Below are positions 1 through 64,000 of a DNA stretch of 64,000 nucleotides, one piece after another. Position 1 is the first letter of the stretch. Every line of letters begins with the position of its first letter. The stretch spans positions 1-64,000 of the forward strand of contig JAMPXH010000004.1 in assembly GCA_023701285.1 (NCBI GenBank). Direction: 5' to 3'. Origin of the DNA: Candidatus Didemnitutus sp. GTDB taxonomy: Bacteria; Verrucomicrobiota; Verrucomicrobiia; Opitutales; Opitutaceae. Made by a program: the position numbers and the translations under genes. The notes under the pieces were generated by a model, which saw only the letters and a program-made list of their open reading frames with translations, was not told the DNA's origin and made no database searches.

Positions 1-31
1 GCGGGGCTCAGTCGGGATCGTGCAGGTGGTG

Positions 32-79
32 GGCGTCGGTGTCCCCACCGACGCCTGTCGCCGCTGGGACAGCGGCGAC
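32..79. repeat. Two adjacent perfect hairpins (REP-like)
   Basis: ggcgtcggtg-tccc-caccgacgcc (32-55) followed by gtcgccgct-gggac-agcggcgac (57-79). Confidence 0.7.
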
Positions 80-141
80 CCCCAATTGTGAGGAGCTCAT
101 CAGCCGGGAATCGCGCCCGACTGCATGAGTCCGTCTTGGCA

Positions 142-2283
142 TCAGTCGATGCGCTCGAATTTCACCTGGCCGACTTGTTGCGCCCAGCTGTTGGCCGGGT
201 CGGTCAGCTCGATCATCACGTGACGCGTGCCTTCGGGGAGTGGTGCGGAGGAGCGCACCCACGTGCGATACCAGCCGCTCGCCGTCGCCACGGAGGGATC
301 GAAGCTGAGCTCGATCGGCGTCCAGACCTGGCCGTCGAACGAGGCGCGCGCGGCGACCTTGCCAGTCAGCGTCGCGCCGTAGTGATAGACCTTGAAGCGG
401 AGGTCCTGCGCGTGGCGCGTCTCGTAGACGAACCAGCCGGGCGCGGTGGAGTTGCGATAGACGCGCCCGGCGTCGCCTTCGCTGTAGGCGGCTGCGGTCG
501 TGCTGACGGTGAGATTGGCGCTGTTCAACGCGGGTGTCGTCAGCGCGAGCGAGTTGAGTGCGTCGTCGAGGGTCGAGACGGCTTCCGTGACGAGCCGCAC
601 GTGGCCGAGCTGCGTGGCGGTGGCCGCGCTCGCGCCGTGCAGTTCGATCTTCAGGAAGCGCGTGCCCGTGGGCACGCCGGTGGCGGGCGGCCCGAGATGC
701 AGGCGGCGCGCGGTCGGGGCGTTGGTCGCATCGGGCACGAAGTTGTCGACCTCGGTGAATTCGAATGCGGAGGACCAGGTGATGCCGTCCGCCGACGTGT
801 AACCGCGGATGCGGCCGCTGGCCGTGGTGGCGTCGATGAGGAAGGCGCAGATGTTCCAATCGACGATCGGCGCGTCGGTGCCGTAGGTCAGCGATGCGGT
901 GGAGCCGGTCGTGGTGCGGTAGACGCGGTGCAGGTCGTCCTCGTCCCAGACTTGGTTGGAGGTGGCGAGGCTGAGGCCGCCGCTGGTGGCGGTGGCGAGC
1001 GTGAGGCTGGCGAGCGGATCGTCGTGCAGGACGCGGCCGGCGAGACGGGCGAGCCGTCCGTAGGCGGAGGTGAAGGTGTAGCTGAGCGGATCGCCGGCGC
1101 TGGCGCGCGCGCGGATCAGCCAGGTGCCGACGAATTTGTCCTCGGTGAGCAGTGTGGGGTTGGCGGGATCGAAGCTCACGCCGGTGCGGAGCCCGTTGTC
1201 GTAGCAGGCCCATTGCACGGCGTAGTGCGCACCCCAGCGCCAGGCGTAGTCGAGCTGGAGGTCGATCAATGCGCGGTAGGCCGTATCGGAGGCCGCGGAG
1301 TGCCACGGTGCGGAGTCGCCCATGTAACTCGATTCGTAGGCGCCGAACTCGCCCATGTAGACGTTGTCGTGCCCGAAGGCCGCGGAGGCGGGCGCCTTCT
1401 TCTTCAGGTAATCGAGCCCGCGGATGACGTTGATCTCGTTGCCGGGCGTCTTGCTCGACCAATTGGACCAGGAGTAGAGGTCGCAGGTGAGCGAGGGGAC
1501 GACGGCGTTGACCATGCAGAGCGCGTCGGCGACGGGGAAGGTGGAGTTGGTGCCGGGGTTGTAGTTGATCTCGGCGGCGTTGTAGACGGCGACGCCGGTG
1601 GCGCTGCTGGCGTTGCGGGCGGCGGTGACGCCGCTCTGGCGCGCGTTGAGCCAGGCGGTCATGCCGGCGAGCGCGGTCTGTTGCGCGGTGGAGTCGAGCA
1701 GCTCGAGGTTCAGCGAGTTGTCGCCCTCCCAGTTCTGGAAGATGAAGGTCTTGCCCGTCCCGGCGTAGGTGGCGAGGAGCCAGGCGGCGACGTCCTGGAA
1801 CTGCGCGGTCACGGCCGCCTGCTCGGCGGTGCTGAGGCCGTCCTTCCAGTTCGTCGTCGTGTAGCCGGAGCCCGACTGCTTGGGCACGAACTCGCTCGCG
1901 ACGAAGAAGTAGGTGGTGAATTCCTCGCGTCCAAGCAGCTCCTGGAAATAGGCGGTCTGGAGCAACTCCTTGAGAGTGGAGGGCGTGGTGGGCCACGGGT
2001 GGTTGCCGGAGAAGTTCGGGTAGGCGCTCGTGGGGCTGGGCGTGAGCCAGACCTTGATCGCGCGGCTGCCGAGGTCCGCGATGCGGTCGGCTCCTTCGTT
2101 CAGGTAGTCGCCCGCGGGTGTGCGGGTGGGCAGCGTGTATTTGCCGCCGGAGTGGATCTCGCCGACGAAATCGCCGAAGGAACGAGCCGGCAATGCCGCC
2201 TCGGAGATGCAGAACGGAGCGCCGAGCAGGGCCAGGGCAAAGGCCAGCCGACGCACGCGAGGGAGACCCGCGGGAGTTTTCAT
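142..2283 (-). CDS. Secreted glycoside-hydrolase-like protein with C-terminal beta-sandwich/discoidin-like repeats, hypothetical
   Basis: Signal peptide (MKTPAGLPRVRRLAFALALLGAPFCISEAA); Trp/aromatic-rich TIM-barrel-like N-terminus; repeated FLKIELHGA / MIELTDP C-terminal modules; start chosen at internal Met. Confidence 0.6.
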   Translation of the reverse strand: MKTPAGLPRVRRLAFALALLGAPFCISEAALPARSFGDFVGEIHSGGKYTLPTRTPAGDYLNEGADRIADLGSRAIKVWLTPSPTSAYPNFSGNHPWPTTPSTLKELLQTAYFQELLGREEFTTYFFVASEFVPKQSGSGYTTTNWKDGLSTAEQAAVTAQFQDVAAWLLATYAGTGKTFIFQNWEGDNSLNLELLDSTAQQTALAGMTAWLNARQSGVTAARNASSATGVAVYNAAEINYNPGTNSTFPVADALCMVNAVVPSLTCDLYSWSNWSSKTPGNEINVIRGLDYLKKKAPASAAFGHDNVYMGEFGAYESSYMGDSAPWHSAASDTAYRALIDLQLDYAWRWGAHYAVQWACYDNGLRTGVSFDPANPTLLTEDKFVGTWLIRARASAGDPLSYTFTSAYGRLARLAGRVLHDDPLASLTLATATSGGLSLATSNQVWDEDDLHRVYRTTTGSTASLTYGTDAPIVDWNICAFLIDATTASGRIRGYTSADGITWSSAFEFTEVDNFVPDATNAPTARRLHLGPPATGVPTGTRFLKIELHGASAATATQLGHVRLVTEAVSTLDDALNSLALTTPALNSANLTVSTTAAAYSEGDAGRVYRNSTAPGWFVYETRHAQDLRFKVYHYGATLTGKVAARASFDGQVWTPIELSFDPSVATASGWYRTWVRSSAPLPEGTRHVMIELTDPANSWAQQVGQVKFERID

Positions 2284-2570
2284 GGGGGAGGGGATGGGGA
2301 GGTGACCGGTCCGCACCCAGTGGCGCGGACAAACAGCAAACTGACTTCCGACGCGGTCGAATCTGCCGCGCCGGGCGGCGCGCTCAATCCGGCGCAGTGC
2401 CGCGAACGCGGGGAATAGTTCGGATTTTCGCGTCTGCGCTTACGCTCCCGCCGTCGCCACTTCCGTCGTGCTGGCGTGGACAAAACCAAGTAAGCGTCGC
2501 CGCCCGCGCACCGCTGCGGCGCATCTGTGCGCTTTCGGTTCCCGGCGCCGGTTTCTTGATGCCAATCAGC

Positions 2571-3383
2571 ATGAAAAAACTCCTCGCTCTCGTTCTTGGC
2601 GTTGCGGCGGTCTCACCACTGGCCGCCGACTATACGCTCGATTTCAACACCGCCGGGCAGTTCGCCGGCGAGTTCGGTTCGGCGCAGCCCGGTCCGATCA
2701 CCCAGTCCGGCTCGGGCGGTTTGAACGGCAGCGGTTCGCTCGATCTTTCCGGGATGACCGGTGGCTCTACGGCGCAGCAGATCGTCACGTTCAACCAGGC
2801 TTTCGCGGGCAATCTCTCGTCTTGGAGCGCCAGCATTTATTATTACGGCAACGCGCAGCATTTCTGGCAATTCGGCGTGCTGACCACCGCCACGCCGGCG
2901 CTGAACGACGGCTGGGCGCACGATGGCAGCTCCTATGTGCCGTCGATCTGGCTGGAGTCGGGCAATGCCGACGGCGGTTCCTTCGGCGTTGGCAGCTATG
3001 ACGGCGTTGGGGAGACCATCTACGACGTCAGCATCGTGGACGGTGGCCTGCCTGCGTCCGCCGAGTGGTATAAATACACGATTAACGTGATGCACACCGG
3101 CGGTTCGAACTTCACGATTGCCGGCACGATGAATCAGGCGAACGCGGACGGCTCCCTCGGCGCCGTGCTGGCGACGGCCTTGCTCTTGATCGAAAACGCC
3201 GCCATCGCCGCCGACAGCACCGTTTACCTTTACCTCAATCTCTACGACGGTGTGGCGATCGACAATTTCTACACGACGACCTACACGCCGGCCGTGATCC
3301 CGGAGCCCGCCACCCTGGCCGCGCTCGCCGGCCTGCTCGCCTTGGGCTTCGTCTCCTGGCGTCGCCGCGCCGCGCGCGCCTGA
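2571..3383 (+). CDS. PEP-CTERM sorting domain-containing protein
   Basis: Signal peptide MKKLLALVLGVAAVSPLAA and C-terminal VIPEPATLAALAGLLALGFVSWRRRAARA (PEP motif, TM, Arg-rich tail). Confidence 0.9.
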   Translation: MKKLLALVLGVAAVSPLAADYTLDFNTAGQFAGEFGSAQPGPITQSGSGGLNGSGSLDLSGMTGGSTAQQIVTFNQAFAGNLSSWSASIYYYGNAQHFWQFGVLTTATPALNDGWAHDGSSYVPSIWLESGNADGGSFGVGSYDGVGETIYDVSIVDGGLPASAEWYKYTINVMHTGGSNFTIAGTMNQANADGSLGAVLATALLLIENAAIAADSTVYLYLNLYDGVAIDNFYTTTYTPAVIPEPATLAALAGLLALGFVSWRRRAARA

Positions 3384-3407
3384 GAACGAATCAAGTTTGT
3401 CGACAAG

Positions 3408-3432
3408 CCGCGCGGCCTCCGCGCGGTTTTTT
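3408..3432 (+). terminator. Rho-independent terminator after PEP-CTERM gene
   Basis: ccgcgcgg-cct-ccgcgcgg-tttttt. Confidence 0.85.
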
Positions 3433-3512
3433 CCTGTCTGCGCCCGGTGAAGCGGCGGCGAAGCCCTGCTGCGAATCAACTTTTGCAGTCAGTATCGCCC
3501 GCCCACAGGTAG

Positions 3513-3597
3513 GGCGAGTTCTCCGAACGAGCCGAAAAACGATCGCCGCGCCGCCGCGCCGCTGCGACGTCGCGCCGCTTCGTGCGGAGAACTCACC
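3513..3597. repeat. Inverted repeat element in intergenic region
   Basis: ggcgagttctccgaacga (3513-3530) vs tcgtgcggagaactcacc (3580-3597), reverse complementary with 2 mismatches. Confidence 0.6.
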
Positions 3598-3629
3598 TTT
3601 GCTCTTTCCGCCAGACGGACGGGCGCGCC

Positions 3630-3992
3630 TCAAGGAGCCCGCAGGATCTTCTCCATCGCTTTTCCCTTGGCCAGTTCGTCCACCAATTTGTCGAGGATAC
3701 GGATCTCGCGCATCACGGGGTCTGCGATGTCCTCGACGCGCACGCCGCAGATGACGCCGGTGACGAGCTTCCGGTTGGGGTTCGGCTTGGGTGCGCGGGC
3801 GAAGAAGGTTTCGAAATCGGTCTCCTGCTGCAGCTGCTTCGCGAATTGCTTGGGCGTGTAGCCCGTCAGCCAGCAGAAGATGGCGTCCACCTCTGCCTTC
3901 GTCCGGCCTTTCTTTTCCGCCTTGGCGACGTAGTAGGGATAAACGTTGGCGACGGGCGTCGTGAAGATGCGGTGCTTGGCGGGCGTGGGCAT
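3630..3992 (-). CDS. DUF2200 family protein
   Basis: [46 protein letters not shown]... typical of DUF2200. Confidence 0.85.
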
Positions 3993-4103
3993 GGCAGGGA
4001 GCATGGAACGGCGGGGTGCAGGGTCACTCGGAAAAACGGCCGCCGCCGCCGCGCGGGAATTGGGAGCTGCCATCCCGTGATTTTCCCGGTAAAGCAACGG
4101 GGC

Positions 4104-4505
4104 ATGTCCAATCCTCCTCCGGATTGTCTGCGTTGCGGGGCCTGCTGTTACTCGCCTTCGGACCGCTTCGTGCGGGTGACGGGGGCCGACTGGACGCGGC
4201 TGGGGGAGGCGGCCGAGCGGGTCGCGCATTTCATCGGCCGGGGCAACGAGGCCTACATGAGAATGGCCGGCGGGCACTGCGCTGCGCTGGAAGTCCGTGC
4301 GACGGGAGCGGGTGCGGACGCCGCCCCGGAGTATTTCTGCACGATCTACGCGCGCCGCCCGCAAATCTGCCGGGATCTCGCCCGCGGCTCTCCCGAGTGC
4401 GAAGGGGAGCGCGCGCTCGACCGGCGAGGCGGGCAGCCCCTTCCCCTTGATCCAGGGGCTGTTCCCTCGCTTCCCTCACGCTCGCGAAGGCAATCCGTCG
4501 CATAA
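4104..4505 (+). CDS. YkgJ-type cysteine cluster protein
   Basis: CLRCGACC ... [13 protein letters not shown] cysteine pattern. Confidence 0.75.
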
Positions 4506-4576
4506 TCCGCCGGCATCGAAAAAACGAGCTTGCCAGTGCCGGGGTGCGCTCGCGAAATCCCCCTCCTTGTTCTTTT

Positions 4577-4652
4577 GCCAACATAGCTCAGTTGGTAGAG
4601 CAGCGCTTTCGTAAAGCGCGGGTCGCTGGTTCAAGTCCAGTTGTTGGCTCCA
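4577..4652 (+). tRNA. tRNA-Thr (anticodon CGT), CCA encoded
   Basis: Cloverleaf: acceptor gccaaca/tgttggc, anticodon loop ttcgtaa, T-loop ggttcaagtcc, 3' tcca. Confidence 0.93.
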
Positions 4653-4662
4653 GTTTCTGACT

Positions 4663-4695
4663 AAGGCCGCTCCTCCGGGGGCGGCCTTTGTTTTT
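4663..4695 (+). terminator. Terminator downstream of tRNA-Thr
   Basis: aaggccgc ... gcggcctt followed by tgttttt. Confidence 0.8.
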
Positions 4696-4711
4696 GGCGC
4701 GATGCGATCCG

Positions 4712-5767
4712 TCAAAGCAGCGCGCCCTGCTCGCCGCCGCCCAGCGCGTCGAGGCCGATGGCGCGGTAACCCTTCGCGGTCAGGATGCGGCCTTGGGCGG
4801 TGCGGGCGAGGTAGCCTTCCTGGATCAGGAACGGCTCGTGCACTTCCTCGAGCGTGTCGGCTTCCTCGCCGACGGCGATGGCGATGGTGCCGATGCCGAC
4901 CGGGCCGCCCTTGTAATGGTGCGCCATGAGGCGGAGGATGCGCTTGTCCATCTCGTCGAGGCCGGCGGCGTCGATTTCGAGCAATTCCAAGGCGGCGGCG
5001 GCGACGGGGCGCGTGATCTTGCCGGTCGCCTTTTCCTGGGCGAAATCGCGGACGAAGTTGACGAGGTTGTTCGCAATGCGCGGCGTGCCGCGGGCGCGGG
5101 CGGCGATCTCCTCCGCGCCGCCGGCGTCGATCGTCACTTTCAGGAGGCCGCAGCTGCGTTCCACGATGTGCACGAGCGTCTCCCGACCGTAGTAATCGAG
5201 CCGCGTGTTCAGCGTGAAGCGCGAGCGCAGCGGGGCGGTGAGCAGTCCGGCGCGCGTGGTGGCGCCGACGAGGGTGAAGCGGGGGATCGAGAGGCGCACG
5301 CTGCGTGCGTTGGGCCCCTGGTCGATCATGATGTCGAGGCGGAAGTCCTCCATCGCGCTGTAGAGGTATTCCTCCACGGTCTTCGAGATGCGGTGAATCT
5401 CGTCGATGAAGAGAATGTCGCCTTCCTCGAGGTTCGTGAGCAGGCCGGCGAGGTCGCCGGGTTTTTCGATGACCGGTCCGGAGGTGACGCGGACGTTGCG
5501 GCCCAGTTCGTTGCCGAGGATGAAGGCCAGCGTGGTCTTGCCCAGGCCCGGGGGGCCGGAGAGCAGCACGTGATTGAGGGATTCGCCGCGGCGCTTCGAG
5601 GCGCCGACCATCACTTTGAGGCGCTCGACCGTCTTCGGTTGGCCGGCGAAATCGGCGAAGGAGAGCGGGCGCAGCGCGGCTTCGGCGGGGGCGGCGGGAG
5701 CGGAGAGGGCCTCGGCCAGAAAGTCGCGGCCTTTGGCGTGGGGTTGCGGTTCCTTGGGCATGGTCAT
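4712..5767 (-). CDS. ruvB: Holliday junction branch migration DNA helicase RuvB
   Basis: LLSGPPGLGKTTLA, DEIHR, GATTRAGLLTAPLRSRF, winged-helix C-terminus. Confidence 0.97.
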   Translation of the reverse strand: MTMPKEPQPHAKGRDFLAEALSAPAAPAEAALRPLSFADFAGQPKTVERLKVMVGASKRRGESLNHVLLSGPPGLGKTTLAFILGNELGRNVRVTSGPVIEKPGDLAGLLTNLEEGDILFIDEIHRISKTVEEYLYSAMEDFRLDIMIDQGPNARSVRLSIPRFTLVGATTRAGLLTAPLRSRFTLNTRLDYYGRETLVHIVERSCGLLKVTIDAGGAEEIAARARGTPRIANNLVNFVRDFAQEKATGKITRPVAAAALELLEIDAAGLDEMDKRILRLMAHHYKGGPVGIGTIAIAVGEEADTLEEVHEPFLIQEGYLARTAQGRILTAKGYRAIGLDALGGGEQGALL

Positions 5768-7053
5768 TTCCACTCCACCTCGGCGCCGATGCTGCGCAGG
5801 TTTTCCACGAAATTGGGATGGGCGCGCTTGATCGTGTCGGCGTTCTTCACGATCGAGCGGCCGGGAATGCTGGCGGCGACCATGTAGAGCGCCACGGCGG
5901 CGCGGATGATGTAGGGCGCCTCGACGACGGTGGGGCGCAGGGGCTTCGCACCGAACACCGTGATGCGATGCGGGTCGCTCACGACGACATGGGCGCCGAA
6001 CTTCGACAGCTCGGACATCCACGTGAAGCCGCCTTCGTAGACCTTGTTCCAGAACATCACCGCGCCCTGCGCGCGCACGGAGAGCGCGATCATGCAGGGC
6101 AACAGATCGACGGGAAAATAGGGCCACGGAGCCGCTTCGATCTTCGGGAGCAGGTTGCTGGTGAAGGGCTCCTCGACGACGAGCTTCTGCTTCTTGCGCA
6201 CGAGGGCGGTGTCGCCTTCGTAGTCGACCCGGACGCCGAGCTTGGCGAAGGAGCGGTTGATGAGGTCGAAGTGGTGTGGCAGAGAGTCGGTGACGCGCAC
6301 TTCGCCGCCGGTGATGGCGCCCAGCGCCAGGAAGGTGACCACCTCGTGGTGATCCGTGTTGATGCTGAAGGTGCCGCCCCGGAGCTTCCGGACGCCGCGG
6401 ACGGTGAGCATCGAGGTGCCGATGCCCTCGATGTCGGCGCCCATGCCGGAGAGCACGGTGCACAGGTCCTGCACGTGCGGCTCGCTCGCCGCGTTGATGA
6501 GCACGGCCTGACCCTCGGCGAGCACGGCGGCCATCACGAAGTTTTCCGTGGCCGTGACCGACATGTAATCCGGCCAGTGACGCGCCCCTTTGAAGCGGTC
6601 CTTCAGGCGCATGGTCAGCTTGCTCGAGTGCGTGATGGTGGCGCCCAATTTCTCCAGGATCTCGAGGTGCGGATCCAGTTCGCGGATACCGAGCGAGCAA
6701 CCTTTGGCGTTGGAAGGGATGACGAGTTTCTTCATCCGCTGCAGCAGCGGCGCGAAGAGCAGCACCGACGAGCGCATGCCCGCGGGCAGCTCGCCATCGA
6801 GCCGGGCGCTGTCGAAGTGCGCGTGCTCGATCTCCATGCGTCCGCCGCCCCGGTCCCAGTTGATCCGCGAGCCTTGCTCGACGAAGAAGCCGACGAGCTT
6901 CTCGACGTCCGTGATGTTGGGCACGTTGGTGAGCGTGACCTTCTCGTCGGTGAGGAGGGTCGCGCAGAGGATCGGGAGCGCGGAGTTTTTGTTGCCGGAC
7001 GGTTTGATGGTGCCGCTGAGGGGCTTGCCGCCGTGAACGATGAGGTCTGCCAT
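5764..7053 (-). CDS. murA: UDP-N-acetylglucosamine 1-carboxyvinyltransferase
   Basis: MADLIVHGGKPLSGTIKPSGNKNSALPIL; 4-nt overlap with ruvB. Confidence 0.95.
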   Translation of the reverse strand: MADLIVHGGKPLSGTIKPSGNKNSALPILCATLLTDEKVTLTNVPNITDVEKLVGFFVEQGSRINWDRGGGRMEIEHAHFDSARLDGELPAGMRSSVLLFAPLLQRMKKLVIPSNAKGCSLGIRELDPHLEILEKLGATITHSSKLTMRLKDRFKGARHWPDYMSVTATENFVMAAVLAEGQAVLINAASEPHVQDLCTVLSGMGADIEGIGTSMLTVRGVRKLRGGTFSINTDHHEVVTFLALGAITGGEVRVTDSLPHHFDLINRSFAKLGVRVDYEGDTALVRKKQKLVVEEPFTSNLLPKIEAAPWPYFPVDLLPCMIALSVRAQGAVMFWNKVYEGGFTWMSELSKFGAHVVVSDPHRITVFGAKPLRPTVVEAPYIIRAAVALYMVAASIPGRSIVKNADTIKRAHPNFVENLRSIGAEVEWK

Positions 7054-7144
7054 GGGAGGCGAGGAGCGAGAGGGAGGAAGTGCCTGCGGGGGCAGGCGGA
7101 TAAAGTCACCCGCCAGCAAGCTCCGACATGCCTTGCCGCGCCAC

Positions 7145-7174
7145 AAAAAAAGGCGCCCGCGGAAACGGGCGCCT
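7145..7174 (-). terminator. Terminator of the minus-strand RGG-rich gene
   Basis: On minus strand aggcgcccg-tttccg-cgggcgcc followed by a T run. Confidence 0.85.
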
Positions 7175-7196
7175 CGAAAGGGTAAGCGGGAGCGAC

Positions 7197-8252
7197 TCAG
7201 GCTTGCGGGTGGCTGTCGCCACCGCCGCCCGGACCGCCACGGTAACCGCCGCGATCGCCGCCGCGGTTGCGGCCGCCGCGACCGCCGCGACGACGGCGGA
7301 AGCCGCCGTCTTCACGGCCTTCGCCGCGCGACTCGCCGCCTTGGAAACCTTGGCCGCCTTGGCCGCCGCCCTCGTGGCCTTGGCCACCGCCTTGGCGGTA
7401 GTGGCCGCGACCGCGGCCGCCCCGATGATGACGGTCACCGCGACCCTCACGGCGTTCGCCGCCTTCGCGGGGCGGGCGCTCGGTCGGGGCGGGGGCAGCG
7501 GGAGCGGATTCGCCACCGCTGAAGAACGCCTTGAGCTTGGCGAAGAAACCGGTCGGCTTGGCCGGTGCCGGTGCCGGCGCGGGCACCGGGCTGGGGCGCG
7601 GACCGCGGTCGTCGCGGCGCTGGAATTCCTGGCGCGGCGGGCGGTTGGGATCGCGGCCTTCCGGGCGGTTTTCGCGCGGTTCGCGGTCACGGCGTTGTTC
7701 GCCGCCTTGGCGGTCATCGCGACGCGGACGGTCGCCGCGCGGCTCGCGGGCGGGCGGGCGGAAGCCTTCGCTCTCCCACGTCTGGGCGGGAGTGGTCTTC
7801 GTGCGCTCGGGTGGGAGGATGTTGAGCTCGACCTTTTCCTCGGGCGCGGCCGGCGTCGTGGTCCCGTCGAGGGGGAACAAGTCGGGCGTGCTCGCCGGCG
7901 CAGGTTTCGCCGCGGGGGCGACGGGAGCGGGCGCGGCAGCGACCGGCGCCACGGGGGCCGGAGCGGCCGGGGTTTCGACCGGAGCCTGGGCTTCAGGGGC
8001 GGGTTCCGGGGTCGCAGGGGCGAACGGGTTTTGGTATTCGCGCGGGGCGGTGACGATCTCGATCGCCGTGGGCGTGTAGCTGGAGCTGACAGGCGCAGCG
8101 GCCGTGGCGGCCGAAGCACTGGTGGGGCGCTTGCCGCGGGCGAGACCCGAACCGCGGCTGGTGCCGAACGAGGCGACCGGAGCGCTGTTCGCGTCTGCCG
8201 GGGGAGTCGCGGTGCCTTCGGCGGGCGCACCGGACGATTCTGTGGAGGACAT
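7197..8252 (-). CDS. Low-complexity Pro/Ala- and Arg/Gly-rich (RGG) protein
   Basis: Pro/Ala-rich N-half, Arg/Asp/Glu-rich middle, C-terminal RRRRGGRGGRNRGGDRGGYRGG; terminator downstream on the same strand. Confidence 0.75.
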   Translation of the reverse strand: MSSTESSGAPAEGTATPPADANSAPVASFGTSRGSGLARGKRPTSASAATAAAPVSSSYTPTAIEIVTAPREYQNPFAPATPEPAPEAQAPVETPAAPAPVAPVAAAPAPVAPAAKPAPASTPDLFPLDGTTTPAAPEEKVELNILPPERTKTTPAQTWESEGFRPPAREPRGDRPRRDDRQGGEQRRDREPRENRPEGRDPNRPPRQEFQRRDDRGPRPSPVPAPAPAPAKPTGFFAKLKAFFSGGESAPAAPAPTERPPREGGERREGRGDRHHRGGRGRGHYRQGGGQGHEGGGQGGQGFQGGESRGEGREDGGFRRRRGGRGGRNRGGDRGGYRGGPGGGGDSHPQA

Positions 8253-8464
8253 GTCTATCTTCTTGGTTGGAAGCGCCTGCCAAGGGGGCGGCGCATGGGT
8301 TGAGCCGGCCGGAGCCCGCGGTGCGGTCTCGGCACCCCGCAAGGGCGGGGTGGAACGGCGGCAATAAGGCACTTAAGCTCGGTTCTCCCCCGGAGTCGCG
8401 CAACAGCTAATTTCCACGGTGCCTGTGCTTGCCTCGGTTTGGCCGGCCAACCACGCTGCCGCCC

Positions 8465-8836
8465 ATGGACAAGCTCGAAGAGATTTTCCGGATGCAAGAT
8501 GCGCTGAATAAGCGAATTGGGGTGAATCTGCCGCCGCCCAGCGACGAGGAGAAGACGAAGTGGATTCTCAACTACACCCGCGCCATGCAGCAGGAAACGG
8601 CCGAACTCATCGACAGCGTGCCGTGGAAGTGGTGGGCCAAATACCAGAAGTTCGACGAGCAGAACGCCAAGGTCGAGGTGGTGGACCTTTTCCACTTCCT
8701 CGTGTCGCTGGCGCAAACCCTCGGCATGACCGCGGACGATGTCTATCAGGCCTACCTGAAGAAAAATCAGGTGAACCATCAGCGGCAGGAGAGCGGCTAC
8801 GTCAAAAAGGACGAGGCCGACTCGAAGCACATCTGA
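8465..8836 (+). CDS. dUTPase-like / all-alpha NTP pyrophosphohydrolase
   Basis: MDKLEEIFRMQDALNKRI...QQETAELIDSVPWKWW...EVVDLFHFLVSLA metal-binding EAxE/ExxD-like helices. Confidence 0.8.
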   Translation: MDKLEEIFRMQDALNKRIGVNLPPPSDEEKTKWILNYTRAMQQETAELIDSVPWKWWAKYQKFDEQNAKVEVVDLFHFLVSLAQTLGMTADDVYQAYLKKNQVNHQRQESGYVKKDEADSKHI

Positions 8837-8888
8837 GTCGAGGCGCAGGCCCGCCGGCGTCGTGCGGTGGCGCACCGCGCCGGGCGAT

Positions 8889-9356
8889 TCAGAGCAAGGC
8901 CACGAAGCTGCCGTTGAACTCGACGGCGGTTTTGCCCGCTGCGCCCTCGACGAGCGCCGTCAGCTCCATGCCGGCCTTCCGGTGTCGCCGCAGCTCGACC
9001 AGAAAATGCTCCACCGCGGCCCCGGTGGGGCGCTCGCAGACCGCGCGCAACGCCCCCGCGACCGCCCGGCGATACGTCGCCGCGCTGCGCCGCACGACCA
9101 CATGTCCGTCCAGACCGGCCTCGCGCAGCGTCATCCACACCGCGCCGTAGCAGGCGAGCGTGGGCAACGCATGCAAGGAACCGCCGAACGCCGTGCCGAG
9201 GTGGTTGCGGTTCGGCTCCAGCGGCGCTTCGAGCACCAGCCGGTGCGCACTCGCCTCGATCGCGCGCAGCCCCATCGCGCGGGTGAGCGGGATCTGTTCG
9301 TGGAAAAAAGCCGTGAGCCCTTCGGGGCTGATGCTGGCGGGAACCGAATGGCTCAT
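8889..9356 (-). CDS. YiiD_C-like hotdog thioesterase
   Basis: IPLTRAMGLRAIEASAHRLVLEAPLEPNRNHLGTAFGGSLHALPTLACYG hotdog motif. Confidence 0.8.
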   Translation of the reverse strand: MSHSVPASISPEGLTAFFHEQIPLTRAMGLRAIEASAHRLVLEAPLEPNRNHLGTAFGGSLHALPTLACYGAVWMTLREAGLDGHVVVRRSAATYRRAVAGALRAVCERPTGAAVEHFLVELRRHRKAGMELTALVEGAAGKTAVEFNGSFVALL

Positions 9357-9461
9357 GTGGACGCGGGAAAATGAAGTGGTGCCGGACCGGGGCAAGTCCC
9401 TATCGTCGCGGCGGCGGTGGCGCTTCCCTTCGCTATGCGAGCGTGGCACACTGTTCTCCTG

Positions 9462-12400
9462 ATGAACTGGAACTCCTGTTCTGCCCGCACACGTCGCAAT
9501 CTCGGCATCCTCGCCGGTCTGCTGGTCGTGTTCACCGTCGTCGGCTTCTTTGTGGTGCCGCCCATCGTGCGCACCCAAATCGAGCGTCGCGCCACCGAGG
9601 CGCTGGGACGGCAGGTGACCGTGGGCAAGGTGCGCTTCAATCCCTACACGCTCGGGCTCACGCTCGAACGCCTCGAGGTGCGCACCGCGGACGGCGCGGG
9701 CTCCTTCCTCGGCTGGGAGCGGCTCTATGTGAACTTCGACGCGCTGGCCTCGCTCGGCGGCGACTGGGTGCTGGGCGACATCGAACTCGACGGCTTTCAT
9801 GTGGCCGTCGCGCTCGAGGCGGATGGGAAGTTCGACTTCGCCGACATCCTCGCGAAGCTCATGCCGCCGGCCGATCCAGCGGCGCCGCCCGCGCCGGCGA
9901 CGCCCTCGCGGCCGTTGCGCGTGGTCGCGCTCAAGGTCGCCCAAGCGCGGGTCGAGTTCGCCGATCGCTCGCGGGCGCAGCCGTTCGCGACGACGCTCGG
10001 GCCGCTCTCGTTCGATCTCAAAAACTTCCGCACCGTCACGGAAAACGGTGCACCGTATCAGTTCGAAGCCGTCACGGAATCGGGCGAGCGCCTGCGCTGG
10101 GTCGGCACGTTGATCGCCGCGCCCTTCCGCTCCGAAGGCGAACTGGTGCTCGAAAACATCCTGTTGCCCAAATACGCGCCCTACTATGCGGACGCGATCC
10201 GGGCGGACCTGACCAGCGGACGCCTGACCGTGCGCGGTCGCTACGCGATCGACCTGACGCCGGACCGGCAGGTGCTGCGTCTCGCGGAAGGCGCGGTGTC
10301 CTTGCAGGGAGTGAAACTGCAGGAGCGCGGCACGGAAGTCGTGGCGCTCGACCTGCCGGCGTTCGCCGTCACGGGCGTCCAGTTCGATGCGCTGCAACAG
10401 AGCGGCGTGATCGGGCAGGTGCAGGCGAGCGATGGTCGCGTGGTCGTCCGTCGCGAGGCCGATGGCGGGCTGAATTGGCTCGCGATGTTGCCGCTGCCGA
10501 CGGCCGTCGCTGCTGCGCCGGCCGGGGCGCCCGCCGCTCCGCCCGCCGCGTTGCCCGATGTGCGCGTGACGCGGGTGGATCTGCGCAATTTCCAGATCGA
10601 ACTCACCGACCTCGCCGGGCCGCGTCCGGCGAAGCTCGGTCTCGGCGGCCTGCAATTCACCCTGGAGAATCTCTCGCTCGCCGACGGGGTCGCGATGCCG
10701 TTGACGCTGGCGTTCGACTGGGCGCCGCAAGGCCGCGTGATGGTGCAGGGCGAGGTCGGCGTGCTGCCGTCGCCCCGCGCCGATCTTGCGGTGGATGTCG
10801 CTTCGTTCGCCTTGTTGCCGCTCAGCCCTTATCTCGAGCAGCAGCTCAATGCGCGGCTGGCTCAGGGCGCGGTGACAACGCAGATGCAGGTGAAAGTCGT
10901 GCCGGGCGGGCAGGGTCCCGCCGCGGATCTTGCGGGCACCGTGCGGATCGATGAACTCAGTCTCGTCGACGGCGTCATGGGAGAACCGTTGGCCGGCTTC
11001 GCCTCGCTCGAACTCAAGGGCCTGAAGGCCGCCTCCGCGCCCGAGTTGGCGTTGGCGCTCGAGGAGGTGGTGCTCACGGGGCCTTTTGCGCGCGTCATCG
11101 TGCGCGAGGACAAGACGCTCAATCTCGCCGGTCTCGTGCGTGCCGCGCCCGAGCCGGTTTCGCTGGCTCCAGCGCCGGACACTTCCTCGGCCGCACCGCC
11201 TGCCTCCGCTCCTGCGCCGGTGCCGAAGATCGAGGTCGGCAAGGTGACCATTGCGGCGGGCGATTTCAGCCTGACGGATCGCTCGCTGTCGCCGCAGGTG
11301 CGCTCGGCGCTCGGCAAGTTCGGCGGCACGGTCGGCTCGATTTCGTCGAGCCATCCGGCGCGGGCCGCGGTCGATCTGCGCGGCGAGGTCGATGGCGTGG
11401 GACCGGTGGCGATCACGGGCTGGCTCGATCCGCTCGGCACGCCGCGGCTGATCGATTTGCAGGTGGATTTCCGCAACGTGGACCTGCTGCCTTTCAGTCC
11501 CTACAGCGGCAAATACGCGGGCTACGAGCTGGCGCGCGGCAAGTTCGCGCTGGCCGTGAAGGCGAAGGTCGAGGGCGAGCGCCTGCAGTCGGAAAACGTG
11601 ATCACGCTGAGCCAGTTCACCTTTGGCGCGCCCGTGGCCAGTCCCGACGCCACCAAGCTGCCCGTGCGGCTCGGCGTCGCGTTGCTCAAGGATCTCGACG
11701 GCCAGATCGTCATCGACGTGCCCATGTCGGGCGACGTGAACGATCCCAGCCTGCGCATCGGCCGCGTGGTCGGGCGCGTGATCGTGAACCTGCTGACCAA
11801 GGCCGCCGTGTCGCCGTTTGCATTGCTCGGCTCGATGTTCGGAGGAGGCGGCGATGAGCTGGCGTTCCAGGAGTTCGAGCCGGGGCTGGTCGTCCTGCGG
11901 CCGGCCGAACAGGCGAAACTCGACACGATGGTGAAGGCGCTGGCCAACCGCCCCGGCCTCAGCCTCGGGCTCGAAGGCGGCTACGACGGCCCGGCCGACA
12001 CCTTCGCCCTGCGGCGCCTCAAGGTCGCGGCGCTGGTGCGGGCGAAGCTTTGGGAGGAGCTCCATCTGGCGGACCCGAACCTGCCGCCGCCGGACAAGCT
12101 GGAGATCTCCGCCGAGCAGCATGCGGCCAAGCTCAAGCAGCTCTTCGACGAGAAATTCCCGCCCGGCACGGAGTTCGGCACGCCGTTGCCTTCGGCACCC
12201 GCCGTGGTGCAGCCCCCGCCGCCGCCCAAGAGCGTCTTCCGCCGGATCGTCCATGCGGCGACCTTCGCCGGAGTGCGCGAAAAACGCGCGGCTGCGCAGG
12301 AGAACGCTCGCCGTGCCTCGGAGCATGCCCAGGCCGTCGCCGCGGCTCAGGCCGCGGGCTTGCCCGTGGAGGAGATGACCGGCCGGCTCGCGGAGACGAT

Positions 12401-12569
12401 GGAGGTTTCCACCGACGATCTGCGGGCCTTGGCTGCAGCGCGTGCGCAACGCGTGCGTGATTATTTTGTCCAGGAAGGCAAGGTTGCCCCTGATCGGTTG
12501 TTCCTCACGCAGGCCAAGGAAGGTCAAGCGGAGAACAAGGGACCGCGCGTCTATCTCAGCTTGCAGTGA
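9462..12569 (+). CDS. DUF748 / AsmA-like membrane-anchored protein
   Basis: N-terminal TM, RRATEALGRQVTVGKVRFNPYTL, repeated AsmA-like segments, C-terminal OmpA-like ...RVRDYFVQEGKVAPDRLFL. Confidence 0.85.
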   Translation: MNWNSCSARTRRNLGILAGLLVVFTVVGFFVVPPIVRTQIERRATEALGRQVTVGKVRFNPYTLGLTLERLEVRTADGAGSFLGWERLYVNFDALASLGGDWVLGDIELDGFHVAVALEADGKFDFADILAKLMPPADPAAPPAPATPSRPLRVVALKVAQARVEFADRSRAQPFATTLGPLSFDLKNFRTVTENGAPYQFEAVTESGERLRWVGTLIAAPFRSEGELVLENILLPKYAPYYADAIRADLTSGRLTVRGRYAIDLTPDRQVLRLAEGAVSLQGVKLQERGTEVVALDLPAFAVTGVQFDALQQSGVIGQVQASDGRVVVRREADGGLNWLAMLPLPTAVAAAPAGAPAAPPAALPDVRVTRVDLRNFQIELTDLAGPRPAKLGLGGLQFTLENLSLADGVAMPLTLAFDWAPQGRVMVQGEVGVLPSPRADLAVDVASFALLPLSPYLEQQLNARLAQGAVTTQMQVKVVPGGQGPAADLAGTVRIDELSLVDGVMGEPLAGFASLELKGLKAASAPELALALEEVVLTGPFARVIVREDKTLNLAGLVRAAPEPVSLAPAPDTSSAAPPASAPAPVPKIEVGKVTIAAGDFSLTDRSLSPQVRSALGKFGGTVGSISSSHPARAAVDLRGEVDGVGPVAITGWLDPLGTPRLIDLQVDFRNVDLLPFSPYSGKYAGYELARGKFALAVKAKVEGERLQSENVITLSQFTFGAPVASPDATKLPVRLGVALLKDLDGQIVIDVPMSGDVNDPSLRIGRVVGRVIVNLLTKAAVSPFALLGSMFGGGGDELAFQEFEPGLVVLRPAEQAKLDTMVKALANRPGLSLGLEGGYDGPADTFALRRLKVAALVRAKLWEELHLADPNLPPPDKLEISAEQHAAKLKQLFDEKFPPGTEFGTPLPSAPAVVQPPPPPKSVFRRIVHAATFAGVREKRAAAQENARRASEHAQAVAAAQAAGLPVEEMTGRLAETMEVSTDDLRALAAARAQRVRDYFVQEGKVAPDRLFLTQAKEGQAENKGPRVYLSLQ

Positions 12570-12626
12570 GCGGCGCGAGGCGTCGTGGCCGGGCTGCGCC
12601 CATCCCGGGCTTGCGGTCCGGCGACG

Positions 12627-12896
12627 ATGCCCGACGCTGGTGCAATGGAGTGCCGTTCCCACTGCGCCGCGTGTTGCATCGCGCCGAGCATCTCTTCGCC
12701 GATTCCCGGCATGGCCGGTGGCAAGCCCGCTGGCATCCCCTGCGTGCAGCTGCTGCCGGATCTGCGCTGCGCGCTCTTCGGCCAGCCTTCCCGGCCGGCG
12801 GTGTGCGCGAGCCTCCGCCCGACGGAGGAGATGTGCGGCGACTCGCGCGAATACGCCCTGCGCTGGCTGGCGGCGTTGGAAGCTGACACACGCTGA
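12627..12896 (+). CDS. YkgJ family cysteine cluster protein
   Basis: [36 protein letters not shown]...[24 protein letters not shown]. Confidence 0.9.
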
Positions 12897-12965
12897 AACC
12901 GCGCGGCAGCTTGCGTCCTGCGCCAAGCGTGCAACACTGCCGCTCCCGTCCGGGATATTGTCCGC

Positions 12966-13253
12966 ATGCGCCTGTTTCGCCTCCTTCTCGCTGCCGTCAT
13001 CGGCCTTTTCGCCCTCCTCATGGGCGGCATCGTGGCCGTGTGCGTGCTCGTCGGCGGAGCGATCGCCTTGATCCTGACCCGGCTCGGTCTGGCGCGCGGA
13101 CACATCAAGGTCAACGTCCAGCGCGGCGCCGGTGCGCGCCCGACCTCCGGCCGGACCACGCGCGTGCATGCGCCCGACGCCATCGACGTGGAGACGACTC
13201 CGGTCGCCGGAGCCTCTGCGGCCCTGCCCGGCGAGCAGCCGCCCAAGGCGTAG
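12966..13253 (+). CDS. Small single-TM hypothetical protein
   Basis: ORF with N-terminal hydrophobic segment; no family recognised. Confidence 0.5.
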   Translation: MRLFRLLLAAVIGLFALLMGGIVAVCVLVGGAIALILTRLGLARGHIKVNVQRGAGARPTSGRTTRVHAPDAIDVETTPVAGASAALPGEQPPKA

Positions 13254-13364
13254 CGCGTCGCCCGGGAGGAGGGCCGGCCGTCGTGGCGGCGGCTCCGCGC
13301 GGCATTAGTGTTGATTCGCCCCGGCGAACGGTCCGTTCATCTCCCCGCTTCCCTTTTTCACCGC

Positions 13365-15056
13365 ATGGCCAAGAACGACGAATCCACCCCCAAGATCATC
13401 TTCTCGATGCTCGGCGTCTCGAAGAAAATCGAGCGCAAGGAAATCCTCCGCGACATCTCGCTGTCGTTTTTCTACGGCGCGAAGATCGGCGTCCTCGGCC
13501 TCAACGGCTCGGGCAAGTCCTCGCTCATGCGCATCCTCGCCGGCCTCGACAAGGAGTTCGACGGCCACGTGGCGTTCGAGCCGGGTTACCCGGTCGGCTT
13601 CCTTCCGCAGGAGCCGCAGCTCACGCCCGGCTCGACGGTGCGCGCGTGCGTCGAGGAAGGCGTCAAGCACCTCACCGATCTCACCGCGGCCTACGATGCG
13701 TCCTGGGACGAGATCGCCGCGGCCGAGGACGATGCCACGCGCGACGCGATCTCCGAGAAACAGGCGAAATTGCAGGAGCAGATCGACGCGCTCGGCGCGT
13801 GGGACACGGCGCCGATGGTCGAGCAGGCGATGGACGCCCTGCGTTGCCCGCCGCCGGATGCGATCGTCGATACGCTCTCGGGCGGCGAGCGCCGTCGCGT
13901 CGCGCTCGCGCGGCTGTTGTTGCAGAAGCCTTCGATCCTCCTGCTCGACGAGCCGACGAACCATCTCGATGCCGAAAGCGTCGGCTGGCTGGAGCAGCAC
14001 CTCGCGCGTTACGAGGGCACGGTCATCGCCGTGACGCACGACCGCTACTTCCTCGACAACGTCGCGGGCTGGATCCTCGAACTCGACCGCGGTCACGGCA
14101 TTCCGTGGAAGGGCAACTACTCCGAGTGGCTCGAACAAAAGCAGAAGCGCCTCGCGATCGAGCAGCGCACCGAGGACCGCCGGCAGAAGGCGATGGCGCG
14201 CGAACTCGAGTGGATCCGCTCCGGCGCGAAGGCGCGGCAGGCCAAGGGCCAGGCGCGCATCAACGCCTACGAGGCGATGCTCAAGCAGGACGTGGCCGAG
14301 CAGGAGAAGAAATTCGAGATCATCATCCCGCCCGGCCCGCGGCTCGGCACGCTCGTCGTCGAGGCGCAGGGCGTCACGAAGGCCTACGGCGACAACCTCC
14401 TCTATGAAAACCTGTCGTTCGCGCTCCCGCCCGGCGGCATCGTCGGCGTGATCGGTCCGAACGGCGCGGGCAAGACCACGCTCTTCAAGCTCATCACCGG
14501 GCTCGAGAAGGCCGATGCCGGGACGTTCCGCATTGGCGAGACGGTGAAGTCAGCCTACGTCGAGCAATCGCGCGACTCGTTGCAGAACGACCGGACGATC
14601 TGGGAAGTGATCAGCGACGGCCAGGAGATGATGCCGCTCGGCGCGCGCACGGTGAACAGCCGCGCGTATTGCGCACAGTTCGGTTTCACCGGCGCCGACC
14701 AGCAGAAGAAGGTCGGCGTGCTCTCCGGTGGCGAACGCAACCGCGTGCTCCTCGCGCGCGTGCTCAAGAGCGGTGCCAACCTCATCCTGCTCGACGAACC
14801 GACGAACGATCTCGACGTGAACTCGATCCGCGCGCTCGAGGAAGGTCTCGAAAACTTCGCCGGCTGCGCCGTGATCATCTCGCACGACCGCTGGTTCCTC
14901 GACCGCATCGCGACGCACATCATGGCGTTCGAGGGCGACAGCTACGTGCACTGGTTCGCCGGCAACTACTCCAGTTACATGGAGGATTACCACCGCCGGA
15001 AGGGCAAGGACGCCGACCAGCCGCACCGCATCAAATACCGGAAGCTCACCCGCTGA
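13365..15056 (+). CDS. ettA: Energy-dependent translational throttle protein EttA (ABC-F)
   Basis: Two ABC domains with LSGGERRRVALARLLL and LSGGERNRVLLARVL, PtIM-like linker, IIPPGPRLG. Confidence 0.95.
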   Translation: MAKNDESTPKIIFSMLGVSKKIERKEILRDISLSFFYGAKIGVLGLNGSGKSSLMRILAGLDKEFDGHVAFEPGYPVGFLPQEPQLTPGSTVRACVEEGVKHLTDLTAAYDASWDEIAAAEDDATRDAISEKQAKLQEQIDALGAWDTAPMVEQAMDALRCPPPDAIVDTLSGGERRRVALARLLLQKPSILLLDEPTNHLDAESVGWLEQHLARYEGTVIAVTHDRYFLDNVAGWILELDRGHGIPWKGNYSEWLEQKQKRLAIEQRTEDRRQKAMARELEWIRSGAKARQAKGQARINAYEAMLKQDVAEQEKKFEIIIPPGPRLGTLVVEAQGVTKAYGDNLLYENLSFALPPGGIVGVIGPNGAGKTTLFKLITGLEKADAGTFRIGETVKSAYVEQSRDSLQNDRTIWEVISDGQEMMPLGARTVNSRAYCAQFGFTGADQQKKVGVLSGGERNRVLLARVLKSGANLILLDEPTNDLDVNSIRALEEGLENFAGCAVIISHDRWFLDRIATHIMAFEGDSYVHWFAGNYSSYMEDYHRRKGKDADQPHRIKYRKLTR

Positions 15057-15085
15057 GTCGGCGCGGCGAGCGCCCGTGCGGCGGC

Positions 15086-15463
15086 TTATTCGAAATCGAA
15101 CAACCGGCCCATCTCGCGCCGGTCCTTCTTCGTCGGGCGGCCCTTGCCGCGTTCGCGGGCGAGCAGGTGCTCGAGACTGGCCTGCTTGGCGCGTTCGTAT
15201 TCCGCGGCAGGCGTGAGGTCCTCGACGAATTCCACCAGCAGCTTCGCACCGACGCGCGAGCGGGGCACGCCGCGGACCTTCAGCGTGCGCGTGATCATGC
15301 CGACCTTGGCGGTGACCGTCTCGCCGAGGTGGACATCGCGCCCCGGCTTGGCGTCGAGGCCATTCACCTGCACCCGTCCGTTGCGGCACACGGCGGCGGC
15401 CTCCGCGCGGGTCTTGAACACGCGCACGGCCCAGAGCCATTTGTCGAGTCGGGTGTCTTCCAT
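15086..15463 (-). CDS. S4-domain RNA-binding protein (Hsp15-like)
   Basis: MEDTRLDKWLWAVRVFKTRAEAAAVCRNGRVQVNG...GRPTKKDRREM. Confidence 0.9.
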   Translation of the reverse strand: MEDTRLDKWLWAVRVFKTRAEAAAVCRNGRVQVNGLDAKPGRDVHLGETVTAKVGMITRTLKVRGVPRSRVGAKLLVEFVEDLTPAAEYERAKQASLEHLLARERGKGRPTKKDRREMGRLFDFE

Positions 15464-15562
15464 GGAAATCTCCCGGAGGTTTGCCACAACGGACGTGAAA
15501 ATACACCAAAACAAAAGCGAGTGCCGGCTCGCCACGCGGCGGGGAGCACGCAGATTCGCCGC

Positions 15563-16270
15563 GTGCGCAAAACAACCACCACCTCCTCCGGTTGGGCCGA
15601 AGCCTGGCCCGATGCGCTGGGCTTCGCCGGCGGTTTGGCGCTGGCGTGGTTTTTTCGCTGGGAGACGCGCGATCTGGTGTGGAGCCTCTGGCTGTCGAGC
15701 CTGCTGGTCGGCTATGCGATGATCGTGTGGGGCATCTTCGGCCCGGCGGTGCTGCGCCGGCGGGAGGAGCAGGCCGGCGGGCCGCTGGCGACTTGGGTGG
15801 GCGGGCTGTTCCTGCTGGCGTTCTTCACGGTCCATTTCGGGATGTTCCATTTCGTCCACTCGGCGTTCCTGAATGGATTTTTCCCTGTGACGGGCGAGGC
15901 GCGCGGTTTTCCCGGGCCGGCGCTGTATGGCGAGGTTTTGGCGGATTACTGGTGGTTCGTGCCGCTGGCCTTGTTGGCGGAGCGCAAGGCCTTCGTGTTG
16001 GAGCCGGTGCCGCCGGCGCCGCCTCCCACTTCGGTGAAGGCCGCGGACATCGCTGTGCGCAAGGAGCGTCAGGCCCGGCTCGCTCCGACGCGCGGGATGA
16101 TGGCGCCCTACAAGAATGTCGTGCGCCTGCACCTGCTCATTTTCTTTTTCGCCGGCGCCCACTTCGCGCGGCTCGACGGCTTCCTCGTCTATGCCGTGGT
16201 CTACGCGGTGTATTTTTTCCCGTGGCGGCTGCTCAAGCCGGCAGCGGGCGCGCCGGAGCCGACGCGTTAG
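15563..16270 (+). CDS. DUF6498-like multi-TM membrane protein
   Basis: Several TM helices, FFTVHFGMFHFVHSAFL; GTG start proposed. Confidence 0.65.
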   Translation: MRKTTTTSSGWAEAWPDALGFAGGLALAWFFRWETRDLVWSLWLSSLLVGYAMIVWGIFGPAVLRRREEQAGGPLATWVGGLFLLAFFTVHFGMFHFVHSAFLNGFFPVTGEARGFPGPALYGEVLADYWWFVPLALLAERKAFVLEPVPPAPPPTSVKAADIAVRKERQARLAPTRGMMAPYKNVVRLHLLIFFFAGAHFARLDGFLVYAVVYAVYFFPWRLLKPAAGAPEPTR

Positions 16271-17142
16271 TCGCCGCCGTGGCGGCGTTCCCACGCGAAG
16301 AGGAACTGCTGGGCAAAACCCGCCAACGCGCCGAAGTGCGCGCGCCCGAACTGCGCCACCTGCGCGGGCGACCAGCCGGCGAGGCCGTAGCGCCGGGCGA
16401 GCGCTTTCAAGATCCACGTGTCGACCGGGAATGCTTCCAGCCGGCCGGCGCCGAAAAGCAGGACGCAGTCCGCGACCTTCTCGCCCACGCCCGGCAACTC
16501 CAGCAGCCGCGCCTTGGCCTCCGGGTAGGGAAGAGCTTCCGTTTCCTCCAGCCAACCCGGGCGCGCGGCGAGATGAAGCGCCGTTTCACGGATGTAGCGG
16601 GCGCGAAACCCGAGCAGGCAGCGCCGCAGTTCGCTCTCCGGCACGGCGGCGAGCTCCGACCAAGTGGGCAACCGGTGCCAGCCGGGCGCGACGGGCTCGC
16701 CGTGACGCTCCGCGAGCAACGCCACCATCTGCTTGATCTGCACAATCTGCTTCGTCGCGCTGCAGAGGAAGCCGAGCAGCGTCTCGCCCAAGGGTTGGCG
16801 CAGGATGCGCAGACCGCGGTAAACGGACAGACAGCGCGCGAGGTGCGCGTCGCTGCGCCACGGCAATGTGTCCTCGTGGGCGGTCCAATCCTGCGCGGTG
16901 CCGAGGTAGAGCGACAGTGCCGTTCCGGTTGCGTTCGCGGCGTCGGCCGGTGCGCGCCATTCGAGCCGACCGCGGGCGAGCCGCAGTTGCACCACGTGTT
17001 GCGCCCACCCGCCGGTCCACACGTCCTGTTCGTCGCGGCGCCAGCGGAAGGCCTGGCCGCCGTCCAGCGTCTCGGCGAGCACGGCGGGCGAAGGCGACCA
17101 GCCGTCGCAGGGCTGCCAGCCGCTCCAGCGTGCGTCGCTCAT
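16267..17142 (-). CDS. 8-oxoguanine DNA glycosylase (OGG1-type)
   Basis: GGQAFRW, FLCSATKQIVQIKQMV, LPGVGEKVADCVLLF-HhH with catalytic D in FPVDTWI. Confidence 0.9.
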   Translation of the reverse strand: MSDARWSGWQPCDGWSPSPAVLAETLDGGQAFRWRRDEQDVWTGGWAQHVVQLRLARGRLEWRAPADAANATGTALSLYLGTAQDWTAHEDTLPWRSDAHLARCLSVYRGLRILRQPLGETLLGFLCSATKQIVQIKQMVALLAERHGEPVAPGWHRLPTWSELAAVPESELRRCLLGFRARYIRETALHLAARPGWLEETEALPYPEAKARLLELPGVGEKVADCVLLFGAGRLEAFPVDTWILKALARRYGLAGWSPAQVAQFGRAHFGALAGFAQQFLFAWERRHGGD

Positions 17143-17146
17143 CGGC

Positions 17147-17611
17147 TCAGTTCAGGCCGGGCCTCTCCCAGAGATAACTCTTCTCGGTGGCGATCGTCGC
17201 GCCGGAAGACGCGTCGACCAGCTCGATTTTCCACGCCACCGCGTCCGTCTCGCCGGAGGGCCAGTCGCGGCCGGTCACGCCGAGGTTGAACACCTGTCGG
17301 CCCGCAGGCAGCTCGGCGGGGAACGAGTAGTGGCGCGGCTCGTGCGCGCCGGGCACGGCGACCGAGAGCTCGAAACGCACGCGCTGGGCCGCGCCCGCGT
17401 TGGCGGTGCGAACGAGAAAGTAGTAGCCGCCGCGCTCATCGGCCTGCGTGCGCAGCACGGTCTGGCCGCCATGATTTTCCCGGCCGGTGAAATACTCCGA
17501 GATGCGCTTGAACGAGGCGGCGTCGCGCCATCCGGAGAACACGCGGACAATGCGCACGTCGGCCGCGGAAGCGGCGACGGTCAGCATCAGGAAAAGCGCG
17601 AGGAATCGCAT
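17147..17611 (-). CDS. Secreted hypothetical protein
   Basis: Signal peptide MRFLALFLMLTVAASAA. Confidence 0.6.
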   Translation of the reverse strand: MRFLALFLMLTVAASAADVRIVRVFSGWRDAASFKRISEYFTGRENHGGQTVLRTQADERGGYYFLVRTANAGAAQRVRFELSVAVPGAHEPRHYSFPAELPAGRQVFNLGVTGRDWPSGETDAVAWKIELVDASSGATIATEKSYLWERPGLN

Positions 17612-17626
17612 GGCGGCAACGTGCCC

Positions 17627-19222
17627 TCAGGGCGCCTGCAGGTAAACCTTTTTGTATTGATGGAAGCCCAGCAGCGCGGGAGCCCAGCCGCGCACGGCGG
17701 GGTGGATGAGGTAGGAGCGCACGCCGAAGAAGACTGGTGCGACGGGCGAGGCCTCGAGCAGGCGCGCCTCGGCCGTTTGGAAATGGGCGAGGCGCTCGCC
17801 GCCGCTGCCGGCGCGGGCGGCCGCGGCGAGGGCCGCGTCGTAGCGGGTGTCGGCCCAACCGGTCCAGTTGTTGGTGCCGCCGCCGACGAACATGTCGAGG
17901 AAGGTCACCGGATCGACGAAGTCGCCCACCCAGCGCGCGGTGGAGATCGCGTAGTTGAGCGTCTGTTGGTTCTGCACCCAAGTCTTCTGCTCCATCGGTG
18001 CGATCGTCACCGTGATGCCGAGCTCGCGCGCCCACATCGCCTGGATGACTTCGAGCACCTTGGCGTGCAGCTCGTCGTTGCGCACCTGCACCTCGAGGCG
18101 GGGGAAACCCTGGCCGCCGGCGAAACCGGCCGCGGCGAACAGCTCGCGCGCGGCGGCGGGATCGTGCGTGAGCCGCGCGGCGGACGTGTAGCCGGCGCAG
18201 TCCGGCGGCGTGTAGTGGAAGGCCGGAGCGCGCGTGCCGCGCAGCACGGTGCGCGCGAGCAGCGCGCGGTCGATGGCGAGCGACAGCGCGCGGCGCACGC
18301 GGACGTCGTCGAGCGGCGGGCGCGTCGTGTTGAAGCGCAGGAAGAAGGTCTCGAGGAACGGATCGAGGCGCAGCGATTGCGGCACAGTGCGGCGGTAGCG
18401 GTCGACCTTGGCGAGCGGCAGCTCGGCGGTGAGGTGCACCTGCCCGGCGCGGAAGTTGCGCTCGTCGACCTCGATGTTCTCCGTGGGGAAAAAGGTGATG
18501 CCGTGGAGACGCACCGTCGCGGCGTCCCAGTAGTGCGGATTGCGAACGACCTTCACGTGGGCGTTGGGCGACCACTCGGCGAGCTGGAACGGGCCGTTGC
18601 CCACGAGATGGCCGGCGCGCGTCCAGGCGGTGCCGCGCCGCTCCTGCGCGTCGAAGCGGGCGAGCACGGCGCGGTTGAGCGGAAACCAGATCGGGTTGGC
18701 CGTGAGGGCGGGCAGGTAAGGCGTCGGTCGCTCCAGCGTGAGTCGCAGCGTGGTGTCGTCGGAAGCCTCGGCACCGAGCTCCGTAGCGGACAGGCGGCCG
18801 GCATTGATCGCCTCGGCGTTTTTCAGCGGATGAAGCAGGTAGGCGTATTCGGCGGCGAGCGTGGGGAGCAGCGCGCGGCGCCACGCGGCGACGAAGTCGT
18901 GCGCGGTCAACGGCGTGCCGTCGGACCACTTCAGGCCCGGGCGGAGATGGAAGGTGTAGGTGAGCCCATCGGCGGAAACCTCCCAACGCGCGGCGGCGGC
19001 AGGGACGGCCTGGGAGCTTTCCTCGTCCAGCGCGCAGAGCCCTTCGAACAGCGCGAGCGCGATGTTCTGGTCGGTGAAGGCCGTCATCACCTGCGGGTCG
19101 AGGTCCTGCGGCTCGGCGCCGTTGCCGAGCAGGAGAATCTGGTCGCGGATGGCGTCGTCCACGGGCCGGGCGACGGCGAGGGTGACGGCGAAGAGACTGA
19201 GCAGGAGCAGACGGACGGACAT
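17627..19222 (-). CDS. Peptide ABC transporter substrate-binding protein (OppA-like)
   Basis: Signal peptide, NGAEPQDLDPQ, YTFHLRPGLKWSDGTPLTAHDFVAAWRR (SBP family 5). Confidence 0.93.
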   Translation of the reverse strand: MSVRLLLLSLFAVTLAVARPVDDAIRDQILLLGNGAEPQDLDPQVMTAFTDQNIALALFEGLCALDEESSQAVPAAAARWEVSADGLTYTFHLRPGLKWSDGTPLTAHDFVAAWRRALLPTLAAEYAYLLHPLKNAEAINAGRLSATELGAEASDDTTLRLTLERPTPYLPALTANPIWFPLNRAVLARFDAQERRGTAWTRAGHLVGNGPFQLAEWSPNAHVKVVRNPHYWDAATVRLHGITFFPTENIEVDERNFRAGQVHLTAELPLAKVDRYRRTVPQSLRLDPFLETFFLRFNTTRPPLDDVRVRRALSLAIDRALLARTVLRGTRAPAFHYTPPDCAGYTSAARLTHDPAAARELFAAAGFAGGQGFPRLEVQVRNDELHAKVLEVIQAMWARELGITVTIAPMEQKTWVQNQQTLNYAISTARWVGDFVDPVTFLDMFVGGGTNNWTGWADTRYDAALAAAARAGSGGERLAHFQTAEARLLEASPVAPVFFGVRSYLIHPAVRGWAPALLGFHQYKKVYLQAP

Positions 19223-19284
19223 GCGGGCAGCATGCACGCGACTTCCGGTGGCGCAAGGGGGTGAATTTCTGCGCGGGTGTGCCG

Positions 19285-21846
19285 ATGAGAAGGGAACTCC
19301 CGCCCCGCGTGAGCCACACCGATCCACTTTCCGCCGAGTCGCCGGCGGTCGAGGCCGCGCGTCTGCGGCACGCGGCCGCGTTGCGGAGCTATGCGCTGGA
19401 ATTGCTGCACGGCGATCGCGCCCGCAGCGAGGAAGTGCTCGCCACGACTTGGCAGGCTTGGGCGCGGGAATCGGCGCCGGCGGGTGCGGAAAGGGAAGCG
19501 GCCTGGCTTTTTGCGGAGCTGCGCCGGCGGGCAATGCTGCTCCAACGCGAGGTTGCCGCCCCGCCGGAGGCAGCGGGCGATGCGCAGGAAGACGACACGG
19601 CGGAAAGCCGTTTCGCCCTGCTCACGCTGAAACAGCGCGAGGCGCTGCGGTTGAAATTCCTGCACGGGTTCCGGCACGAGGAGATTGCCGGCATCGTCGA
19701 TCTGGGGCCGACGCAGGCCGCGCGCCTGCTGCACAACGCACTCGGGCGACTGGCTCCGGCGTTCCGCGCGTCCGAGGCGGGCGGGACGCTGGGGACGGAT
19801 GACCCGCGGCTGACGCTGGCGGCGCTCGGCGAACTCGAGGACGCGGCGTGGCGCGCGTGGGAGGCCGGCCAAGGCAATCCCGCCGCGGCGAACGTGCGCA
19901 TGGAAGAGATCCGGCGCGCCGCCCGCTGGGTGACTGCCCACTTCGCGAACGGTGGGCACCAGCGCACCAAGCGCGCGCGGCGCCGGCGCCGCTGGTGGCC
20001 CGGGCTGGTGGCGGCGGGCGTGCTGGTCCTTGGGCTCGGATATTTCGCCATCCGATCCAAGCCCGCGCAGCCCGATCCGCCGAACGAGCCAGCGGCGCAA
20101 ACGCGGGAACGCGGCTTTCCGTCGGCCTCCGCGCCCGCGGTCCCGCGCCGCGCCGGGTCGGATGTTGACGTGGCCGCGGCGGAGAAACGAGTGAGCGGGC
20201 CGGAGGCTGAGTCGCTCGGTCTTTTTCGCGATCGGCCGCGGGAGGGAACGTCAGGACACATTTTGGAGGCAGGTGAGTCTTTGCCGCCCGGGCCCGCGTT
20301 GACCGCAGGCGAAGACAGCCGGCGCAATGTGGCGCCCAGCCGCGCGCCCTTGGCCGTGTCGCGTGGGCGGCAGGGCGGGGCCGCCACTGCGGCACCGGAG
20401 GCAACGGGCCGCGGCGTGACGAGGGAGCTGTCGAACAGCGAGGTGGCGTCGGAGCACGCTTCGCTGACTTCACCGCTCCCCGGTTCGGCCGCTTCGTCAA
20501 ACGTCGGAACGGAATCGCGGCCGGCATCGCAGACCCCAGCCGGCCCGGCGGCGCATGCGGCGCGCGACGAGATGGCCGCTGTCGCCGTGGCGCATGATGC
20601 GTTGCAGGCCAGCACAGCGGGCGCAGCTGAAACGCTCGACTCGACCGATGTGGCGCCGATCACAGCGTTGAAACAGGCGCTCGGCGAGGGACGCTGGCCG
20701 AGTGCGGAGGAGGTGAATCGTGCGGGCTTGAAACAGTATTTCGCCCGCTGTGCGCCGGTCGCTCCCGGCGCGGCGGGCTTCGAGCCGAGCGTCGAGGCGG
20801 CGGAGCTGCCGTGGTCGTCGGGTCGGGTTGCCGTGCGATTTGCGGCGACCGCGCGGCCGCGGTCGCCAGTTTTGCGGGCGGCGGCGAATGTCATCCTGTT
20901 GCTCGACTCGTCGGGCTCGATGGACGCGCCGAATCGGTTGCCCTTGGTGCAGGCGGCGGTGGCCCAGTTGCTCGACCGGTTGCAGGCGGAGGACCGGATC
21001 GGGATCGTCACGTATGCGGGCGAGGCGCAGGTGTTGCTCGCGCCGCGCTTGCTCGGCGAGACGCGCGAGCTGCGCGAGCGTGTGCAGGCGCTCGTGCCGC
21101 GCGGGCAGACGAACGGCGGTGCCGGGCTGGAGCAGGCTTTCGCGCTCGCGATGCAGGATGAGAACGTCGCCGGCACACCGCGCGTGATCCTTTGCACCGA
21201 CGGCGAGTTCAACATGGGGCTGACGCGGGAGGATGAGCTCGAAGCGTTGGTGCGGCGTCATGCGGAGGCGGGTGTGCGGCTCGCGGTCTTCGGTTTCGGG
21301 CGGAGCGAGCGCATCGATCCGCGTTTGGAGCGTCTGGCCGCGCTGGCGCAGGGCGGCAGCGGTTTCGTGAACACCCGCGCGGACGCCGTCGCCGTCATGC
21401 TCACGCAGTTGGGCGACCTGATCGCGCCCGCGGCCGAGGCCGTGGAACTGCGCGTCGAGGTCGGCGGCGCCGAGCGAGGCGCAATCGTGGCGGACAAGGT
21501 GTTGCCCGGTGAAACGGTGAGCATCTGGAGCGCCGTCGAGCCCGGGGAAAATGCCCGGGCCCGTCTGACTTACCGGGCGGGATCGCCGGCGGAGCCGGGC
21601 GGCGCGACGCTCGATTGGGATGGTCGGGTGCTGCCGGTGGAGGAGACGGGCGCGGAGTTCCGTTTCGAAGCGGCGGTGGAGCGTCTGGCCGACCTCTTCG
21701 CAGCGGGCGCGCAGGGCAGCACGCGGGCGCAATGGGAGCAGTTGGAAGCTTGGGGCCGTCAGTGCGTGGACGATCCCGGCGGCTACCGCGCGGAGTTGCT
21801 GGCGCTGATCGCTCAGGCGCGTGCGGCCCGCGGGGAGGACGAGTGA
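19285..21846 (+). CDS. Fusion protein: ECF-like sigma factor + anti-sigma-like segment + TM helix + VWA domain
   Basis: Sigma regions 2/4 (TLKQREALRLKFLHGFRHEEIAGIVDLG), DDPRLTLAALGELED motif, TM WWPGLVAAGVLVLGLGYFAI, MIDAS-type VILLLDSSGSMD; start codon uncertain (19261 GTG/19285 ATG/19309 GTG). Confidence 0.85.
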   Translation: MRRELPPRVSHTDPLSAESPAVEAARLRHAAALRSYALELLHGDRARSEEVLATTWQAWARESAPAGAEREAAWLFAELRRRAMLLQREVAAPPEAAGDAQEDDTAESRFALLTLKQREALRLKFLHGFRHEEIAGIVDLGPTQAARLLHNALGRLAPAFRASEAGGTLGTDDPRLTLAALGELEDAAWRAWEAGQGNPAAANVRMEEIRRAARWVTAHFANGGHQRTKRARRRRRWWPGLVAAGVLVLGLGYFAIRSKPAQPDPPNEPAAQTRERGFPSASAPAVPRRAGSDVDVAAAEKRVSGPEAESLGLFRDRPREGTSGHILEAGESLPPGPALTAGEDSRRNVAPSRAPLAVSRGRQGGAATAAPEATGRGVTRELSNSEVASEHASLTSPLPGSAASSNVGTESRPASQTPAGPAAHAARDEMAAVAVAHDALQASTAGAAETLDSTDVAPITALKQALGEGRWPSAEEVNRAGLKQYFARCAPVAPGAAGFEPSVEAAELPWSSGRVAVRFAATARPRSPVLRAAANVILLLDSSGSMDAPNRLPLVQAAVAQLLDRLQAEDRIGIVTYAGEAQVLLAPRLLGETRELRERVQALVPRGQTNGGAGLEQAFALAMQDENVAGTPRVILCTDGEFNMGLTREDELEALVRRHAEAGVRLAVFGFGRSERIDPRLERLAALAQGGSGFVNTRADAVAVMLTQLGDLIAPAAEAVELRVEVGGAERGAIVADKVLPGETVSIWSAVEPGENARARLTYRAGSPAEPGGATLDWDGRVLPVEETGAEFRFEAAVERLADLFAAGAQGSTRAQWEQLEAWGRQCVDDPGGYRAELLALIAQARAARGEDE

Positions 21847-21930
21847 CGCGACCGGGCCGCGCGCCGCGTGGAATTTCGCTCGTTCGCGGCCTAATAAACC
21901 GCAGGCTCGCCCGTATCCGAGGCAGGTGAC

Positions 21931-22458
21931 GTGAACACCGACACACACAACGATGAACGCCGTGCCTTCGTGCAATCCGCCGTGGAACGCCACCAGGCGT
22001 CCTTGCTGCGCTACACCACGCGCCTGCTCCATGGCGATGTCGACCGGGCGCAGGATGTGGTGCAGGACGCGTTCGTCCGCCTCTGGGCGCAGGAGCCGGG
22101 CGGCGTGGCGGATCACCTCGCAGAGTGGCTGTTCACGGTGTGCCGCAACCGCGCGCTGGATTACCTACGCAAGGAGGGCCGCATGAAATTCTTCGCTCCC
22201 GGCCAGGCGGAGCGGCTGACGGCGGCGGAGCCGCGTCCCGGCAGCGGCTTCGAGCGTGCCGAGGCGCACGCCGCCGTGCTGCGCCTGCTCGAGCACTTGC
22301 CGCCGAACCAGCAGGAGGTCGTGCGCCTGAAGTTTCAAAATGGTTTCAGTTACAAGGAAATCAGCCGCATCACGTCGCTCTCGGTGACGAACGTCGGCTT
22401 CATCCTCCACACGGCGATCGCCCGGCTGCGCAAGGAAATGGCGGCCCAACCGGAATGA
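21931..22458 (+). CDS. ECF-type RNA polymerase sigma factor
   Basis: RAQDVVQDAFVRLWAQ, LRLLEHLPPNQQEVVRLKFQNGFSYKEISRITSLSVTNVGFILHTAIARLR. Confidence 0.92.
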   Translation: MNTDTHNDERRAFVQSAVERHQASLLRYTTRLLHGDVDRAQDVVQDAFVRLWAQEPGGVADHLAEWLFTVCRNRALDYLRKEGRMKFFAPGQAERLTAAEPRPGSGFERAEAHAAVLRLLEHLPPNQQEVVRLKFQNGFSYKEISRITSLSVTNVGFILHTAIARLRKEMAAQPE

Positions 22459-22471
22459 CGCCCCTTCCGCG

Positions 22472-23767
22472 ATGAACGAGCACGAGCTACTTTCCCCTGA
22501 TGATCCGCGCCTGACCGCCTATGCGCTCGGCGAGATGACCCCGGCGGAGCAGGCCGCCTTCGAGCGTCTGCTCGCCCAAGAACCGGCGGCGCGCGCCGCA
22601 GTGGAGGAGATCCGGACGATGGCGGCCGGACTCGATGCGGCGTTGCAGACCGAGGCCGCGGCACCTGCGCCAAGCCTGACACCGGTGCGACGGGAGGCGG
22701 TCGCCACGCGTCCGCTGCCGATGCCCCGGCGCGAAGGTCGGAAAATTCTCACGTTCCCGGGACTCTATTACTTGGGCGCGGGACTGGCCGCGGCTTGCTT
22801 CGCCTTGGTCTATGTCGCGGGCGAGCGATCGCGGGCGGATGCCCGGCGCTCCGGCGTCGCGCAAATCGTGGTGCACGCGCGCGACGATGCCGCCACGCCC
22901 GGCCTGCCCGGGCCGGCGAGCATGGAACGCCGGGCGGTGCGCGAGGCGGCTGCGCCGCGGAGCGAAGGCATCGCGCTGGTGGCGGCCGAGACGCAGGTGC
23001 CCGCCCGGTTCTTCGCTGTGGCGGAGGCGGCGACTTCGGTTTTCCCGCTCCGGGTCGGCAAGGAATCCTATGCGCAGGTGCGGGAGCGGTTGCGCAGCGG
23101 CGCCCGGCCGCCGCGCGAGATCGTGCAGGTGGCGGAGTTGATCAACGCCTTCGCCTACACCTGGCCGGCCGCGGTGGAAGGCGAGGCCTTCGCCGCGCTG
23201 CTGGAGGAGACGGCGGCGCCGTGGGCGGCGGAGCACCGTTTGGTGCGCGTGGGCTTGAAGGGCGTGGGTCCGGCCGCCGTCGAGATCGCGCGCGCGGCGC
23301 AGGTGCGGGTGGAATTCAATCCGGCGCGGGTGCGCGCGTGGCGGCTGATCGGGTTCGAGGGCGACGGACAGAGCCTCGGTGTCGCGGGTGGCCCGCGCGG
23401 CGAGACGATGCGCGGAGGCGAAACCGTGACCGCGCTCTACGAGATCGTGCCGGCCACCGGTGTCGCCCCGGAAGGCGATCCCGCGCTGTTGCACCTTTCG
23501 CTCGATTACGTCGATCCGGCGACGGGGCAGACGCGGCGGGTGGCGCGCCGGTTGGAGAGTCGCGGCGGCGGATTTGCGCAGGCCGGGGCGGACATGAAAT
23601 TCGTCGCCGCGTTGGCGGCCTTCGGGTTGAGCCTGCGCGACACGCCGTTGCCGGACACGGTCAACCTCGCGCAAATGGCGGACTGGGCGGAGGCGGGGAG
23701 CGGGGCGGATCCGCAGCGCCGCGAGTTCGTGGAGCTGATGCGCGCGGCGGCCGGGCGTTGGCAGTAA
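22472..23767 (+). CDS. Membrane anti-sigma-like protein with YfbK N-terminal and C-terminal (DUF3520-like) regions but no VWA domain
   Basis: DDPRLTAYALGEMTPAEQAAFERLL, single TM, ESYAQVRERLRSGARPPREIVQVAELINAFAY, then VRVEFNPARVRAWRLIGFEGDG...TALYEIVP. Confidence 0.85.
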   Translation: MNEHELLSPDDPRLTAYALGEMTPAEQAAFERLLAQEPAARAAVEEIRTMAAGLDAALQTEAAAPAPSLTPVRREAVATRPLPMPRREGRKILTFPGLYYLGAGLAAACFALVYVAGERSRADARRSGVAQIVVHARDDAATPGLPGPASMERRAVREAAAPRSEGIALVAAETQVPARFFAVAEAATSVFPLRVGKESYAQVRERLRSGARPPREIVQVAELINAFAYTWPAAVEGEAFAALLEETAAPWAAEHRLVRVGLKGVGPAAVEIARAAQVRVEFNPARVRAWRLIGFEGDGQSLGVAGGPRGETMRGGETVTALYEIVPATGVAPEGDPALLHLSLDYVDPATGQTRRVARRLESRGGGFAQAGADMKFVAALAAFGLSLRDTPLPDTVNLAQMADWAEAGSGADPQRREFVELMRAAAGRWQ

Positions 23768-23776
23768 CGGCCGGGC

Positions 23777-23811
23777 AAAAAAATGCCCGGCCCATCGGGG
23801 ATGGGTCGGGC
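23777..23811 (-). terminator. Terminator of the minus-strand Cys/Lys-rich peptide gene
   Basis: Minus strand gcccgacccatc-ccc-gatgggccgggc followed by attttttt. Confidence 0.8.
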
Positions 23812-23834
23812 AGGGGAAAGGGGACGGGGAAGAA

Positions 23835-24041
23835 TTACTTCTCGCCGGCTTTCTTGTCACCCTTCTTTTCCTTGGCGCCGGCTTTGCAGCAGCTGGCGTT
23901 TTCCTTCTTCTCGGCCTTGCAGCAGGAAGCGGCGTCTTTGCAGGCGCTGCAGTCTTCAGCCTTCTTGTCGGCGCCCGCAAAAGCGAGCGAGCCGAGCGCG
24001 AGGACGGCGAGAACGGAGAGGGAACGGATGAGCTTGTTCAT
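23835..24041 (-). CDS. Small secreted Cys/Lys-rich protein
   Basis: Signal peptide MNKLIRSLSVLAVLALGSLAFA; mature DCSACKDAASCCKAEKKENASCCKAGAKEKKGDKKAGEK; downstream terminator. Confidence 0.75.
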   Translation of the reverse strand: MNKLIRSLSVLAVLALGSLAFAGADKKAEDCSACKDAASCCKAEKKENASCCKAGAKEKKGDKKAGEK

Positions 24042-24207
24042 GGAGTTTTGGGATTAAACGACTGTGTAGATGATACGCCAAGTCAGAGGCCGAGCCCTCG
24101 GCTTTTATTGCAAAAATCGGGGGATTTTTTGTCCTGCCCGCGTGGCGGGACGGCCGGCGGCGAATAGCGCCTTGCGACGGCGGGGGCGTTTTTGGCAGTT
24201 TGGCGGC

Positions 24208-24705
24208 ATGGCAAAATTCGGTCCGTTCCCTTCCCTCCGCGCCCAAATCCCGGCGACGGCGCAGTTCGCCGCCGCCTTCGACTACGTGGCCGAGGCGCTG
24301 CGGCCGGACTCGGCGGCGCACCAGCGGATCCTCGCCATCGCCCCGGGCCAGACGGGCCGCGTGGAGTTGGCGGGCGGCGCCTTCGCGCTCGAACAGGTCT
24401 ATGAGGCCAAGCCGCGGCCGGAGGGCTTTTTCGAGTCGCATCGCAAATACATCGACGTGCAGGTGATCATCGCCGGGACGGAACTCATGGAAGTGGCCGA
24501 CATCGCCCGGTTGAGCGTGACGCTCCCGTTCGTGCCCGAGCGCGATCTGATCAAATACGCGGATTGCACGCAGGCCTCGCGGTTGTTCATGCAGCCGGGT
24601 GACGCGGCGATCTTTTATCCGGAGGACGGCCACATGCCCTCGTTGCGGGTCGACGGGGCGCCGGCGCTCGTGCGCAAGACGGTGGTGAAGGTGCCGGTGG
24701 CCTGA
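24208..24705 (+). CDS. YhcH/YjgK/YiaL family protein
   Basis: ESHRKYIDVQVIIAGTELMEVAD ... FYPEDGHMPSL. Confidence 0.9.
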   Translation: MAKFGPFPSLRAQIPATAQFAAAFDYVAEALRPDSAAHQRILAIAPGQTGRVELAGGAFALEQVYEAKPRPEGFFESHRKYIDVQVIIAGTELMEVADIARLSVTLPFVPERDLIKYADCTQASRLFMQPGDAAIFYPEDGHMPSLRVDGAPALVRKTVVKVPVA

Positions 24706-24712
24706 GCCGGCG

Positions 24713-25588
24713 ATGAATTACCGTCATCATTACCACGCCGGCAACTACGCCGATGTGTTCAAGCACGCGTTGCTGCTGCTGCTGGTCGGCGGGATGCAGC
24801 GCAAGGAGAAGGGTTTCCTCTATCTCGACACGCATGCCGGGCGCGGCGGCTACGACCTGACGGTCGCGAACATCCTGCCGGATGGGCGTGAGCGCGCGCC
24901 GGAGTGGCCGGCCGGCATCGGGCGGTTGTGGGACCGGGCGGATCTGCCGCCCGCGCTGGCGGATTACGTGGCGGCGGTGCGGGCCTTCAACGCCCGGCAG
25001 GGCGGGCCGGCGGAGGCGCCGCATTATTATCCGGGATCGCCGTGGATCGTGCGGGAGCGGCTGCGGGCACAGGATCGCGCCGCGCTCTGCGAGTTGCGGG
25101 AGGACGACGCCGAGGCGCTGGCGCATGATTTCGAGTTTTCACGCAACTTCAGCGTGCGCGCGATGGACGGCTACACGGCGCTGAAGGCCATGCTGCCGCC
25201 GCTGGAAAAGCGGGCGCTGGTGCTCATCGATCCGCCGTTCGAGAGTGCGAACGAATTTGCCGACATCTTGCAGGGGCTGCGCGAGGCGCTGCGGCGTTTT
25301 CCGGGCGGCACCGTGGCGGTGTGGTATCCGATCACCGAGCGGGCGCGGAGCGACCGCTTCCTCGCGGACCTTGCGGCCTTGCCGGGCGTGCCGCCGGTCC
25401 TGTGCGCGGAGATGCAGATCGCGGCGGATGCCGCGCAAGTGCGCATGAAGGGCTGCGGATTGGTGGTGCTCAACCCGCCCTGGCGCATCGACGGGGAGTT
25501 CCGCGCGATTTTGCCGGCGTTGGTCGAACATCTCCAACTCGATGCCGGCGCCACGTGGCGGCTGGACTGGCCGGTGCCGGAACGTTGA
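24713..25588 (+). CDS. rlmJ: 23S rRNA (adenine(2030)-N(6))-methyltransferase RlmJ
   Basis: MNYRHHYHAGNYADVFKHALLLLL...YLDTHAGRGGYDL...VLIDPPFE. Confidence 0.95.
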   Translation: MNYRHHYHAGNYADVFKHALLLLLVGGMQRKEKGFLYLDTHAGRGGYDLTVANILPDGRERAPEWPAGIGRLWDRADLPPALADYVAAVRAFNARQGGPAEAPHYYPGSPWIVRERLRAQDRAALCELREDDAEALAHDFEFSRNFSVRAMDGYTALKAMLPPLEKRALVLIDPPFESANEFADILQGLREALRRFPGGTVAVWYPITERARSDRFLADLAALPGVPPVLCAEMQIAADAAQVRMKGCGLVVLNPPWRIDGEFRAILPALVEHLQLDAGATWRLDWPVPER

Positions 25589-25934
25589 CCGGCCGGCGGC
25601 GTGCGCGAGGCGGCGATCCGCGGCTCAGCGCGCTTGTGACGGACGCGTGACGCGCTGCGCGGTGAACGGGATCGGCTCGAGCTTGACCCGCAGCTTGAGC
25701 TGCGGCGCCCGGAAAACCGGACGCCCCCACAGCACATCGCGCGGCGCACCGGCTCGGCCGGGCGTCGTCGCGCCTGGCACGTGGCCCGGGCGGCTGGGAT
25801 GATGGGGGAAATACGTCATGGCTTTGAGCGAGGAGTCCTTCTCAGAACCCGGCGGCGCGCGAAAAGTTCCACGGTTATCCCGTTTTGGGCGGACTTGGGC
25901 GCGATCCGGCGCCGGCCGGCGATCTTCGGACCCG

Positions 25935-25984
25935 GATAACAGAGCGGGCCGCCCACCCCTGGGCGGCCCGCCATTGCTGTTATC
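25935..25984. repeat. Large compound hairpin in intergenic region
   Basis: Outer arms gataacag/ctgttatc, inner perfect 12-bp stem gcgggccgccca-cccc-tgggcggcccgc. Confidence 0.75.
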
Positions 25985-25993
25985 TACCCCAAA

Positions 25994-26011
25994 CCCCCCG
26001 CTAGCGGGGGG
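25994..26011. repeat. 18-bp perfect palindrome ccccccgctagcgggggg
   Basis: Self-complementary; lies downstream of minus-strand hsp20 gene (possible terminator stem). Confidence 0.65.
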
Positions 26012-26041
26012 AAGTTAAACTGGTCTGCGAATAAGCCGGAA

Positions 26042-26431
26042 CTATGCCACGCGGCGCACAGAAACGTGCGATGACGAAAAATTCTTCTTCGGCACCAACA
26101 GTGTCAGCACGCCGTCGCGCATCTCGGCATGGAGACGCTCGAAATCGAAGCCCGAGCCCAAGCGCAGCTTGAGCTCGTAGTCGCGCTGCGCCGCCTCGAG
26201 GTGCAGCGCCGCCCAGTTCACCCGCACGTGGCGCGCCTTGCGGGCGAGCAGGACGAGGTCCGGGCCGCGGGTGGTGATTTCCACGCCGGCGGCATCGACT
26301 CCGGGCACGAGCACCTCGATTTTCAGCGCCTGCGCCAGATCCGTGCACTCATAGTGCGGCTGGCGGAACGCGGGGGCGTCTTCCGTGGCGGTCGCGGTGT
26401 GGCGGCTGAGGGTCGGGATGATCGTATGCAT
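26042..26431 (-). CDS. Hsp20/alpha-crystallin-like protein
   Basis: Alpha-crystallin core: LKIEVLVPGVDAAGVEITTRGPDLVLLARK...ERLHAEMRDGVLTLLVPK. Confidence 0.82.
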   Translation of the reverse strand: MHTIIPTLSRHTATATEDAPAFRQPHYECTDLAQALKIEVLVPGVDAAGVEITTRGPDLVLLARKARHVRVNWAALHLEAAQRDYELKLRLGSGFDFERLHAEMRDGVLTLLVPKKNFSSSHVSVRRVA

Positions 26432-26819
26432 GGGAAAAGGAGGAAAATGGGATGGGAATGCGCGAGGCGCGTCGGTTTTCACCGGCGGGTCTCCTGGAAG
26501 TGCGACGTTAACCGTTGGGTTCGGTAACCGTCAGGCCAGGCAGCCCGCGTCGGTAAGTTTTTTGACCCAAATGGACGCGCGCGGGCACTGCTGCAGCGAT
26601 TGCTGCAGACCAAAGCACATGACGGCCTTCGTGAACGAAGTGCCGCCGAAGCTGCGATGGACTGGAGTGGCCGGGGCCATGGATGATGGAGATTTGAAAG
26701 ATGCACAGGGGCACCGGTTCAACAAGTGCTTTCATCAGCCGGAACCGTGCCAACCGCTGCTATGACGCATACGCACAGGCCGCTTGCGCCGGGTTTTCGC
26801 TTCCGGCACCGTGCGCGGC

Positions 26820-27194
26820 ATGACTCCGATGCAGGATGCGACAACCACAGTGGCGGCTTTGCGTGAGCGGGTGATGACCTTCGCCCGCGAGCGGGAGTGG
26901 GAGCAGTTCCACTCGCCGAAGAACCTCAGCATGGCGCTCGCGGCGGAGGCCGGCGAGCTGATGGAGCATTTTTTGTGGACGGAGTCCGCCGCCTCGCAGG
27001 CGGTCGTGCGCGAGCCGGCGAAGCGCGAGGAAATCGCCGACGAGATCGCCGACGTCGTGATTTACGCTCTCGAGTTCGCCAACATCAGCGGCCTCGATCT
27101 CGCCGCCGCCATCGAGGCGAAGCTGGCGAAGAACGCCGCCAAATACCCGGTCGAAAAGGCGCGCGGCAACGCGAAGAAATACACGGAGCTGTAG
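26820..27194 (+). CDS. MazG-like nucleotide pyrophosphohydrolase
   Basis: EWEQFHSPKNLSMALAAEAGELMEHFLW...EIADEIADVVIYALEFA. Confidence 0.9.
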   Translation: MTPMQDATTTVAALRERVMTFAREREWEQFHSPKNLSMALAAEAGELMEHFLWTESAASQAVVREPAKREEIADEIADVVIYALEFANISGLDLAAAIEAKLAKNAAKYPVEKARGNAKKYTEL

Positions 27195-27350
27195 GATTTT
27201 CGATTTTCGAGGCTCGATTTTCCATTGCCGGGCGAAACGCGCGAAGAACACACGGTGCGCTTAATTTCCGCCCAGAATCGTCCGCGCAACGGCGCACAGC
27301 TGCCGCGCTCGCCGCTCAATCGAAAATCGAGACTCAAAAATCGAAAATCC
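27194..27350. repeat. 157-bp element with inverted arms of 7-bp tandem repeats (gattttc)n
   Basis: ggattttcgattttcgaggctcgattttccattg (27194-27227) vs caatcgaaaatcgagactcaaaaatcgaaaatcc (27317-27350): reverse complements with 3 mismatches in 34. Confidence 0.85.
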
Positions 27351-27360
27351 GTCCGCGCCG

Positions 27361-27615
27361 TCACGGCGCGGGGATTCTCGGCCCCGCGTGACACGCGCAA
27401 CCCGGCGCGCAGGGTGCGGCCGGCGCGGAGGACACCGCGGATTTTTCCGCGCCCACGCCCATCAGGCCGTAGCCGCCGGAAATCACGCGGCGCACGCGCG
27501 CGCCGGTCTGCGGGTCGCGCGTGAGCGGGGAGTCCTTCATGCTCTGCACCACCTCGAAACGGCGCGGGGACTCGCCGGGTTGTTCGGGAATGGTTTCGTA
27601 GATGTAGGTGGCCAT
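27361..27615 (-). CDS. FmdB-like small regulatory/zinc-ribbon-related protein
   Basis: MATYIYETI...RRFEVVQSMKDSPLTRDPQTGARVRRVISGGYGLMG. Confidence 0.75.
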   Translation of the reverse strand: MATYIYETIPEQPGESPRRFEVVQSMKDSPLTRDPQTGARVRRVISGGYGLMGVGAEKSAVSSAPAAPCAPGCACHAGPRIPAP

Positions 27616-27706
27616 GCGGAAGCTTCGAGGCGTAGGGAATGGCGGAGCGGGGCGAAGGCAAGCCCGCACCCGGTGCGCGCCGCGGCCTTGGGCGCCGCGC
27701 TCGTGC

Positions 27707-29476
27707 TCACGGCGCAGCGGGCGGCGCGGCACGAACCGCCCCATCAGGCAGCGGCGCCTCGGGATCGGGATTGAAGACCACCTTGATCTGCACGACATGG
27801 ACGATGCGATGGTCCGCGGGGACGCCCGGCGCGTATTGCCAGCGCTGGATCGCATCAAGTGCGGCTTCATCGAACGCCGGATGGGTCGAGCGGATCACCT
27901 TGGGCACGCGCACCGCTCCAGTCCGGTCGACACCGAACTCGACCACGACTTCGCCCGTGGCGCGGACGGCGTGGAGATAGGTCGGATAGACCGGGGCAAT
28001 TAAATCCATCAGCTCGGGCGCGGGCAGCGCGGGGTCGACGGTCGTGGCTGACGCGGGCAGGCGCAAGATCGACTCAGGTGCGAGGAGGATGTCTTCATCG
28101 GTCAGGCTGAAGTGGATGGAGATCCGCGTGCGAGTGTTCACCGCGCGACCGTGCTTGTATCCCGGGATGAAGCGCCAAGCCATCACGGCTTTCTTCGCCT
28201 CCTCCTCGAAGCCGGGATGCGTCGAGCCGACCACGCGCGGCTCCCGCACGGCACCGTTGGCATCGACGACAAATTCGAGATCCACCGATCCCTCGAAGCC
28301 CAAATCGCGCAGCGCAGCCGGGTAAACCGGGCGTGGTTGGTATTGCACGCGCGGGGTGGCGCGGGTCTCGCTTCCGGAGAGTTCGGCGGCGACGGGACTG
28401 ATCTCCGGTGCGCTTTCGGGAATCGGCGCGGGCTGGGACGCTTTCGCGCGGGCGATGCGGAGCGCTTCGCCGCTGGAGTCGAACTTGCGGATGCGGTCCT
28501 CGGTGGCCGGGTGGGTGCTGACGTAGGAGAAATCCTGCGCGCCCGGCTCGTGCACCGCTTCGATCTTGGCCAGGATCATCGCGAGCGGTTTGGTATCCAT
28601 CCCGGCGAGCCGCAAGGTCTCCGCCGCGTAATCGTCCGCCTCATGCTCGAAGGCGCGTGAGTAGCCCTTTTGCAGGAGCACGAAGGGAATCGTGCTGGCG
28701 AACGTCGTGAGGGTGGAGAGGTCGCCCGTGACGGTGGTCACGATGAGGAGTGCGGCGGATCCGTGCAGCACCGATTGCAGGCCGTGGCGCAGCTGCCAAT
28801 GCGCCATCTCGTGGGCGCAGACCGCGGCGAGTTCGTCGTCCGTCGCCATGTGCACGAGGGCGTCGGAGAACACGATCGTGCCTCCGGGCAAGGCGAACGC
28901 GTTGGGGAACCGGCCCATCGAACGGAATTGCAGCGTCGGCTGCGTCGTCAGTCCGCGCGCCGCGGCCATGCGCTGCAGCTGGCGGGAGACGCGCGCCCGC
29001 TCGCCCAAGGGCAGCGCGGAGGGCGCGAGCCAGGCGTCGAGCGTGCGCAGCGAGACCTCGCCGGCCTGGCGCTCGATGTGTTCGGGCACCTGCCGGGCGG
29101 CGTGGCGCACCGCCACGGGCAGGCCGAGCCAGAGCGTGAGGACGACACCGAGCACGAGCAGCACGGTGGCGGCCACGGCGACGCGGGTGCGCTGCTCGAG
29201 CCAGTGCACGCACGCGTTCAACCGGCCGGGACGCGTGCAACGCAGCAGGGCGTCCACTGCGTCGTTGTCGTCTGTCTGGATCGTCTCGCCGTCCGGGAGA
29301 TAGAGTTGCCGCGGCAGCTGCGCCAGGCGGTCGCTGGCCCGCACGAAGCGCAGCGGGATGACGCGCGGTTCGTCGAGACCGTGCAGTTCGAGGTTCAGCC
29401 CGTCGCCCGTCAGCTCGACGGGTCGGGCGGCGAGGTTGCGACCGCTGAAATGGATGCCGGCGAAGTGCAGATTCAT
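27707..29476 (-). CDS. M48 family metallopeptidase fused to two TonB C-terminal-like domains
   Basis: CAHEMAHWQLRHG (HExxH), EHEADDYA; two YPAALRDLGFEGSVDLEFVVDANGAV / YPTYLHAVRATGEVVVEFGVDRTGAV TonB_C modules. Confidence 0.9.
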   Translation of the reverse strand: MNLHFAGIHFSGRNLAARPVELTGDGLNLELHGLDEPRVIPLRFVRASDRLAQLPRQLYLPDGETIQTDDNDAVDALLRCTRPGRLNACVHWLEQRTRVAVAATVLLVLGVVLTLWLGLPVAVRHAARQVPEHIERQAGEVSLRTLDAWLAPSALPLGERARVSRQLQRMAAARGLTTQPTLQFRSMGRFPNAFALPGGTIVFSDALVHMATDDELAAVCAHEMAHWQLRHGLQSVLHGSAALLIVTTVTGDLSTLTTFASTIPFVLLQKGYSRAFEHEADDYAAETLRLAGMDTKPLAMILAKIEAVHEPGAQDFSYVSTHPATEDRIRKFDSSGEALRIARAKASQPAPIPESAPEISPVAAELSGSETRATPRVQYQPRPVYPAALRDLGFEGSVDLEFVVDANGAVREPRVVGSTHPGFEEEAKKAVMAWRFIPGYKHGRAVNTRTRISIHFSLTDEDILLAPESILRLPASATTVDPALPAPELMDLIAPVYPTYLHAVRATGEVVVEFGVDRTGAVRVPKVIRSTHPAFDEAALDAIQRWQYAPGVPADHRIVHVVQIKVVFNPDPEAPLPDGAVRAAPPAAP

Positions 29477-30636
29477 AGGCCGAGGTCGATGCCGGCGAAT
29501 TCCGCCGCGGTTTCGCCGAAGGCGCTGCCGGTCTCCCGGCCGAGCCGCTCGATCCGCTCGATCGGGCCGGCGGGGAGGAAATGCAGCCGGCTGAGCGCGA
29601 AGCGCGCGGAGCGCACCTGCGCCCACGGATAGAGCAGGCCGGCCGTGGCGATGATCGCTCCGAGATTCGTCATCTGCAGCCGCACCCAGCCGCCGACGGG
29701 CAGGTCGGCGTGGAAGCGGTGGGCGTCGAGCTGCGTGTGGTTCCAGACGTAGTTGAAGAGCCGCGCGTAGATGTAGTGCTTCGCAAGGTAGAGCATGCCG
29801 CCGTAGACGGCGAAGAAAGGCAGCAGGTCGGTGAACGTCGCGACCTTGGCACCGCGGGCCGCCATCGAGAGCGACATGAACGTTCCCCCGGCAATCATGG
29901 CGCCGAGGACGAGCGAGCCGCCGACAAGATAGGCGGTGTAGAACGGCCCGGCGCGGCCTTGGAAGTTGAAATACGCGTTGCCGAGCCGGTGGCTGCCGAT
30001 GACGAATTGCCGGCGGTTGCGGATCCACGCCGGGTAGAAGACGCCGAGCGTCAGGATCACGAAGAGGAACTGCCCGAGGTAAGTCATGGCCGTCCACCCG
30101 TAGGTCTGCCGGCAGTAGAAACGCATGCCGCGGTAACTCGTGTTGTGGGCGTTGAAGGCGAGCGAGCGCGCCACGACCCACGGCAGCAGCACCAAGCCGA
30201 GGCCGATCGCGCCGAAGCGCACCATCGGATAGACCTCGCCGAAAATCGCATAGGCGAGGAAGAGCACCACCACGATCAGGTTGCCCGCGAGGATGCCCCG
30301 CGGATCGGCGCGGTAATCGAAACGATGGCCCATCAGCTCGGTGTTGCCGCGGAGGTAGCGGCGTTTGCGGACCTTGGCCCAGGCGGCGAAGATGCCGAGC
30401 GTCAGGAGCGTCAGCAGTGTGTTGACGATCCAGATGCGGAAATATTCCCACGTGTCGCCATGGAAAATGAAGGGCTGCGGCTCGGGCCGCTTCGGCGATT
30501 CCGGCACGATGGGCGGCGGCTCGTCCGCGAGCGGCGGCGGCGGAGCGGACTCGGCGGCATCAACGGCAGGCGGGGCGACCGGCGATGTGCTCTCGGTGGG
30601 CTCGGGGACGGGAGAAGAGGCTTCGGATTCGGGCAT
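29473..30636 (-). CDS. DUF898 (YjgN) family membrane protein
   Basis: FHGDTWEYFRIWIVNTLLTLLTLGIFAAWAKVRKRRYL; 4-nt overlap with the M48 gene. Confidence 0.92.
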   Translation of the reverse strand: MPESEASSPVPEPTESTSPVAPPAVDAAESAPPPPLADEPPPIVPESPKRPEPQPFIFHGDTWEYFRIWIVNTLLTLLTLGIFAAWAKVRKRRYLRGNTELMGHRFDYRADPRGILAGNLIVVVLFLAYAIFGEVYPMVRFGAIGLGLVLLPWVVARSLAFNAHNTSYRGMRFYCRQTYGWTAMTYLGQFLFVILTLGVFYPAWIRNRRQFVIGSHRLGNAYFNFQGRAGPFYTAYLVGGSLVLGAMIAGGTFMSLSMAARGAKVATFTDLLPFFAVYGGMLYLAKHYIYARLFNYVWNHTQLDAHRFHADLPVGGWVRLQMTNLGAIIATAGLLYPWAQVRSARFALSRLHFLPAGPIERIERLGRETGSAFGETAAEFAGIDLGL

Positions 30637-30702
30637 GCGGCAGCGACGAAGAATGATTGGCCCGCAGCGCAGAGCTTCCTCCGCCCGGCGGGTGCGGGCA
30701 AA

Positions 30703-31608
30703 CTATTTCAAGTCCGCGCGCAATTCCTCCGGCGTGCGGCCTTGCTCACGCAGGGCGCGCAGCGACAGCGCGTCGTGACGCTTCGCGAGGCGCACGCCGT
30801 GATCGTCGGTCACGAGCGGACAATGATAGAATGCGGGCGCGGCGTGACCGAGGGCGCGGAAGAGGAGGAGTTGGCGGAAGGTGGATTTGATGAGGTCGGC
30901 GCCGCGCACGACTTCCGTGATGCCGAGTGCAGCGTCGTCCACCACGCTGGCGAGCTGGTAGCTCGGCAGGTCGTCCTTCCGCCAGACGAGAAAATCGCCG
31001 AAATCGCGCCCCGCCACGGCACGTTGTTCGCCGAAGTGACCGTCGGTGAACGCGAGCGTCTCGCCGTCGGGCACGCGGAAGCGCCAGTTGTGCCCAGGGA
31101 AGGGCCACGTCGCGCGGCGGTCGCGTTCGGCCGGCGGCAGGTTCTCGGGACGGCAGGTGCCGGGGTAGTGGGGCTCGTCGTCGAACGTGGGAGCGGTTGC
31201 GGTAGCGCCGGTCCGCCGGTCGGAGACCGGCGCTACGTGAGTTGGCGTCCCTTCGTGCGGAGCGCTGATGGCGGCAGCGACGTCCTTGCGCGAACAGGTG
31301 CACGGGTAGACGAGGCCACCGGCGTGCAGCTGCGCGAGGGCGGCGCGATAGAGCGGCAGGCGTTCGCTTTGGGTGATGACCGGCTCGCGCCACGTGAGAC
31401 CGAACCAGCGGAGATCTTCGATCATCGCGGCGACGAACTCCGGCCGGCAGCGCGCGCGGTCGAGGTCGTCGTTGCGCAGGAACAGTTCGCCGTGCGCGGC
31501 CTGGGTCCGCTGCTGCGCGACCCAAAACGTGCGCGCGTGGCCCAAGTGCAGGTAGCCCGTGGGCGAAGGGGCGAGGCGGCCGCGGTAAGGAGAAGGCGAG
31601 TTAACCAC
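30703..31608 (-). CDS. gluQ: Glutamyl-Q tRNA(Asp) synthetase
   Basis: YRGRLAPSPTGYLHLGHARTFWVA...YPCTCSRKDV...YPGTCR; GTG start proposed. Confidence 0.92.
   Translation of the reverse strand: MVNSPSPYRGRLAPSPTGYLHLGHARTFWVAQQRTQAAHGELFLRNDDLDRARCRPEFVAAMIEDLRWFGLTWREPVITQSERLPLYRAALAQLHAGGLVYPCTCSRKDVAAAISAPHEGTPTHVAPVSDRRTGATATAPTFDDEPHYPGTCRPENLPPAERDRRATWPFPGHNWRFRVPDGETLAFTDGHFGEQRAVAGRDFGDFLVWRKDDLPSYQLASVVDDAALGITEVVRGADLIKSTFRQLLLFRALGHAAPAFYHCPLVTDDHGVRLAKRHDALSLRALREQGRTPEELRADLK
31202..31236. repeat. Palindromic element inside gluQ
   Basis: gtagcgccggtc ... gaccggcgctac perfect 12-bp arms, 11-nt loop. Confidence 0.85.
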
Positions 31609-31703
31609 GAATGCATACGAATAGATAGGAACGGGACGCGAACCACAGAAAATTGTCCGCCAAGCGGACATTGAATTCGGGTGCTTTCGTGTTCATTCGT
31701 GGT
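31603..31703. repeat. ~100-bp inverted-repeat element filling the gluQ/LOG divergent intergenic region
   Basis: accacgaatg (31604-31613) / cattcgtggt (31694-31703), extended imperfect arms, internal hairpin tgtccgc-caa-gcggaca. Confidence 0.8.
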
Positions 31704-31711
31704 CTCTCTCC

Positions 31712-32290
31712 ATGAAATCCCTCTGCGTCTACTGTGCTTCAAGCGACCGCCTGGATCCGAAGTATGCGGCGGTGGCAGAAGCGGCCGGGCGCGCGATCGC
31801 CGCCCAGGGCTGGGCGCTCGTCTATGGCGGCGGCAAGACCGGCCTGATGGGTGCGGTCGCGCGCGGCACCAAGGCCGCTGGCGGCAAGGTCATCGGCGTC
31901 ATCCCGGAATTCATGAAGGCGCGCGAACTCGAGTTCACCGAGGCCGACGAACTCGTCTCCGTCATCACCATGCGGGAGCGCAAGACGCTCATGGAGACGC
32001 GGGCCGACGCGTTCCTCGCCCTGCCGGGCGGCTGGGGCACGCTGGAGGAATTGCTGGAGATCCTCACGCTCGCGCACCTCGAGACGCTGCACAAACCGAT
32101 CGTCATCCTGAACCAGGACGGCTACTACGACGATCTGCTGCGGCTGTTCGATCGCATCGTGGAGGAGCGGTTCATGCACGCGACCATCCGCGGGAAATAC
32201 GCCGTGGCGCGCACGGTTGAGGAAGTCTTCCCGCTGATCGAGCGCTGGCAGCACCAGCCCGGCGACGCCAAGTGGTATCAGACCCGATGA
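31712..32290 (+). CDS. LOG family protein (TIGR00730, cytokinin riboside 5'-monophosphate phosphoribohydrolase-like)
   Basis: VYGGGKTGLMG and LPGGWGTLEEL. Confidence 0.93.
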   Translation: MKSLCVYCASSDRLDPKYAAVAEAAGRAIAAQGWALVYGGGKTGLMGAVARGTKAAGGKVIGVIPEFMKARELEFTEADELVSVITMRERKTLMETRADAFLALPGGWGTLEELLEILTLAHLETLHKPIVILNQDGYYDDLLRLFDRIVEERFMHATIRGKYAVARTVEEVFPLIERWQHQPGDAKWYQTR

Positions 32291-32841
32291 ATCTCGACGC
32301 GACACTCGCCCTGTTGGCGCGGCATGCCGCTCGCGCGGAGACCGGCGCGGAGGCCGCGATGCTGGCAGAGTATGCGCCGTTCATCGCGGCGCATCCCGAT
32401 TGCCTCTGGCGCACCTGCCTCGACGGGCACCTCACGGCGTCCGCGTGGATCATCGATCCCGCGCGCCGAATGACTTTGCTCACGCACCACCAGAAGCTCG
32501 ACCGCTGGCTCCAACTCGGCGGGCACGTCGACGGCGAGGCGGATTTGCTCGCGGCCGCATGGCGCGAGGCCCGCGAGGAATCCGGTCTCGCGACGGTTCG
32601 CCCGGCCTCGCCCGAGATCTTCGATGTCGACCGGCACCGCATCCCGGCGCGCGGCACGGAGCCGGAACACTGGCACTTCGACGTGCGCTTCCTCTTCTTC
32701 GCCGATCCGGCCGAGGCGCTGGCGATCAGCGACGAGTCCAAGGATCTCGCGTGGGTGCCTCTGCCGGAGGTCGCCGCGCGCAATGCCTCCGAATCCCTCG
32801 CGCGCATGGTGCGCAAGACGGCCGGTTTCCCGGCGATCTGA
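32287..32841 (+). CDS. NUDIX hydrolase
   Basis: GGHVDGEADLLAAAWREAREESGL Nudix box; ATGA overlap with LOG gene. Confidence 0.92.
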   Translation: MNLDATLALLARHAARAETGAEAAMLAEYAPFIAAHPDCLWRTCLDGHLTASAWIIDPARRMTLLTHHQKLDRWLQLGGHVDGEADLLAAAWREAREESGLATVRPASPEIFDVDRHRIPARGTEPEHWHFDVRFLFFADPAEALAISDESKDLAWVPLPEVAARNASESLARMVRKTAGFPAI

Positions 32842-32872
32842 CGGATGAACCCGGGCCGCGTTCGAGCGGCCT

Positions 32873-35470
32873 TCAGCGATACAGTGGCACGAGATCCTCG
32901 TTGCGCACCCAGCCGGTCTGGCCGCCGCGGAACGCGAGGCGGCTCCACCCAAGCGCGAACGTGCGGTCGACGACGGCCAGCGAGCCGGCGGAGAGCGCGG
33001 AGACTTTCTGCGTGTTGGCGTCGGTGGGCAGCGAGCGGAGCGTGGAGGCGCGCCAGACCATGACGGCGTTGGCGTCCGCCAGCTGCCCGTAGGTGTGCAG
33101 GCTGAGCGTGGCGGCGCCGGCGGCGACGATCGCGACGATGACGCAGGCCAGCGCCGTGGGTTTGGCCCAGGAGCCGATGCGGCCGTAGCCGCGGACGAGC
33201 AGCAGCGCGGCGGCGCCGCCGAGCAGGAGCGCGCAGGCGACGAGCACGAGTTGCCATTCGCCGGGGGAGGCGGCGCGGGCGATGCCGTGGCGGCCTTGGC
33301 CGCGGGAGAATTCCACCAACTCGGCCGGGGCGAGACCGGAGCGTTGCAGGCCGAGCGCGAGGTCCCAGCGCGTGACGTCGCTGCGCGGGTGCAGCAGGAA
33401 CGCGGAGGCCCAGTGCCCGGTCGCTTCGGCCCAGCGATCCTGCTGGGCGAGCGCGAGACCGAGATTGTGGCGCGCGGCCCAGTCGTCCGGCGTGGCCTTC
33501 ACTTCCGCGCGCCAGCCCTTTTCCGCCGCGGTGTGATCGCCGCGGTTGTAGATTTGCTGTGGTGTCTCGGCGCCGCGGGCGGAGAGCGGAAGCAGGCAGA
33601 ACGCGAGCAGCATCAACGCCGCCGTGGCCGTGCGGCGAACGGAGGCAGCAGTGGGGAACAGATGGGCCCGCGCGAACAGTGCCGTGACGCGCCAGCCGGG
33701 CACCTGGACCGCTTGCAACGCGCCCTCGGCGCGGAGGAGCCAGTCGGCGGGCAGCGCGACTTCGCGGCCGTGCTGCACGCGATCGGCTTCCTGCCAGAGC
33801 GTCTGCCAAGCCGAGGCGGCGCCGGGCTGGCGGCGGTTGACCGCGGCGTGGACGAGAGCGGCGCCCGGCGCGGCGTGCGGCACTTCCCAAAGCCCGGCGG
33901 TGTGCTGCTGCCAGGCGCGCAAGTGGAGCGAGGTCTCGCGCGGCGAGGAGGCGGATTTCCGCAGGGCGGTGAGCGTCTCCACCAAGGCGGCGCGCGCGGC
34001 GCGGCGGCGGCGCTCCGGATCAAGCGCGCGGGAGCGGAGTGCGGCGAGCGTGAGCCACGCGAGCAGCGGCACGGCGGTCGCGAGACCGATGCAGGTCCAC
34101 ACCAGCGCGCCCAGCGACCGGGGCGTGAAGCCGCTTTGGCCCGACGGCAGCGGATCGCGCGGCAGATTTTCCGGCGGCACCGGGGCGACGGCTTCGCGGG
34201 CGATGGGCAACGGCGCGGCGGTGGCGGGAGCGCCGGGCGTGAGCGAGAATTGCACGGGGCCGCCGGACGCGACGGCCGGGGCGGGAGCGGCGGTGCCGGC
34301 GCCGACCTCGAGCGTGACGGGCTCGGTGGACAGCGTGCGGTAACTGCCGGCGGCGGGATCGAAGTAGGTGAACTTGACGGGGCCGAGCGTGTAGCGGCCG
34401 GCCTTGTTGGGGACGAGCACGACGTCCTCGCCGAGCGTGCCCTCGAAGAGCGCGTTGTCCTTCATGGTGCGCTTGGACTTCGGCTGCACGACGGAGAAAT
34501 CGGCCGAGACCTCGCGCTCGGGCAGGCCGGCGATGTCGGGCCAGTTGCCGGTGCCGGCGAGTTCGAGCGTCCAGGTGACGGGCTCGCCGACGGTCGGGGT
34601 GGTGGGCACGACTTTGGACGTGAGCTTGAACGAGCCGACGGCGCCGGTGAAACCGACCGGCGCGGCGGGGAGCGCGCGGATGGTGAGTTCCAGCGGCTCG
34701 GTGGTGAGCATGCGTTGCTCGACGGCTGGAGTGGTGAACAGGCCGAAGCCCTGCGTGCCGACCTGGAGGTTGACGACCTGCTGCGCGCCGTTGAGGCGCA
34801 GCGCGCCGGCGTCCTTCGCGTAGGCGCGGGTCGCCTGCGTGGCGACGAGCCGGCGCTCGCCGCGCACCATGGTTTCGCCGGCCTCGGGCTTCGACCACTC
34901 CTCGGCGACGAGCGGGGCGGGTTGCCATTGCACGAGCGTGGCGGGGGAGTGGAAGTAGCGCGTGAGCACGCTCAGCGTGTAGGTGACGGGGAAGACTTCA
35001 CCGGCCCAGTAAGTCTTCTTCGGCGTGGCGAGCGTGACCGTGGAGATGTCGGCCACGGCGAGGCCGCTGTTGCCGACGGTGGCTTCGCCGACGGTGAAAT
35101 TGGCGGCGGGCACGCGCACGTCGCCCTTGTCGGTCTTCACGGTGAAGGCCGGGATGGTGATACGGCCGATCCGATATGGCCGGATGCCGAATCGTAGGGT
35201 GAGTTCGCTGTAGGTCCTAAGTTTGCCGTTCTCAGATGAGGCTACCCAATTGACCTCTGTGGATGGGCTGGATAAATTCGCGCCATCTACGGGAGGCATC
35301 TCAAGCATTTGAATGTCGGGCTCGCAGTCTTCAAAACGAAGTCTGATTTCACCGACTTTATTTAGACTAAGCTGAGTGACATCACCCCAATATATTTTTT
35401 GCGCTGATGCCTGTGGTAGATACACTAAAGCATTGAACCAGATTATGATGCTATAGATTATTCGGGTCAT
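32873..35470 (-). CDS. batD: BatD-family protein fused to TPR/SH3 (BatE-like) C-terminus
   Basis: BatD-type beta domains (VGEPVTWTLELAGTGNWPDI), TM, TPR-like QQIYNRGDHTAAEKGWRAEVKATPDDWAARHNLGLALA, C-terminal SH3-like SRLAFRGGQTGWVRNEDLVPLY. Confidence 0.82.
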   Translation of the reverse strand: MTRIIYSIIIWFNALVYLPQASAQKIYWGDVTQLSLNKVGEIRLRFEDCEPDIQMLEMPPVDGANLSSPSTEVNWVASSENGKLRTYSELTLRFGIRPYRIGRITIPAFTVKTDKGDVRVPAANFTVGEATVGNSGLAVADISTVTLATPKKTYWAGEVFPVTYTLSVLTRYFHSPATLVQWQPAPLVAEEWSKPEAGETMVRGERRLVATQATRAYAKDAGALRLNGAQQVVNLQVGTQGFGLFTTPAVEQRMLTTEPLELTIRALPAAPVGFTGAVGSFKLTSKVVPTTPTVGEPVTWTLELAGTGNWPDIAGLPEREVSADFSVVQPKSKRTMKDNALFEGTLGEDVVLVPNKAGRYTLGPVKFTYFDPAAGSYRTLSTEPVTLEVGAGTAAPAPAVASGGPVQFSLTPGAPATAAPLPIAREAVAPVPPENLPRDPLPSGQSGFTPRSLGALVWTCIGLATAVPLLAWLTLAALRSRALDPERRRRAARAALVETLTALRKSASSPRETSLHLRAWQQHTAGLWEVPHAAPGAALVHAAVNRRQPGAASAWQTLWQEADRVQHGREVALPADWLLRAEGALQAVQVPGWRVTALFARAHLFPTAASVRRTATAALMLLAFCLLPLSARGAETPQQIYNRGDHTAAEKGWRAEVKATPDDWAARHNLGLALAQQDRWAEATGHWASAFLLHPRSDVTRWDLALGLQRSGLAPAELVEFSRGQGRHGIARAASPGEWQLVLVACALLLGGAAALLLVRGYGRIGSWAKPTALACVIVAIVAAGAATLSLHTYGQLADANAVMVWRASTLRSLPTDANTQKVSALSAGSLAVVDRTFALGWSRLAFRGGQTGWVRNEDLVPLYR

Positions 35471-35478
35471 TCCTGTGA

Positions 35479-35525
35479 AAGATTGAGAAGCTGCCGATGA
35501 GGCAGCTTCTCGGATCTCCAATCTT
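35479..35525. repeat. Extended hairpin between acidic ORF and batD
   Basis: aagattg ... gagaagctgcc-gatga-ggcagcttctc ... caatctt. Confidence 0.75.
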
Positions 35526-35534
35526 AATTGATAA

Positions 35535-36029
35535 TCATTCCTCTTCTTCGCCTTCCTCTTCCTCGCCGTAGACGTAAGAGAGGAGCTCATCAAATTCATC
35601 ATCGGTCAACGAGCATAGCGTGGCCCAATCATTGTCCGTGATTAAGTTTTCACTGAGGTATTCTGGGAATTCGTAAATAAAACCTACAAGATCGTCTCGT
35701 TCATCAAAAAAGCTATCTGCTATGGCGCATATTTCATCGAACCATAAGTCACGGAGTTCGCTCGGAGGGATTTCATTATCTTGGCTCCAAGCATTGGCGC
35801 TGAGTGAATCTCCGTCCCAGTATCCTTCAAATTGCATGATGAAGGTGCTTGCCTCATTGAGTTGGTAAATCGATGCATTGAAATCATCGCCGTCGACATA
35901 GACGGAATACGTGCCGCGGAGTGCGCCATCGACGATGGTTGTTCCATGCCCTATCTGGAGCTGGCAAAAGGCTAGCGTTGTGATTGCGAGTTGAAGCAGC
36001 ATTAGTCCGAGCAGTTTCTTTAGTTTCAT
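35535..36029 (-). CDS. Secreted acidic hypothetical protein
   Basis: Signal peptide MKLKKLLGLMLLQLAITTLAFC; Asp/Glu-rich; ends GEEEEGEEEE; low GC relative to flanks. Confidence 0.7.
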   Translation of the reverse strand: MKLKKLLGLMLLQLAITTLAFCQLQIGHGTTIVDGALRGTYSVYVDGDDFNASIYQLNEASTFIMQFEGYWDGDSLSANAWSQDNEIPPSELRDLWFDEICAIADSFFDERDDLVGFIYEFPEYLSENLITDNDWATLCSLTDDEFDELLSYVYGEEEEGEEEE

Positions 36030-36096
36030 GTTGATTTTGTGATGTGGCCCGTGTTCGGAGCCCATAATTAGGCTTCTTGCGAATTGGACAAGGGTG

Positions 36097-37890
36097 TTAC
36101 CAATTCTTTTCGGCCTGTCGGCGCTTTTGCTGCTGCCCTTGCATGAGCAACTGAAGTTTGGCGGGGGAATCCTGATTGCGGACCTGATCGAGCTTCTGCA
36201 GCGGCATGGCGAGCTCGGGGCTCGTCTCCTGCTCCGACTTGCGCTCCTTCTGGCCGCCGACCTTCTGGGTCTGGGGGCGGGGCGGCGGGGGCTCGTCCTT
36301 CGGCTCGCCGTCCTGCGGCGGCTGCTGCTCGGATTTCTGGTCCTGCGAAGATTGCTGCTGGTCCTGCTGGGATTGGTCCTGTTGCTGGTCCTGCCGGTCC
36401 TGCTTCTGCTCGTCCTGCTTTTGCTGCTGGTCCTGTTGCTGCTGCTTGTCGTCCTGCGGCGGCGGCTCCGGCTTTTCGCGGAGGGCTTCGAGTTCCTGGC
36501 GCAGGCGCGGCCAGTTGGCGGCCTTGGCGTCGGCCTGTTCGCCGGCGTCGACGGCGGTGAGCGCGTCGCGGATGACGCCTTCGGGGGCGGGTTGCTGCGC
36601 GGTCTTGAGGCGCTGGCCGTAGGTGATGGTGGTCTGCGCGAGCTCGGCCAGTTGTTTGGGGCTGATCGTCGCCTGTTCGGCGAGCCGGGCGACGGTCGTG
36701 GTGAGCGGCTTCGACAGGGTGTCGTCGGGCGCGCTGGGCGCTGGCTGCGTCTGCGTTTGCGCAGTGGCGGAAGGCTGAATGCTGAACGCGGAAAGCCAGA
36801 AAAGGGCGGCGAGGGTGGCAGCGGTCTTGAGGCCTTGGGCATTCCGCATCCCGCGTTCCGCGTTCCGCATTTTTCCGCCCAGCGGCAAGGCCCGCTCGCG
36901 CGGCCGCACCGGGAACTCGGCCCAGAAGCTGACGAGCAACAGGAGCAAGGCGGGCGCGAGGAACCACTGGAAGCGCTCGATCTTGCGCGCGGTGTTCTTC
37001 TCGGAGAATTCGCCGGTGCGCCCGGCCTCGACCGTGCTGCGCAGCAGGGCGGGCAGGTCGATCCACGCGCTGGCGTCGGTGTAGGCGCCGCCGGTGGTCT
37101 GCGCGAGTTCCTGCAGCGTGGAGCTGTTGAGGCGCGAGAGCACGACGGCGCCGCGCTCGTCCTTGATCAGACCGCCGCTGCCGTCGGGGATGAAGGAGCC
37201 TTGCGCCGTGCCGATGCCGAGACCGATGACGCGGATGCCCTTGTTGCGGAGCGAAACCGACAGGTCCTTCCAACCTTCCTCCGTGCTCTCGCCGTCGCTC
37301 AGCACGATGAGGTAGCGGTCCGCCGCGGAGGTGCCGAAGGCTTCGATGGAGGTCTCGAGCATGGCCTTGTAGTTGGAGCCGCCCTCGGGAAGGTATTCCG
37401 GCTTCAGGGCCGGGAGGAACTCGCGGAGGATCTCGTAATCGGCGCTGAGCGGGCTCTGCAGGAACGAGGTGCCGGCGAACAGCACCAAGCCGACGCGCTC
37501 GCCTTTCAGGCGGTCGAGCAGCGAGGTGATGAGGAGCTTTGAGCGTTCGAGGCGGGAGGGCTTCACGTCCTCCGCCATCATCGAGCGCGAGAGATCGACC
37601 GCGATGAGCACCTCGCGCGACTGATCGAAGACCTGCTCCTCGACCACGCCCCATTGCGGGCGGGCCAGCGCGATGATGCCCAGCGCGAGGCCGAACCACA
37701 GCCACACGCGCGCGCGGGTGTCGGCCGTGCTGTGGCGGCTGCCAAGCGAGACGGCGAAGGCGCCGGCCCAGGCGCGTGCGACCTTGGGCAGGTGCGCCGA
37801 GGCGCCCGCGGCCCGGCGCGCGAGCTCCCAGGAAAACAGCAGGAGCAGCGGCGCGAGCAACCAGAGGAGATGCGGGGAATGGAAGCTCAT
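36097..37890 (-). CDS. batB: BatB-like VWA protein continuing in frame into a Gln/Asp-rich C-terminal region
   Basis: VLIAVDLSRSMMAEDVKPSRLERSK (VWA MIDAS), then MRNAERGMRNAQG linker and Q-rich tail; 4-nt overlap with batA. Confidence 0.8.
   Translation of the reverse strand: MSFHSPHLLWLLAPLLLLFSWELARRAAGASAHLPKVARAWAGAFAVSLGSRHSTADTRARVWLWFGLALGIIALARPQWGVVEEQVFDQSREVLIAVDLSRSMMAEDVKPSRLERSKLLITSLLDRLKGERVGLVLFAGTSFLQSPLSADYEILREFLPALKPEYLPEGGSNYKAMLETSIEAFGTSAADRYLIVLSDGESTEEGWKDLSVSLRNKGIRVIGLGIGTAQGSFIPDGSGGLIKDERGAVVLSRLNSSTLQELAQTTGGAYTDASAWIDLPALLRSTVEAGRTGEFSEKNTARKIERFQWFLAPALLLLLVSFWAEFPVRPRERALPLGGKMRNAERGMRNAQGLKTAATLAALFWLSAFSIQPSATAQTQTQPAPSAPDDTLSKPLTTTVARLAEQATISPKQLAELAQTTITYGQRLKTAQQPAPEGVIRDALTAVDAGEQADAKAANWPRLRQELEALREKPEPPPQDDKQQQQDQQQKQDEQKQDRQDQQQDQSQQDQQQSSQDQKSEQQPPQDGEPKDEPPPPRPQTQKVGGQKERKSEQETSPELAMPLQKLDQVRNQDSPAKLQLLMQGQQQKRRQAEKNW
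36769..36868. repeat. 100-bp element with inverted arms of 7-bp tandem repeats, inside the batB ORF
   Basis: ggaaggc tgaatgc tgaacgc ggaaagc (36769-36796) and attccgc atcccgc gttccgc gttccgc (36841-36868). Confidence 0.75.
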
Positions 37891-39005
37891 GGTTTGACGG
37901 CCTTGGCCGGTCGGAAGGTCACGGCGTCCTCGCCGGGCCGGGTGGACGATGGTGCGTTCGATGCCGTCGACTGGTCGCGGCGGCGGGCGAAGGGCCATTG
38001 CGGGGGCACCGCGAGCAGGGCGCCGAGGAAGAGCAGCGCGGCACCGGGGCCGGCGAACCACGCGAACAGCTCCGTGGTGAGCAGGTAGGACTTGGCGGTG
38101 AACTCGATCTTCTGCGCGCGGTCGATGGCGGCGAAGGCCTTTTCCGTGGTGTCGTTGTCGAAGGCGCGGAAAAAGCGTCCGCCGGTGGCCTCGGCCATCG
38201 CGCGCAACTGGCCTTCGTCGAGATCGGAAATCGTGCGGCGCGTGCCGATGCGCCGGCCGCTGTCGTCGAACACCGGCATGGGCACCAAACCGTCGCGCCC
38301 GGCGCCGATGGTGTAGACGGGGATGCTGCGCGAGCGCGCGATCTCGGTCGCCTGCTCGGGCGTGAGCAGGCCGCGGTTGTTGGCGCCGTCGGTGAGGAGG
38401 ACGACGAAGGCGCCCTTGCGCTGGTTGCCCTCCTCGCGGCCGGCTTGCTCGAGGCGCGTGAGGGACACGCCGAGACCATCGCCGATGGCGGTGCCGTCCT
38501 CGATCATGCCGAGCTTGAGGCGCTCGACCTGCCGGGCCAGCCACGTGTGGTCGAAGGTCAGGGGCGCGAGCGTGTAGGCGCGGCCGGCGAACACGACCAT
38601 GCCGATGCGGTCGCTTTTGCGCTGGGTGATGAAGGCCTGGATGACGGGCTTGATGGCTTGGAGGCGGTTGATGCGTTCGCCGTTCCGCTCGTAATCCTCC
38701 GCGAGCATCGAGCCCGAGAGGTCGATCGCGAGGATCAGGTCGTAGCCCTGCTGTTTCACCTCGCGGCGGTCCTCCACGATCTGCGGACGGGCGAGCGCGA
38801 GGATGAGCAGCACCAAGCCCGCCAAGGCAAACGCCGCCGGCCAGCGCGAGGTTGGCAGAAGGGACGGACGGTGCCAGGCGCCGGCAAAGGGGACGATGAA
38901 TACCGGTGCGCCGCGACGTCCGCGCGCCCACACCAGCAGCGGCAACGCCAGCAGCGCGAGCAGCCAGAGCGGTGAGGCGAGGGTGTAATTGGTCAGCGCG
39001 GACAT
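37887..39005 (-). CDS. batA: BatA-like VWA domain membrane protein
   Basis: DLILAIDLSGSMLAEDY, N- and C-terminal TM segments. Confidence 0.88.
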   Translation of the reverse strand: MSALTNYTLASPLWLLALLALPLLVWARGRRGAPVFIVPFAGAWHRPSLLPTSRWPAAFALAGLVLLILALARPQIVEDRREVKQQGYDLILAIDLSGSMLAEDYERNGERINRLQAIKPVIQAFITQRKSDRIGMVVFAGRAYTLAPLTFDHTWLARQVERLKLGMIEDGTAIGDGLGVSLTRLEQAGREEGNQRKGAFVVLLTDGANNRGLLTPEQATEIARSRSIPVYTIGAGRDGLVPMPVFDDSGRRIGTRRTISDLDEGQLRAMAEATGGRFFRAFDNDTTEKAFAAIDRAQKIEFTAKSYLLTTELFAWFAGPGAALLFLGALLAVPPQWPFARRRDQSTASNAPSSTRPGEDAVTFRPAKAVKP

Positions 39006-39934
39006 CAGCGGCGGTTGCCCGCGGCCATGCGGGCGTGGAAGAAGCGGACGAGCGCCTTGAGCCGATCCTCGTCGGTGCCAATGACGAGGCGGCTGAGCGG
39101 ATTCGGAAGGAGCGCGCGGAAGGCGTTGTCGCGCGTGGCGGTCCAGGCGGCGTGCGCGGCGCGTTGGGCGGCCGACGTGCCGTCGAGGTTGACGAGGCGG
39201 CCCGAGACCGGGTCGTAAACCGTGAAGAGGCGCTCGTGCGGCAGCTCGCGGTCCCAAGGGTCGTCGACGCGGAAGCCCATCGCCTGGTAACGACGCGAGA
39301 GCACACTCCAGCCTTCGGGCTCGGGGCGCGGGGCGAAATCGCCGAGCCAGATGAGGATGCTGTGGCGCGGGGCGGCGTGCGCGAGCATGCGCCACGGCAC
39401 GCACGAGACGGCCGGGTCGGCATCCGGCGCGGAGTCGAGCGCCGGGGCGGTCTTGCCGAGGAGTTGCGCGGCGAGATGGAGGATCTGGCCGCGTCCGCGC
39501 ACGGGTTCCTTCAACGTGTAGCCCTCGGGCGAGGCGTGGAGAAAGCCGACGCGGTCGCGGTTGACGGCGCCGAGGAGCATGACGAGCCCGGCGAGCTCGA
39601 GCAGCGCTTCGCGCTTGGAGAGCGCGCCGGAGCCGAATTGCAGGCTGGGGCTGTCCTCGAACACGAGGAGCACGGTGACTTCGCGCTCCTCGATGAATTT
39701 CTTGCGGTAGGGCTCGCCGAGGCGCGCGGTGACGTTCCAGTCGATGTCGCGGATGTCGTCGCCGTAGGTGTATTTGACGACTTGGTCGAACTCCATGCCG
39801 CGTCCGCGGAAGGCGGAGCGATACTCGCCGCTGAGCACGTTCTCGACCGCATGGCGCACCTTCCACTCCAGCTGGCGCAGGAGCGCGAGCTGCGAAGTGA
39901 CGATCGAGGTGTGCTGGGTGAGCGGGTTGGGCAT
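39005..39934 (-). CDS. DUF58 domain-containing protein
   Basis: GEYRSAFRGRGMEFDQVVKYTYGDDIRDIDWNVTARLGEPYRKKFIEEREV. Confidence 0.95.
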   Translation of the reverse strand: MPNPLTQHTSIVTSQLALLRQLEWKVRHAVENVLSGEYRSAFRGRGMEFDQVVKYTYGDDIRDIDWNVTARLGEPYRKKFIEEREVTVLLVFEDSPSLQFGSGALSKREALLELAGLVMLLGAVNRDRVGFLHASPEGYTLKEPVRGRGQILHLAAQLLGKTAPALDSAPDADPAVSCVPWRMLAHAAPRHSILIWLGDFAPRPEPEGWSVLSRRYQAMGFRVDDPWDRELPHERLFTVYDPVSGRLVNLDGTSAAQRAAHAAWTATRDNAFRALLPNPLSRLVIGTDEDRLKALVRFFHARMAAGNRR

Positions 39935-40004
39935 GGCAGCGGGGGCAGGGCGAACCGTCCCGGTGAGCCGCGGCTCGCAGAGACGATTGGCTCGGCCGCT
40001 GAGC

Positions 40005-40982
40005 TCAGACGTGGGCGGGCACGGGCGTGCGCTCGAGCACCTGATGGAGGATCTTGTCGGAGGTGAGTTCCTCGGCCTCGGCCTCGTAGGTGAGGCCGAC
40101 GCGGTGGCGGAGCGCGTCGTGGAAAATCTCCTGCACGAGCGCGGGCGACAGGTAATCCGAGCCGCGCAGCCAGGCGAGGGCGCGACCGGCTTGGAAGAGC
40201 GCGAGCGAGGCGCGGGGCGACGCGCCGAAGTTGAGCAGGCGCTTCGGCGTGTTGACCAGGCCCTCGGCTTGGGCGGCGAGATCGCGCGTGCCGCGCACGA
40301 GCGCGAGGATGTAGGCCTGCACGCCGGGCGAGACGTGGATGGCGTCGACGGCGGCGCGCAACTCGATGAGCTCCTCGCCGCTGGAGACCGGTTGCAGTTC
40401 CGGCGCGCGGGTGACCTGGCCCCACATCTCCATCATGCGCGCCTCCTCGGCGGCGGAGGGGTAGTCGACGATCAGCTTGAAGAGGAAACGGTCCGTCTGC
40501 GCCTCGGGCAGCGGGTAGGTGCCTTCCTGCTCGACCGGATTCTGCGTGGCCATGACGAAGAACGGGCGCGGCAGCTTGTGCGAGGTGCCGCCGATGGTGA
40601 CCTGACGCTCCTGCATGGCTTCGAGGAGGGCGGACTGGACCTTGGCCGGGGCGCGGTTGATTTCGTCGGCGAGGACGAGATTGGCGAAGATCGGACCCTT
40701 GTGGGTGGCGAAGGCGCCGTCCTTCGGCGAGAAGATCATCGTGCCGACGACGTCGCTCGGCAGGAGGTCGGGCGTGAACTGGATGCGCTCGAATTGCACG
40801 CCGAGGGCGGTGCCGAGCGACTTGACGAGGAGCGTCTTGGCGAGGCCGGGCATGCCCTCGAGCAGCACGTGGCCGTTGGCCAGCAGCGCCACGAGGAGGC
40901 GCTCGATGGTGACGTCCTGGCCGATGACGGCCTTGCCGATTTCAGCGCGAAGTTTTTGGGACCAAGCGGGGCCGTTAGTCAT
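40005..40982 (-). CDS. MoxR family AAA+ ATPase
   Basis: GHVLLEGMPGLAKTLLVKSL, ADEINRAPAKVQSALLEAMQE, FVMATQNP. Confidence 0.96.
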   Translation of the reverse strand: MTNGPAWSQKLRAEIGKAVIGQDVTIERLLVALLANGHVLLEGMPGLAKTLLVKSLGTALGVQFERIQFTPDLLPSDVVGTMIFSPKDGAFATHKGPIFANLVLADEINRAPAKVQSALLEAMQERQVTIGGTSHKLPRPFFVMATQNPVEQEGTYPLPEAQTDRFLFKLIVDYPSAAEEARMMEMWGQVTRAPELQPVSSGEELIELRAAVDAIHVSPGVQAYILALVRGTRDLAAQAEGLVNTPKRLLNFGASPRASLALFQAGRALAWLRGSDYLSPALVQEIFHDALRHRVGLTYEAEAEELTSDKILHQVLERTPVPAHV

Positions 40983-41140
40983 AAGCGGGCAGTGAAAGGA
41001 GCGGTGCGGGGAGTGACAAGCGTTGAACCTTGAGCACGGTCTGCGCCGGGGGCAAACGGCGATTCCGGGCGGTGAATGGCGGGAACGGGCGACGGTTTGA
41101 CTCGGGGGAACGGGCAGGGTTTCGTGCGGCGAGGCAAAAC

Positions 41141-41551
41141 ATGGCTGATTTTCCCGACTTTCTTGAAGCGCCGCTGCGCGCGCGATTCGTCTCCCTCGGC
41201 GTGCGGCCGGAGGAGGTCGAGGAGCGTTTCGTGCGCGGGACGGGGGCGGGCGGCCAGAAGATCAACAAGACCTCGTCGACCGTCACGCTGCGGCACCGGC
41301 CCAGCGGGGTGGAGGTGCGCTGCCAGCGCGAGCGCTCGCAGGCGACCAACCGGTTGCTGGCGTGGCAGGAACTGGCGGACAAGCTCGAGTGGCGCCGCCT
41401 CAGCGCGGCGCAGGCCGTGCGCGACGAGAAGGAACTCGCCCGCCGGCAGACGCGCCAGAAATCGCGCGGCCAGAAGGCGCGCATGATCCGGACCAAGAAG
41501 CATCGCGCCAAGATCAAGGGCGCGCGGCGCGGCGGCGGGGACGGCTGGTGA
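41141..41551 (+). CDS. Peptide chain release factor-like protein (GGQ domain only)
   Basis: FVRGTGAGGQKINKTSSTVTLRHRPSGVEVRCQRERSQ, basic C-tail. Confidence 0.9.
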   Translation: MADFPDFLEAPLRARFVSLGVRPEEVEERFVRGTGAGGQKINKTSSTVTLRHRPSGVEVRCQRERSQATNRLLAWQELADKLEWRRLSAAQAVRDEKELARRQTRQKSRGQKARMIRTKKHRAKIKGARRGGGDGW

Positions 41552-41572
41552 AACGGGTGTGCGGCCGGACGC

Positions 41573-42394
41573 TCAGGCCGGAGTAAGCGCGTCGCCGACG
41601 CGCAGCGTGCCGCGTTTCGACTCGTTGATGAAGTTGACGCCGAAATAGACGGAGGTGGGATCGGCCGGATCGCGGCGGAAGGTCGCGAGCGTGCGCAGCG
41701 GCTCCTTGCCGCGTTCGCCGGTCTGCTGATCGGTGGTCGTGACGATGCAACGATCGCTCTTGCCGGCGTTGCGGAGCACGACATCGCCGATGCGCACACT
41801 CGGCCACTCGTCCTCGGCGAAGGGTGCGCAATCCGACACCACGAGGTTCGGCCGGAAGCGGTCCATCGGCACGGGTTCGCCGCCCTGCGCCAGGATGCGG
41901 TCGTTGAGGTCTGCGAGCGAGGCCTCGCTCGCGACCAGCAGCGGTGCGGCATCGGCGAAGCTGAGGCAGTCGCCCGGGCGGCCGGCTTTCTTCAGCACGG
42001 CGCGGTGGAATTTTTCGCCGCTGCGCACGAGCGTGCAGCGCAGGCCGAGGAAATCGCTCAGCCACGCCGCCGCCTCAGGCCCGCAATCCTCGGCTTGGAG
42101 GTCGGCGTGTTTCCAGACGGTAACAGCGCGAAGCGGCGCGGCGGAATCACTGGCGCGGGCGACGGAGACGGTGCCGTGGTGGTCGACGGAGAGTGTGAGC
42201 TGCGTCGCGTCGAGCGCAGTGGCGATCTGCGCCATGCGCGGGTGGGTGCGCTGCGTCAGGAATTTGCCGGTCTCGTCAACGACGAGGAAGCGCCGGTCGC
42301 CGGCGAGGCCGAGTTCGTCGATCTCCGCCGTGGGCAACGAGAGGCCGCGGCAGGATTTGACCGGATAGATGAAGAGGCCGGAGACGCGGGGCAT
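41573..42394 (-). CDS. MOSC domain-containing protein
   Basis: MPRVSGLFIYPVKSCRGLSL...DRFRPNLVVSDCAPFAEDEW. Confidence 0.92.
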   Translation of the reverse strand: MPRVSGLFIYPVKSCRGLSLPTAEIDELGLAGDRRFLVVDETGKFLTQRTHPRMAQIATALDATQLTLSVDHHGTVSVARASDSAAPLRAVTVWKHADLQAEDCGPEAAAWLSDFLGLRCTLVRSGEKFHRAVLKKAGRPGDCLSFADAAPLLVASEASLADLNDRILAQGGEPVPMDRFRPNLVVSDCAPFAEDEWPSVRIGDVVLRNAGKSDRCIVTTTDQQTGERGKEPLRTLATFRRDPADPTSVYFGVNFINESKRGTLRVGDALTPA

Positions 42395-42567
42395 GCGGCC
42401 CCGAGCGGACCACAGCCGGCGCGCGGAGCGCAAAGGGAAAACTCGCTCCCGTCACCTGCGCGCTCGCCGCCGCACCTGGCGCCGGTTCATCCGGCCGCCG
42501 CGCCCCGTGCTCACCGCAATGGATCGCGTTCCACGTGCGCCTGGGCGCGAACCAAGCCGGTAGCAAA

Positions 42568-42584
42568 GTAACCTATTAGGTTAC
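42568..42584. promoter_or_regulatory. Putative operator site 1: gtaacctattaggttac
   Basis: Near-perfect palindrome; site at 42636 is its exact reverse complement. Confidence 0.6.
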
Positions 42585-42635
42585 CAATGCGGCTTACGCG
42601 CCCACACCCTTTCACTCTGGAGTGGGGCGTGGAAA

Positions 42636-42652
42636 GTAACCTAATAGGTTAC
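42636..42652. promoter_or_regulatory. Putative operator site 2: gtaacctaataggttac
   Basis: Exact reverse complement of site 1, 68 bp centre to centre. Confidence 0.6.
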
Positions 42653-42757
42653 AAAACGGGCGGCGCGACTGACTTGCGGGCGCGGGCGGGGGGCGACTGG
42701 GTCGCAGGTTGCGCGTGGGCAGGGATGGCTGGACGCATGTGGGCACAGGCGGCACTT

Positions 42758-42801
42758 GGCGCAGCGTTGCGGGGCGTCACCGGGCGCAGCGTTGCGGGGC
42801 G
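42758..42801. repeat. Direct repeat ggcgcagcgttgcggggcg x2
   Basis: 19-bp identical copies at 42758-42776 and 42783-42801. Confidence 0.7.
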
Positions 42802-42880
42802 GCGCCTGGGCAGCGGTGGGGATGGCACGGGCGACGCAGCGGCACGGTGCGGCATGGCGCCGCGCCGTGCGCTGCCGTGA

Positions 42881-43237
42881 TCACGGCTTCCGGCGGTAGG
42901 TGGCGAGGTAGAGCTGCGTGCCGGGTGCGGTGCGGAAGTTCGCGGGGCGCGTGCCGCCGAGGCCGTAGCAGATCATCAGGGTGTCATCGATGAACTTGAA
43001 CAGGCAGGGAATCGTGCGGCCGGCGTTGGGGCCGGCGGTGCCGCGGAGCGTGCAATGGTGCGCGACGTCGGTCTCGACGAAGAAGGCGCCGGTGTCGGCG
43101 GTGATGCGGCCGAAACGCACGGCGTAGGTGCCGCCGCGGACTTCGACTTCCGTGTGTGGCAATACCTCCGCAGGGGCGCGCTCGCCGTCGAGCTCCGCGT
43201 AGAGCGGTTGCCAGAGACCGTCGAGGGAGTGGCTCAT
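42881..43237 (-). CDS. TIGR03067-like domain protein
   Basis: LDGLWQPLYAELDGERAPAEVLPHTEVEVRGGTYAVRFG. Confidence 0.65.
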   Translation of the reverse strand: MSHSLDGLWQPLYAELDGERAPAEVLPHTEVEVRGGTYAVRFGRITADTGAFFVETDVAHHCTLRGTAGPNAGRTIPCLFKFIDDTLMICYGLGGTRPANFRTAPGTQLYLATYRRKP

Positions 43238-44475
43238 GGTTTGAGCTCGGGGGCCGTCAGCGTCTTCGGCGTCTCGTCGATCAGGCGCGGCTCGCCGATT
43301 TTTTTCTCCGAACCGGAGCCGAGTTTCTCGAGCTTGCGGCCGGTGACGAGGACGCGGCCTTCGACGGAGCTGATGGTGCTGTTGTAGGCGGAGACGGCTT
43401 GGGTGAGGCGCTGGCCGAGCGTGTCGAGGTTGTCGGCGACGGCGGCGACGCGCTCGTGAAGTTCGAGGCCGAGGCGGCGGATCTCGTCGGCGTTCTTCGA
43501 GAGCGCCTCCTGTTTCCAGCCGTAGGCGGCGGCCTTGAGGAGGGCGATGAGCGTGGCGGGCGAGGCGAGGATGACGCCGACGCTGGTGCCGCGCTCGAAG
43601 AGGTCGGGCTCGTAGCGGAGCGCGGCGGAGTAGAAGGCCTCGCCGGGGATGAAGAGGACGACGAACTCGGGGGAGGGCTGGATGGATTTCCAGTAGGACT
43701 TGTTGCCGAGGGCGTCGATGTGACCGCGGACGGCGCGGGCGTGTTCGGTGAACTTGGCTTTGCGGACGGATTCGTCGGCGGCCTCGAGGGCCTCGAGGTA
43801 GGCCTGCATGGGAGCCTTGGCGTCGACGGCGATGGATTTGCCGCCAGGGAGGCGGACAATCATGTCGGGGCGGACTTCGCCGGTGGCAGTCTGCTGGATG
43901 AAGTCGACGTTCTCCACCATGCCGGCGAGTTCGACGACGCGTTGGAGCTGGAGTTCGCCCCAGCGGCCGGCGGTGGAGGTGGAGCGGAGCGAGCGGGAGA
44001 GCTTGGTGGTCTCGGACTGGAGCGTGGTGCTGGTGTCGGCGAGTTTCTTGAGCTGCTCGGAGAGGGAGCCGTAGGCGGTGGCGCGGTCCTTCTCGATCTC
44101 GCCGATCTTGGTGCCGACCTTGTCGAGGGATTCCTTGATCGGCTTCACGAGCGAGTCGCCGGCGTGCTTGATGAATTCGGAGCGGTTGTCGCGCAGGGCG
44201 TCGGCGGCGAGGGCCTTGAAGGTGTCGGTGAACTGGGTTTGCGCGCGGGACAGGGCCTCGCGCTCGGCGGTGAGGAGGGTGTCGAGGCGCGAGCGATCGG
44301 TCTCGAGCGCGGAGAGTTGCTGGCGGAGCGCGGCGAGCTCGGTTTGGGCGGCGGCGAGTTGTTCGGCGGCGAGGCGGGCGCGCTCGGCGAGGGCGGCGGA
44401 GCGGGCGTGGGCGATGAACCAGCCGAGGCCGCCAGCCAGGCCGGCCGCGAGGAGCGCGATGAGAATTTCGATCAC
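43234..44475 (-). CDS. rmuC: DNA recombination protein RmuC
   Basis: Coiled coil then GRWGELQLQRVVELAGMVENVDF...VDAKAPMQAYLEALE...FIPGEAFYSAAL. Confidence 0.94.
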   Translation of the reverse strand: MIEILIALLAAGLAGGLGWFIAHARSAALAERARLAAEQLAAAQTELAALRQQLSALETDRSRLDTLLTAEREALSRAQTQFTDTFKALAADALRDNRSEFIKHAGDSLVKPIKESLDKVGTKIGEIEKDRATAYGSLSEQLKKLADTSTTLQSETTKLSRSLRSTSTAGRWGELQLQRVVELAGMVENVDFIQQTATGEVRPDMIVRLPGGKSIAVDAKAPMQAYLEALEAADESVRKAKFTEHARAVRGHIDALGNKSYWKSIQPSPEFVVLFIPGEAFYSAALRYEPDLFERGTSVGVILASPATLIALLKAAAYGWKQEALSKNADEIRRLGLELHERVAAVADNLDTLGQRLTQAVSAYNSTISSVEGRVLVTGRKLEKLGSGSEKKIGEPRLIDETPKTLTAPELKP

Positions 44476-44620
44476 GTCCGGAGTGAAGCCGTGGCATGCA
44501 ACACGGGCAAGCGTGCAGGCGATGCCGCGGGGCTGGCTCGGGCGCGGAGGAGCTCGCGGCCGCGAGGCCGGTCCCGGTCCGTTGTCGGCAAGCGCGTGGC
44601 GTCGGTGCGGCGCGCGGCGC

Positions 44621-45901
44621 TTATTCGCCGAAGGGGTTGGCGGAGTGGCGCGGCTCCTTCGCCGGCAGGTAAATCGTGAAGCGGCTGCCTTCGCCGAGCT
44701 TGGTCTTCACGTGGATGAGGCCGCCGTGGTGGCGGACGAGGCGCGTGACGATGGCGAGGCCGAGGCCGGTGCCGGTCTGCGTCTTGGTGGTGAAGTAGGG
44801 CTCGAAGATACGCGAGAGCACGTCCTGCGGGATGCCGGGGCCCTGATCGAGGACCGAGACGGCGACGAGGGGCGGCTGGTTGGCGAAGGACTCGAGGTTG
44901 ATGTAGCGCTCTTCGGCGGTGTCGCGGAAGGTTTCGATCGGGAGCGGCTGTTCGTAGCGCTCGGCGGCGATCCAGACGGTCTGCGGGCGTTCGCTGCTCT
45001 GAAAGGCGTTCACCGTGAGGTTGAGCAGGATCTGGATGAGCTCGGTGCCGCCGATCTGGGCCGCGGCGTCGTGGTCGAGGTGCTTGGCCGAGAGCTTGCC
45101 GCCGCGCAGCGCCGGGTGGTTGCGCATGAGCGTGTGGACGTCGTCGATGACCTGGTTGACGGAGACCTCGGGGGCCTGCGCGCTGCGGCGGGCGACGAAG
45201 CGCAGGTAACGGCGCGTGATGGCGGCGCAGGTATTGACCTGCTTGGCGAGGAGGTTGACATCCTCGCGCACGGCTTGGAGGTCGGCGCCGTAGAGGGAAC
45301 CCACGGCTTCGAGCTTGTAGCGGAGGAGCTCGACGTAGCCGGTGATGACGGTGAGGGGGTTGTTGATGTCGTGCAGCGCGCCGGCGTAGATCTCGGTCGT
45401 GGTGCGGGACATTTCCTCCTTCACCGAGGCGTCGTTGAGCTGCTCGGTAAGGGCTTGGAGCCGCTCGGAGGTGGAGGAGACGGTCTCGGAGATGCGGCGA
45501 AGATGAAGGGCACGCGTGACGGCCTCTCGGATGGTGGAGAGGTCGAAGGGCTTGCTGAGGTAGTCGCAGGCGCCGAGGCGGAGGGCTTGGCGGGCGGTCT
45601 CGATCGTCTCATAGGCCGTGAGCATGATGACCTCGATGTGCGGGTCGATGGCCTTGAGGCCGCGGAGCACATCGATGCCGGACTTGCCCGCCATACGGAT
45701 GTCGAGAATGGCCAGCTGCACGGGATGACTGCGGGCGAACTCGAGCGCCTTGTCGCCGTTGTCGACCGCCTGGACGTTGAAGTCCTGGCGGAACACCATG
45801 CGCAGCGAGTGGCGCGGGCCCTCTTCGTCGTCGACGATGAGGAGCGTGGGCAACGTGGGCTGCAGGGCGGTGGCGGTGGGCGCGAGAGTGACGGCGGTCA
45901 T
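44621..45901 (-). CDS. Receiver-histidine kinase hybrid (PhcR-like architecture)
   Basis: Canonical receiver (TLLIVDDEEG, AILDIRM, SKPFD) followed by ALHDINNPLTVITGYVELL and GTGLGLAIV HATPase. Confidence 0.92.
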   Translation of the reverse strand: MTAVTLAPTATALQPTLPTLLIVDDEEGPRHSLRMVFRQDFNVQAVDNGDKALEFARSHPVQLAILDIRMAGKSGIDVLRGLKAIDPHIEVIMLTAYETIETARQALRLGACDYLSKPFDLSTIREAVTRALHLRRISETVSSTSERLQALTEQLNDASVKEEMSRTTTEIYAGALHDINNPLTVITGYVELLRYKLEAVGSLYGADLQAVREDVNLLAKQVNTCAAITRRYLRFVARRSAQAPEVSVNQVIDDVHTLMRNHPALRGGKLSAKHLDHDAAAQIGGTELIQILLNLTVNAFQSSERPQTVWIAAERYEQPLPIETFRDTAEERYINLESFANQPPLVAVSVLDQGPGIPQDVLSRIFEPYFTTKTQTGTGLGLAIVTRLVRHHGGLIHVKTKLGEGSRFTIYLPAKEPRHSANPFGE

Positions 45902-45928
45902 CGGAGTGTGGTCGGCGGGCGGCGCAGG

Positions 45929-47149
45929 TTAAAACTTATAACCCAAGGAAAGCGATACGGCATTGATGGCATTGTCATAGGTGCCGTCGGCCGTGGTGCC
46001 GAGCAGGTTGGCGGGGCTGCCGCTGACGCGGCGCGTGCCGCCGTCGGCGTGCTGCAGCGCGAGGTCGAAGCTCAGGCGCTGCCCGCGGTAACCGAGGCCG
46101 GCCGAGTAGAAATGGCGGTCGCTGTCGGGCACGGCGGGCGTGTAGGTGGCGTCGGGCGTGGAATTGGCGGTGAAACAGTAGCCGACGCTGACGTTCCAGC
46201 CGTTGGCGAAGAAGCGCGTGGCGCCGAACTCGTAGAAGAAGCCGGATTCCCAGTCGAAGGGGAGCGGCTGGTTGCCCGAGGCCTTCTGCACGGTGACGGT
46301 GTTGAAGCGGTCCCAGCCGGTCCAGTCGACGTTGACCTCGAGGTTCCACTCCGGGGTGGGGCGGTAGGACCAGCCGGCGATGACGACGGCGGGGAACTCG
46401 AAGCGCGCGCTCGCGGGCTCGCTGGCGACGAGCGGCACGGTGGAGGAGGTGCCCTTGATCTTCACCGAGGTGCGGTGGGAATAGCTGAGGCCGAACTGGT
46501 GACGCTCGGACGCTTTCCAGAGCACGCCGAGGTTGGCGCCGATGGCGTCGCCGTCGCCCTCGAAGCGGAAGAGGTCGTTGGGCGCGAAGACGCCGAGGCG
46601 GCGGTTGAGGTCGGTCTCGACGCGGTTGTAGGTGACGCTGAGGCCGAGCGAAAGGGCGGGCGTGACCTGCCAGGCGCCGGTGAAATTGTAGGTGAGGTAG
46701 GTTTGCTCGTTCTTGAGCGCGAAGGTGCGGAGAACCGAGGCATCGGACCATTCCGTCTCGAGGCCGAAGGGCGCATAAACGGCGAAGCCGACGGCCCAAG
46801 GTGCGTCGCTGGGATTCCAGGTCGCGTAGAGCGAGGGCACGCTGACGTAGCTGTCGTCCATCGACGCGGTGCCGGCGGCGCCGGAATAATCCGACGAGAG
46901 CGAAAGATGGTAGAGGTTGCCCGAGAGCTGGAGGCCGGGGAGCTGGGTGATGCCGGCGGGGTTGTAGTAGAGGGCGCTGGGGTTGTCGGCGGTGGCGACG
47001 AAGGCGTTGCCGCGCGCGGTGGCGAAGGCGTCCTTGAAGCCGACGCGGGAGCCCGAGGCGAACGCCGCGGGCGAATGAAGCAAGGCGAGAGCCCCGCCGA
47101 GCAGGGCGCAGGCTCTGAAGGCGGGGTGAAAGAGGTGGACCGGGTTCAT
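45929..47149 (-). CDS. FadL/OMPP1/TodX-like outer membrane transporter
   Basis: GFKDAFATARGNAFVATADNPSALYYNPAGITQLPGLQLSGNLY. Confidence 0.93.
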   Translation of the reverse strand: MNPVHLFHPAFRACALLGGALALLHSPAAFASGSRVGFKDAFATARGNAFVATADNPSALYYNPAGITQLPGLQLSGNLYHLSLSSDYSGAAGTASMDDSYVSVPSLYATWNPSDAPWAVGFAVYAPFGLETEWSDASVLRTFALKNEQTYLTYNFTGAWQVTPALSLGLSVTYNRVETDLNRRLGVFAPNDLFRFEGDGDAIGANLGVLWKASERHQFGLSYSHRTSVKIKGTSSTVPLVASEPASARFEFPAVVIAGWSYRPTPEWNLEVNVDWTGWDRFNTVTVQKASGNQPLPFDWESGFFYEFGATRFFANGWNVSVGYCFTANSTPDATYTPAVPDSDRHFYSAGLGYRGQRLSFDLALQHADGGTRRVSGSPANLLGTTADGTYDNAINAVSLSLGYKF

Positions 47150-47151
47150 GC

Positions 47152-49164
47152 TTAGCGTGGGAGGGGCAACCGGATGGTGAGATCCGGGTCGGTCGGCTGG
47201 ACGCGCGGGTGCACGTCGAGCTTCCCGTGATGGGCTTCGATGACGCGCCGGGCGATGGTGAGGCCGAGGCCCACGCCCGTGTTGCGTGTCGTGAAGAAAG
47301 GTTCCGTGGCGCGGGGGGCGGCGTCGGGGGTGAAACCGCGGCCGCTGTCGGTGACTTGGATGACGAGCTCGGCGCGGCCGTCGTGGGTCGGCTCGGCGTT
47401 GAGCGCGACCGCGAGCCGGCGGGCGCCGTCGCCACCGGATTGGAGGCCGTTGAGGAAAATTTCGCGGAAGGCGTGCGCGAGGCTGGCGCGGTTGCAGCGC
47501 AGGACGACGGGCGGCAGCTCGCTGTGGATGTCGAGGTGCGCCGTGCCGCCGGCGTAGGCGCGGGATTGTTCGAAGCTGGTGCGGAGGAGGTCGTCGAGCG
47601 GGACGAGTTCCTCCGGCGGCTGGTCGGAGCGCGCGAGCAGGAGCATCTGATCGGTGAAGCGCTGGATGCGTTGCGTCTCGCGGTCGAGCGACTGCTTGAG
47701 GGAGTCGCGGAACTCGGGCTGCTCGATCTCGTTGGTGAAAAGTTGCGCGTGGGTCGTCAGCGGCACGAGGGAGTTGCGGATCTCGTGGGCAAAGCGGCGG
47801 GCGATGAGGCTGATGAGCTTGAGATTCGAGGACTCGATCTCCGCACGTTGGGCGGCGTGGATCTGGGTGAAGTCCTCGAGCAGGAGCAGCGCGGTTTGCG
47901 GGAGTTTGCCGCCCTGCGGGCGCAGGGGCACGAAGCTGACGCGGTAAACCCGTCCGCCGTCTGTGGCGGTGTGGTGGAAGAACGGGGCGAGGTCCGCGCC
48001 GCGTTCGATCACTTCGTGGAGGCGGGTGGCGATCTCGGGCGGCAGGTCGTGCACGTCGAGGTGGTCGGCCCCGGCGCCGCGGAGGAAGGTGATGATGGCG
48101 CGGTTGGCGTAGACGATCTGCTGCTGGGGCGTGGCCACGAGCGCGCCGACGGTCAGGCCGTTGAGCACGCTGCCAAAGAGGCGGTGGCTGCTGACGAGCT
48201 GGTGGTGGAGCCAGCTGTTTTTCACCGCGAGGCCGAGTTCCTCGAGCAAGTGGTAAACGAGGAGGAGTTCCTCGTCGCTGAATTCGCCGCCGGTGATGCG
48301 GCCGCCGAGCACGGCGACGCCGAGCGTGCGCTCGCGGTCGTTGACGGGGATGGCGACCTGGCCGCCGAGCACCTCGAACTCGCGGAGGATCTTCGGGTCG
48401 AGCGGCTGGGGATGTGCGCCGTGCGCGGCGCGGAGGATTTGCGGATAGACAGTGAGCTGGCGGCCCAGGCCGCTCTTGCGCGTGAGCGCGAAGCACTCGA
48501 CCAAGTCCGCGGGCACGCCCACGGCGGCGGCGCAGGGCAGCGACGCGGCAGGCAGGCGGACGCCGCCGGGGAGGGAGTCGGAGGCGGGGCTCTCGAGAAA
48601 GATGGCGATGCGCGAGAGGCCCACGACCTCACGCAACTTGAGCAGGAAGTGCTGCGTGAGCTGGCGGTAATCCAGCGAGTAGCCAAGCACCTGCGAGAAA
48701 TCGCGCAGCACGCCCAAGGCGGAGGAGAGCGCGGCGGCCTTGGAGTTGAGCGGGCTGGCTCCGGCCGGCGGCGTCACGTGGCCGGGTGCGGCGTGCGCGG
48801 CGCGCTGGGTGAGGCGGACGAGCTGCGCGGCGAGCGCGGCGGGTTCGATCGGCGGGAAGATCACGCCGTCAGCACCCGCGCCGACCAAGCCGGCTTGGGC
48901 GGTGGCCGGAGTGCCGGCGGGAGCGAGCACGACCAAGGCGAGACTGGGGGCGGAGGCGCGGGCCTCGACGAGTTCGGCGGTCAATTCTTCGCCGAGTTGC
49001 GCGGGCAGGAAAAGGCAGGTCTCGAAGGCTCCGGCGGCCAGGGCGCCGCGCGCTTCGGCGAGCTTGGCGCGGACGTGGATCTGGAAGTCTCCGGCGGACG
49101 AAAGCGCGGCGCTCAGCGGTTGGGCTTGAGCAGAATCGTCGGATATGAGGAGGAGCCGAGTCAC
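47152..49164 (-). CDS. Histidine kinase with degenerate N-terminal receiver, GAF and PAS-like regions
   Basis: RLLLISDDSAQAQPL...ETCLFLPAQLGEE; HEIRNSLVPLTTHAQLF; NTGVGLGLTIARRVIEAHHGKL. Confidence 0.88.
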   Translation of the reverse strand: MTRLLLISDDSAQAQPLSAALSSAGDFQIHVRAKLAEARGALAAGAFETCLFLPAQLGEELTAELVEARASAPSLALVVLAPAGTPATAQAGLVGAGADGVIFPPIEPAALAAQLVRLTQRAAHAAPGHVTPPAGASPLNSKAAALSSALGVLRDFSQVLGYSLDYRQLTQHFLLKLREVVGLSRIAIFLESPASDSLPGGVRLPAASLPCAAAVGVPADLVECFALTRKSGLGRQLTVYPQILRAAHGAHPQPLDPKILREFEVLGGQVAIPVNDRERTLGVAVLGGRITGGEFSDEELLLVYHLLEELGLAVKNSWLHHQLVSSHRLFGSVLNGLTVGALVATPQQQIVYANRAIITFLRGAGADHLDVHDLPPEIATRLHEVIERGADLAPFFHHTATDGGRVYRVSFVPLRPQGGKLPQTALLLLEDFTQIHAAQRAEIESSNLKLISLIARRFAHEIRNSLVPLTTHAQLFTNEIEQPEFRDSLKQSLDRETQRIQRFTDQMLLLARSDQPPEELVPLDDLLRTSFEQSRAYAGGTAHLDIHSELPPVVLRCNRASLAHAFREIFLNGLQSGGDGARRLAVALNAEPTHDGRAELVIQVTDSGRGFTPDAAPRATEPFFTTRNTGVGLGLTIARRVIEAHHGKLDVHPRVQPTDPDLTIRLPLPR

Positions 49165-49207
49165 TTCGGTCGTTGGGCGCCAACACCATTGCTCTCGGGC
49201 ATTTGAA

Positions 49208-49269
49208 GCAAGAGCGAAGTCCGGTGAACAACCCCGGAAATGTCCCTAGAAGCGGGACTTGCTCATTGC
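49208..49269. promoter_or_regulatory. Imperfect inverted repeat in divergent intergenic region
   Basis: gcaagagcgaagtcc (49208-49222) vs ggacttgctcattgc (49255-49269). Confidence 0.4.
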
Positions 49270-49316
49270 ATTCACTCCGCAAACCCCCATCAATCCGAAT
49301 TGGCGGGCCGATCACC

Positions 49317-51026
49317 ATGAGAGCCGATTCCTCCCCGGTGCAGGCGGGGTATATTCTGACCGATTTCGTGCGATTTCCCAATCGCGCAGGGCTGCACATC
49401 GCCGCCTGCGTGGATTATTTCGGCCCTAGCCTCGATCCGCAGCGCCCGTGGGCGGTGGTGGCACCGAAGTTCGGCGAGACGAAGAAAAACGCGCTGCAAC
49501 TCGCCTACTATCTCGCGGCGAACGGCATGAACGTGCTGCGCTTCGACCACACCAACCACGTGGGTGAGAGCGCGGGCGACCAGACCTTCTTCACCCTCTC
49601 GAGCGGCGCGGGCGACCTCATCTCCTGCGGCGACTACCTCGAGCAGACGCACGGCGCCCGGCACTATACGCTCGTGGCCAACAGCCTTTCCGCGCGCACC
49701 GCGATCCGCGCCGCCGCCGGCGATCCGCGCATCCGGCACCTCGTGTGTCTCGTGGGCGTGGTCAATCTCCGGCACACGCTGGATCAGGTCTATCGCGACG
49801 ATCTGGTCGGCGGCCACATTGCCGGGAAACGCTGGGGCATCGGCGACATGCTCGGCGTGGAGATGGATTACGACGGGTTCCTGCGTTCCGCGGTGGAGGA
49901 CGAGATGCACGATCTCGCCACGACGCAGGCGGACTTGGCGAAGAGCGAGGCGTTCGTCTCGTTCTTCTCCGGCGAGCGCGACACCTGGGTGTCGCTGGCG
50001 GACGTCGATGCGGTGCTGCGCGGCCGGCCGAACGCGCGCCTGACGCCGATCCCGGGCGCGATGCACGAACTGCGCGAGAACGCGGCCGTGGCGGAGAAGG
50101 CCTTCCGCGACATCGTGGCCACCTGTGTCGCGCAGGTGCGCGGCCTGCCGGCGGAGGCGGTCGAGCTCAAGCTGCCGGACAAGCGCGAGCTCATGCGCCA
50201 GAACCGCACCGAACGCGAGCGGCTGCGCCTCACGGTGCGGAATCCGCAGGACGAACGCGATTTCTGGGCGAAGTATCTCGAGAAATACCGCCTCATGCAG
50301 AGCGTCGACGACTACCAGAGCTACCTCAGCCTGGTCGGCCGCCTGCTCGGCGAGATCCGGCCGCGCGATACGTTGCTCGATGCGGGTTGCGGCAACGGGC
50401 TCTTCGGCATGTGGGTGCTGCGCACGCTGCTCGAACGCGCGCAGCAGGCGGAGTCGCCGCCGGTCTACGTCGGGCTCGACCTCACGCTCGAAGGCCTGCG
50501 CGATGCGCTCGATATGCACAGCGGTTACTCGCTGGAACACCGCCGCGGACCCGAGGCCCGCGCAGGGGAATTCATCGGGTTGCTCTACGGGCAGACCGAT
50601 CTCGACACCTGGGGCATGCCGGCCTCGGAGGTGCCCGAGCTGCTGGTGTTCGCCGACAACACCTTCGACAAGATCTGCTGCAGCCTCGTGCTGTCGTATC
50701 TGAACCGTCCGGAGGTCGTGCTGGCCGAGCTTTATCGGGTGATGCGGCCCGGCGGCCGCATCGTGGTGTCGAGCATGAAGCCGTTCTGCGACATGTCGGA
50801 GATCTACCGCGACTTCATGGATCAACGCATCAGCGAATCCGAGCTGGAGTCCGGGCGCGATCTGTTGCGCGCGGCGGGCAAGATCCGGCTGAAGGAGGAG
50901 CAGGGATTCTATGTTTTCTTCTCGGGCGAAGAGTTGAGCGCGTTGCTGACCGGGGCGGGCTTCCGGCATTGCGCGACGCATCTGTCGTTCGGCGGGCAGG
51001 CGGCGGTGGCGGTGGCTGAGAAATGA
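49317..51026 (+). CDS. LuxD-like acyltransferase/thioesterase fused to SAM-dependent methyltransferase
   Basis: LuxD-type VANSLSAR, VGVVNLRHTLDQ, RDTWVSLADV, GAMHELREN; then LLDAGCGNGLFGMWVL and YRVMRPGGRIVVSSMK. Confidence 0.88.
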   Translation: MRADSSPVQAGYILTDFVRFPNRAGLHIAACVDYFGPSLDPQRPWAVVAPKFGETKKNALQLAYYLAANGMNVLRFDHTNHVGESAGDQTFFTLSSGAGDLISCGDYLEQTHGARHYTLVANSLSARTAIRAAAGDPRIRHLVCLVGVVNLRHTLDQVYRDDLVGGHIAGKRWGIGDMLGVEMDYDGFLRSAVEDEMHDLATTQADLAKSEAFVSFFSGERDTWVSLADVDAVLRGRPNARLTPIPGAMHELRENAAVAEKAFRDIVATCVAQVRGLPAEAVELKLPDKRELMRQNRTERERLRLTVRNPQDERDFWAKYLEKYRLMQSVDDYQSYLSLVGRLLGEIRPRDTLLDAGCGNGLFGMWVLRTLLERAQQAESPPVYVGLDLTLEGLRDALDMHSGYSLEHRRGPEARAGEFIGLLYGQTDLDTWGMPASEVPELLVFADNTFDKICCSLVLSYLNRPEVVLAELYRVMRPGGRIVVSSMKPFCDMSEIYRDFMDQRISESELESGRDLLRAAGKIRLKEEQGFYVFFSGEELSALLTGAGFRHCATHLSFGGQAAVAVAEK

Positions 51027-53122
51027 TCTTCTACTGCGTCCTCACCTCCGCGATCAACACGCTCGCCAGCGTCGTGTTGGCGCTGATGGTTTACTGGAAG
51101 AAGCGTCACGGTCCGGCGAACGCGGCTTTCTCCTGGTTCGCGCTGACGGGCGCACTGTGGTCGGCGCAGTATTTTTTGTGGCAGACGGCGCCGGATGCGA
51201 AGGAGGCGTTGTTCTACAGCCGGCTGCTCACGGCGGCGGCGATCCTCATCCCGGTGGCGTATTATCAGTTCGTGCTGCGGTTGCTCGGCAGCACCCGGCC
51301 GCGGCAGATTTTGTTCGGCTACGGCATGGTGTTGGTGCTGGCGATCCTCTCGGTGACGACCGATCTGCTCGTCGTCGGCGTCGAGCAGAAGGGCGTGTTC
51401 CCGCACTGGCCGGTGCCGGGGGCGCTGTATCCGGTGTATCTGCTGGTGTTCTTCGCCTACACCTCGACGCCGCTCGTGCTGCTCGTGCTGGGTTACCGGC
51501 GGGCGCAGGGGTTGGTGCGCAACCAGCTGCGGTTCGTGATCCTCGGCACCGCGGTGGGCTTCATGGGCGGCGCCACGAATTTCTTCCTCTGGTATGACGT
51601 GCCGATCCCGCCGATCGGCAACGGCTTCGTGGCCTTCTACGTCGTGGGCGTGGGCTACGCGATCCTGCGGTTCCGGCTGATGGAGTTCAACCTGCTCACG
51701 GCGCGCCTCTCGGCTTACACGGCCATCATCCTCGTGCTGGCGGCGCTGCTGCCCGCCATCATGCGCGGGCTGGCGCACCTCAACGTCCCCACCGTGCCGC
51801 CGATCGGCTTCTGGCCGCTGTTTTTCACCAGCGTGGCTGTGACGGTCGTGCTCTTCGGGCTCATCCCCGAACTGCGCCGGCGCATCGATGCGTTGCTGGA
51901 ACAGCGCGTGCTCGGCGACCAGCTGGCGAACCGCGCGCTGCTCCGCTCGCTCGCGGCGAAGATCAGCTCCTCGCAGGACGAGGCGGCGATGTTCCGCGAG
52001 GTCGCGGCGAACGTGGCCGAGGCGCTGCACGTGGCGCAGGTCGCGCTCTACACGCGCACGGAATACGAGACGGATTTCACCCGCCGGGCCTCGGTGGGCA
52101 ACGACCGCGGTCCGGCCTCGCTGCCCGAGGTGTCGGTGCTCATGCAGACGCTGAAGTCGGCCGGGCGCGGCCTGTTGCTCGACGAGCTGGTGCACACGTT
52201 GGTCGGCGAGCGCCGGGCCTATTTCGCCGATCTCCGCCGGCGGCACGGACTCGAGCTGCTGGTGCCGGTCATCGGCGACAATTTCTTCTACGGCTGCATC
52301 GCGCTCGGGCCGCGGCCCGGCAACTCGCTGTTCACCGACATCGACGTGTCGCTGCTGGAGGCCGTCGGCCTGCAGATCGGGCTGAACCTCCGCGCCCGCC
52401 AGCTGGAGCGCCACTCCAGCCAGACGGAGAAGCTCATCGCCCTCGGCACGCTGGCGGCCGGCCTCGCGCACGAGTTGCGCAACCCGCTGACCTCGATCCA
52501 GACCTTCTCCGCGCTGTTGCGCGAGAACCGGCCCGACGTGGAGTCATTGCAGGAATTCAGCGGCGTGGTGCAGCGTGACGTGAATCGCATCGCCAGCATC
52601 GTCGACAACGTGGCGGCCTTCGCGGAGAGCAACAAGGTGGAGATGACCGCGGTGAATGTCGCCGACGTGCTGCGCACCGTCGTGGAGATCGTGCGTCCGG
52701 AGATCCAGCGCACGGGCGCGGTGGTGGAGCTGCCGGCCGCACGCGGCCTGCTGGTGCGGGGCAACCACAGCCAGTTGCTGCAGGTCTTTCTCAACCTGGT
52801 GCAGAACGCGCTGCAGGCGCTCGACGGCCGGTCCGAGCCGCGCCTGCGCCTCGGGCTCGAAGCGCGCGAGACGGCCGGTGCGCCGGCGCTCGTCTGCGTG
52901 AGCGTGAGCGACAACGGCCCGGGCATCGATCCGGCGCTCCTGCCGCGCATCTTCGAGCCATTCACGACCACCAAGTCGACCGGCGACCGCCGCGGCAAGC
53001 ACGGCATGGGTCTCGGGCTCGCCATCGTGAAACGCATCGTGCAACACCACCAAGGCGAGATCCACGTGACCAGCCAGCCCGGGCGCGGCACCACGTTCCG
53101 CGTCTTCTTTCCGCATTCCTGA
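51023..53122 (+). CDS. Multi-TM N-terminal, GAF-containing sensor histidine kinase
   Basis: About 8 TM segments, GAF-like region, AAGLAHELRNPLTSIQTFSALL, GMGLGLAIVKRIV; ATGA overlap with upstream fusion gene. Confidence 0.92.
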   Translation: MIFYCVLTSAINTLASVVLALMVYWKKRHGPANAAFSWFALTGALWSAQYFLWQTAPDAKEALFYSRLLTAAAILIPVAYYQFVLRLLGSTRPRQILFGYGMVLVLAILSVTTDLLVVGVEQKGVFPHWPVPGALYPVYLLVFFAYTSTPLVLLVLGYRRAQGLVRNQLRFVILGTAVGFMGGATNFFLWYDVPIPPIGNGFVAFYVVGVGYAILRFRLMEFNLLTARLSAYTAIILVLAALLPAIMRGLAHLNVPTVPPIGFWPLFFTSVAVTVVLFGLIPELRRRIDALLEQRVLGDQLANRALLRSLAAKISSSQDEAAMFREVAANVAEALHVAQVALYTRTEYETDFTRRASVGNDRGPASLPEVSVLMQTLKSAGRGLLLDELVHTLVGERRAYFADLRRRHGLELLVPVIGDNFFYGCIALGPRPGNSLFTDIDVSLLEAVGLQIGLNLRARQLERHSSQTEKLIALGTLAAGLAHELRNPLTSIQTFSALLRENRPDVESLQEFSGVVQRDVNRIASIVDNVAAFAESNKVEMTAVNVADVLRTVVEIVRPEIQRTGAVVELPAARGLLVRGNHSQLLQVFLNLVQNALQALDGRSEPRLRLGLEARETAGAPALVCVSVSDNGPGIDPALLPRIFEPFTTTKSTGDRRGKHGMGLGLAIVKRIVQHHQGEIHVTSQPGRGTTFRVFFPHS

Positions 53123-54462
53123 TGAGTATCGCCCCTCCCATCCTCCTCGATGGTCCCGCCGCCCTGCGGGCGCTGGCGCGGGCTTTCGCCCAGTTCGATC
53201 AGTTCGACCGGTTCGTCGGCGGCCTGCAGGCCGCGCTCGAACGGGCCCCGGCCTTCGAGCAGGTGCGCATCCGGCTCAATCGCGACTTGGCCGAAGGCAC
53301 GGAGCGCTTCCGCGCCGCGGGGCTCGCGGTGCCGTTGCTGGGTGACACGCCACTGGGCGCGTTGCAGGTCGGCTCGAACGGCGAGCGCCGGCAATTCGGC
53401 GCCGAGGATCTGCACCTGCTGGCGGGTCTGGCGGATTTCCTCGGGGCGGTGCTGACGCAGGCGCAACGCCTGCAGGATGCCGCCCGCAGCCGCGAGCTGT
53501 TGCGGTTGCTGCTCAATCAGGCCCCGGTTGGCATCGCCGCCTACGGTTGCGATCGCCGGCCGCTCGTGGCCAACGAGTCCGCGATCCGCTGGCTGGGTGC
53601 GGCGGCGCTGCCGTTCGACGAAATCGAGACGGGGCAGGAGGGCTTCCACCTCCGCTCCGGCGGCAAGCTAATCTACGGCGAGGCACGGCGGGTGAACGAC
53701 GTCCCGGGCGGCGCCTGGGTCGTGGTGTTGCAGGATCTGACGCCTGAGCAGGGACGTTTGCTCGAGGGCATGGAGCGCGAGGTGTTCCGCGCGCGGGCCG
53801 AGGGTGGGCATTGTGCGGTGGCGCTCGTCGAGAGCCTCGACCAACGCAATGGCGCGCTGCGGCGCCTGCCGGCGGTGCGCGCCCTGTTGCGGCAGGGCGA
53901 GCAGGCGGGGCCTTACGATGCGAACCGCGTCGGGCTCGTGCTGGCCGACCGCGGACTGGCGCTGCGCACACGCCTGCGGAAAATGCGCGAGATCTTCGCC
54001 GGGCTGCCGGAGTTGCGGCTGGGTTACGCGGAACTGGAGCGCGACGGACGCGAGCCGGCGTTGCTGTTGCAGGCGGCACTGCAACGCTGGGGACGCTACG
54101 ACGAGTTGCTGCGGCCCTGCCTGCTGGTGCAGGAAGGAAATCCCGGCGTCGCGGCCACGCTCGTGATGGTGCTCGGGCGGCAGTTCAAGGTCGTGACCTC
54201 CGCGAGCGCGGAGCAGACGCGCGAACAGCTGGCGACGGAGCGTTTCGAGGGCTTCATCGCGGAGCTCGAGCCGCGCAACGGTCCGGGGGGGGCGGAAATG
54301 GTCCGTCTCGCGCAATCGCTCCAACCGGGCATCCGCACCTTCCTCACGACGATCCAGCCGGTTGGCGTGGAGGCGTTGGCGGGCACGGATGCGGTGGTGA
54401 TCGAGAAACCCTTCGACGTCGCCCGGCTCACGGCGCTCGTGCAGGCGCGGATGGCCGAGTGA
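53122..54462 (+). CDS. GAF/PAS protein with C-terminal pseudo-receiver domain
   Basis: GAF-like N-terminus, PAS-like LLNQAPVGIAAYGCDRRPLVANESAIRWLG, receiver-like RPCLLVQEGNPG...GFIAELEPRNGPGG...VVIEKPFDV. Confidence 0.75.
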   Translation: MSIAPPILLDGPAALRALARAFAQFDQFDRFVGGLQAALERAPAFEQVRIRLNRDLAEGTERFRAAGLAVPLLGDTPLGALQVGSNGERRQFGAEDLHLLAGLADFLGAVLTQAQRLQDAARSRELLRLLLNQAPVGIAAYGCDRRPLVANESAIRWLGAAALPFDEIETGQEGFHLRSGGKLIYGEARRVNDVPGGAWVVVLQDLTPEQGRLLEGMEREVFRARAEGGHCAVALVESLDQRNGALRRLPAVRALLRQGEQAGPYDANRVGLVLADRGLALRTRLRKMREIFAGLPELRLGYAELERDGREPALLLQAALQRWGRYDELLRPCLLVQEGNPGVAATLVMVLGRQFKVVTSASAEQTREQLATERFEGFIAELEPRNGPGGAEMVRLAQSLQPGIRTFLTTIQPVGVEALAGTDAVVIEKPFDVARLTALVQARMAE

Positions 54463-54486
54463 CGGCGCGGCCGCGCGCGGCGAGGG

Positions 54487-55485
54487 TCAGCGCCGCATGC
54501 CGCGCGAGAAGATCTCGCTGATGATGTCCTCCAGCGGGACATCTTGGATCGTGATGTCGTCGACCGGTCCCTGCGTGAGGATCTGCTGACAGACCGCGGT
54601 GACGTGCTCGCTGGGCACATGCAGGAGGAGTTCGCCGTCCTCGCAGGTCTTGGCCTCGCCGTGGAGCGGTTTCCAGTCGGCCGGGAAAGCGGCCGGCTCG
54701 CCGCCGAGGCCGGGACGCGGCTTGAACTTGATGATGCGCTGGCGCGCGCCGGCGCCGGAGATGCGGTCGAGCTCGCCGTCGTAGATCTTCTTGCCGTGGT
54801 CGATGACGATCACGCGCTCGCAGAGCTGCGAGATGTCGGCCATGTAGTGGCTGGTGAGGAGGATCGTCGTCTTGTAGCGGCGGTTGTAGTCGCGGAGGAA
54901 CTCGCGGACGTTTTTCTGGGAGACGACGTCGAGGCCGATGGTGGGTTCGTCGAGGAAGAGGACGCGCGGGCGGTGGAGCAGGGCGGCGATGAGCTCCATC
55001 TTCATGCGTTCGCCGAGGGAGAGTTCACGCACCTGCACGTTGAGTTTGTGCGCGACGCCGAGCAGCGTGACGAGTTCGTCGAGCGAGGCCTGCCACTGCG
55101 CCTTGTCGAGGGCGTAGATGGCGCGCAGGAGGTGGAAGGATTCGAGGGCCGGCAGGTCCCACCAGAGCTGGTTCTTCTGGCCGAGCACGAGGGCGAAGAG
55201 GCGGCGGTAGGCGTTCTCGCGCTTCGACGGGTCGAAGCCCGCCACACGCGCGGTGCCGCTGGTCGGGTAGATGAGGCCCGAGAGCATCTTCAACGTGGTG
55301 GTCTTGCCTGCGCCGTTGGGACCGAGGAAGCCGACGAACTCGCCTTCCTTGATGGTGAAGCTGACGCCATCGGCCGCGCGCGTTTCCTCGAAGTCACGCT
55401 TGAACAGGCCCGTGACGCCGCCCCAGAAACCGGGCTTCTTCTTGTAGGTGCGGAATACGCGGGTGAGGTTCTCGACTTCGATCAT
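54487..55485 (-). CDS. ABC transporter ATP-binding protein (ABC-2 type)
   Basis: GFLGPNGAGKTTTLKML, RELSLGERMKMEL, LFLDEPTIGLD. Confidence 0.93.
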   Translation of the reverse strand: MIEVENLTRVFRTYKKKPGFWGGVTGLFKRDFEETRAADGVSFTIKEGEFVGFLGPNGAGKTTTLKMLSGLIYPTSGTARVAGFDPSKRENAYRRLFALVLGQKNQLWWDLPALESFHLLRAIYALDKAQWQASLDELVTLLGVAHKLNVQVRELSLGERMKMELIAALLHRPRVLFLDEPTIGLDVVSQKNVREFLRDYNRRYKTTILLTSHYMADISQLCERVIVIDHGKKIYDGELDRISGAGARQRIIKFKPRPGLGGEPAAFPADWKPLHGEAKTCEDGELLLHVPSEHVTAVCQQILTQGPVDDITIQDVPLEDIISEIFSRGMRR

Positions 55486-55665
55486 GAGGGAAGAGCGGGA
55501 CTTAGAATCCAGCCCGGCCCCGAACGCAACCGTGCAGGTGTGGGCCGGCGCGGCGGTGCCCGCAGGCAGCCAACTCGTGCGCGCACCCCAAGCGTCGGCC
55601 GGCGGGCATGATTCACCGATGCACCCGGCACCGCGCTGCGCGAGAATGCGCAGAAACCTGCCGGC

Positions 55666-56445
55666 TCAATGCCCGAGCTTGCGGTAATCGAGCACGGCGT
55701 GGCTGATCTCGCCCTGCTCGAGGCATCTCACGTCGGTCAGCGGTTCCGGCGGAGAGACGTCGACGATGTTGCCCCAGATCAGGCGGTGCGAGCCGTCGTC
55801 GGCCGCCGGGCTGAAGAGTCCGGGCACGTGCACCTGCGCGGGGACGGTGCGGCGGATGGGCGTGTCGGCGCGGCAGGGGTAGGGGAAGTTGACGTTGTGC
55901 ACCGTGAAGGTGTTGCGCGGCATCGTCGGGAAGGTCTCGCCGACGAACCGGGCCGCGCGGGCGGCGGAGGCGCGGAGCGTGGCGAGGAGCTCGCCCTCGG
56001 GGGCGCCGCCCTTGTCCTTCAGGTTGGAATAGACCTCCTCGGTGACGTCCTGCGAGAACGCCGCGGCGGGCAGGCCGTGCAGCGCGCCTTCCCAGGCGCC
56101 GGCGACGGTGCCGCTGGCGAGGACGAAGCCGAGCGAGCAGTTGAAGCCGATGTTGATGCCGCTGACCACGCCGTCGAGCTGCACGCTCGGGCTGAGCAGG
56201 TGGGCGAGGGCGATGTTGACGCAATCCGACGGCGTGCCGTCGAGCATCCACGTGGGGCAGCCGAAGCCGCGGTCCACCGCGGCGGCTTTCACCGGGCGGG
56301 AACGCGTCTTCGAGGCGCCAGTCCAGCTTTGCTCGGAGGCGGGCACGGCCAGGTAGAGTTCGTGGCCGGCGGCGCGGAGAGCGTGGACGAGTTCGTGGAA
56401 GAAGACCGAGTGGATGCCGTCGTCGTTCGTGACGAGGAGTTTCAT
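55666..56445 (-). CDS. surE: 5'/3'-nucleotidase SurE
   Basis: MKLLVTNDDGIHSVFFHELVHAL...DGVVSGINIGFN. Confidence 0.93.
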   Translation of the reverse strand: MKLLVTNDDGIHSVFFHELVHALRAAGHELYLAVPASEQSWTGASKTRSRPVKAAAVDRGFGCPTWMLDGTPSDCVNIALAHLLSPSVQLDGVVSGINIGFNCSLGFVLASGTVAGAWEGALHGLPAAAFSQDVTEEVYSNLKDKGGAPEGELLATLRASAARAARFVGETFPTMPRNTFTVHNVNFPYPCRADTPIRRTVPAQVHVPGLFSPAADDGSHRLIWGNIVDVSPPEPLTDVRCLEQGEISHAVLDYRKLGH

Positions 56446-56694
56446 GATGGGTGTGTCGGGTCACCAAACACCGGGAGAATCGAAAAAGGAAGAGTGAAAC
56501 GGTGCCCGGGGCCATTCGGCCAGCGGCTGCAGCCTGTTGGTTGCACCGAGTTTAGGACAATCCGTCGGCAAAGAGTGCGCACAAACGCACAAGAAGCGAT
56601 GAGGCCCGGGGGCTTGCGCGACTTATCCTCAAGGCATGGTCAATCGTATCAATTTCTCGATGGGTGCGGCGGCGACCGCGGGAGGAGCGGCACG

Positions 56695-58185
56695 GTGAAA
56701 CCCGTCATTTTCAACAACACCGTCCTGCGCGACGGTCACCAATCCCTCGCGGCCACCCGGATGACGACGGCGCAAATGCTGCCGGCGGCCCCGATCCTCG
56801 ACGAAATGGGCTTTGGCGGCCTCGAAACCTGGGGTGGCGCGACGATCGACTCGTGCCTGCGCTTCCTGGGCGAGAATCCGTTCGACCGCCTCCGCGCGCT
56901 CAAGAAAGCCGCGCCGAAGACGCCGCAGATCATGCTGCTGCGTGGCCAGAACATCGTGCAATACACGTCGTTTCCGGACGATGTCGTCGAGGCCTTCGTC
57001 CGCGCCGACGCAGCGGCCGGCCAGGACATCTTCCGCATCTTCGATGCGCTGAACGACACCCGCAACCTCATCACCGCCATCAAGACGGTGAAGGCCTGCA
57101 AGAAGCACGCGCGCGGCGAGATTTGCTACACCACGAGCCCGGTGCACACCATCGCGGCCTTCGTGAAGATGGGCGTCGAGCTCCGCGAGATGGGTTGCGA
57201 CAGCATCGGCATCAAGGACATGTCGGGCGTCATCGCCCCGCGGGTCGCTTATGAACTCGTGACCCAGCTGCGCCAGAAGGTCGGGCTCCCGATCACGCTG
57301 CACACGCACGACACCGCCGGCCTCGGCGCCGCCGCCTACCTCGCCGCCATCGACGCGGGCGTGGACGCGGTCGAGACTTCGATCGTCCCCTTCGCCAACG
57401 GCACCTCGCAGCCCGACACGCTGCGCATGATCGCACTGCTCGACGGCCACCCGCGCCAGCCGAAGTTCGACCCGAAGAAGCTCCAGGAAATGCGCGAGTA
57501 TTTCACCGGCGTCTACAAGGAGCTCTCCAAATTCACCTCGCCCGACAATGAACGCGTCGATTCCGACACGCTCGTTTACCAAGTCCCGGGCGGCATGCTC
57601 TCGAACTTCCGCAACCAGCTGAAGGAACAAGGCATGTCCGACAAATTCGCCCAAGTGATGCTCGAGATCCCCGTCGTCCGCGAGGCGCTCGGCTGGATTC
57701 CGCTCGTCACGCCGACCTCCCAGATCGTCGGCACGCAGGCCATGCTCAACGTCAAGTTCGGCCGTTGGAAGACGATCGCGCCCGCTGCCGCCGACATCGC
57801 GCTGAACAAATACGGCCGCCCGCCCGGCCAGGTTTCGCCCGAGCTGCTCAAGCTCATCGCCGACCGCACCGGCCACAAGCCGGTCGAAGGCCGCCCGGCC
57901 GACCTGCTCGCCCCGCGCATGGACAAGCTCCGCGCCGAGCTCGCCGAGAAGAACCTCCCGACGAACGACGAGGCCTGCGTCCTCCACGCGATGTTCCCGC
58001 AGGAGTTCGCCAAGCTCCACGCGCCGAAGCCCGCCACCGCCGCTGCGCCCGTGGCCGCTCCGGCCGCCGCCGCCCCTTCCGTTGCCAGCCCCAAGCCCCA
58101 ATCCAACGCGAACCGTCCGTCCCGTCGCTACTCCATCGTCATCGATGGCCAGCGTCACGAGGCGATGGTTGAGGACACGGTCTGA
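56695..58185 (+). CDS. Carboxyltransferase (transcarboxylase 5S / oxaloacetate decarboxylase alpha-like) subunit
   Basis: TVLRDGHQSLAATRMTTAQML, DIFRIFDALND, HTHDTAGLGAAAYLAAIDAGVDAVE; GTG start with ggagg upstream. Confidence 0.9.
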   Translation: MKPVIFNNTVLRDGHQSLAATRMTTAQMLPAAPILDEMGFGGLETWGGATIDSCLRFLGENPFDRLRALKKAAPKTPQIMLLRGQNIVQYTSFPDDVVEAFVRADAAAGQDIFRIFDALNDTRNLITAIKTVKACKKHARGEICYTTSPVHTIAAFVKMGVELREMGCDSIGIKDMSGVIAPRVAYELVTQLRQKVGLPITLHTHDTAGLGAAAYLAAIDAGVDAVETSIVPFANGTSQPDTLRMIALLDGHPRQPKFDPKKLQEMREYFTGVYKELSKFTSPDNERVDSDTLVYQVPGGMLSNFRNQLKEQGMSDKFAQVMLEIPVVREALGWIPLVTPTSQIVGTQAMLNVKFGRWKTIAPAAADIALNKYGRPPGQVSPELLKLIADRTGHKPVEGRPADLLAPRMDKLRAELAEKNLPTNDEACVLHAMFPQEFAKLHAPKPATAAAPVAAPAAAAPSVASPKPQSNANRPSRRYSIVIDGQRHEAMVEDTV

Positions 58186-58190
58186 AAACC

Positions 58191-60290
58191 ATGAACAGCA
58201 CCTTGGAAAAACGCCTGTTTGCCGAGTTCACCCCGGCGGACGACGCAGCTTGGCGCGCCGCGGCCGAAGAGTCGCTCGATGGCGCCCCGTTTGAGAAGAA
58301 ACTGATCACCAAGACGCCCGAAGGCATCGATCTGCAGCCGCTTTACTCGCGGACCTCGACGCCTCCGCCCGCCTGGCAGACACGCCCGCCGGGCTTCGCG
58401 CCCTTCGTGCGCGGCAGCGCGCCCCTCGGCGCGCGTGAGCAGCCCTGGCTGATCTGCCAGCAACCCGCCGGCGCCTCCTTCGCGGAGTGCAACCGCACTT
58501 TGCTCGAAGATCTCCAGCGCGGCCAGAACGCCGTCCTCCTCCGGCTCGATCCGGCCACCCGCCTCGGCGTCGCGCCGGTCGCGGCCGGCACGGGCCTGCC
58601 GATCGGTTCCCTCGCGGACCTGCGCCAGGTGCTCGCCGATGTCGACCTCGCCGCCGTCCCCGTGATGGTGCCGGCCGGGCTCGCCGCGCTGCCCATCACC
58701 GCGATGTTCGCCGCGCTGCTGCGCGAGCGCGGGCTCGAACCCGCGGCGCTGCACGGCGGCGTGCTCGCCGATCCGCTGAGCGAGTGGGCCCGCCAGGGCC
58801 GCCTGCCCGATGGCATCGACGCGGGCGTCACCCAGATGGCCGCGCTCGTCAACTGGACCAAGTCCGCCGGTTCGCCCCTGCGCGTGATCGGCATCGACGC
58901 CAGCCTCTGGGGCGATTGCGGCGCCAGCGCCGTGCAGGAACTGGCCTGCGGTCTCGCGACCGGCGTCGATTACCTGCGCCGCCTGGGCGCCCACGGCGTC
59001 ACGGTCGACGACGCGGCCTCGCGCTGCGTCTTCAGCTGGTCGCTCGGTTCGCACTTCTTCATCGAGATCGCGAAGCTCCGCGCCGCGCGCCTGCTCTGGT
59101 CGCGCGCCGTGGCCGCTGCCGGTGGCGGCGAGGAAGCGCAGCGCCTCTTCAGCCACGGTCGTTGCACGATCTGGAACAAGACCCTACTCGATCCGCACAA
59201 CAACCTCCTGCGCGACACGACCGAGGCCTTCGCCGGCGTCGTGGGCGGCTGCCAGAGCCTTGAGCTGGCGCTGTTCGACGTCGCGCGCGGCGCTCCGACC
59301 GAGCTCTCCCGCCGTCTCGCCCGCAACTTGCACATCATCCTCGCCGAGGAGTGCCAGCTCGGTCGCGTCGTCGATCCGGCCGGCGGTTCCTACTACGTCG
59401 AGACTATCACGCGGCAACTCGCGGAGAAGGCCTGGGCGCTGTTCCAGGACATCGAGTCGCGCGGCGGCATGGCTCGCGCCATCGCCGGCGGTTATCCGCA
59501 GTCGCTCGTCGAGAAGACCGCCGCCGAACGCATCGCGGCCGTCGAGTCGCGCCGCGACGGCATCATCGGCACGAACCTCCACCCGAACCTGCGTGAGACG
59601 CTGCCCGGTCCGGCCGAAGTCGGCCTGATCTCGCCGACGCGCCGTTCCGGACCCGCCCCCGCCGCGCAACTGGCCAAGCTCGAAGGTGTGGCGCCCGCGC
59701 AGGCCGCCGCCCTCGTCCCCGCGCTCGGCGAAGCCTTCGCCCACGGCGCCACAGTCGACGAGGTCATGGCCCGCCTGCGCGTCAACGGCGATTGCCCGAC
59801 CGCGCGGGTCGCCGCGCCGCGCCGCCGCGCCGAGCCCTTCGAGGCCCTGCGCCGCCGCGCCGAGAGCCATCTCGCCAAGACCGGCTCCCGTCCGAAGGTG
59901 TTCCTCGCCACGATGGGCCCGCGCAAGCAGCACGCCGCGCGCGCCGAGTTCTCCACCGGCTTCTTTGCCGCGGGCGGATTCGAAGTCGTGCCGAACAAGG
60001 GCTTCGAAACGCCCGAGGCCGCCGCCACCGCCGCGCTCGCGAGCGGAGCGCCGGTCGTCGTGCTATGCTCGACGGACGACACCTACCCGGCCCTCGTGCC
60101 GCCGCTCGCCGGCGCGCTCAAGGCCGCCGGTGCGAAAGCACCGTTCGTCGTCCTCGCGGGCCTGCCCGCCACGCCCGAGCTGCAACAACAGTTCAAATCC
60201 GCCGGCGTCGACGAGTTCATCCACGTCCGCGCGAACTGCGCGAAGCTGCTGGTCGATGTGCAAAACCGCCTCGGCCTCCCGAACCTCTAA
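58191..60290 (+). CDS. mutA: Methylmalonyl-CoA mutase small subunit
   Basis: [34 protein letters not shown]; mutase fold, degenerate cobalamin domain; adjacent to mutB. Confidence 0.92.
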
Positions 60291-60301
60291 GTTCCCACGC
60301 C

Positions 60302-62482
60302 ATGAAGTTCCCTGATTTCACCTCAGTTCCCTTCGAGAGCGGCCCGACCGCTCCCGTGACTCCGGAGGCGTGGGCGCAGGCTGCGCGCGCGACGGCCGGC
60401 GGTCCCGACGCGCTCGGCGACTGGCAGACGATGGAGCAGATCCCCGTGAAGCCCGTTTACACGCCCGACGATCTCAAGGACGTCGAGCACCTCGGCTTCA
60501 CCGCGGGCCTGCCGCCGTTCCTGCGCGGTCCCTACGCGACGATGTATGTCCAGAAACCCTGGACGATCCGCCAATACGCAGGCTTCTCCACGGCGACCGA
60601 GTCGAATGCGTTCTACAAGCGCAACCTCGCCGCCGGCCAGATGGGCCTCTCCGTGGCGTTCGACCTCGCGACGCACCGCGGCTACGACAGCGATCACCCG
60701 CGCGTCGTCGGCGATGTCGGCAAGGCCGGCGTGGCCGTCGACAGCGTGCTCGACATGCAGGTGCTCTTCGGCGGCATCCCGCTCGACCGCATCTCCGTCT
60801 CGATGACGATGAACGGCGCCGTGTTGCCCGTGCTGGCGTTCTACATCGCCGCCGCGCAGGAGCAGGGCGTGAAGCTCGAGCAGCTCTCCGGCACGATCCA
60901 GAACGACATCCTGAAGGAATACATGGTGCGGAACACCTATATTTATCCGCCCACGCCTTCGATGCGCATCATCGCGGACATTTTCTCGTTCACCTCGCAG
61001 AAGATGCCGAAGTTCAACTCCATCTCGATCTCCGGTTACCACATGCAGGAAGCCGGCGCGACGGCCGACCTCGAACTCGCCTACACGCTTGCCGACGGCC
61101 TCGAGTATCTCCGCACCGGCGTGAAGGCCGGCATGGACATCGATGCGTTCGCGCCGCGCCTCTCGTTCTTCTGGGCGCAGGGCAAGAACCTGTTCATGGA
61201 AGTCGCGAAGATGCGCGCGGGCCGCCTGCTCTGGGCCAAGATCGTCAAGCAGTTCAACCCGAAGAACCCGAAGTCGATGGCGCTGCGCACGCACTCGCAG
61301 ACCTCGGGCTGGTCGCTGACCGAGCAGGATCCCTTCAACAACGTCGCGCGCACCTGTGTCGAGGCGATGGCGGCCGTCATGGGCCACACCCAGTCGCTGC
61401 ACACCAACTCGCTCGACGAGGCCATCGCGCTGCCGACGGATTTCTCCGCTCGCATCGCGCGCAACACCCAGCTCGTCCTCCAGGCCGAGTCCGGCGTGTG
61501 CAACGTCGTCGATCCCTGGGGCGGCAGCTACTACGTCGAACGCCTCACGCACGAACTCGTGCAGAAGGCGTGGGCGCACATCGAGGAGGTCGAAAAGCTC
61601 GGCGGCATGGCCAAGGCCATCGAGACCGGCTTGCCGAAGCTCCGGATCGAGGAAGCCGCCGCCCGCCGCCAGGCGATGATCGACTCCGGCGCGGAGACGA
61701 TCGTCGGCGTGAACAAATACCGCCTCGAGAAGGAGGCGCCGATGGACATCCTCGAGGTCGACAACACCGCCGTCCGCGAGGCCCAGATCAAGCAGCTCCA
61801 GCACCTCAAGGCCACGCGCGACAACGCTGCCGTGCAGCGCTGCCTCGCCGCGCTCACCGAGGCCGCCAAGAGCGGCACCGGCAACCTGCTCGAACTCTCC
61901 GTCGAGGCCGCCAAGGCCCGCGCGACGCTCGGCGAAATCTCCGATGCGCTCGAAGTCGTCTATGGCCGCTATCAAGCGCAGATCCGCTCCATCTCGGGCG
62001 TTTACCAGAAGACCTTCAGCCAGCAGGGCGACGTCCAGAAAGTTCGCTCGATGGCCGACGCCTTTGCCGAACGCGAAGGTCGCCGCCCGCGCATCCTGAT
62101 CGCGAAACTGGGCCAGGACGGACACGACCGCGGCGCCAAGGTCGTCGCGACCGCGATGGCCGACATGGGCTTCGACGTGGACATCGGACCGCTGTTCCAG
62201 ACGCCCGAGGAAGCCGCGCGCGACGCCGTCGAGAACGACGTGCACATCGTCGCCATGAGTTCCCTCGCCGCCGGCCACAAGACGCTGCTCCCGCAGCTCG
62301 TGGCCGCGTTGAAGTCGCACGGTCGCGACGACATCCTCGTCGTCGCCGGCGGTGTGATCCCGGCGCAGGACTACGATTACCTGTATCAACGCGGTGCCGC
62401 CGCCATCTTCGGGCCCGGCACTCCCATCCCGCGCTCCGCCGGCATCCTGCTCGAAAAGCTGGGGGCCGCGAGCGTCGCTTGA
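60302..62482 (+). CDS. mutB: Methylmalonyl-CoA mutase large subunit
   Basis: [61 protein letters not shown]; cobalamin box [16 protein letters not shown]. Confidence 0.97.
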
Positions 62483-62515
62483 GGGCGCGCCCTGCGCCCC
62501 GCCCGAGGTGCTGAG

Positions 62516-63628
62516 ATGACGTCGCCGTCCTCACGCCCCGATTGGGTCCCGCCCGAAGCCGGAGCGGAGTTCGCCACGCGTGTCGTGGCGGGCACGCCGG
62601 CCCGGGCGGTCCCCGGCGCGCAGAGAAAGCGCCGCGGGCCCGACGACGTGCCGGCGCTCGCTGCGGCGATCCGCACGGGCGACCGTGGCGCCTTGGCGCG
62701 CGGCATCACGCTCATCGAAAGTCGCGCCGTGACTCATCGTGCTGCCGCGGACGAACTGCTCCGCACGCTCTCGCCGCACAGCGGCGGCGCCGTGCGCGTG
62801 GGCATCACCGGCCCGCCCGGCGCAGGCAAAAGCACATTCATCGATGCGCTCGGCACGCTGCTGTGCACGGCGGGGAAGAAAGTGGCGGTGCTGTCCGTCG
62901 ACCCGAGCAGCCCGATCACGCATGGCAGCATCCTGGGCGACAAGGCGCGCATGGAGAAACTCTCGCGCCAGCCCAACGCCTTCATCCGTCCGTCGCCCAG
63001 CGGCTGCGAGCTCGGCGGCGTCGCGCGCCGCACGCGCGAGACGATCGTGCTGTGCGAGGCCGCGGGCTTCGACGTCGTGGTCGTCGAAACCGTCGGCGTC
63101 GGCCAGAGCGAGGTGCTCGTGCGCGGCATGGTGGACTGCTTCCTCGTGCTGCTGCTCGCCGGTGCAGGCGACGAGCTGCAGGGCATCAAGAAGGGCATCA
63201 TCGAGCTCGCCGATGTCCTCGCGGTCAACAAGGCCGACGGCGACAACCGCACGCGCGCCGAGGCGGCGCGTAGGGAGTTCTCGCGTGCGCTGCATTACCT
63301 GGCCGCGCCCGAGGGTGCCTGGCAGCCGCCGGTGCTCGCGTGCTCCGCATACACCAACGAAGGCGTGCCCGAGGTCTGGGCCGCCGTGGAGCGTTTCGTC
63401 GCCTACGCGCGCGGGCAGGGCAGCTTCGAACTGCGCCGCCGTGAGCAGGCGCTCGCGTGGCTCGAGGCGCTCGTCGACGAGGGCCTGCGCGAGGCCTTCG
63501 CGGCGCAACCCGCCGCCGCCCGCCTGCGCCGCGAACTCGCCCAGCAGGTCGCGAGCGGGCAACTGCCCGCGCCCACCGCCGCCCGCCAGCTGCTCGCCGC
63601 GGCCGGCATGACACAGCCGTCCGCCTGA
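62516..63628 (+). CDS. meaB: Methylmalonyl-CoA mutase-associated GTPase MeaB
   Basis: VGITGPPGAGKSTFIDALG, VLSVDPSSPITHGSILGDKARM, VVETVGVGQSE, NKADGDN. Confidence 0.96.
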   Translation: MTSPSSRPDWVPPEAGAEFATRVVAGTPARAVPGAQRKRRGPDDVPALAAAIRTGDRGALARGITLIESRAVTHRAAADELLRTLSPHSGGAVRVGITGPPGAGKSTFIDALGTLLCTAGKKVAVLSVDPSSPITHGSILGDKARMEKLSRQPNAFIRPSPSGCELGGVARRTRETIVLCEAAGFDVVVVETVGVGQSEVLVRGMVDCFLVLLLAGAGDELQGIKKGIIELADVLAVNKADGDNRTRAEAARREFSRALHYLAAPEGAWQPPVLACSAYTNEGVPEVWAAVERFVAYARGQGSFELRRREQALAWLEALVDEGLREAFAAQPAAARLRRELAQQVASGQLPAPTAARQLLAAAGMTQPSA

Positions 63629-63708
63629 AACCGCACGCACACGGCAAGAAACGCGCAGCCCCTTCCTTTCACCCGACCTAGAATCAACCCGACCAAACCC
63701 CTTTTGCC

Positions 63709-64000
63709 ATGATCACAGCCATCGACCACCTCGGCATCGCCGTCAAATCGCTCGACGAAGCGGTGCCGCTCTACGAAAACGCGTTGGGACTCAAGTGCCT
63801 CGGCCGCGAGGAAGTCGCTTCGCAAAAAGTGCGCACGGCGTTCTTCGACGCCGGCGGCGTGCATCTGGAGCTGCTGGAGCCGACTTCGCCGGAAAGCCCG
63901 ATCGCGAAGTTCCTCACCGACCGTGGCGAGGGCATCCACCACATCGCGTTCCGCTCGGACAACATCGAGGGCCAGCTCAAGCAGGCCGCCGACGCCGGCG
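63709..64000 (+). CDS. mce: Methylmalonyl-CoA epimerase, 3'-truncated by window end
   Basis: MITAIDHLGIAVKSLDEAVPLYENALGLKCLGREEVASQKVRTAFFDAGGVHLELLEP. Confidence 0.92.
   Translation, partial: MITAIDHLGIAVKSLDEAVPLYENALGLKCLGREEVASQKVRTAFFDAGGVHLELLEPTSPESPIAKFLTDRGEGIHHIAFRSDNIEGQLKQAADAG

Follow-up and report, generated by a model that had tools for sequence, protein, structure and literature searches.

A degenerate sigma-like domain fused to an anti-sigma-type segment and a VWA domain in Opitutaceae: a possible transmembrane sigma mimic beside an intact ECF sigma/anti-sigma pair

The DNA analysed here (the window) is a 64,000-nucleotide stretch of a Candidatus Didemnitutus sp. contig (JAMPXH010000004.1, positions 1 to 64,000, forward strand), which carries on its plus strand, at 19261–21846, a single open and uninterrupted frame. 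The initial annotation had placed a membrane-tethered sigma factor with an anti-sigma-like segment and a VWA domain in this one frame, and the frame is open and holds all of these parts, with its start corrected to a GTG codon at 19309. This start is conserved: the 11 genus orthologues with readable upstream DNA all have GTG or TTG at this alignment column, which is also where the downstream stand-alone sigma gene starts. Position 19261 and the ATG at 19285 were rejected as starts, neither being kept in the sister genome while GTG 19309 is; position 19261 lies 5' of the likely promoter of the gene. By orthologue alignment the fused gene thus spans 19309–21846 (plus strand) and encodes 845 amino acids plus stop, and the surrounding +1 and antisense open reading frames look like shadow frames, as had been supposed. 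On the minus strand (window ~17627–19222), an extracellular solute-binding protein of family 5 (PF00496) is encoded divergently; the true start of its gene probably lies close to 19222, which would leave a short intergenic region shared with the fused gene.

The encoded protein begins with a sigma2-like domain (aa 1–95; 19309–19593), degenerate across regions 2.1 to 2.4, and a well conserved sigma4 domain (aa 96–156; 19594–19776), followed by an anti-sigma-type domain (ASD; aa 157–212; 19777–19944; DDPRLTLAALGEL). Within the ASD, the previously noticed resemblance of DDPRLTLAALGELED to the anti-sigma motif of the gene at 22472 was borne out: it aligns with DDPRLTAYALGEM in the N-terminal anti-sigma segment of that protein, the similarity covering approximately 50 residues. 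The basic patch (RRRRR) and TM helix that follow (aa 213–252; 19945–20064) were also found as described, with the basic cluster and hydropathy peak in the identical place in 12/12 genus orthologues and the TM modelled as helix 229–249; by the positive-inside rule the segment is predicted to run N-in/C-out, which would leave the N-terminal part in the cytoplasm and the VWA domain outside. The long Ser/Ala/Pro-rich linker (aa 253–450; 20065–20658) is variable, with 62% identity to the nearest orthologue. It leads to a pre-VWA segment and VWA domain (aa 451–705; 20659–21423) with an intact MIDAS (D533-S535-S537, T601, D631), in keeping with the earlier claim; the triad DxSxS/T/D is complete in 20/21 fused proteins, the remaining one being truncated by a contig end. 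The C-terminal segment (aa 706–845; 21424–21843) is of YfbK_C type as judged by alignment and is shortened in this lineage.

The HMM assignment proposed in the initial annotation succeeded for sigma4 (Sigma70_r4_2, PF08281, 26 bits, barely above cut-off) and for the VWA domain (VWA/VWA_2, 58–59 bits), was weak for YfbK_C (PF12034, 14.7 bits against a cut-off of 25) and failed for Sigma70_r2, for which the fused protein in this window has no Pfam match. The vWF_A domain is likewise without a Pfam match, and in three genomes (G004, G005 and G010) both the vWF_A N-domain and YfbK_C are recognisable by similarity.

Downstream, in the same orientation, lie two further genes. The first encodes an intact stand-alone ECF sigma factor of 175 aa (21931–22458; PF04542, 44.8 bits; PF08281, 48.9 bits), a paralogue of the fused sigma part with 38% identity. 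The second is a membrane anti-sigma protein (22472–23767) composed of ASD, TM, vWF_A N-domain and YfbK_C, from which a VWA core of approximately 190 aa has been excised at about aa 263–273, a loss that the initial annotation had missed. Where other Opitutaceae loci were examined, this core is present in the anti-sigma protein between the vWF_A N-domain and YfbK_C. The core is cleanly excised in seven genus genomes, with the flanking vWF_A N-domain and YfbK_C left in frame; the excision remnants are of one kind in G005 and of another in the other six, and a tree built without the VWA columns also requires two changes, so that at least two loss events are indicated by the sequences. Besides the protein in the window, examples of the excision include L046:6558-8015. 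A fold search with the VWA-less anti-sigma, on a model of modest confidence (pLDDT 69), returned only generic beta-sandwich matches (adaptin ear) and no evidence of a new fold. In the four genus genomes that retain the anti-sigma VWA core, the fused gene lies ~12 kb away in three and adjacent in one; overall, linkage of the fused gene with the sigma/anti-sigma pair was seen in three genera, with two gene orders. In three genomes (G129, G175 and G112) the fused gene is present and a close stand-alone sigma was not detected at E 1e-15; its partner there may be another ECF factor, or may lie in an assembly gap.

The fused gene was found in 12 genomes of the genus, in one of which (G003) it is split as two contig-end pieces, and the thirteenth genus genome (G011, 74% complete) gave no match. 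A search of 252 family genomes added nine further cases in four more genera, so that a limitation of the fusion to one genus was rejected: the fused orthologues number 21 and come from five Opitutaceae genera. In both trees a single branch sets these 21 sequences apart, with support of 98/95 for the sigma part and 100/100 for the VWA part, indicating one origin of the fusion. Outside Opitutaceae, the fusion was absent from a sample of 384 class genomes at E 1e-25. The initial annotation had named a sequencing error that merges two genes, or orthologues consistently split into sigma and VWA genes, as what would refute it. Since the frame remains uninterrupted in independent genomes, down to ~32% identity, and dN/dS stays under 1 for every segment when the two closest genomes are compared, a sequencing merge is excluded. 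A frameshift or assembly error is thus an explanation of negligible probability, with nothing found in its favour: the frame is open in 21 independent assemblies, several of them with few contigs (one in G160, two in G159, seven in G007), and the orthologues fall into one clade. Split orthologues do exist, as in most of the family the same parts are two tandem genes without a fused gene, but this does not hold for the fused clade. The fused gene is a real gene, maintained by selection in several related genera. In many of the two-gene loci, a single stop is all that separates sigma from anti-sigma within a common frame, which makes loss of the stop codon in a duplicated sigma/anti-sigma-VWA pair the simplest origin that we can infer for the fusion.

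Whether the sigma-like part still acts as a functional ECF (group 4) sigma factor was judged principally on the region 2.1/2.2 signature DxxQDxF (D/E42-Q45-D/E46-F48, with D or E counted at 42 and 46). The equivalents of D42, Q45, D46 and F48 in sigma70 contact the beta-prime clamp. All 21 fused proteins keep only 0 or 1 of the four residues, compared with all four in 30/31 stand-alone sigmas and three in the other one, and the region 2.3–2.4 residues V70, D77, K81, E82 and R84 have likewise largely disappeared from the fused sequences. Profile searches point the same way: Pfam region 2 was recognised in 1/12 fused proteins versus 11/11 stand-alone paralogues, Pfam region 4 (PF08281) was recognised in 10/12 fused proteins, and with TIGR02937 (cut-off 42.9 bits) the fused protein scored 18 bits and the stand-alone sigma 95.5. 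Of the two sigma regions originally assigned, region 4 is thereby confirmed, while region 2 persists as a fold with its sequence signature gone. Loss of the signature predicts, short of proof, a loss of RNAP binding, and the sigma part has probably ceased to work as a sigma factor. The linkage of sigma-like part and regulator in one membrane protein is supported. The idea of a functional sigma awaiting release is not, given the loss of the signature in 21/21, the poor recognition of region 2 by Pfam and the intact pair downstream.

Rough dN/dS estimates from a single genome pair (G000 versus G012; Nei-Gojobori) were 0.42 for sigma2, 0.058 for sigma4, 0.21 for the ASD, 0.57 for the linker and 0.046 for the VWA domain, with 0.067 for the stand-alone sigma, indicating strong purifying selection on sigma4 and VWA and relaxed selection on sigma2. 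These values bear on two alternatives. In the first, the protein would be an ECF sigma factor that is active but tethered to the membrane, restrained by its own ASD until VWA triggering frees it through regulated intramembrane proteolysis, as in the IutY/ECF52 mechanism. The order of the parts (sigma, anti-sigma-like part, TM, outer domain) is that of IutY and ECF52, and sigma4 is conserved; against this, the region 2 signature is gone throughout and sigma2 evolves far less constrained than the stand-alone sigma (0.42 versus 0.067), and we regard this alternative as improbable. In the second, only the ASD-TM-VWA portion would still work, as an additional anti-sigma/VWA receptor, and the sigma part would be a relic that does no more than mask the ASD, if that. 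The degenerate sigma2 beside a maintained ASD, TM and VWA would suit such a relic, which nevertheless sits poorly with a sigma4 as constrained as the VWA domain. Furthermore, sigma4 of the fused proteins has settled on distinct residues: Thr stands at position 124 in 21/21, where all stand-alone sigmas have Pro, and A145 is found in 20/21. Fixed differences such as Thr124 speak for an altered role rather than decay, and the sigma-like part has been deleted in none of the 21 fused proteins. We therefore consider a relic unlikely, if less so than an active sigma factor.

An AlphaFold2 model of the fused protein built on 12 orthologues (pLDDT 81, pTM 0.73) shows sigma2 and sigma4 as a compact unit, arranged as in anti-sigma-bound ECFs and PhyR. 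The best match was anti-sigma-bound RpoE (5uxx; Z 11.6, rmsd 3.6 over 139 residues), followed by SigW-RsiW (Z 10.6) and PhyR (9cb6; Z 10.5), while RNAP-bound ECFs aligned over both domains differ from the model by an rmsd near 26. As the Foldseek E-values were weak (best 4e-3), the match to the compact arrangement depends on a second aligner and on knowledge of the family, and an ECF factor modelled on its own may likewise come out compact.

The fused and stand-alone genes carry different conserved promoters, again a feature beyond the initial annotation. Upstream of the fused gene, at 19262–19288 (plus strand), lies a sigma-28 (FliA)-like element, TGAATTTC-N11-GCCGATGA, whose exact spacing is kept in 9/11 congeners and which takes the form CAAGTTT-N12-CCGAT in other genera. 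The sigma-28 (FliA) consensus is TAAAGTTT-N11-GCCGATAA; the element matches it at 12/16 positions, a score equalled by 0/200 shuffles, and in most congeners the match is 11–13/16. At first sight the element appeared ECF-like, but an autoregulatory ECF promoter was rejected as the cross-genus form fits sigma-28, which further counts against an active sigma factor. Genome-wide, the element occurred 139 times versus 111 in the spacing control, i.e. without excess, so that an own regulon for such a factor is not apparent by motif (itself weak evidence); reversed-pattern controls were composition-biased and were not taken as null. Because these counts do not exceed the spacing control, support for a regulon of the element is confined to a few promoter-positioned matches (HDOD, PAS kinase, methyltransferase). 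CAAGTTT-N12-CCGAT was seen before genes for HDOD (L225, L223), PAS/kinase (L224, L239) and methyltransferase (L221, L222) proteins in genomes G000, G007, G008, G168, G006 and G172, with the PAS-kinase and methyltransferase genes preceded by the element in two genera each; these genes are candidate members of a motility regulon.

G000 encodes a FliA-type sigma above the family cut-off, and the agreement of flagellin upstream regions with sigma-28 is mixed, being good in some genomes and poor in G000. Flagellin-family genes occur in 21/21 genomes with the fused gene versus 144/252 overall (Fisher p 7e-6, uncorrected for relatedness, and with a profile, PF00669, that also matches the hook-associated protein FlgL). 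The sigma-28-like motif together with the restriction to flagellin-bearing genomes suggests that the fused gene is likely expressed with motility genes.

The stand-alone sigma gene is preceded by a promoter-like CTAATAA-N14-CGTA (21891–21915, plus strand), an instance of a family-wide CTAAKAA-N14-CGT motif that differs from the promoter of the fused gene. In the 12 genus genomes CTAAKAA-N14-CGTM occurs 38 times versus 3 for the N12 spacing control, and most matches lie 0 to 90 bases ahead of start codons. The genes concerned, recurrent in different genomes and named from Pfam, are those for the sigma factor, exbD, tonB, TPR and DUF4139 proteins, and this set is probably the ECF regulon of the stand-alone sigma, comprising outer-membrane energy-transduction genes. 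Loci with the motif include L083, L087, L089, L106, L107, L108 and L110.

Taken together, the lost signature, the constraint on sigma4 and VWA, the fixed T124, the PhyR-like model, the linkage to the pair, the VWA loss in the anti-sigma and the co-occurrence with flagellin favour the reading that the fused protein is a membrane-spanning pseudo-sigma, or sigma mimic, that tunes the downstream sigma/anti-sigma pair (21931–23767), to which we would give an even chance. The fused gene would be switched on with the motility regulon, probably from its sigma-28-type promoter, as motif and gene distribution suggest. The cytoplasmic sigma2-sigma4 part and the ASD are predicted to hold the anti-sigma-bound arrangement, and the TM helix would lead to a periplasmic VWA domain able to bind a ligand at its MIDAS metal site. 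The mimic would then probably shift the balance between the intact sigma at 21931 and the VWA-less anti-sigma at 22472, either by competing for the anti-sigma domain, by analogy with PhyR and NepR, or through competition of its own ASD for the sigma factor, with the VWA sensor controlling either competition. The intact sigma would read the CTAAKAA-N14-CGT promoters before its own gene and the exbD, tonB, TPR and DUF4139 genes. It counts against such a mimic that most members of the family run the sigma/anti-sigma pair without it and that G129, G175 and G112 carry it with no close stand-alone sigma at E 1e-15. The fuller proposal is that the degenerate sigma factor has turned into the switch by which a VWA receptor acts in the cytoplasm, is expressed with the flagellar regulon and controls the neighbouring ECF sigma by partner competition, the anti-sigma having given up its own VWA sensor core in favour of the mimic; this is more tentative and somewhat doubtful as a whole.

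Fused sigma/anti-sigma membrane proteins are already known, as is sigma mimicry in PhyR; if the sigma mimic proposed here is real, mimicry would be driven directly by an envelope sensor and not by phosphorylation. How a sigma factor turns into a sigma mimic can be tested directly in this family, since it offers natural intermediates: the two-gene pair, fusions with milder or stronger sigma2 decay, and partner anti-sigmas with or without the VWA core. The locus is also a caution for annotation pipelines, as a sigma-domain fusion is not always a sigma factor.

With a sigma-like part, an ASD and a TM in one polypeptide, the fused protein groups by architecture with the known hybrids of sigma and anti-sigma, IutY and ECF52 among them. 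In IutY (ECF243) of Pseudomonas putida, too, a single membrane protein contains a sigma part, a TM helix and a part that serves as anti-sigma and sensor, but its sigma domain is active and released by Prc and RseP, whereas the fused protein has lost the sigma2 signature, and the outer part of IutY resembles FecR rather than VWA. The actinobacterial ECF52/ECF53 proteins (SCO4117) share the succession of sigma, anti-sigma-like domain, TM, long Pro-rich stretch and extracellular domain; they differ in having a zinc-finger ASD and a carbohydrate-binding domain in place of a non-zinc ASD and VWA, are described only in Actinobacteria, and SCO4117 acts as a transcriptional activator. The two-gene Opitutaceae pair of an ECF sigma and a YfbK-type membrane anti-sigma/VWA protein has the same domains in the same order, and the fused clade is its paralogue; the pair, however, consists of two proteins, has an intact sigma region 2 and uses another promoter. 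A literature search limited to open papers returned no relevant report of a sigma-VWA fusion and, within that set, no description of a degenerate sigma, an ASD and an external VWA domain in one membrane protein. For the sigma part, the closest functional analogy would be PhyR, the anti-anti-sigma factor of the alphaproteobacterial general stress response. A published review describes PhyR as folding correctly like an ECF factor, although its regions for core-RNAP and promoter are degenerated, and as titrating an anti-sigma factor (PMC8103513). The sigma2-sigma4 fold, the degenerate RNAP-binding region and the compact arrangement in the model are common to both. PhyR, unlike the fused protein, is soluble, is controlled through a receiver domain and phosphorylation and lacks ASD, TM and VWA, and the anti-sigma titration demonstrated for PhyR is for the fused protein a prediction. 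As a Pfam scan found no receiver domain in it, the fused protein is not a PhyR, but it may work like one.

What the first reader, a model, noticed from the sequence alone, without database searches (positions are those of the whole stretch)
49317..51026. LuxD-like acyltransferase fused to a methyltransferase
The N-terminal ~300 aa carry LuxD hallmarks: nucleophile context VANSLSAR, the VGVVNLRHTL stretch, an Asp in GERDTW and a His in GAMHELREN, consistent with an intact Ser-Asp-His triad. LuxD releases fatty acids from acyl-ACP for bioluminescence, but no luxAB/CE genes are in this window. The C-terminal half is a class I SAM methyltransferase (LLDAGCGNGLFG). One polypeptide could release an acyl chain and methylate it, or act on another acylated substrate.
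Basis: partly seen in the sequence, partly recalled or inferred. Interest (0 to 1): 0.78.

Follow-up and report, generated by a model that had tools for sequence, protein, structure and literature searches.

The report
Probable fatty-ester signal synthase and receptor
A single bacterial protein joins an enzyme that frees fatty acids to one that adds methyl groups, and its gene has been exchanged between species together with the sensing half of the neighbouring membrane receptor, so the pair is probably a cell-to-cell signalling system built on fatty-acid methyl esters, a kind I found no report of in this group of bacteria.

Summary
Window 49317-51026 (+) encodes 569 aa: a LuxD-family acyl-ACP thioesterase domain (PF02273, E 6e-25; top PDB hit by sequence and fold is V. 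harveyi LuxD, 1THT) with the Ser123-Asp222-His250 triad conserved in the family, fused to a class I SAM methyltransferase. It is not an orthologue of LuxD, and the genome lacks luxC and luxE.

The context gives the likely function. Thirty-eight full-length homologues in 84,980 prokaryotic species genomes all lie in Opitutia (Verrucomicrobiota). Next to the gene lie a 7TM histidine kinase, a GAF-PAS-receiver protein, a divergent kinase, a receiver-kinase protein without a DNA-binding domain, and usually a FadL porin. The fusion and only the sensor half of the 7TM kinase have swapped between lineages as a matched block, with a boundary just before HisKA. That is the signature of a signal synthase and its receptor.

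Best reading: a quorum-sensing locus that works like Ralstonia PhcBSRQ. The fusion releases a fatty acid from acyl-ACP and methylates its carboxyl to a methyl-ester signal, which the 7TM kinase senses. The synthase-receptor link is well supported. The chemistry of the product is inferred, and orthology to PhcB could not be tested here.

The parts
49317..51026 (+). FUS: LuxD-family acyl-ACP thioesterase (aa ~45-300, triad S123-D222-H250) fused to class I SAM methyltransferase (aa ~330-569); proposed fatty-acid methyl ester signal synthase
51023..53122 (+). HK7TM: histidine kinase with N-terminal 7TM domain (HisKA_7TM PF16927, aa 13-221), GAF (aa 322-455), HisKA (H483) and HATPase_c; overlaps FUS by 4 bases; proposed signal receptor (PhcS-like role)
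53122..54462 (+). GAFREC: GAF/PAS protein with C-terminal degenerate receiver domain (Glu383 at the phospho-Asp position; K429 conserved); proposed PhcQ-like role
   Evidence: Pfam GAF/PAS matches are sub-threshold; hhalign of aa 325-446 to the receiver of the REC-HK protein, probability 98.8%; co-occurs with FUS
47152..49164 (-). HK2: soluble histidine kinase, degenerate receiver-like N-terminus, GAF, PAS, HisKA (H460), HATPase_c; divergent from FUS
45929..47152 (-). FadL/TodX-family outer-membrane transporter; candidate channel for a hydrophobic signal
   Evidence: PF03349 E 3e-50; linked in 26 of 33 loci with enough upstream sequence
44621..45901 (-). RRHK: receiver (D67) + HisKA (H177) + HATPase_c, no DNA-binding domain; PhcR-like architecture
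   Evidence: linked in 31 of 33 loci
49165..49316 (.). 152-bp divergent intergenic region with a conserved core (GAAGCAAG...GACTTGCTCATTGCAT); probable shared promoter/operator
   Evidence: no sigma70 consensus hit

Best explanation
The fusion is the signal synthase of a quorum-sensing (or self-sensing) locus that uses a fatty-acid methyl ester. Proposed mechanism: (1) the LuxD-like domain hydrolyses a specific acyl-ACP, probably medium to long chain and perhaps 3-hydroxylated; (2) the fused methyltransferase esterifies the freed carboxylate with a methyl group from SAM; (3) the methyl ester leaves the cell and returns, possibly through the co-encoded FadL porin; (4) the 7TM + GAF half of the adjacent kinase binds it; (5) phosphoryl flow runs through the REC-HK protein, the GAF-PAS-receiver protein and the second kinase to an output not encoded in the cluster. 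Shown: both domains with complete catalytic motifs, the conserved cluster, and joint exchange and co-divergence of the enzyme with the sensor half only. Inferred: substrate, carboxyl methylation, export and uptake, and the phosphorelay order.
For: Domains, triad and fold. Cluster: HK7TM directly downstream in 38/38 loci, GAFREC in 31/31 with enough sequence, HK2 divergent in 36/37, RRHK in 31/33, FadL in 26/33, while the flanking RmuC, ABC and SurE genes vary. Independent check: nine genomes recovered only through GAFREC all carry full-length FUS about 2-4 kb away. Co-divergence over 27 loci, controlling for HK2 and RRHK: FUS vs 7TM domain r=0.79 (permutation p<=0.0005), against 0.18 for FUS vs the kinase domain of the same protein, 0.15 vs GAFREC and 0.01 vs FadL. 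Block exchange: L039 and L060 are sisters by HK2 (FadL and HK2 mostly 80-90% identical) but ~50% in FUS and ~35% in the sensor, returning to 80-90% from HisKA; L060 instead matches L032 there at ~80% and ~70%. Type A is one clade in the FUS (100) and sensor (99) trees but is rejected by HK2 (AU p=4e-5), kinase domain (8e-4), RRHK and FadL; type B likewise by HK2 and kinase. In Ralstonia, PhcB and PhcS sequences group by signal type while PhcR and PhcQ follow phylotype; PhcR is REC+HK and PhcQ is REC, both without DNA-binding domains (PMC8578825). FadL takes up long-chain AHLs in Sinorhizobium (PMC9938287). No luxC/luxE.
Against: No product or ligand has been measured. The methyltransferase has only generic family matches; the fatty-acid O-methyltransferase Mtf2 model is hit only weakly (18.7 bits vs cut-off 400). 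Orthology to PhcB/PhcS could not be tested because no Ralstonia sequence was reachable. FUS and the sensor are adjacent, so physical linkage could contribute to their shared history, although the sensor and kinase halves of one ORF do not share it (partial r 0.21). No transcriptional output regulator is in the cluster, and FadL is missing from 7 of 33 loci.
Confidence: 0.68

Rival explanations
1. Signal synthase with a different product: FUS makes the ligand of HK7TM, but the ligand is not a fatty-acid methyl ester (for example an O-methylated hydroxy-acid or a methylated polar acceptor that the LuxD domain acylates).
For: The synthase-receptor signature does not depend on the chemistry. LuxD-type enzymes can pass the acyl group to acceptors other than water (established knowledge), and the methyltransferase matches only generic families.
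Against: A thioesterase plus a methyltransferase in one chain, with FadL nearby, most simply gives a carboxylic acid and its methyl ester; BioC and LahSB, carboxyl methyltransferases as far as I know, are among the weak matches. No second substrate-supplying gene is in the cluster.
Confidence: 0.2
2. Lipid-homeostasis sensor: the cluster senses environmental or membrane fatty acids entering through FadL, and FUS is a metabolic or detoxifying enzyme controlled by the kinases, not a signal synthase.
For: FadL is linked in most loci and several kinases carry GAF/PAS domains; FUS lies in an operon with its putative regulator.
Against: It does not predict enzyme and sensor half being exchanged as a matched block with a boundary inside the kinase gene, nor the absence of co-divergence with FadL (partial r 0.01).
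Confidence: 0.08
3. Linkage only: FUS and the sensor half share history because they are neighbours and one DNA segment was transferred; there is no functional pairing.
For: They are contiguous, with a 4-base overlap.
Against: At least four label changes on the HK2 tree with no supported FUS/sensor mismatch in 23 loci; the boundary recurs at the start of the kinase domain; sensor and kinase, even closer together, are decoupled (0.21).
Confidence: 0.04

Closest known systems
Ralstonia PhcBSRQ quorum sensing (methyl 3-hydroxymyristate / methyl 3-hydroxypalmitate)
   Same: SAM methyltransferase gene next to a membrane histidine kinase gene; a receiver-plus-kinase protein and a receiver protein, both without DNA-binding domains; enzyme and sensor sequences group by type while downstream parts follow the organism's phylogeny (PMC8578825).
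   Different: Here the methyltransferase is fused to a LuxD-like thioesterase; there is an extra soluble kinase and usually FadL, in a divergent arrangement; the organisms are Verrucomicrobiota. Sequence orthology was not testable.
LuxD, myristoyl-ACP thioesterase of bacterial bioluminescence (1THT, PF02273)
   Same: Same Pfam family, same fold and aligned S114/D211/H241 triad.
   Different: About 25% identity, far below the LuxD equivalog cut-off; fused to a methyltransferase; no luxC/luxE in the genome.
Signal/receptor specificity cassettes such as agr (AgrBDC) and ComQXP in Firmicutes (from general knowledge)
   Same: Synthase and the sensor half of the kinase diverge and are exchanged together; the kinase half is conserved.
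   Different: Those signals are peptides and the genes are unrelated.
RpfF/RpfC/RpfG diffusible signal factor systems (from general knowledge)
   Same: An acyl-ACP thioesterase activity makes a fatty-acid signal sensed by a membrane kinase.
   Different: RpfF is a crotonase-fold enzyme, no methyl ester is made, and the regulators are unrelated.

Membership tests
LuxD (PF02273 Acyl_transf_2) | Profile match over the curated cut-off | tested here: met
   88.5 bits vs 20.3
LuxD (PF02273 Acyl_transf_2) | Ser-Asp-His triad at S114/D211/H241 equivalents | tested here: met
   S123/D222/H250 aligned and conserved
LuxD (PF02273 Acyl_transf_2) | Orthology to LuxD (NCBIfam equivalog cut-off) | tested here: not met
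   86.5 bits vs 420
LuxD (PF02273 Acyl_transf_2) | Fatty-acid reductase partners luxC and luxE | tested here: not met
   No match in the genome at E<=0.001; assembly 95% complete
Class I SAM-dependent methyltransferase | Profile match and glycine-rich motif I plus acidic residue after strand 2 | tested here: met
   PF13489 45.7 bits vs 27; D355-GCGxG in 40/40, D/E388 in 40/40
PhcBSRQ-type fatty-acid methyl ester quorum sensing | Methyltransferase + membrane HK + REC-HK + REC proteins encoded together, regulators without DNA-binding domain | tested here: met
   Phc architecture from PMC8578825
PhcBSRQ-type fatty-acid methyl ester quorum sensing | Synthase and sensor phylogenies follow signal type, downstream regulators follow species | tested here: met
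   (types defined from sequence, no signal measured); Phc pattern
PhcBSRQ-type fatty-acid methyl ester quorum sensing | Sequence orthology to PhcB and PhcS | not testable with these tools
   No Ralstonia/Cupriavidus phc sequence reachable; plasmid search gave no Burkholderiales hit
PhcBSRQ-type fatty-acid methyl ester quorum sensing | Stand-alone methyltransferase without thioesterase | tested here: not met
   Fused to a LuxD-like domain in all 38 full-length homologues
PhcBSRQ-type fatty-acid methyl ester quorum sensing | Product is a 3-hydroxy fatty-acid methyl ester that activates the kinase | not testable with these tools
   Needs biochemistry
PhcBSRQ-type fatty-acid methyl ester quorum sensing | Output through a PhcA LysR regulator | not tested
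   Not searched; no LysR gene seen in the cluster

The most novel reading that the evidence does not exclude
A previously undescribed quorum-sensing family in Verrucomicrobiota in which one polypeptide carries out the whole last stage of signal synthesis (acyl-ACP release plus carboxyl methylation), and in which signal types are switched between species by recombining the synthase with only the sensor half of its 7TM receptor kinase.
Probability: 0.6. Interest if true: 0.87.

Novelty: new variant of a known kind. Interest (0 to 1): 0.78.

Why it matters
My literature searches found no quorum-sensing autoinducer work on Opitutaceae: no paper held the terms 'Opitutaceae', 'quorum sensing' and 'autoinducer' together, and the few hits for Verrucomicrobia mentioned the phylum only in passing. 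If the reading is right, this adds a fatty-acid methyl ester language outside the Ralstonia group, gives a natural one-enzyme route from acyl-ACP to a methyl-ester signal, assigns a ligand class to a HisKA_7TM receptor, and offers ready-made pairs of signal types (A and B) with naturally located chimera junctions for testing synthase-receptor specificity. One carrier, IMCC26134, has a complete genome (L065).

Tried and rejected
Bioluminescence: luxC and luxE absent. Exosortase/PEP-CTERM link: hydrolase-2 and PrsK models hit far below cut-off (15.7 vs 202.75; 111 vs 300), so dropped. Plasmid-borne homologues: only separate generic acyltransferase or methyltransferase hits, no fusion. sigma70-type promoters: none found; terminator-like sites were not clearly above the shuffled number. 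Possible FUS/sensor mismatch in L043: the FUS tree rejects joining it to type A (p 4e-5), but the sensor tree does not reject its FUS-tree partners (p 0.28), so no mismatch is shown. L076 (Actinomycetes) is only a 29% LuxD-domain match, not a fusion.

Full report
OBSERVATION. The ORF at 49317-51026 (+) is real and intact (569 aa). Residues 47-298 match Pfam PF02273 Acyl_transf_2 (E 6e-25, 88.5 bits, cut-off 20.3), and residues 336-550 match several class I methyltransferase families above cut-off. The best solved relative of the N-terminal half, by sequence (E 1e-22; with the family profile: 5e-33) and by fold (Foldseek E 1.5e-16, TM 0.85 on the target), is 1THT, the myristoyl-ACP thioesterase LuxD of Vibrio harveyi. 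In the alignment S123, D222 and H250 sit on S114, D211 and H241 of 1THT. In 40 homologues D222 and H250 are identical in all, S123 is identical in the 39 with letters there, and the SAM motif D355-x-GCGxG is conserved in all. AlphaFold2 predicts both domains with confidence (pLDDT 88.9, pTM 0.85); by DSSP the three triad residues follow strands 117-122, 213-219 and 240-245, the usual alpha/beta-hydrolase places. Atomic distances were not available to me, so the triad geometry is inferred from fold and alignment.

NOT LUXD ITSELF. The NCBIfam LuxD equivalog is hit at 86.5 bits against a cut-off of 420, and neither LuxC nor LuxE has a match in the genome. The protein belongs to the LuxD superfamily but is not the bioluminescence enzyme.

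DISTRIBUTION. A scan of 84,980 species genomes returned 38 full-length fusions, all titled Opitutia/Opitutaceae/Puniceicoccaceae or unclassified Verrucomicrobiota, plus one LuxD-only match in an actinomycete (the scan depends on two peptide patterns, so remote relatives may be missed). Sampled whole genomes agree: 6 of 384 in the class and 6 of 388 in the phylum, all in the same order. L038 (Candidatus Didemnitutus, 98% identical) is the nearest named relative.

CLUSTER. Around the fusion lie HK7TM (HisKA_7TM, GAF, HisKA, HATPase_c; overlaps FUS by 4 bases), GAFREC (GAF/PAS plus a receiver domain shown by hhalign at 98.8%; the phospho-site is Glu in the window, Glu in 16 and Asp in 14 of 31 loci), and on the other strand HK2 (GAF-PAS kinase), a FadL/TodX porin and RRHK (receiver + kinase, no DNA-binding domain). 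Across the 38 loci HK7TM follows FUS in 38/38, GAFREC in 31/31 where the contig reaches, HK2 is divergent in 36/37, RRHK is present in 31/33 and FadL in 26/33; these counts are mine from the table. RmuC, ABC and SurE neighbours come and go, and in Puniceicoccaceae RRHK has moved downstream of GAFREC while staying in the cluster. As an independent test I searched 273 genomes of the order with GAFREC alone: nine further genomes with clear hits were then searched with the FUS profile and all nine carry full-length FUS, most on the same contig about 2-4 kb away.

SYNTHASE-RECEPTOR SIGNATURE. Compared with the window, L032 is 88% identical in RRHK, 74% in HK2, 73% in the kinase domain of HK7TM and 66% in GAFREC, but only 50% in FUS, 39% in the 7TM domain, 12% in the following segment and 28% in the GAF domain. 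Over 27 loci, after removing the divergence of HK2 and RRHK, the FUS distance correlates with the 7TM distance at r=0.79 (Mantel-type permutation p<=0.0005), with the kinase domain of the same protein only at 0.18, with GAFREC at 0.15 and with FadL at 0.01; sensor and kinase of the same ORF correlate at 0.21. Both halves of FUS take part (LuxD half 0.72, methyltransferase half 0.75).

Sliding windows show the cause. L039 and L060 are near neighbours (FadL and HK2 mostly 80-90% aa), drop to about 50% through FUS and about 35% through the sensor, and return to 80-90% at HisKA; L060 instead matches L032 at ~80% in FUS and ~70% in the sensor (DNA). Trees agree. Type A (window, L038, L039, L040, L042, L072) and type B (11 loci) are clades in the FUS and sensor trees, and in trees of the LuxD half and methyltransferase half separately. 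HK2 rejects type A (AU p=4e-5) and type B (9e-5); the kinase domain rejects them too (8e-4 and 2e-11), as do RRHK and FadL for type A. FUS and sensor reject the L039-L060 sisterhood that HK2 supports (6e-33, 8e-39). The HK2 tree needs at least four changes of type A, and no supported enzyme/sensor mismatch was seen in 23 loci. Caution: groups A and B were named from the FUS and sensor data before being tested on the other genes, the trees are quick searches, and one block contains both genes. The decoupling of sensor from kinase within one gene is the strongest argument against mere linkage.

MECHANISM. The simplest reading is that FUS makes the ligand of the HK7TM sensor. A LuxD-type domain frees a fatty acid from acyl-ACP; a methyltransferase in the same chain would then make its methyl ester. 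That is the chemistry of the Ralstonia Phc signals, methyl 3-hydroxymyristate and methyl 3-hydroxypalmitate, made by the methyltransferase PhcB and sensed by the kinase PhcS (PMC8578825, PMC11960443). The resemblance goes further: PhcR is a receiver-plus-kinase protein and PhcQ a receiver protein, both without DNA-binding domains, as RRHK and GAFREC are here; and in Ralstonia PhcB/PhcS sequences group by signal type while PhcR/PhcQ follow phylotype, as FUS/sensor and RRHK/HK2 do here. FadL has been shown to take up long-chain acyl-homoserine lactones in Sinorhizobium (PMC9938287), which makes the linked FadL a plausible signal channel; it is absent from 7 of 33 loci and so not essential, or encoded elsewhere.

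WHAT IS NOT SHOWN. Substrate chain length, carboxyl methylation, secretion, binding by HK7TM, the phosphorelay and the output are inferred. Orthology to PhcB/PhcS is untested. The claim 'works like Phc' therefore stands on architecture and evolutionary pattern, not on sequence homology.

VERDICT. Observation confirmed; first interpretation partly right. It is best described as a new variant of fatty-acid methyl ester quorum sensing, with a thioesterase-methyltransferase fusion as synthase, confined as far as seen to one order of Verrucomicrobiota.

Noticed in passing
L037:5107-7520 (G346, same family as the window genome): FUS is reduced to its last ~107 residues with an rlmN-like gene upstream, while HK7TM (51%) and GAFREC (41%) are intact: a possible receiver-only remnant that listens without making the signal (the rlmN name is from reading the sequence, not searched).
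   Followed up: partly
window 54268-54270 (GAFREC residue 383) and 30 homologues: The receiver phospho-site is Glu in about half of the loci and Asp in the other half, while the KPF lysine is invariant: a receiver that may be frozen in a phosphomimetic state in some lineages.
   Followed up: partly
window 49165-49316: The divergent promoter region has a conserved core; a second version with TCAATCGCAAAGTG occurs in L040, L041, L042, L072, L062, L066 and L049 (and a near copy in L067), and cuts across signal types A and B.
   Followed up: partly
L075:1-12548: The only locus with 10 kb upstream that lacks HK2, FadL and RRHK next to FUS, and whose FUS frame appears shifted at about residue 170-180.
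   Followed up: no
L051 vs L053: HK2 is nearly identical (branches ~0.01) yet FUS and sensor differ strongly, a further case of block exchange within type B.
   Followed up: no
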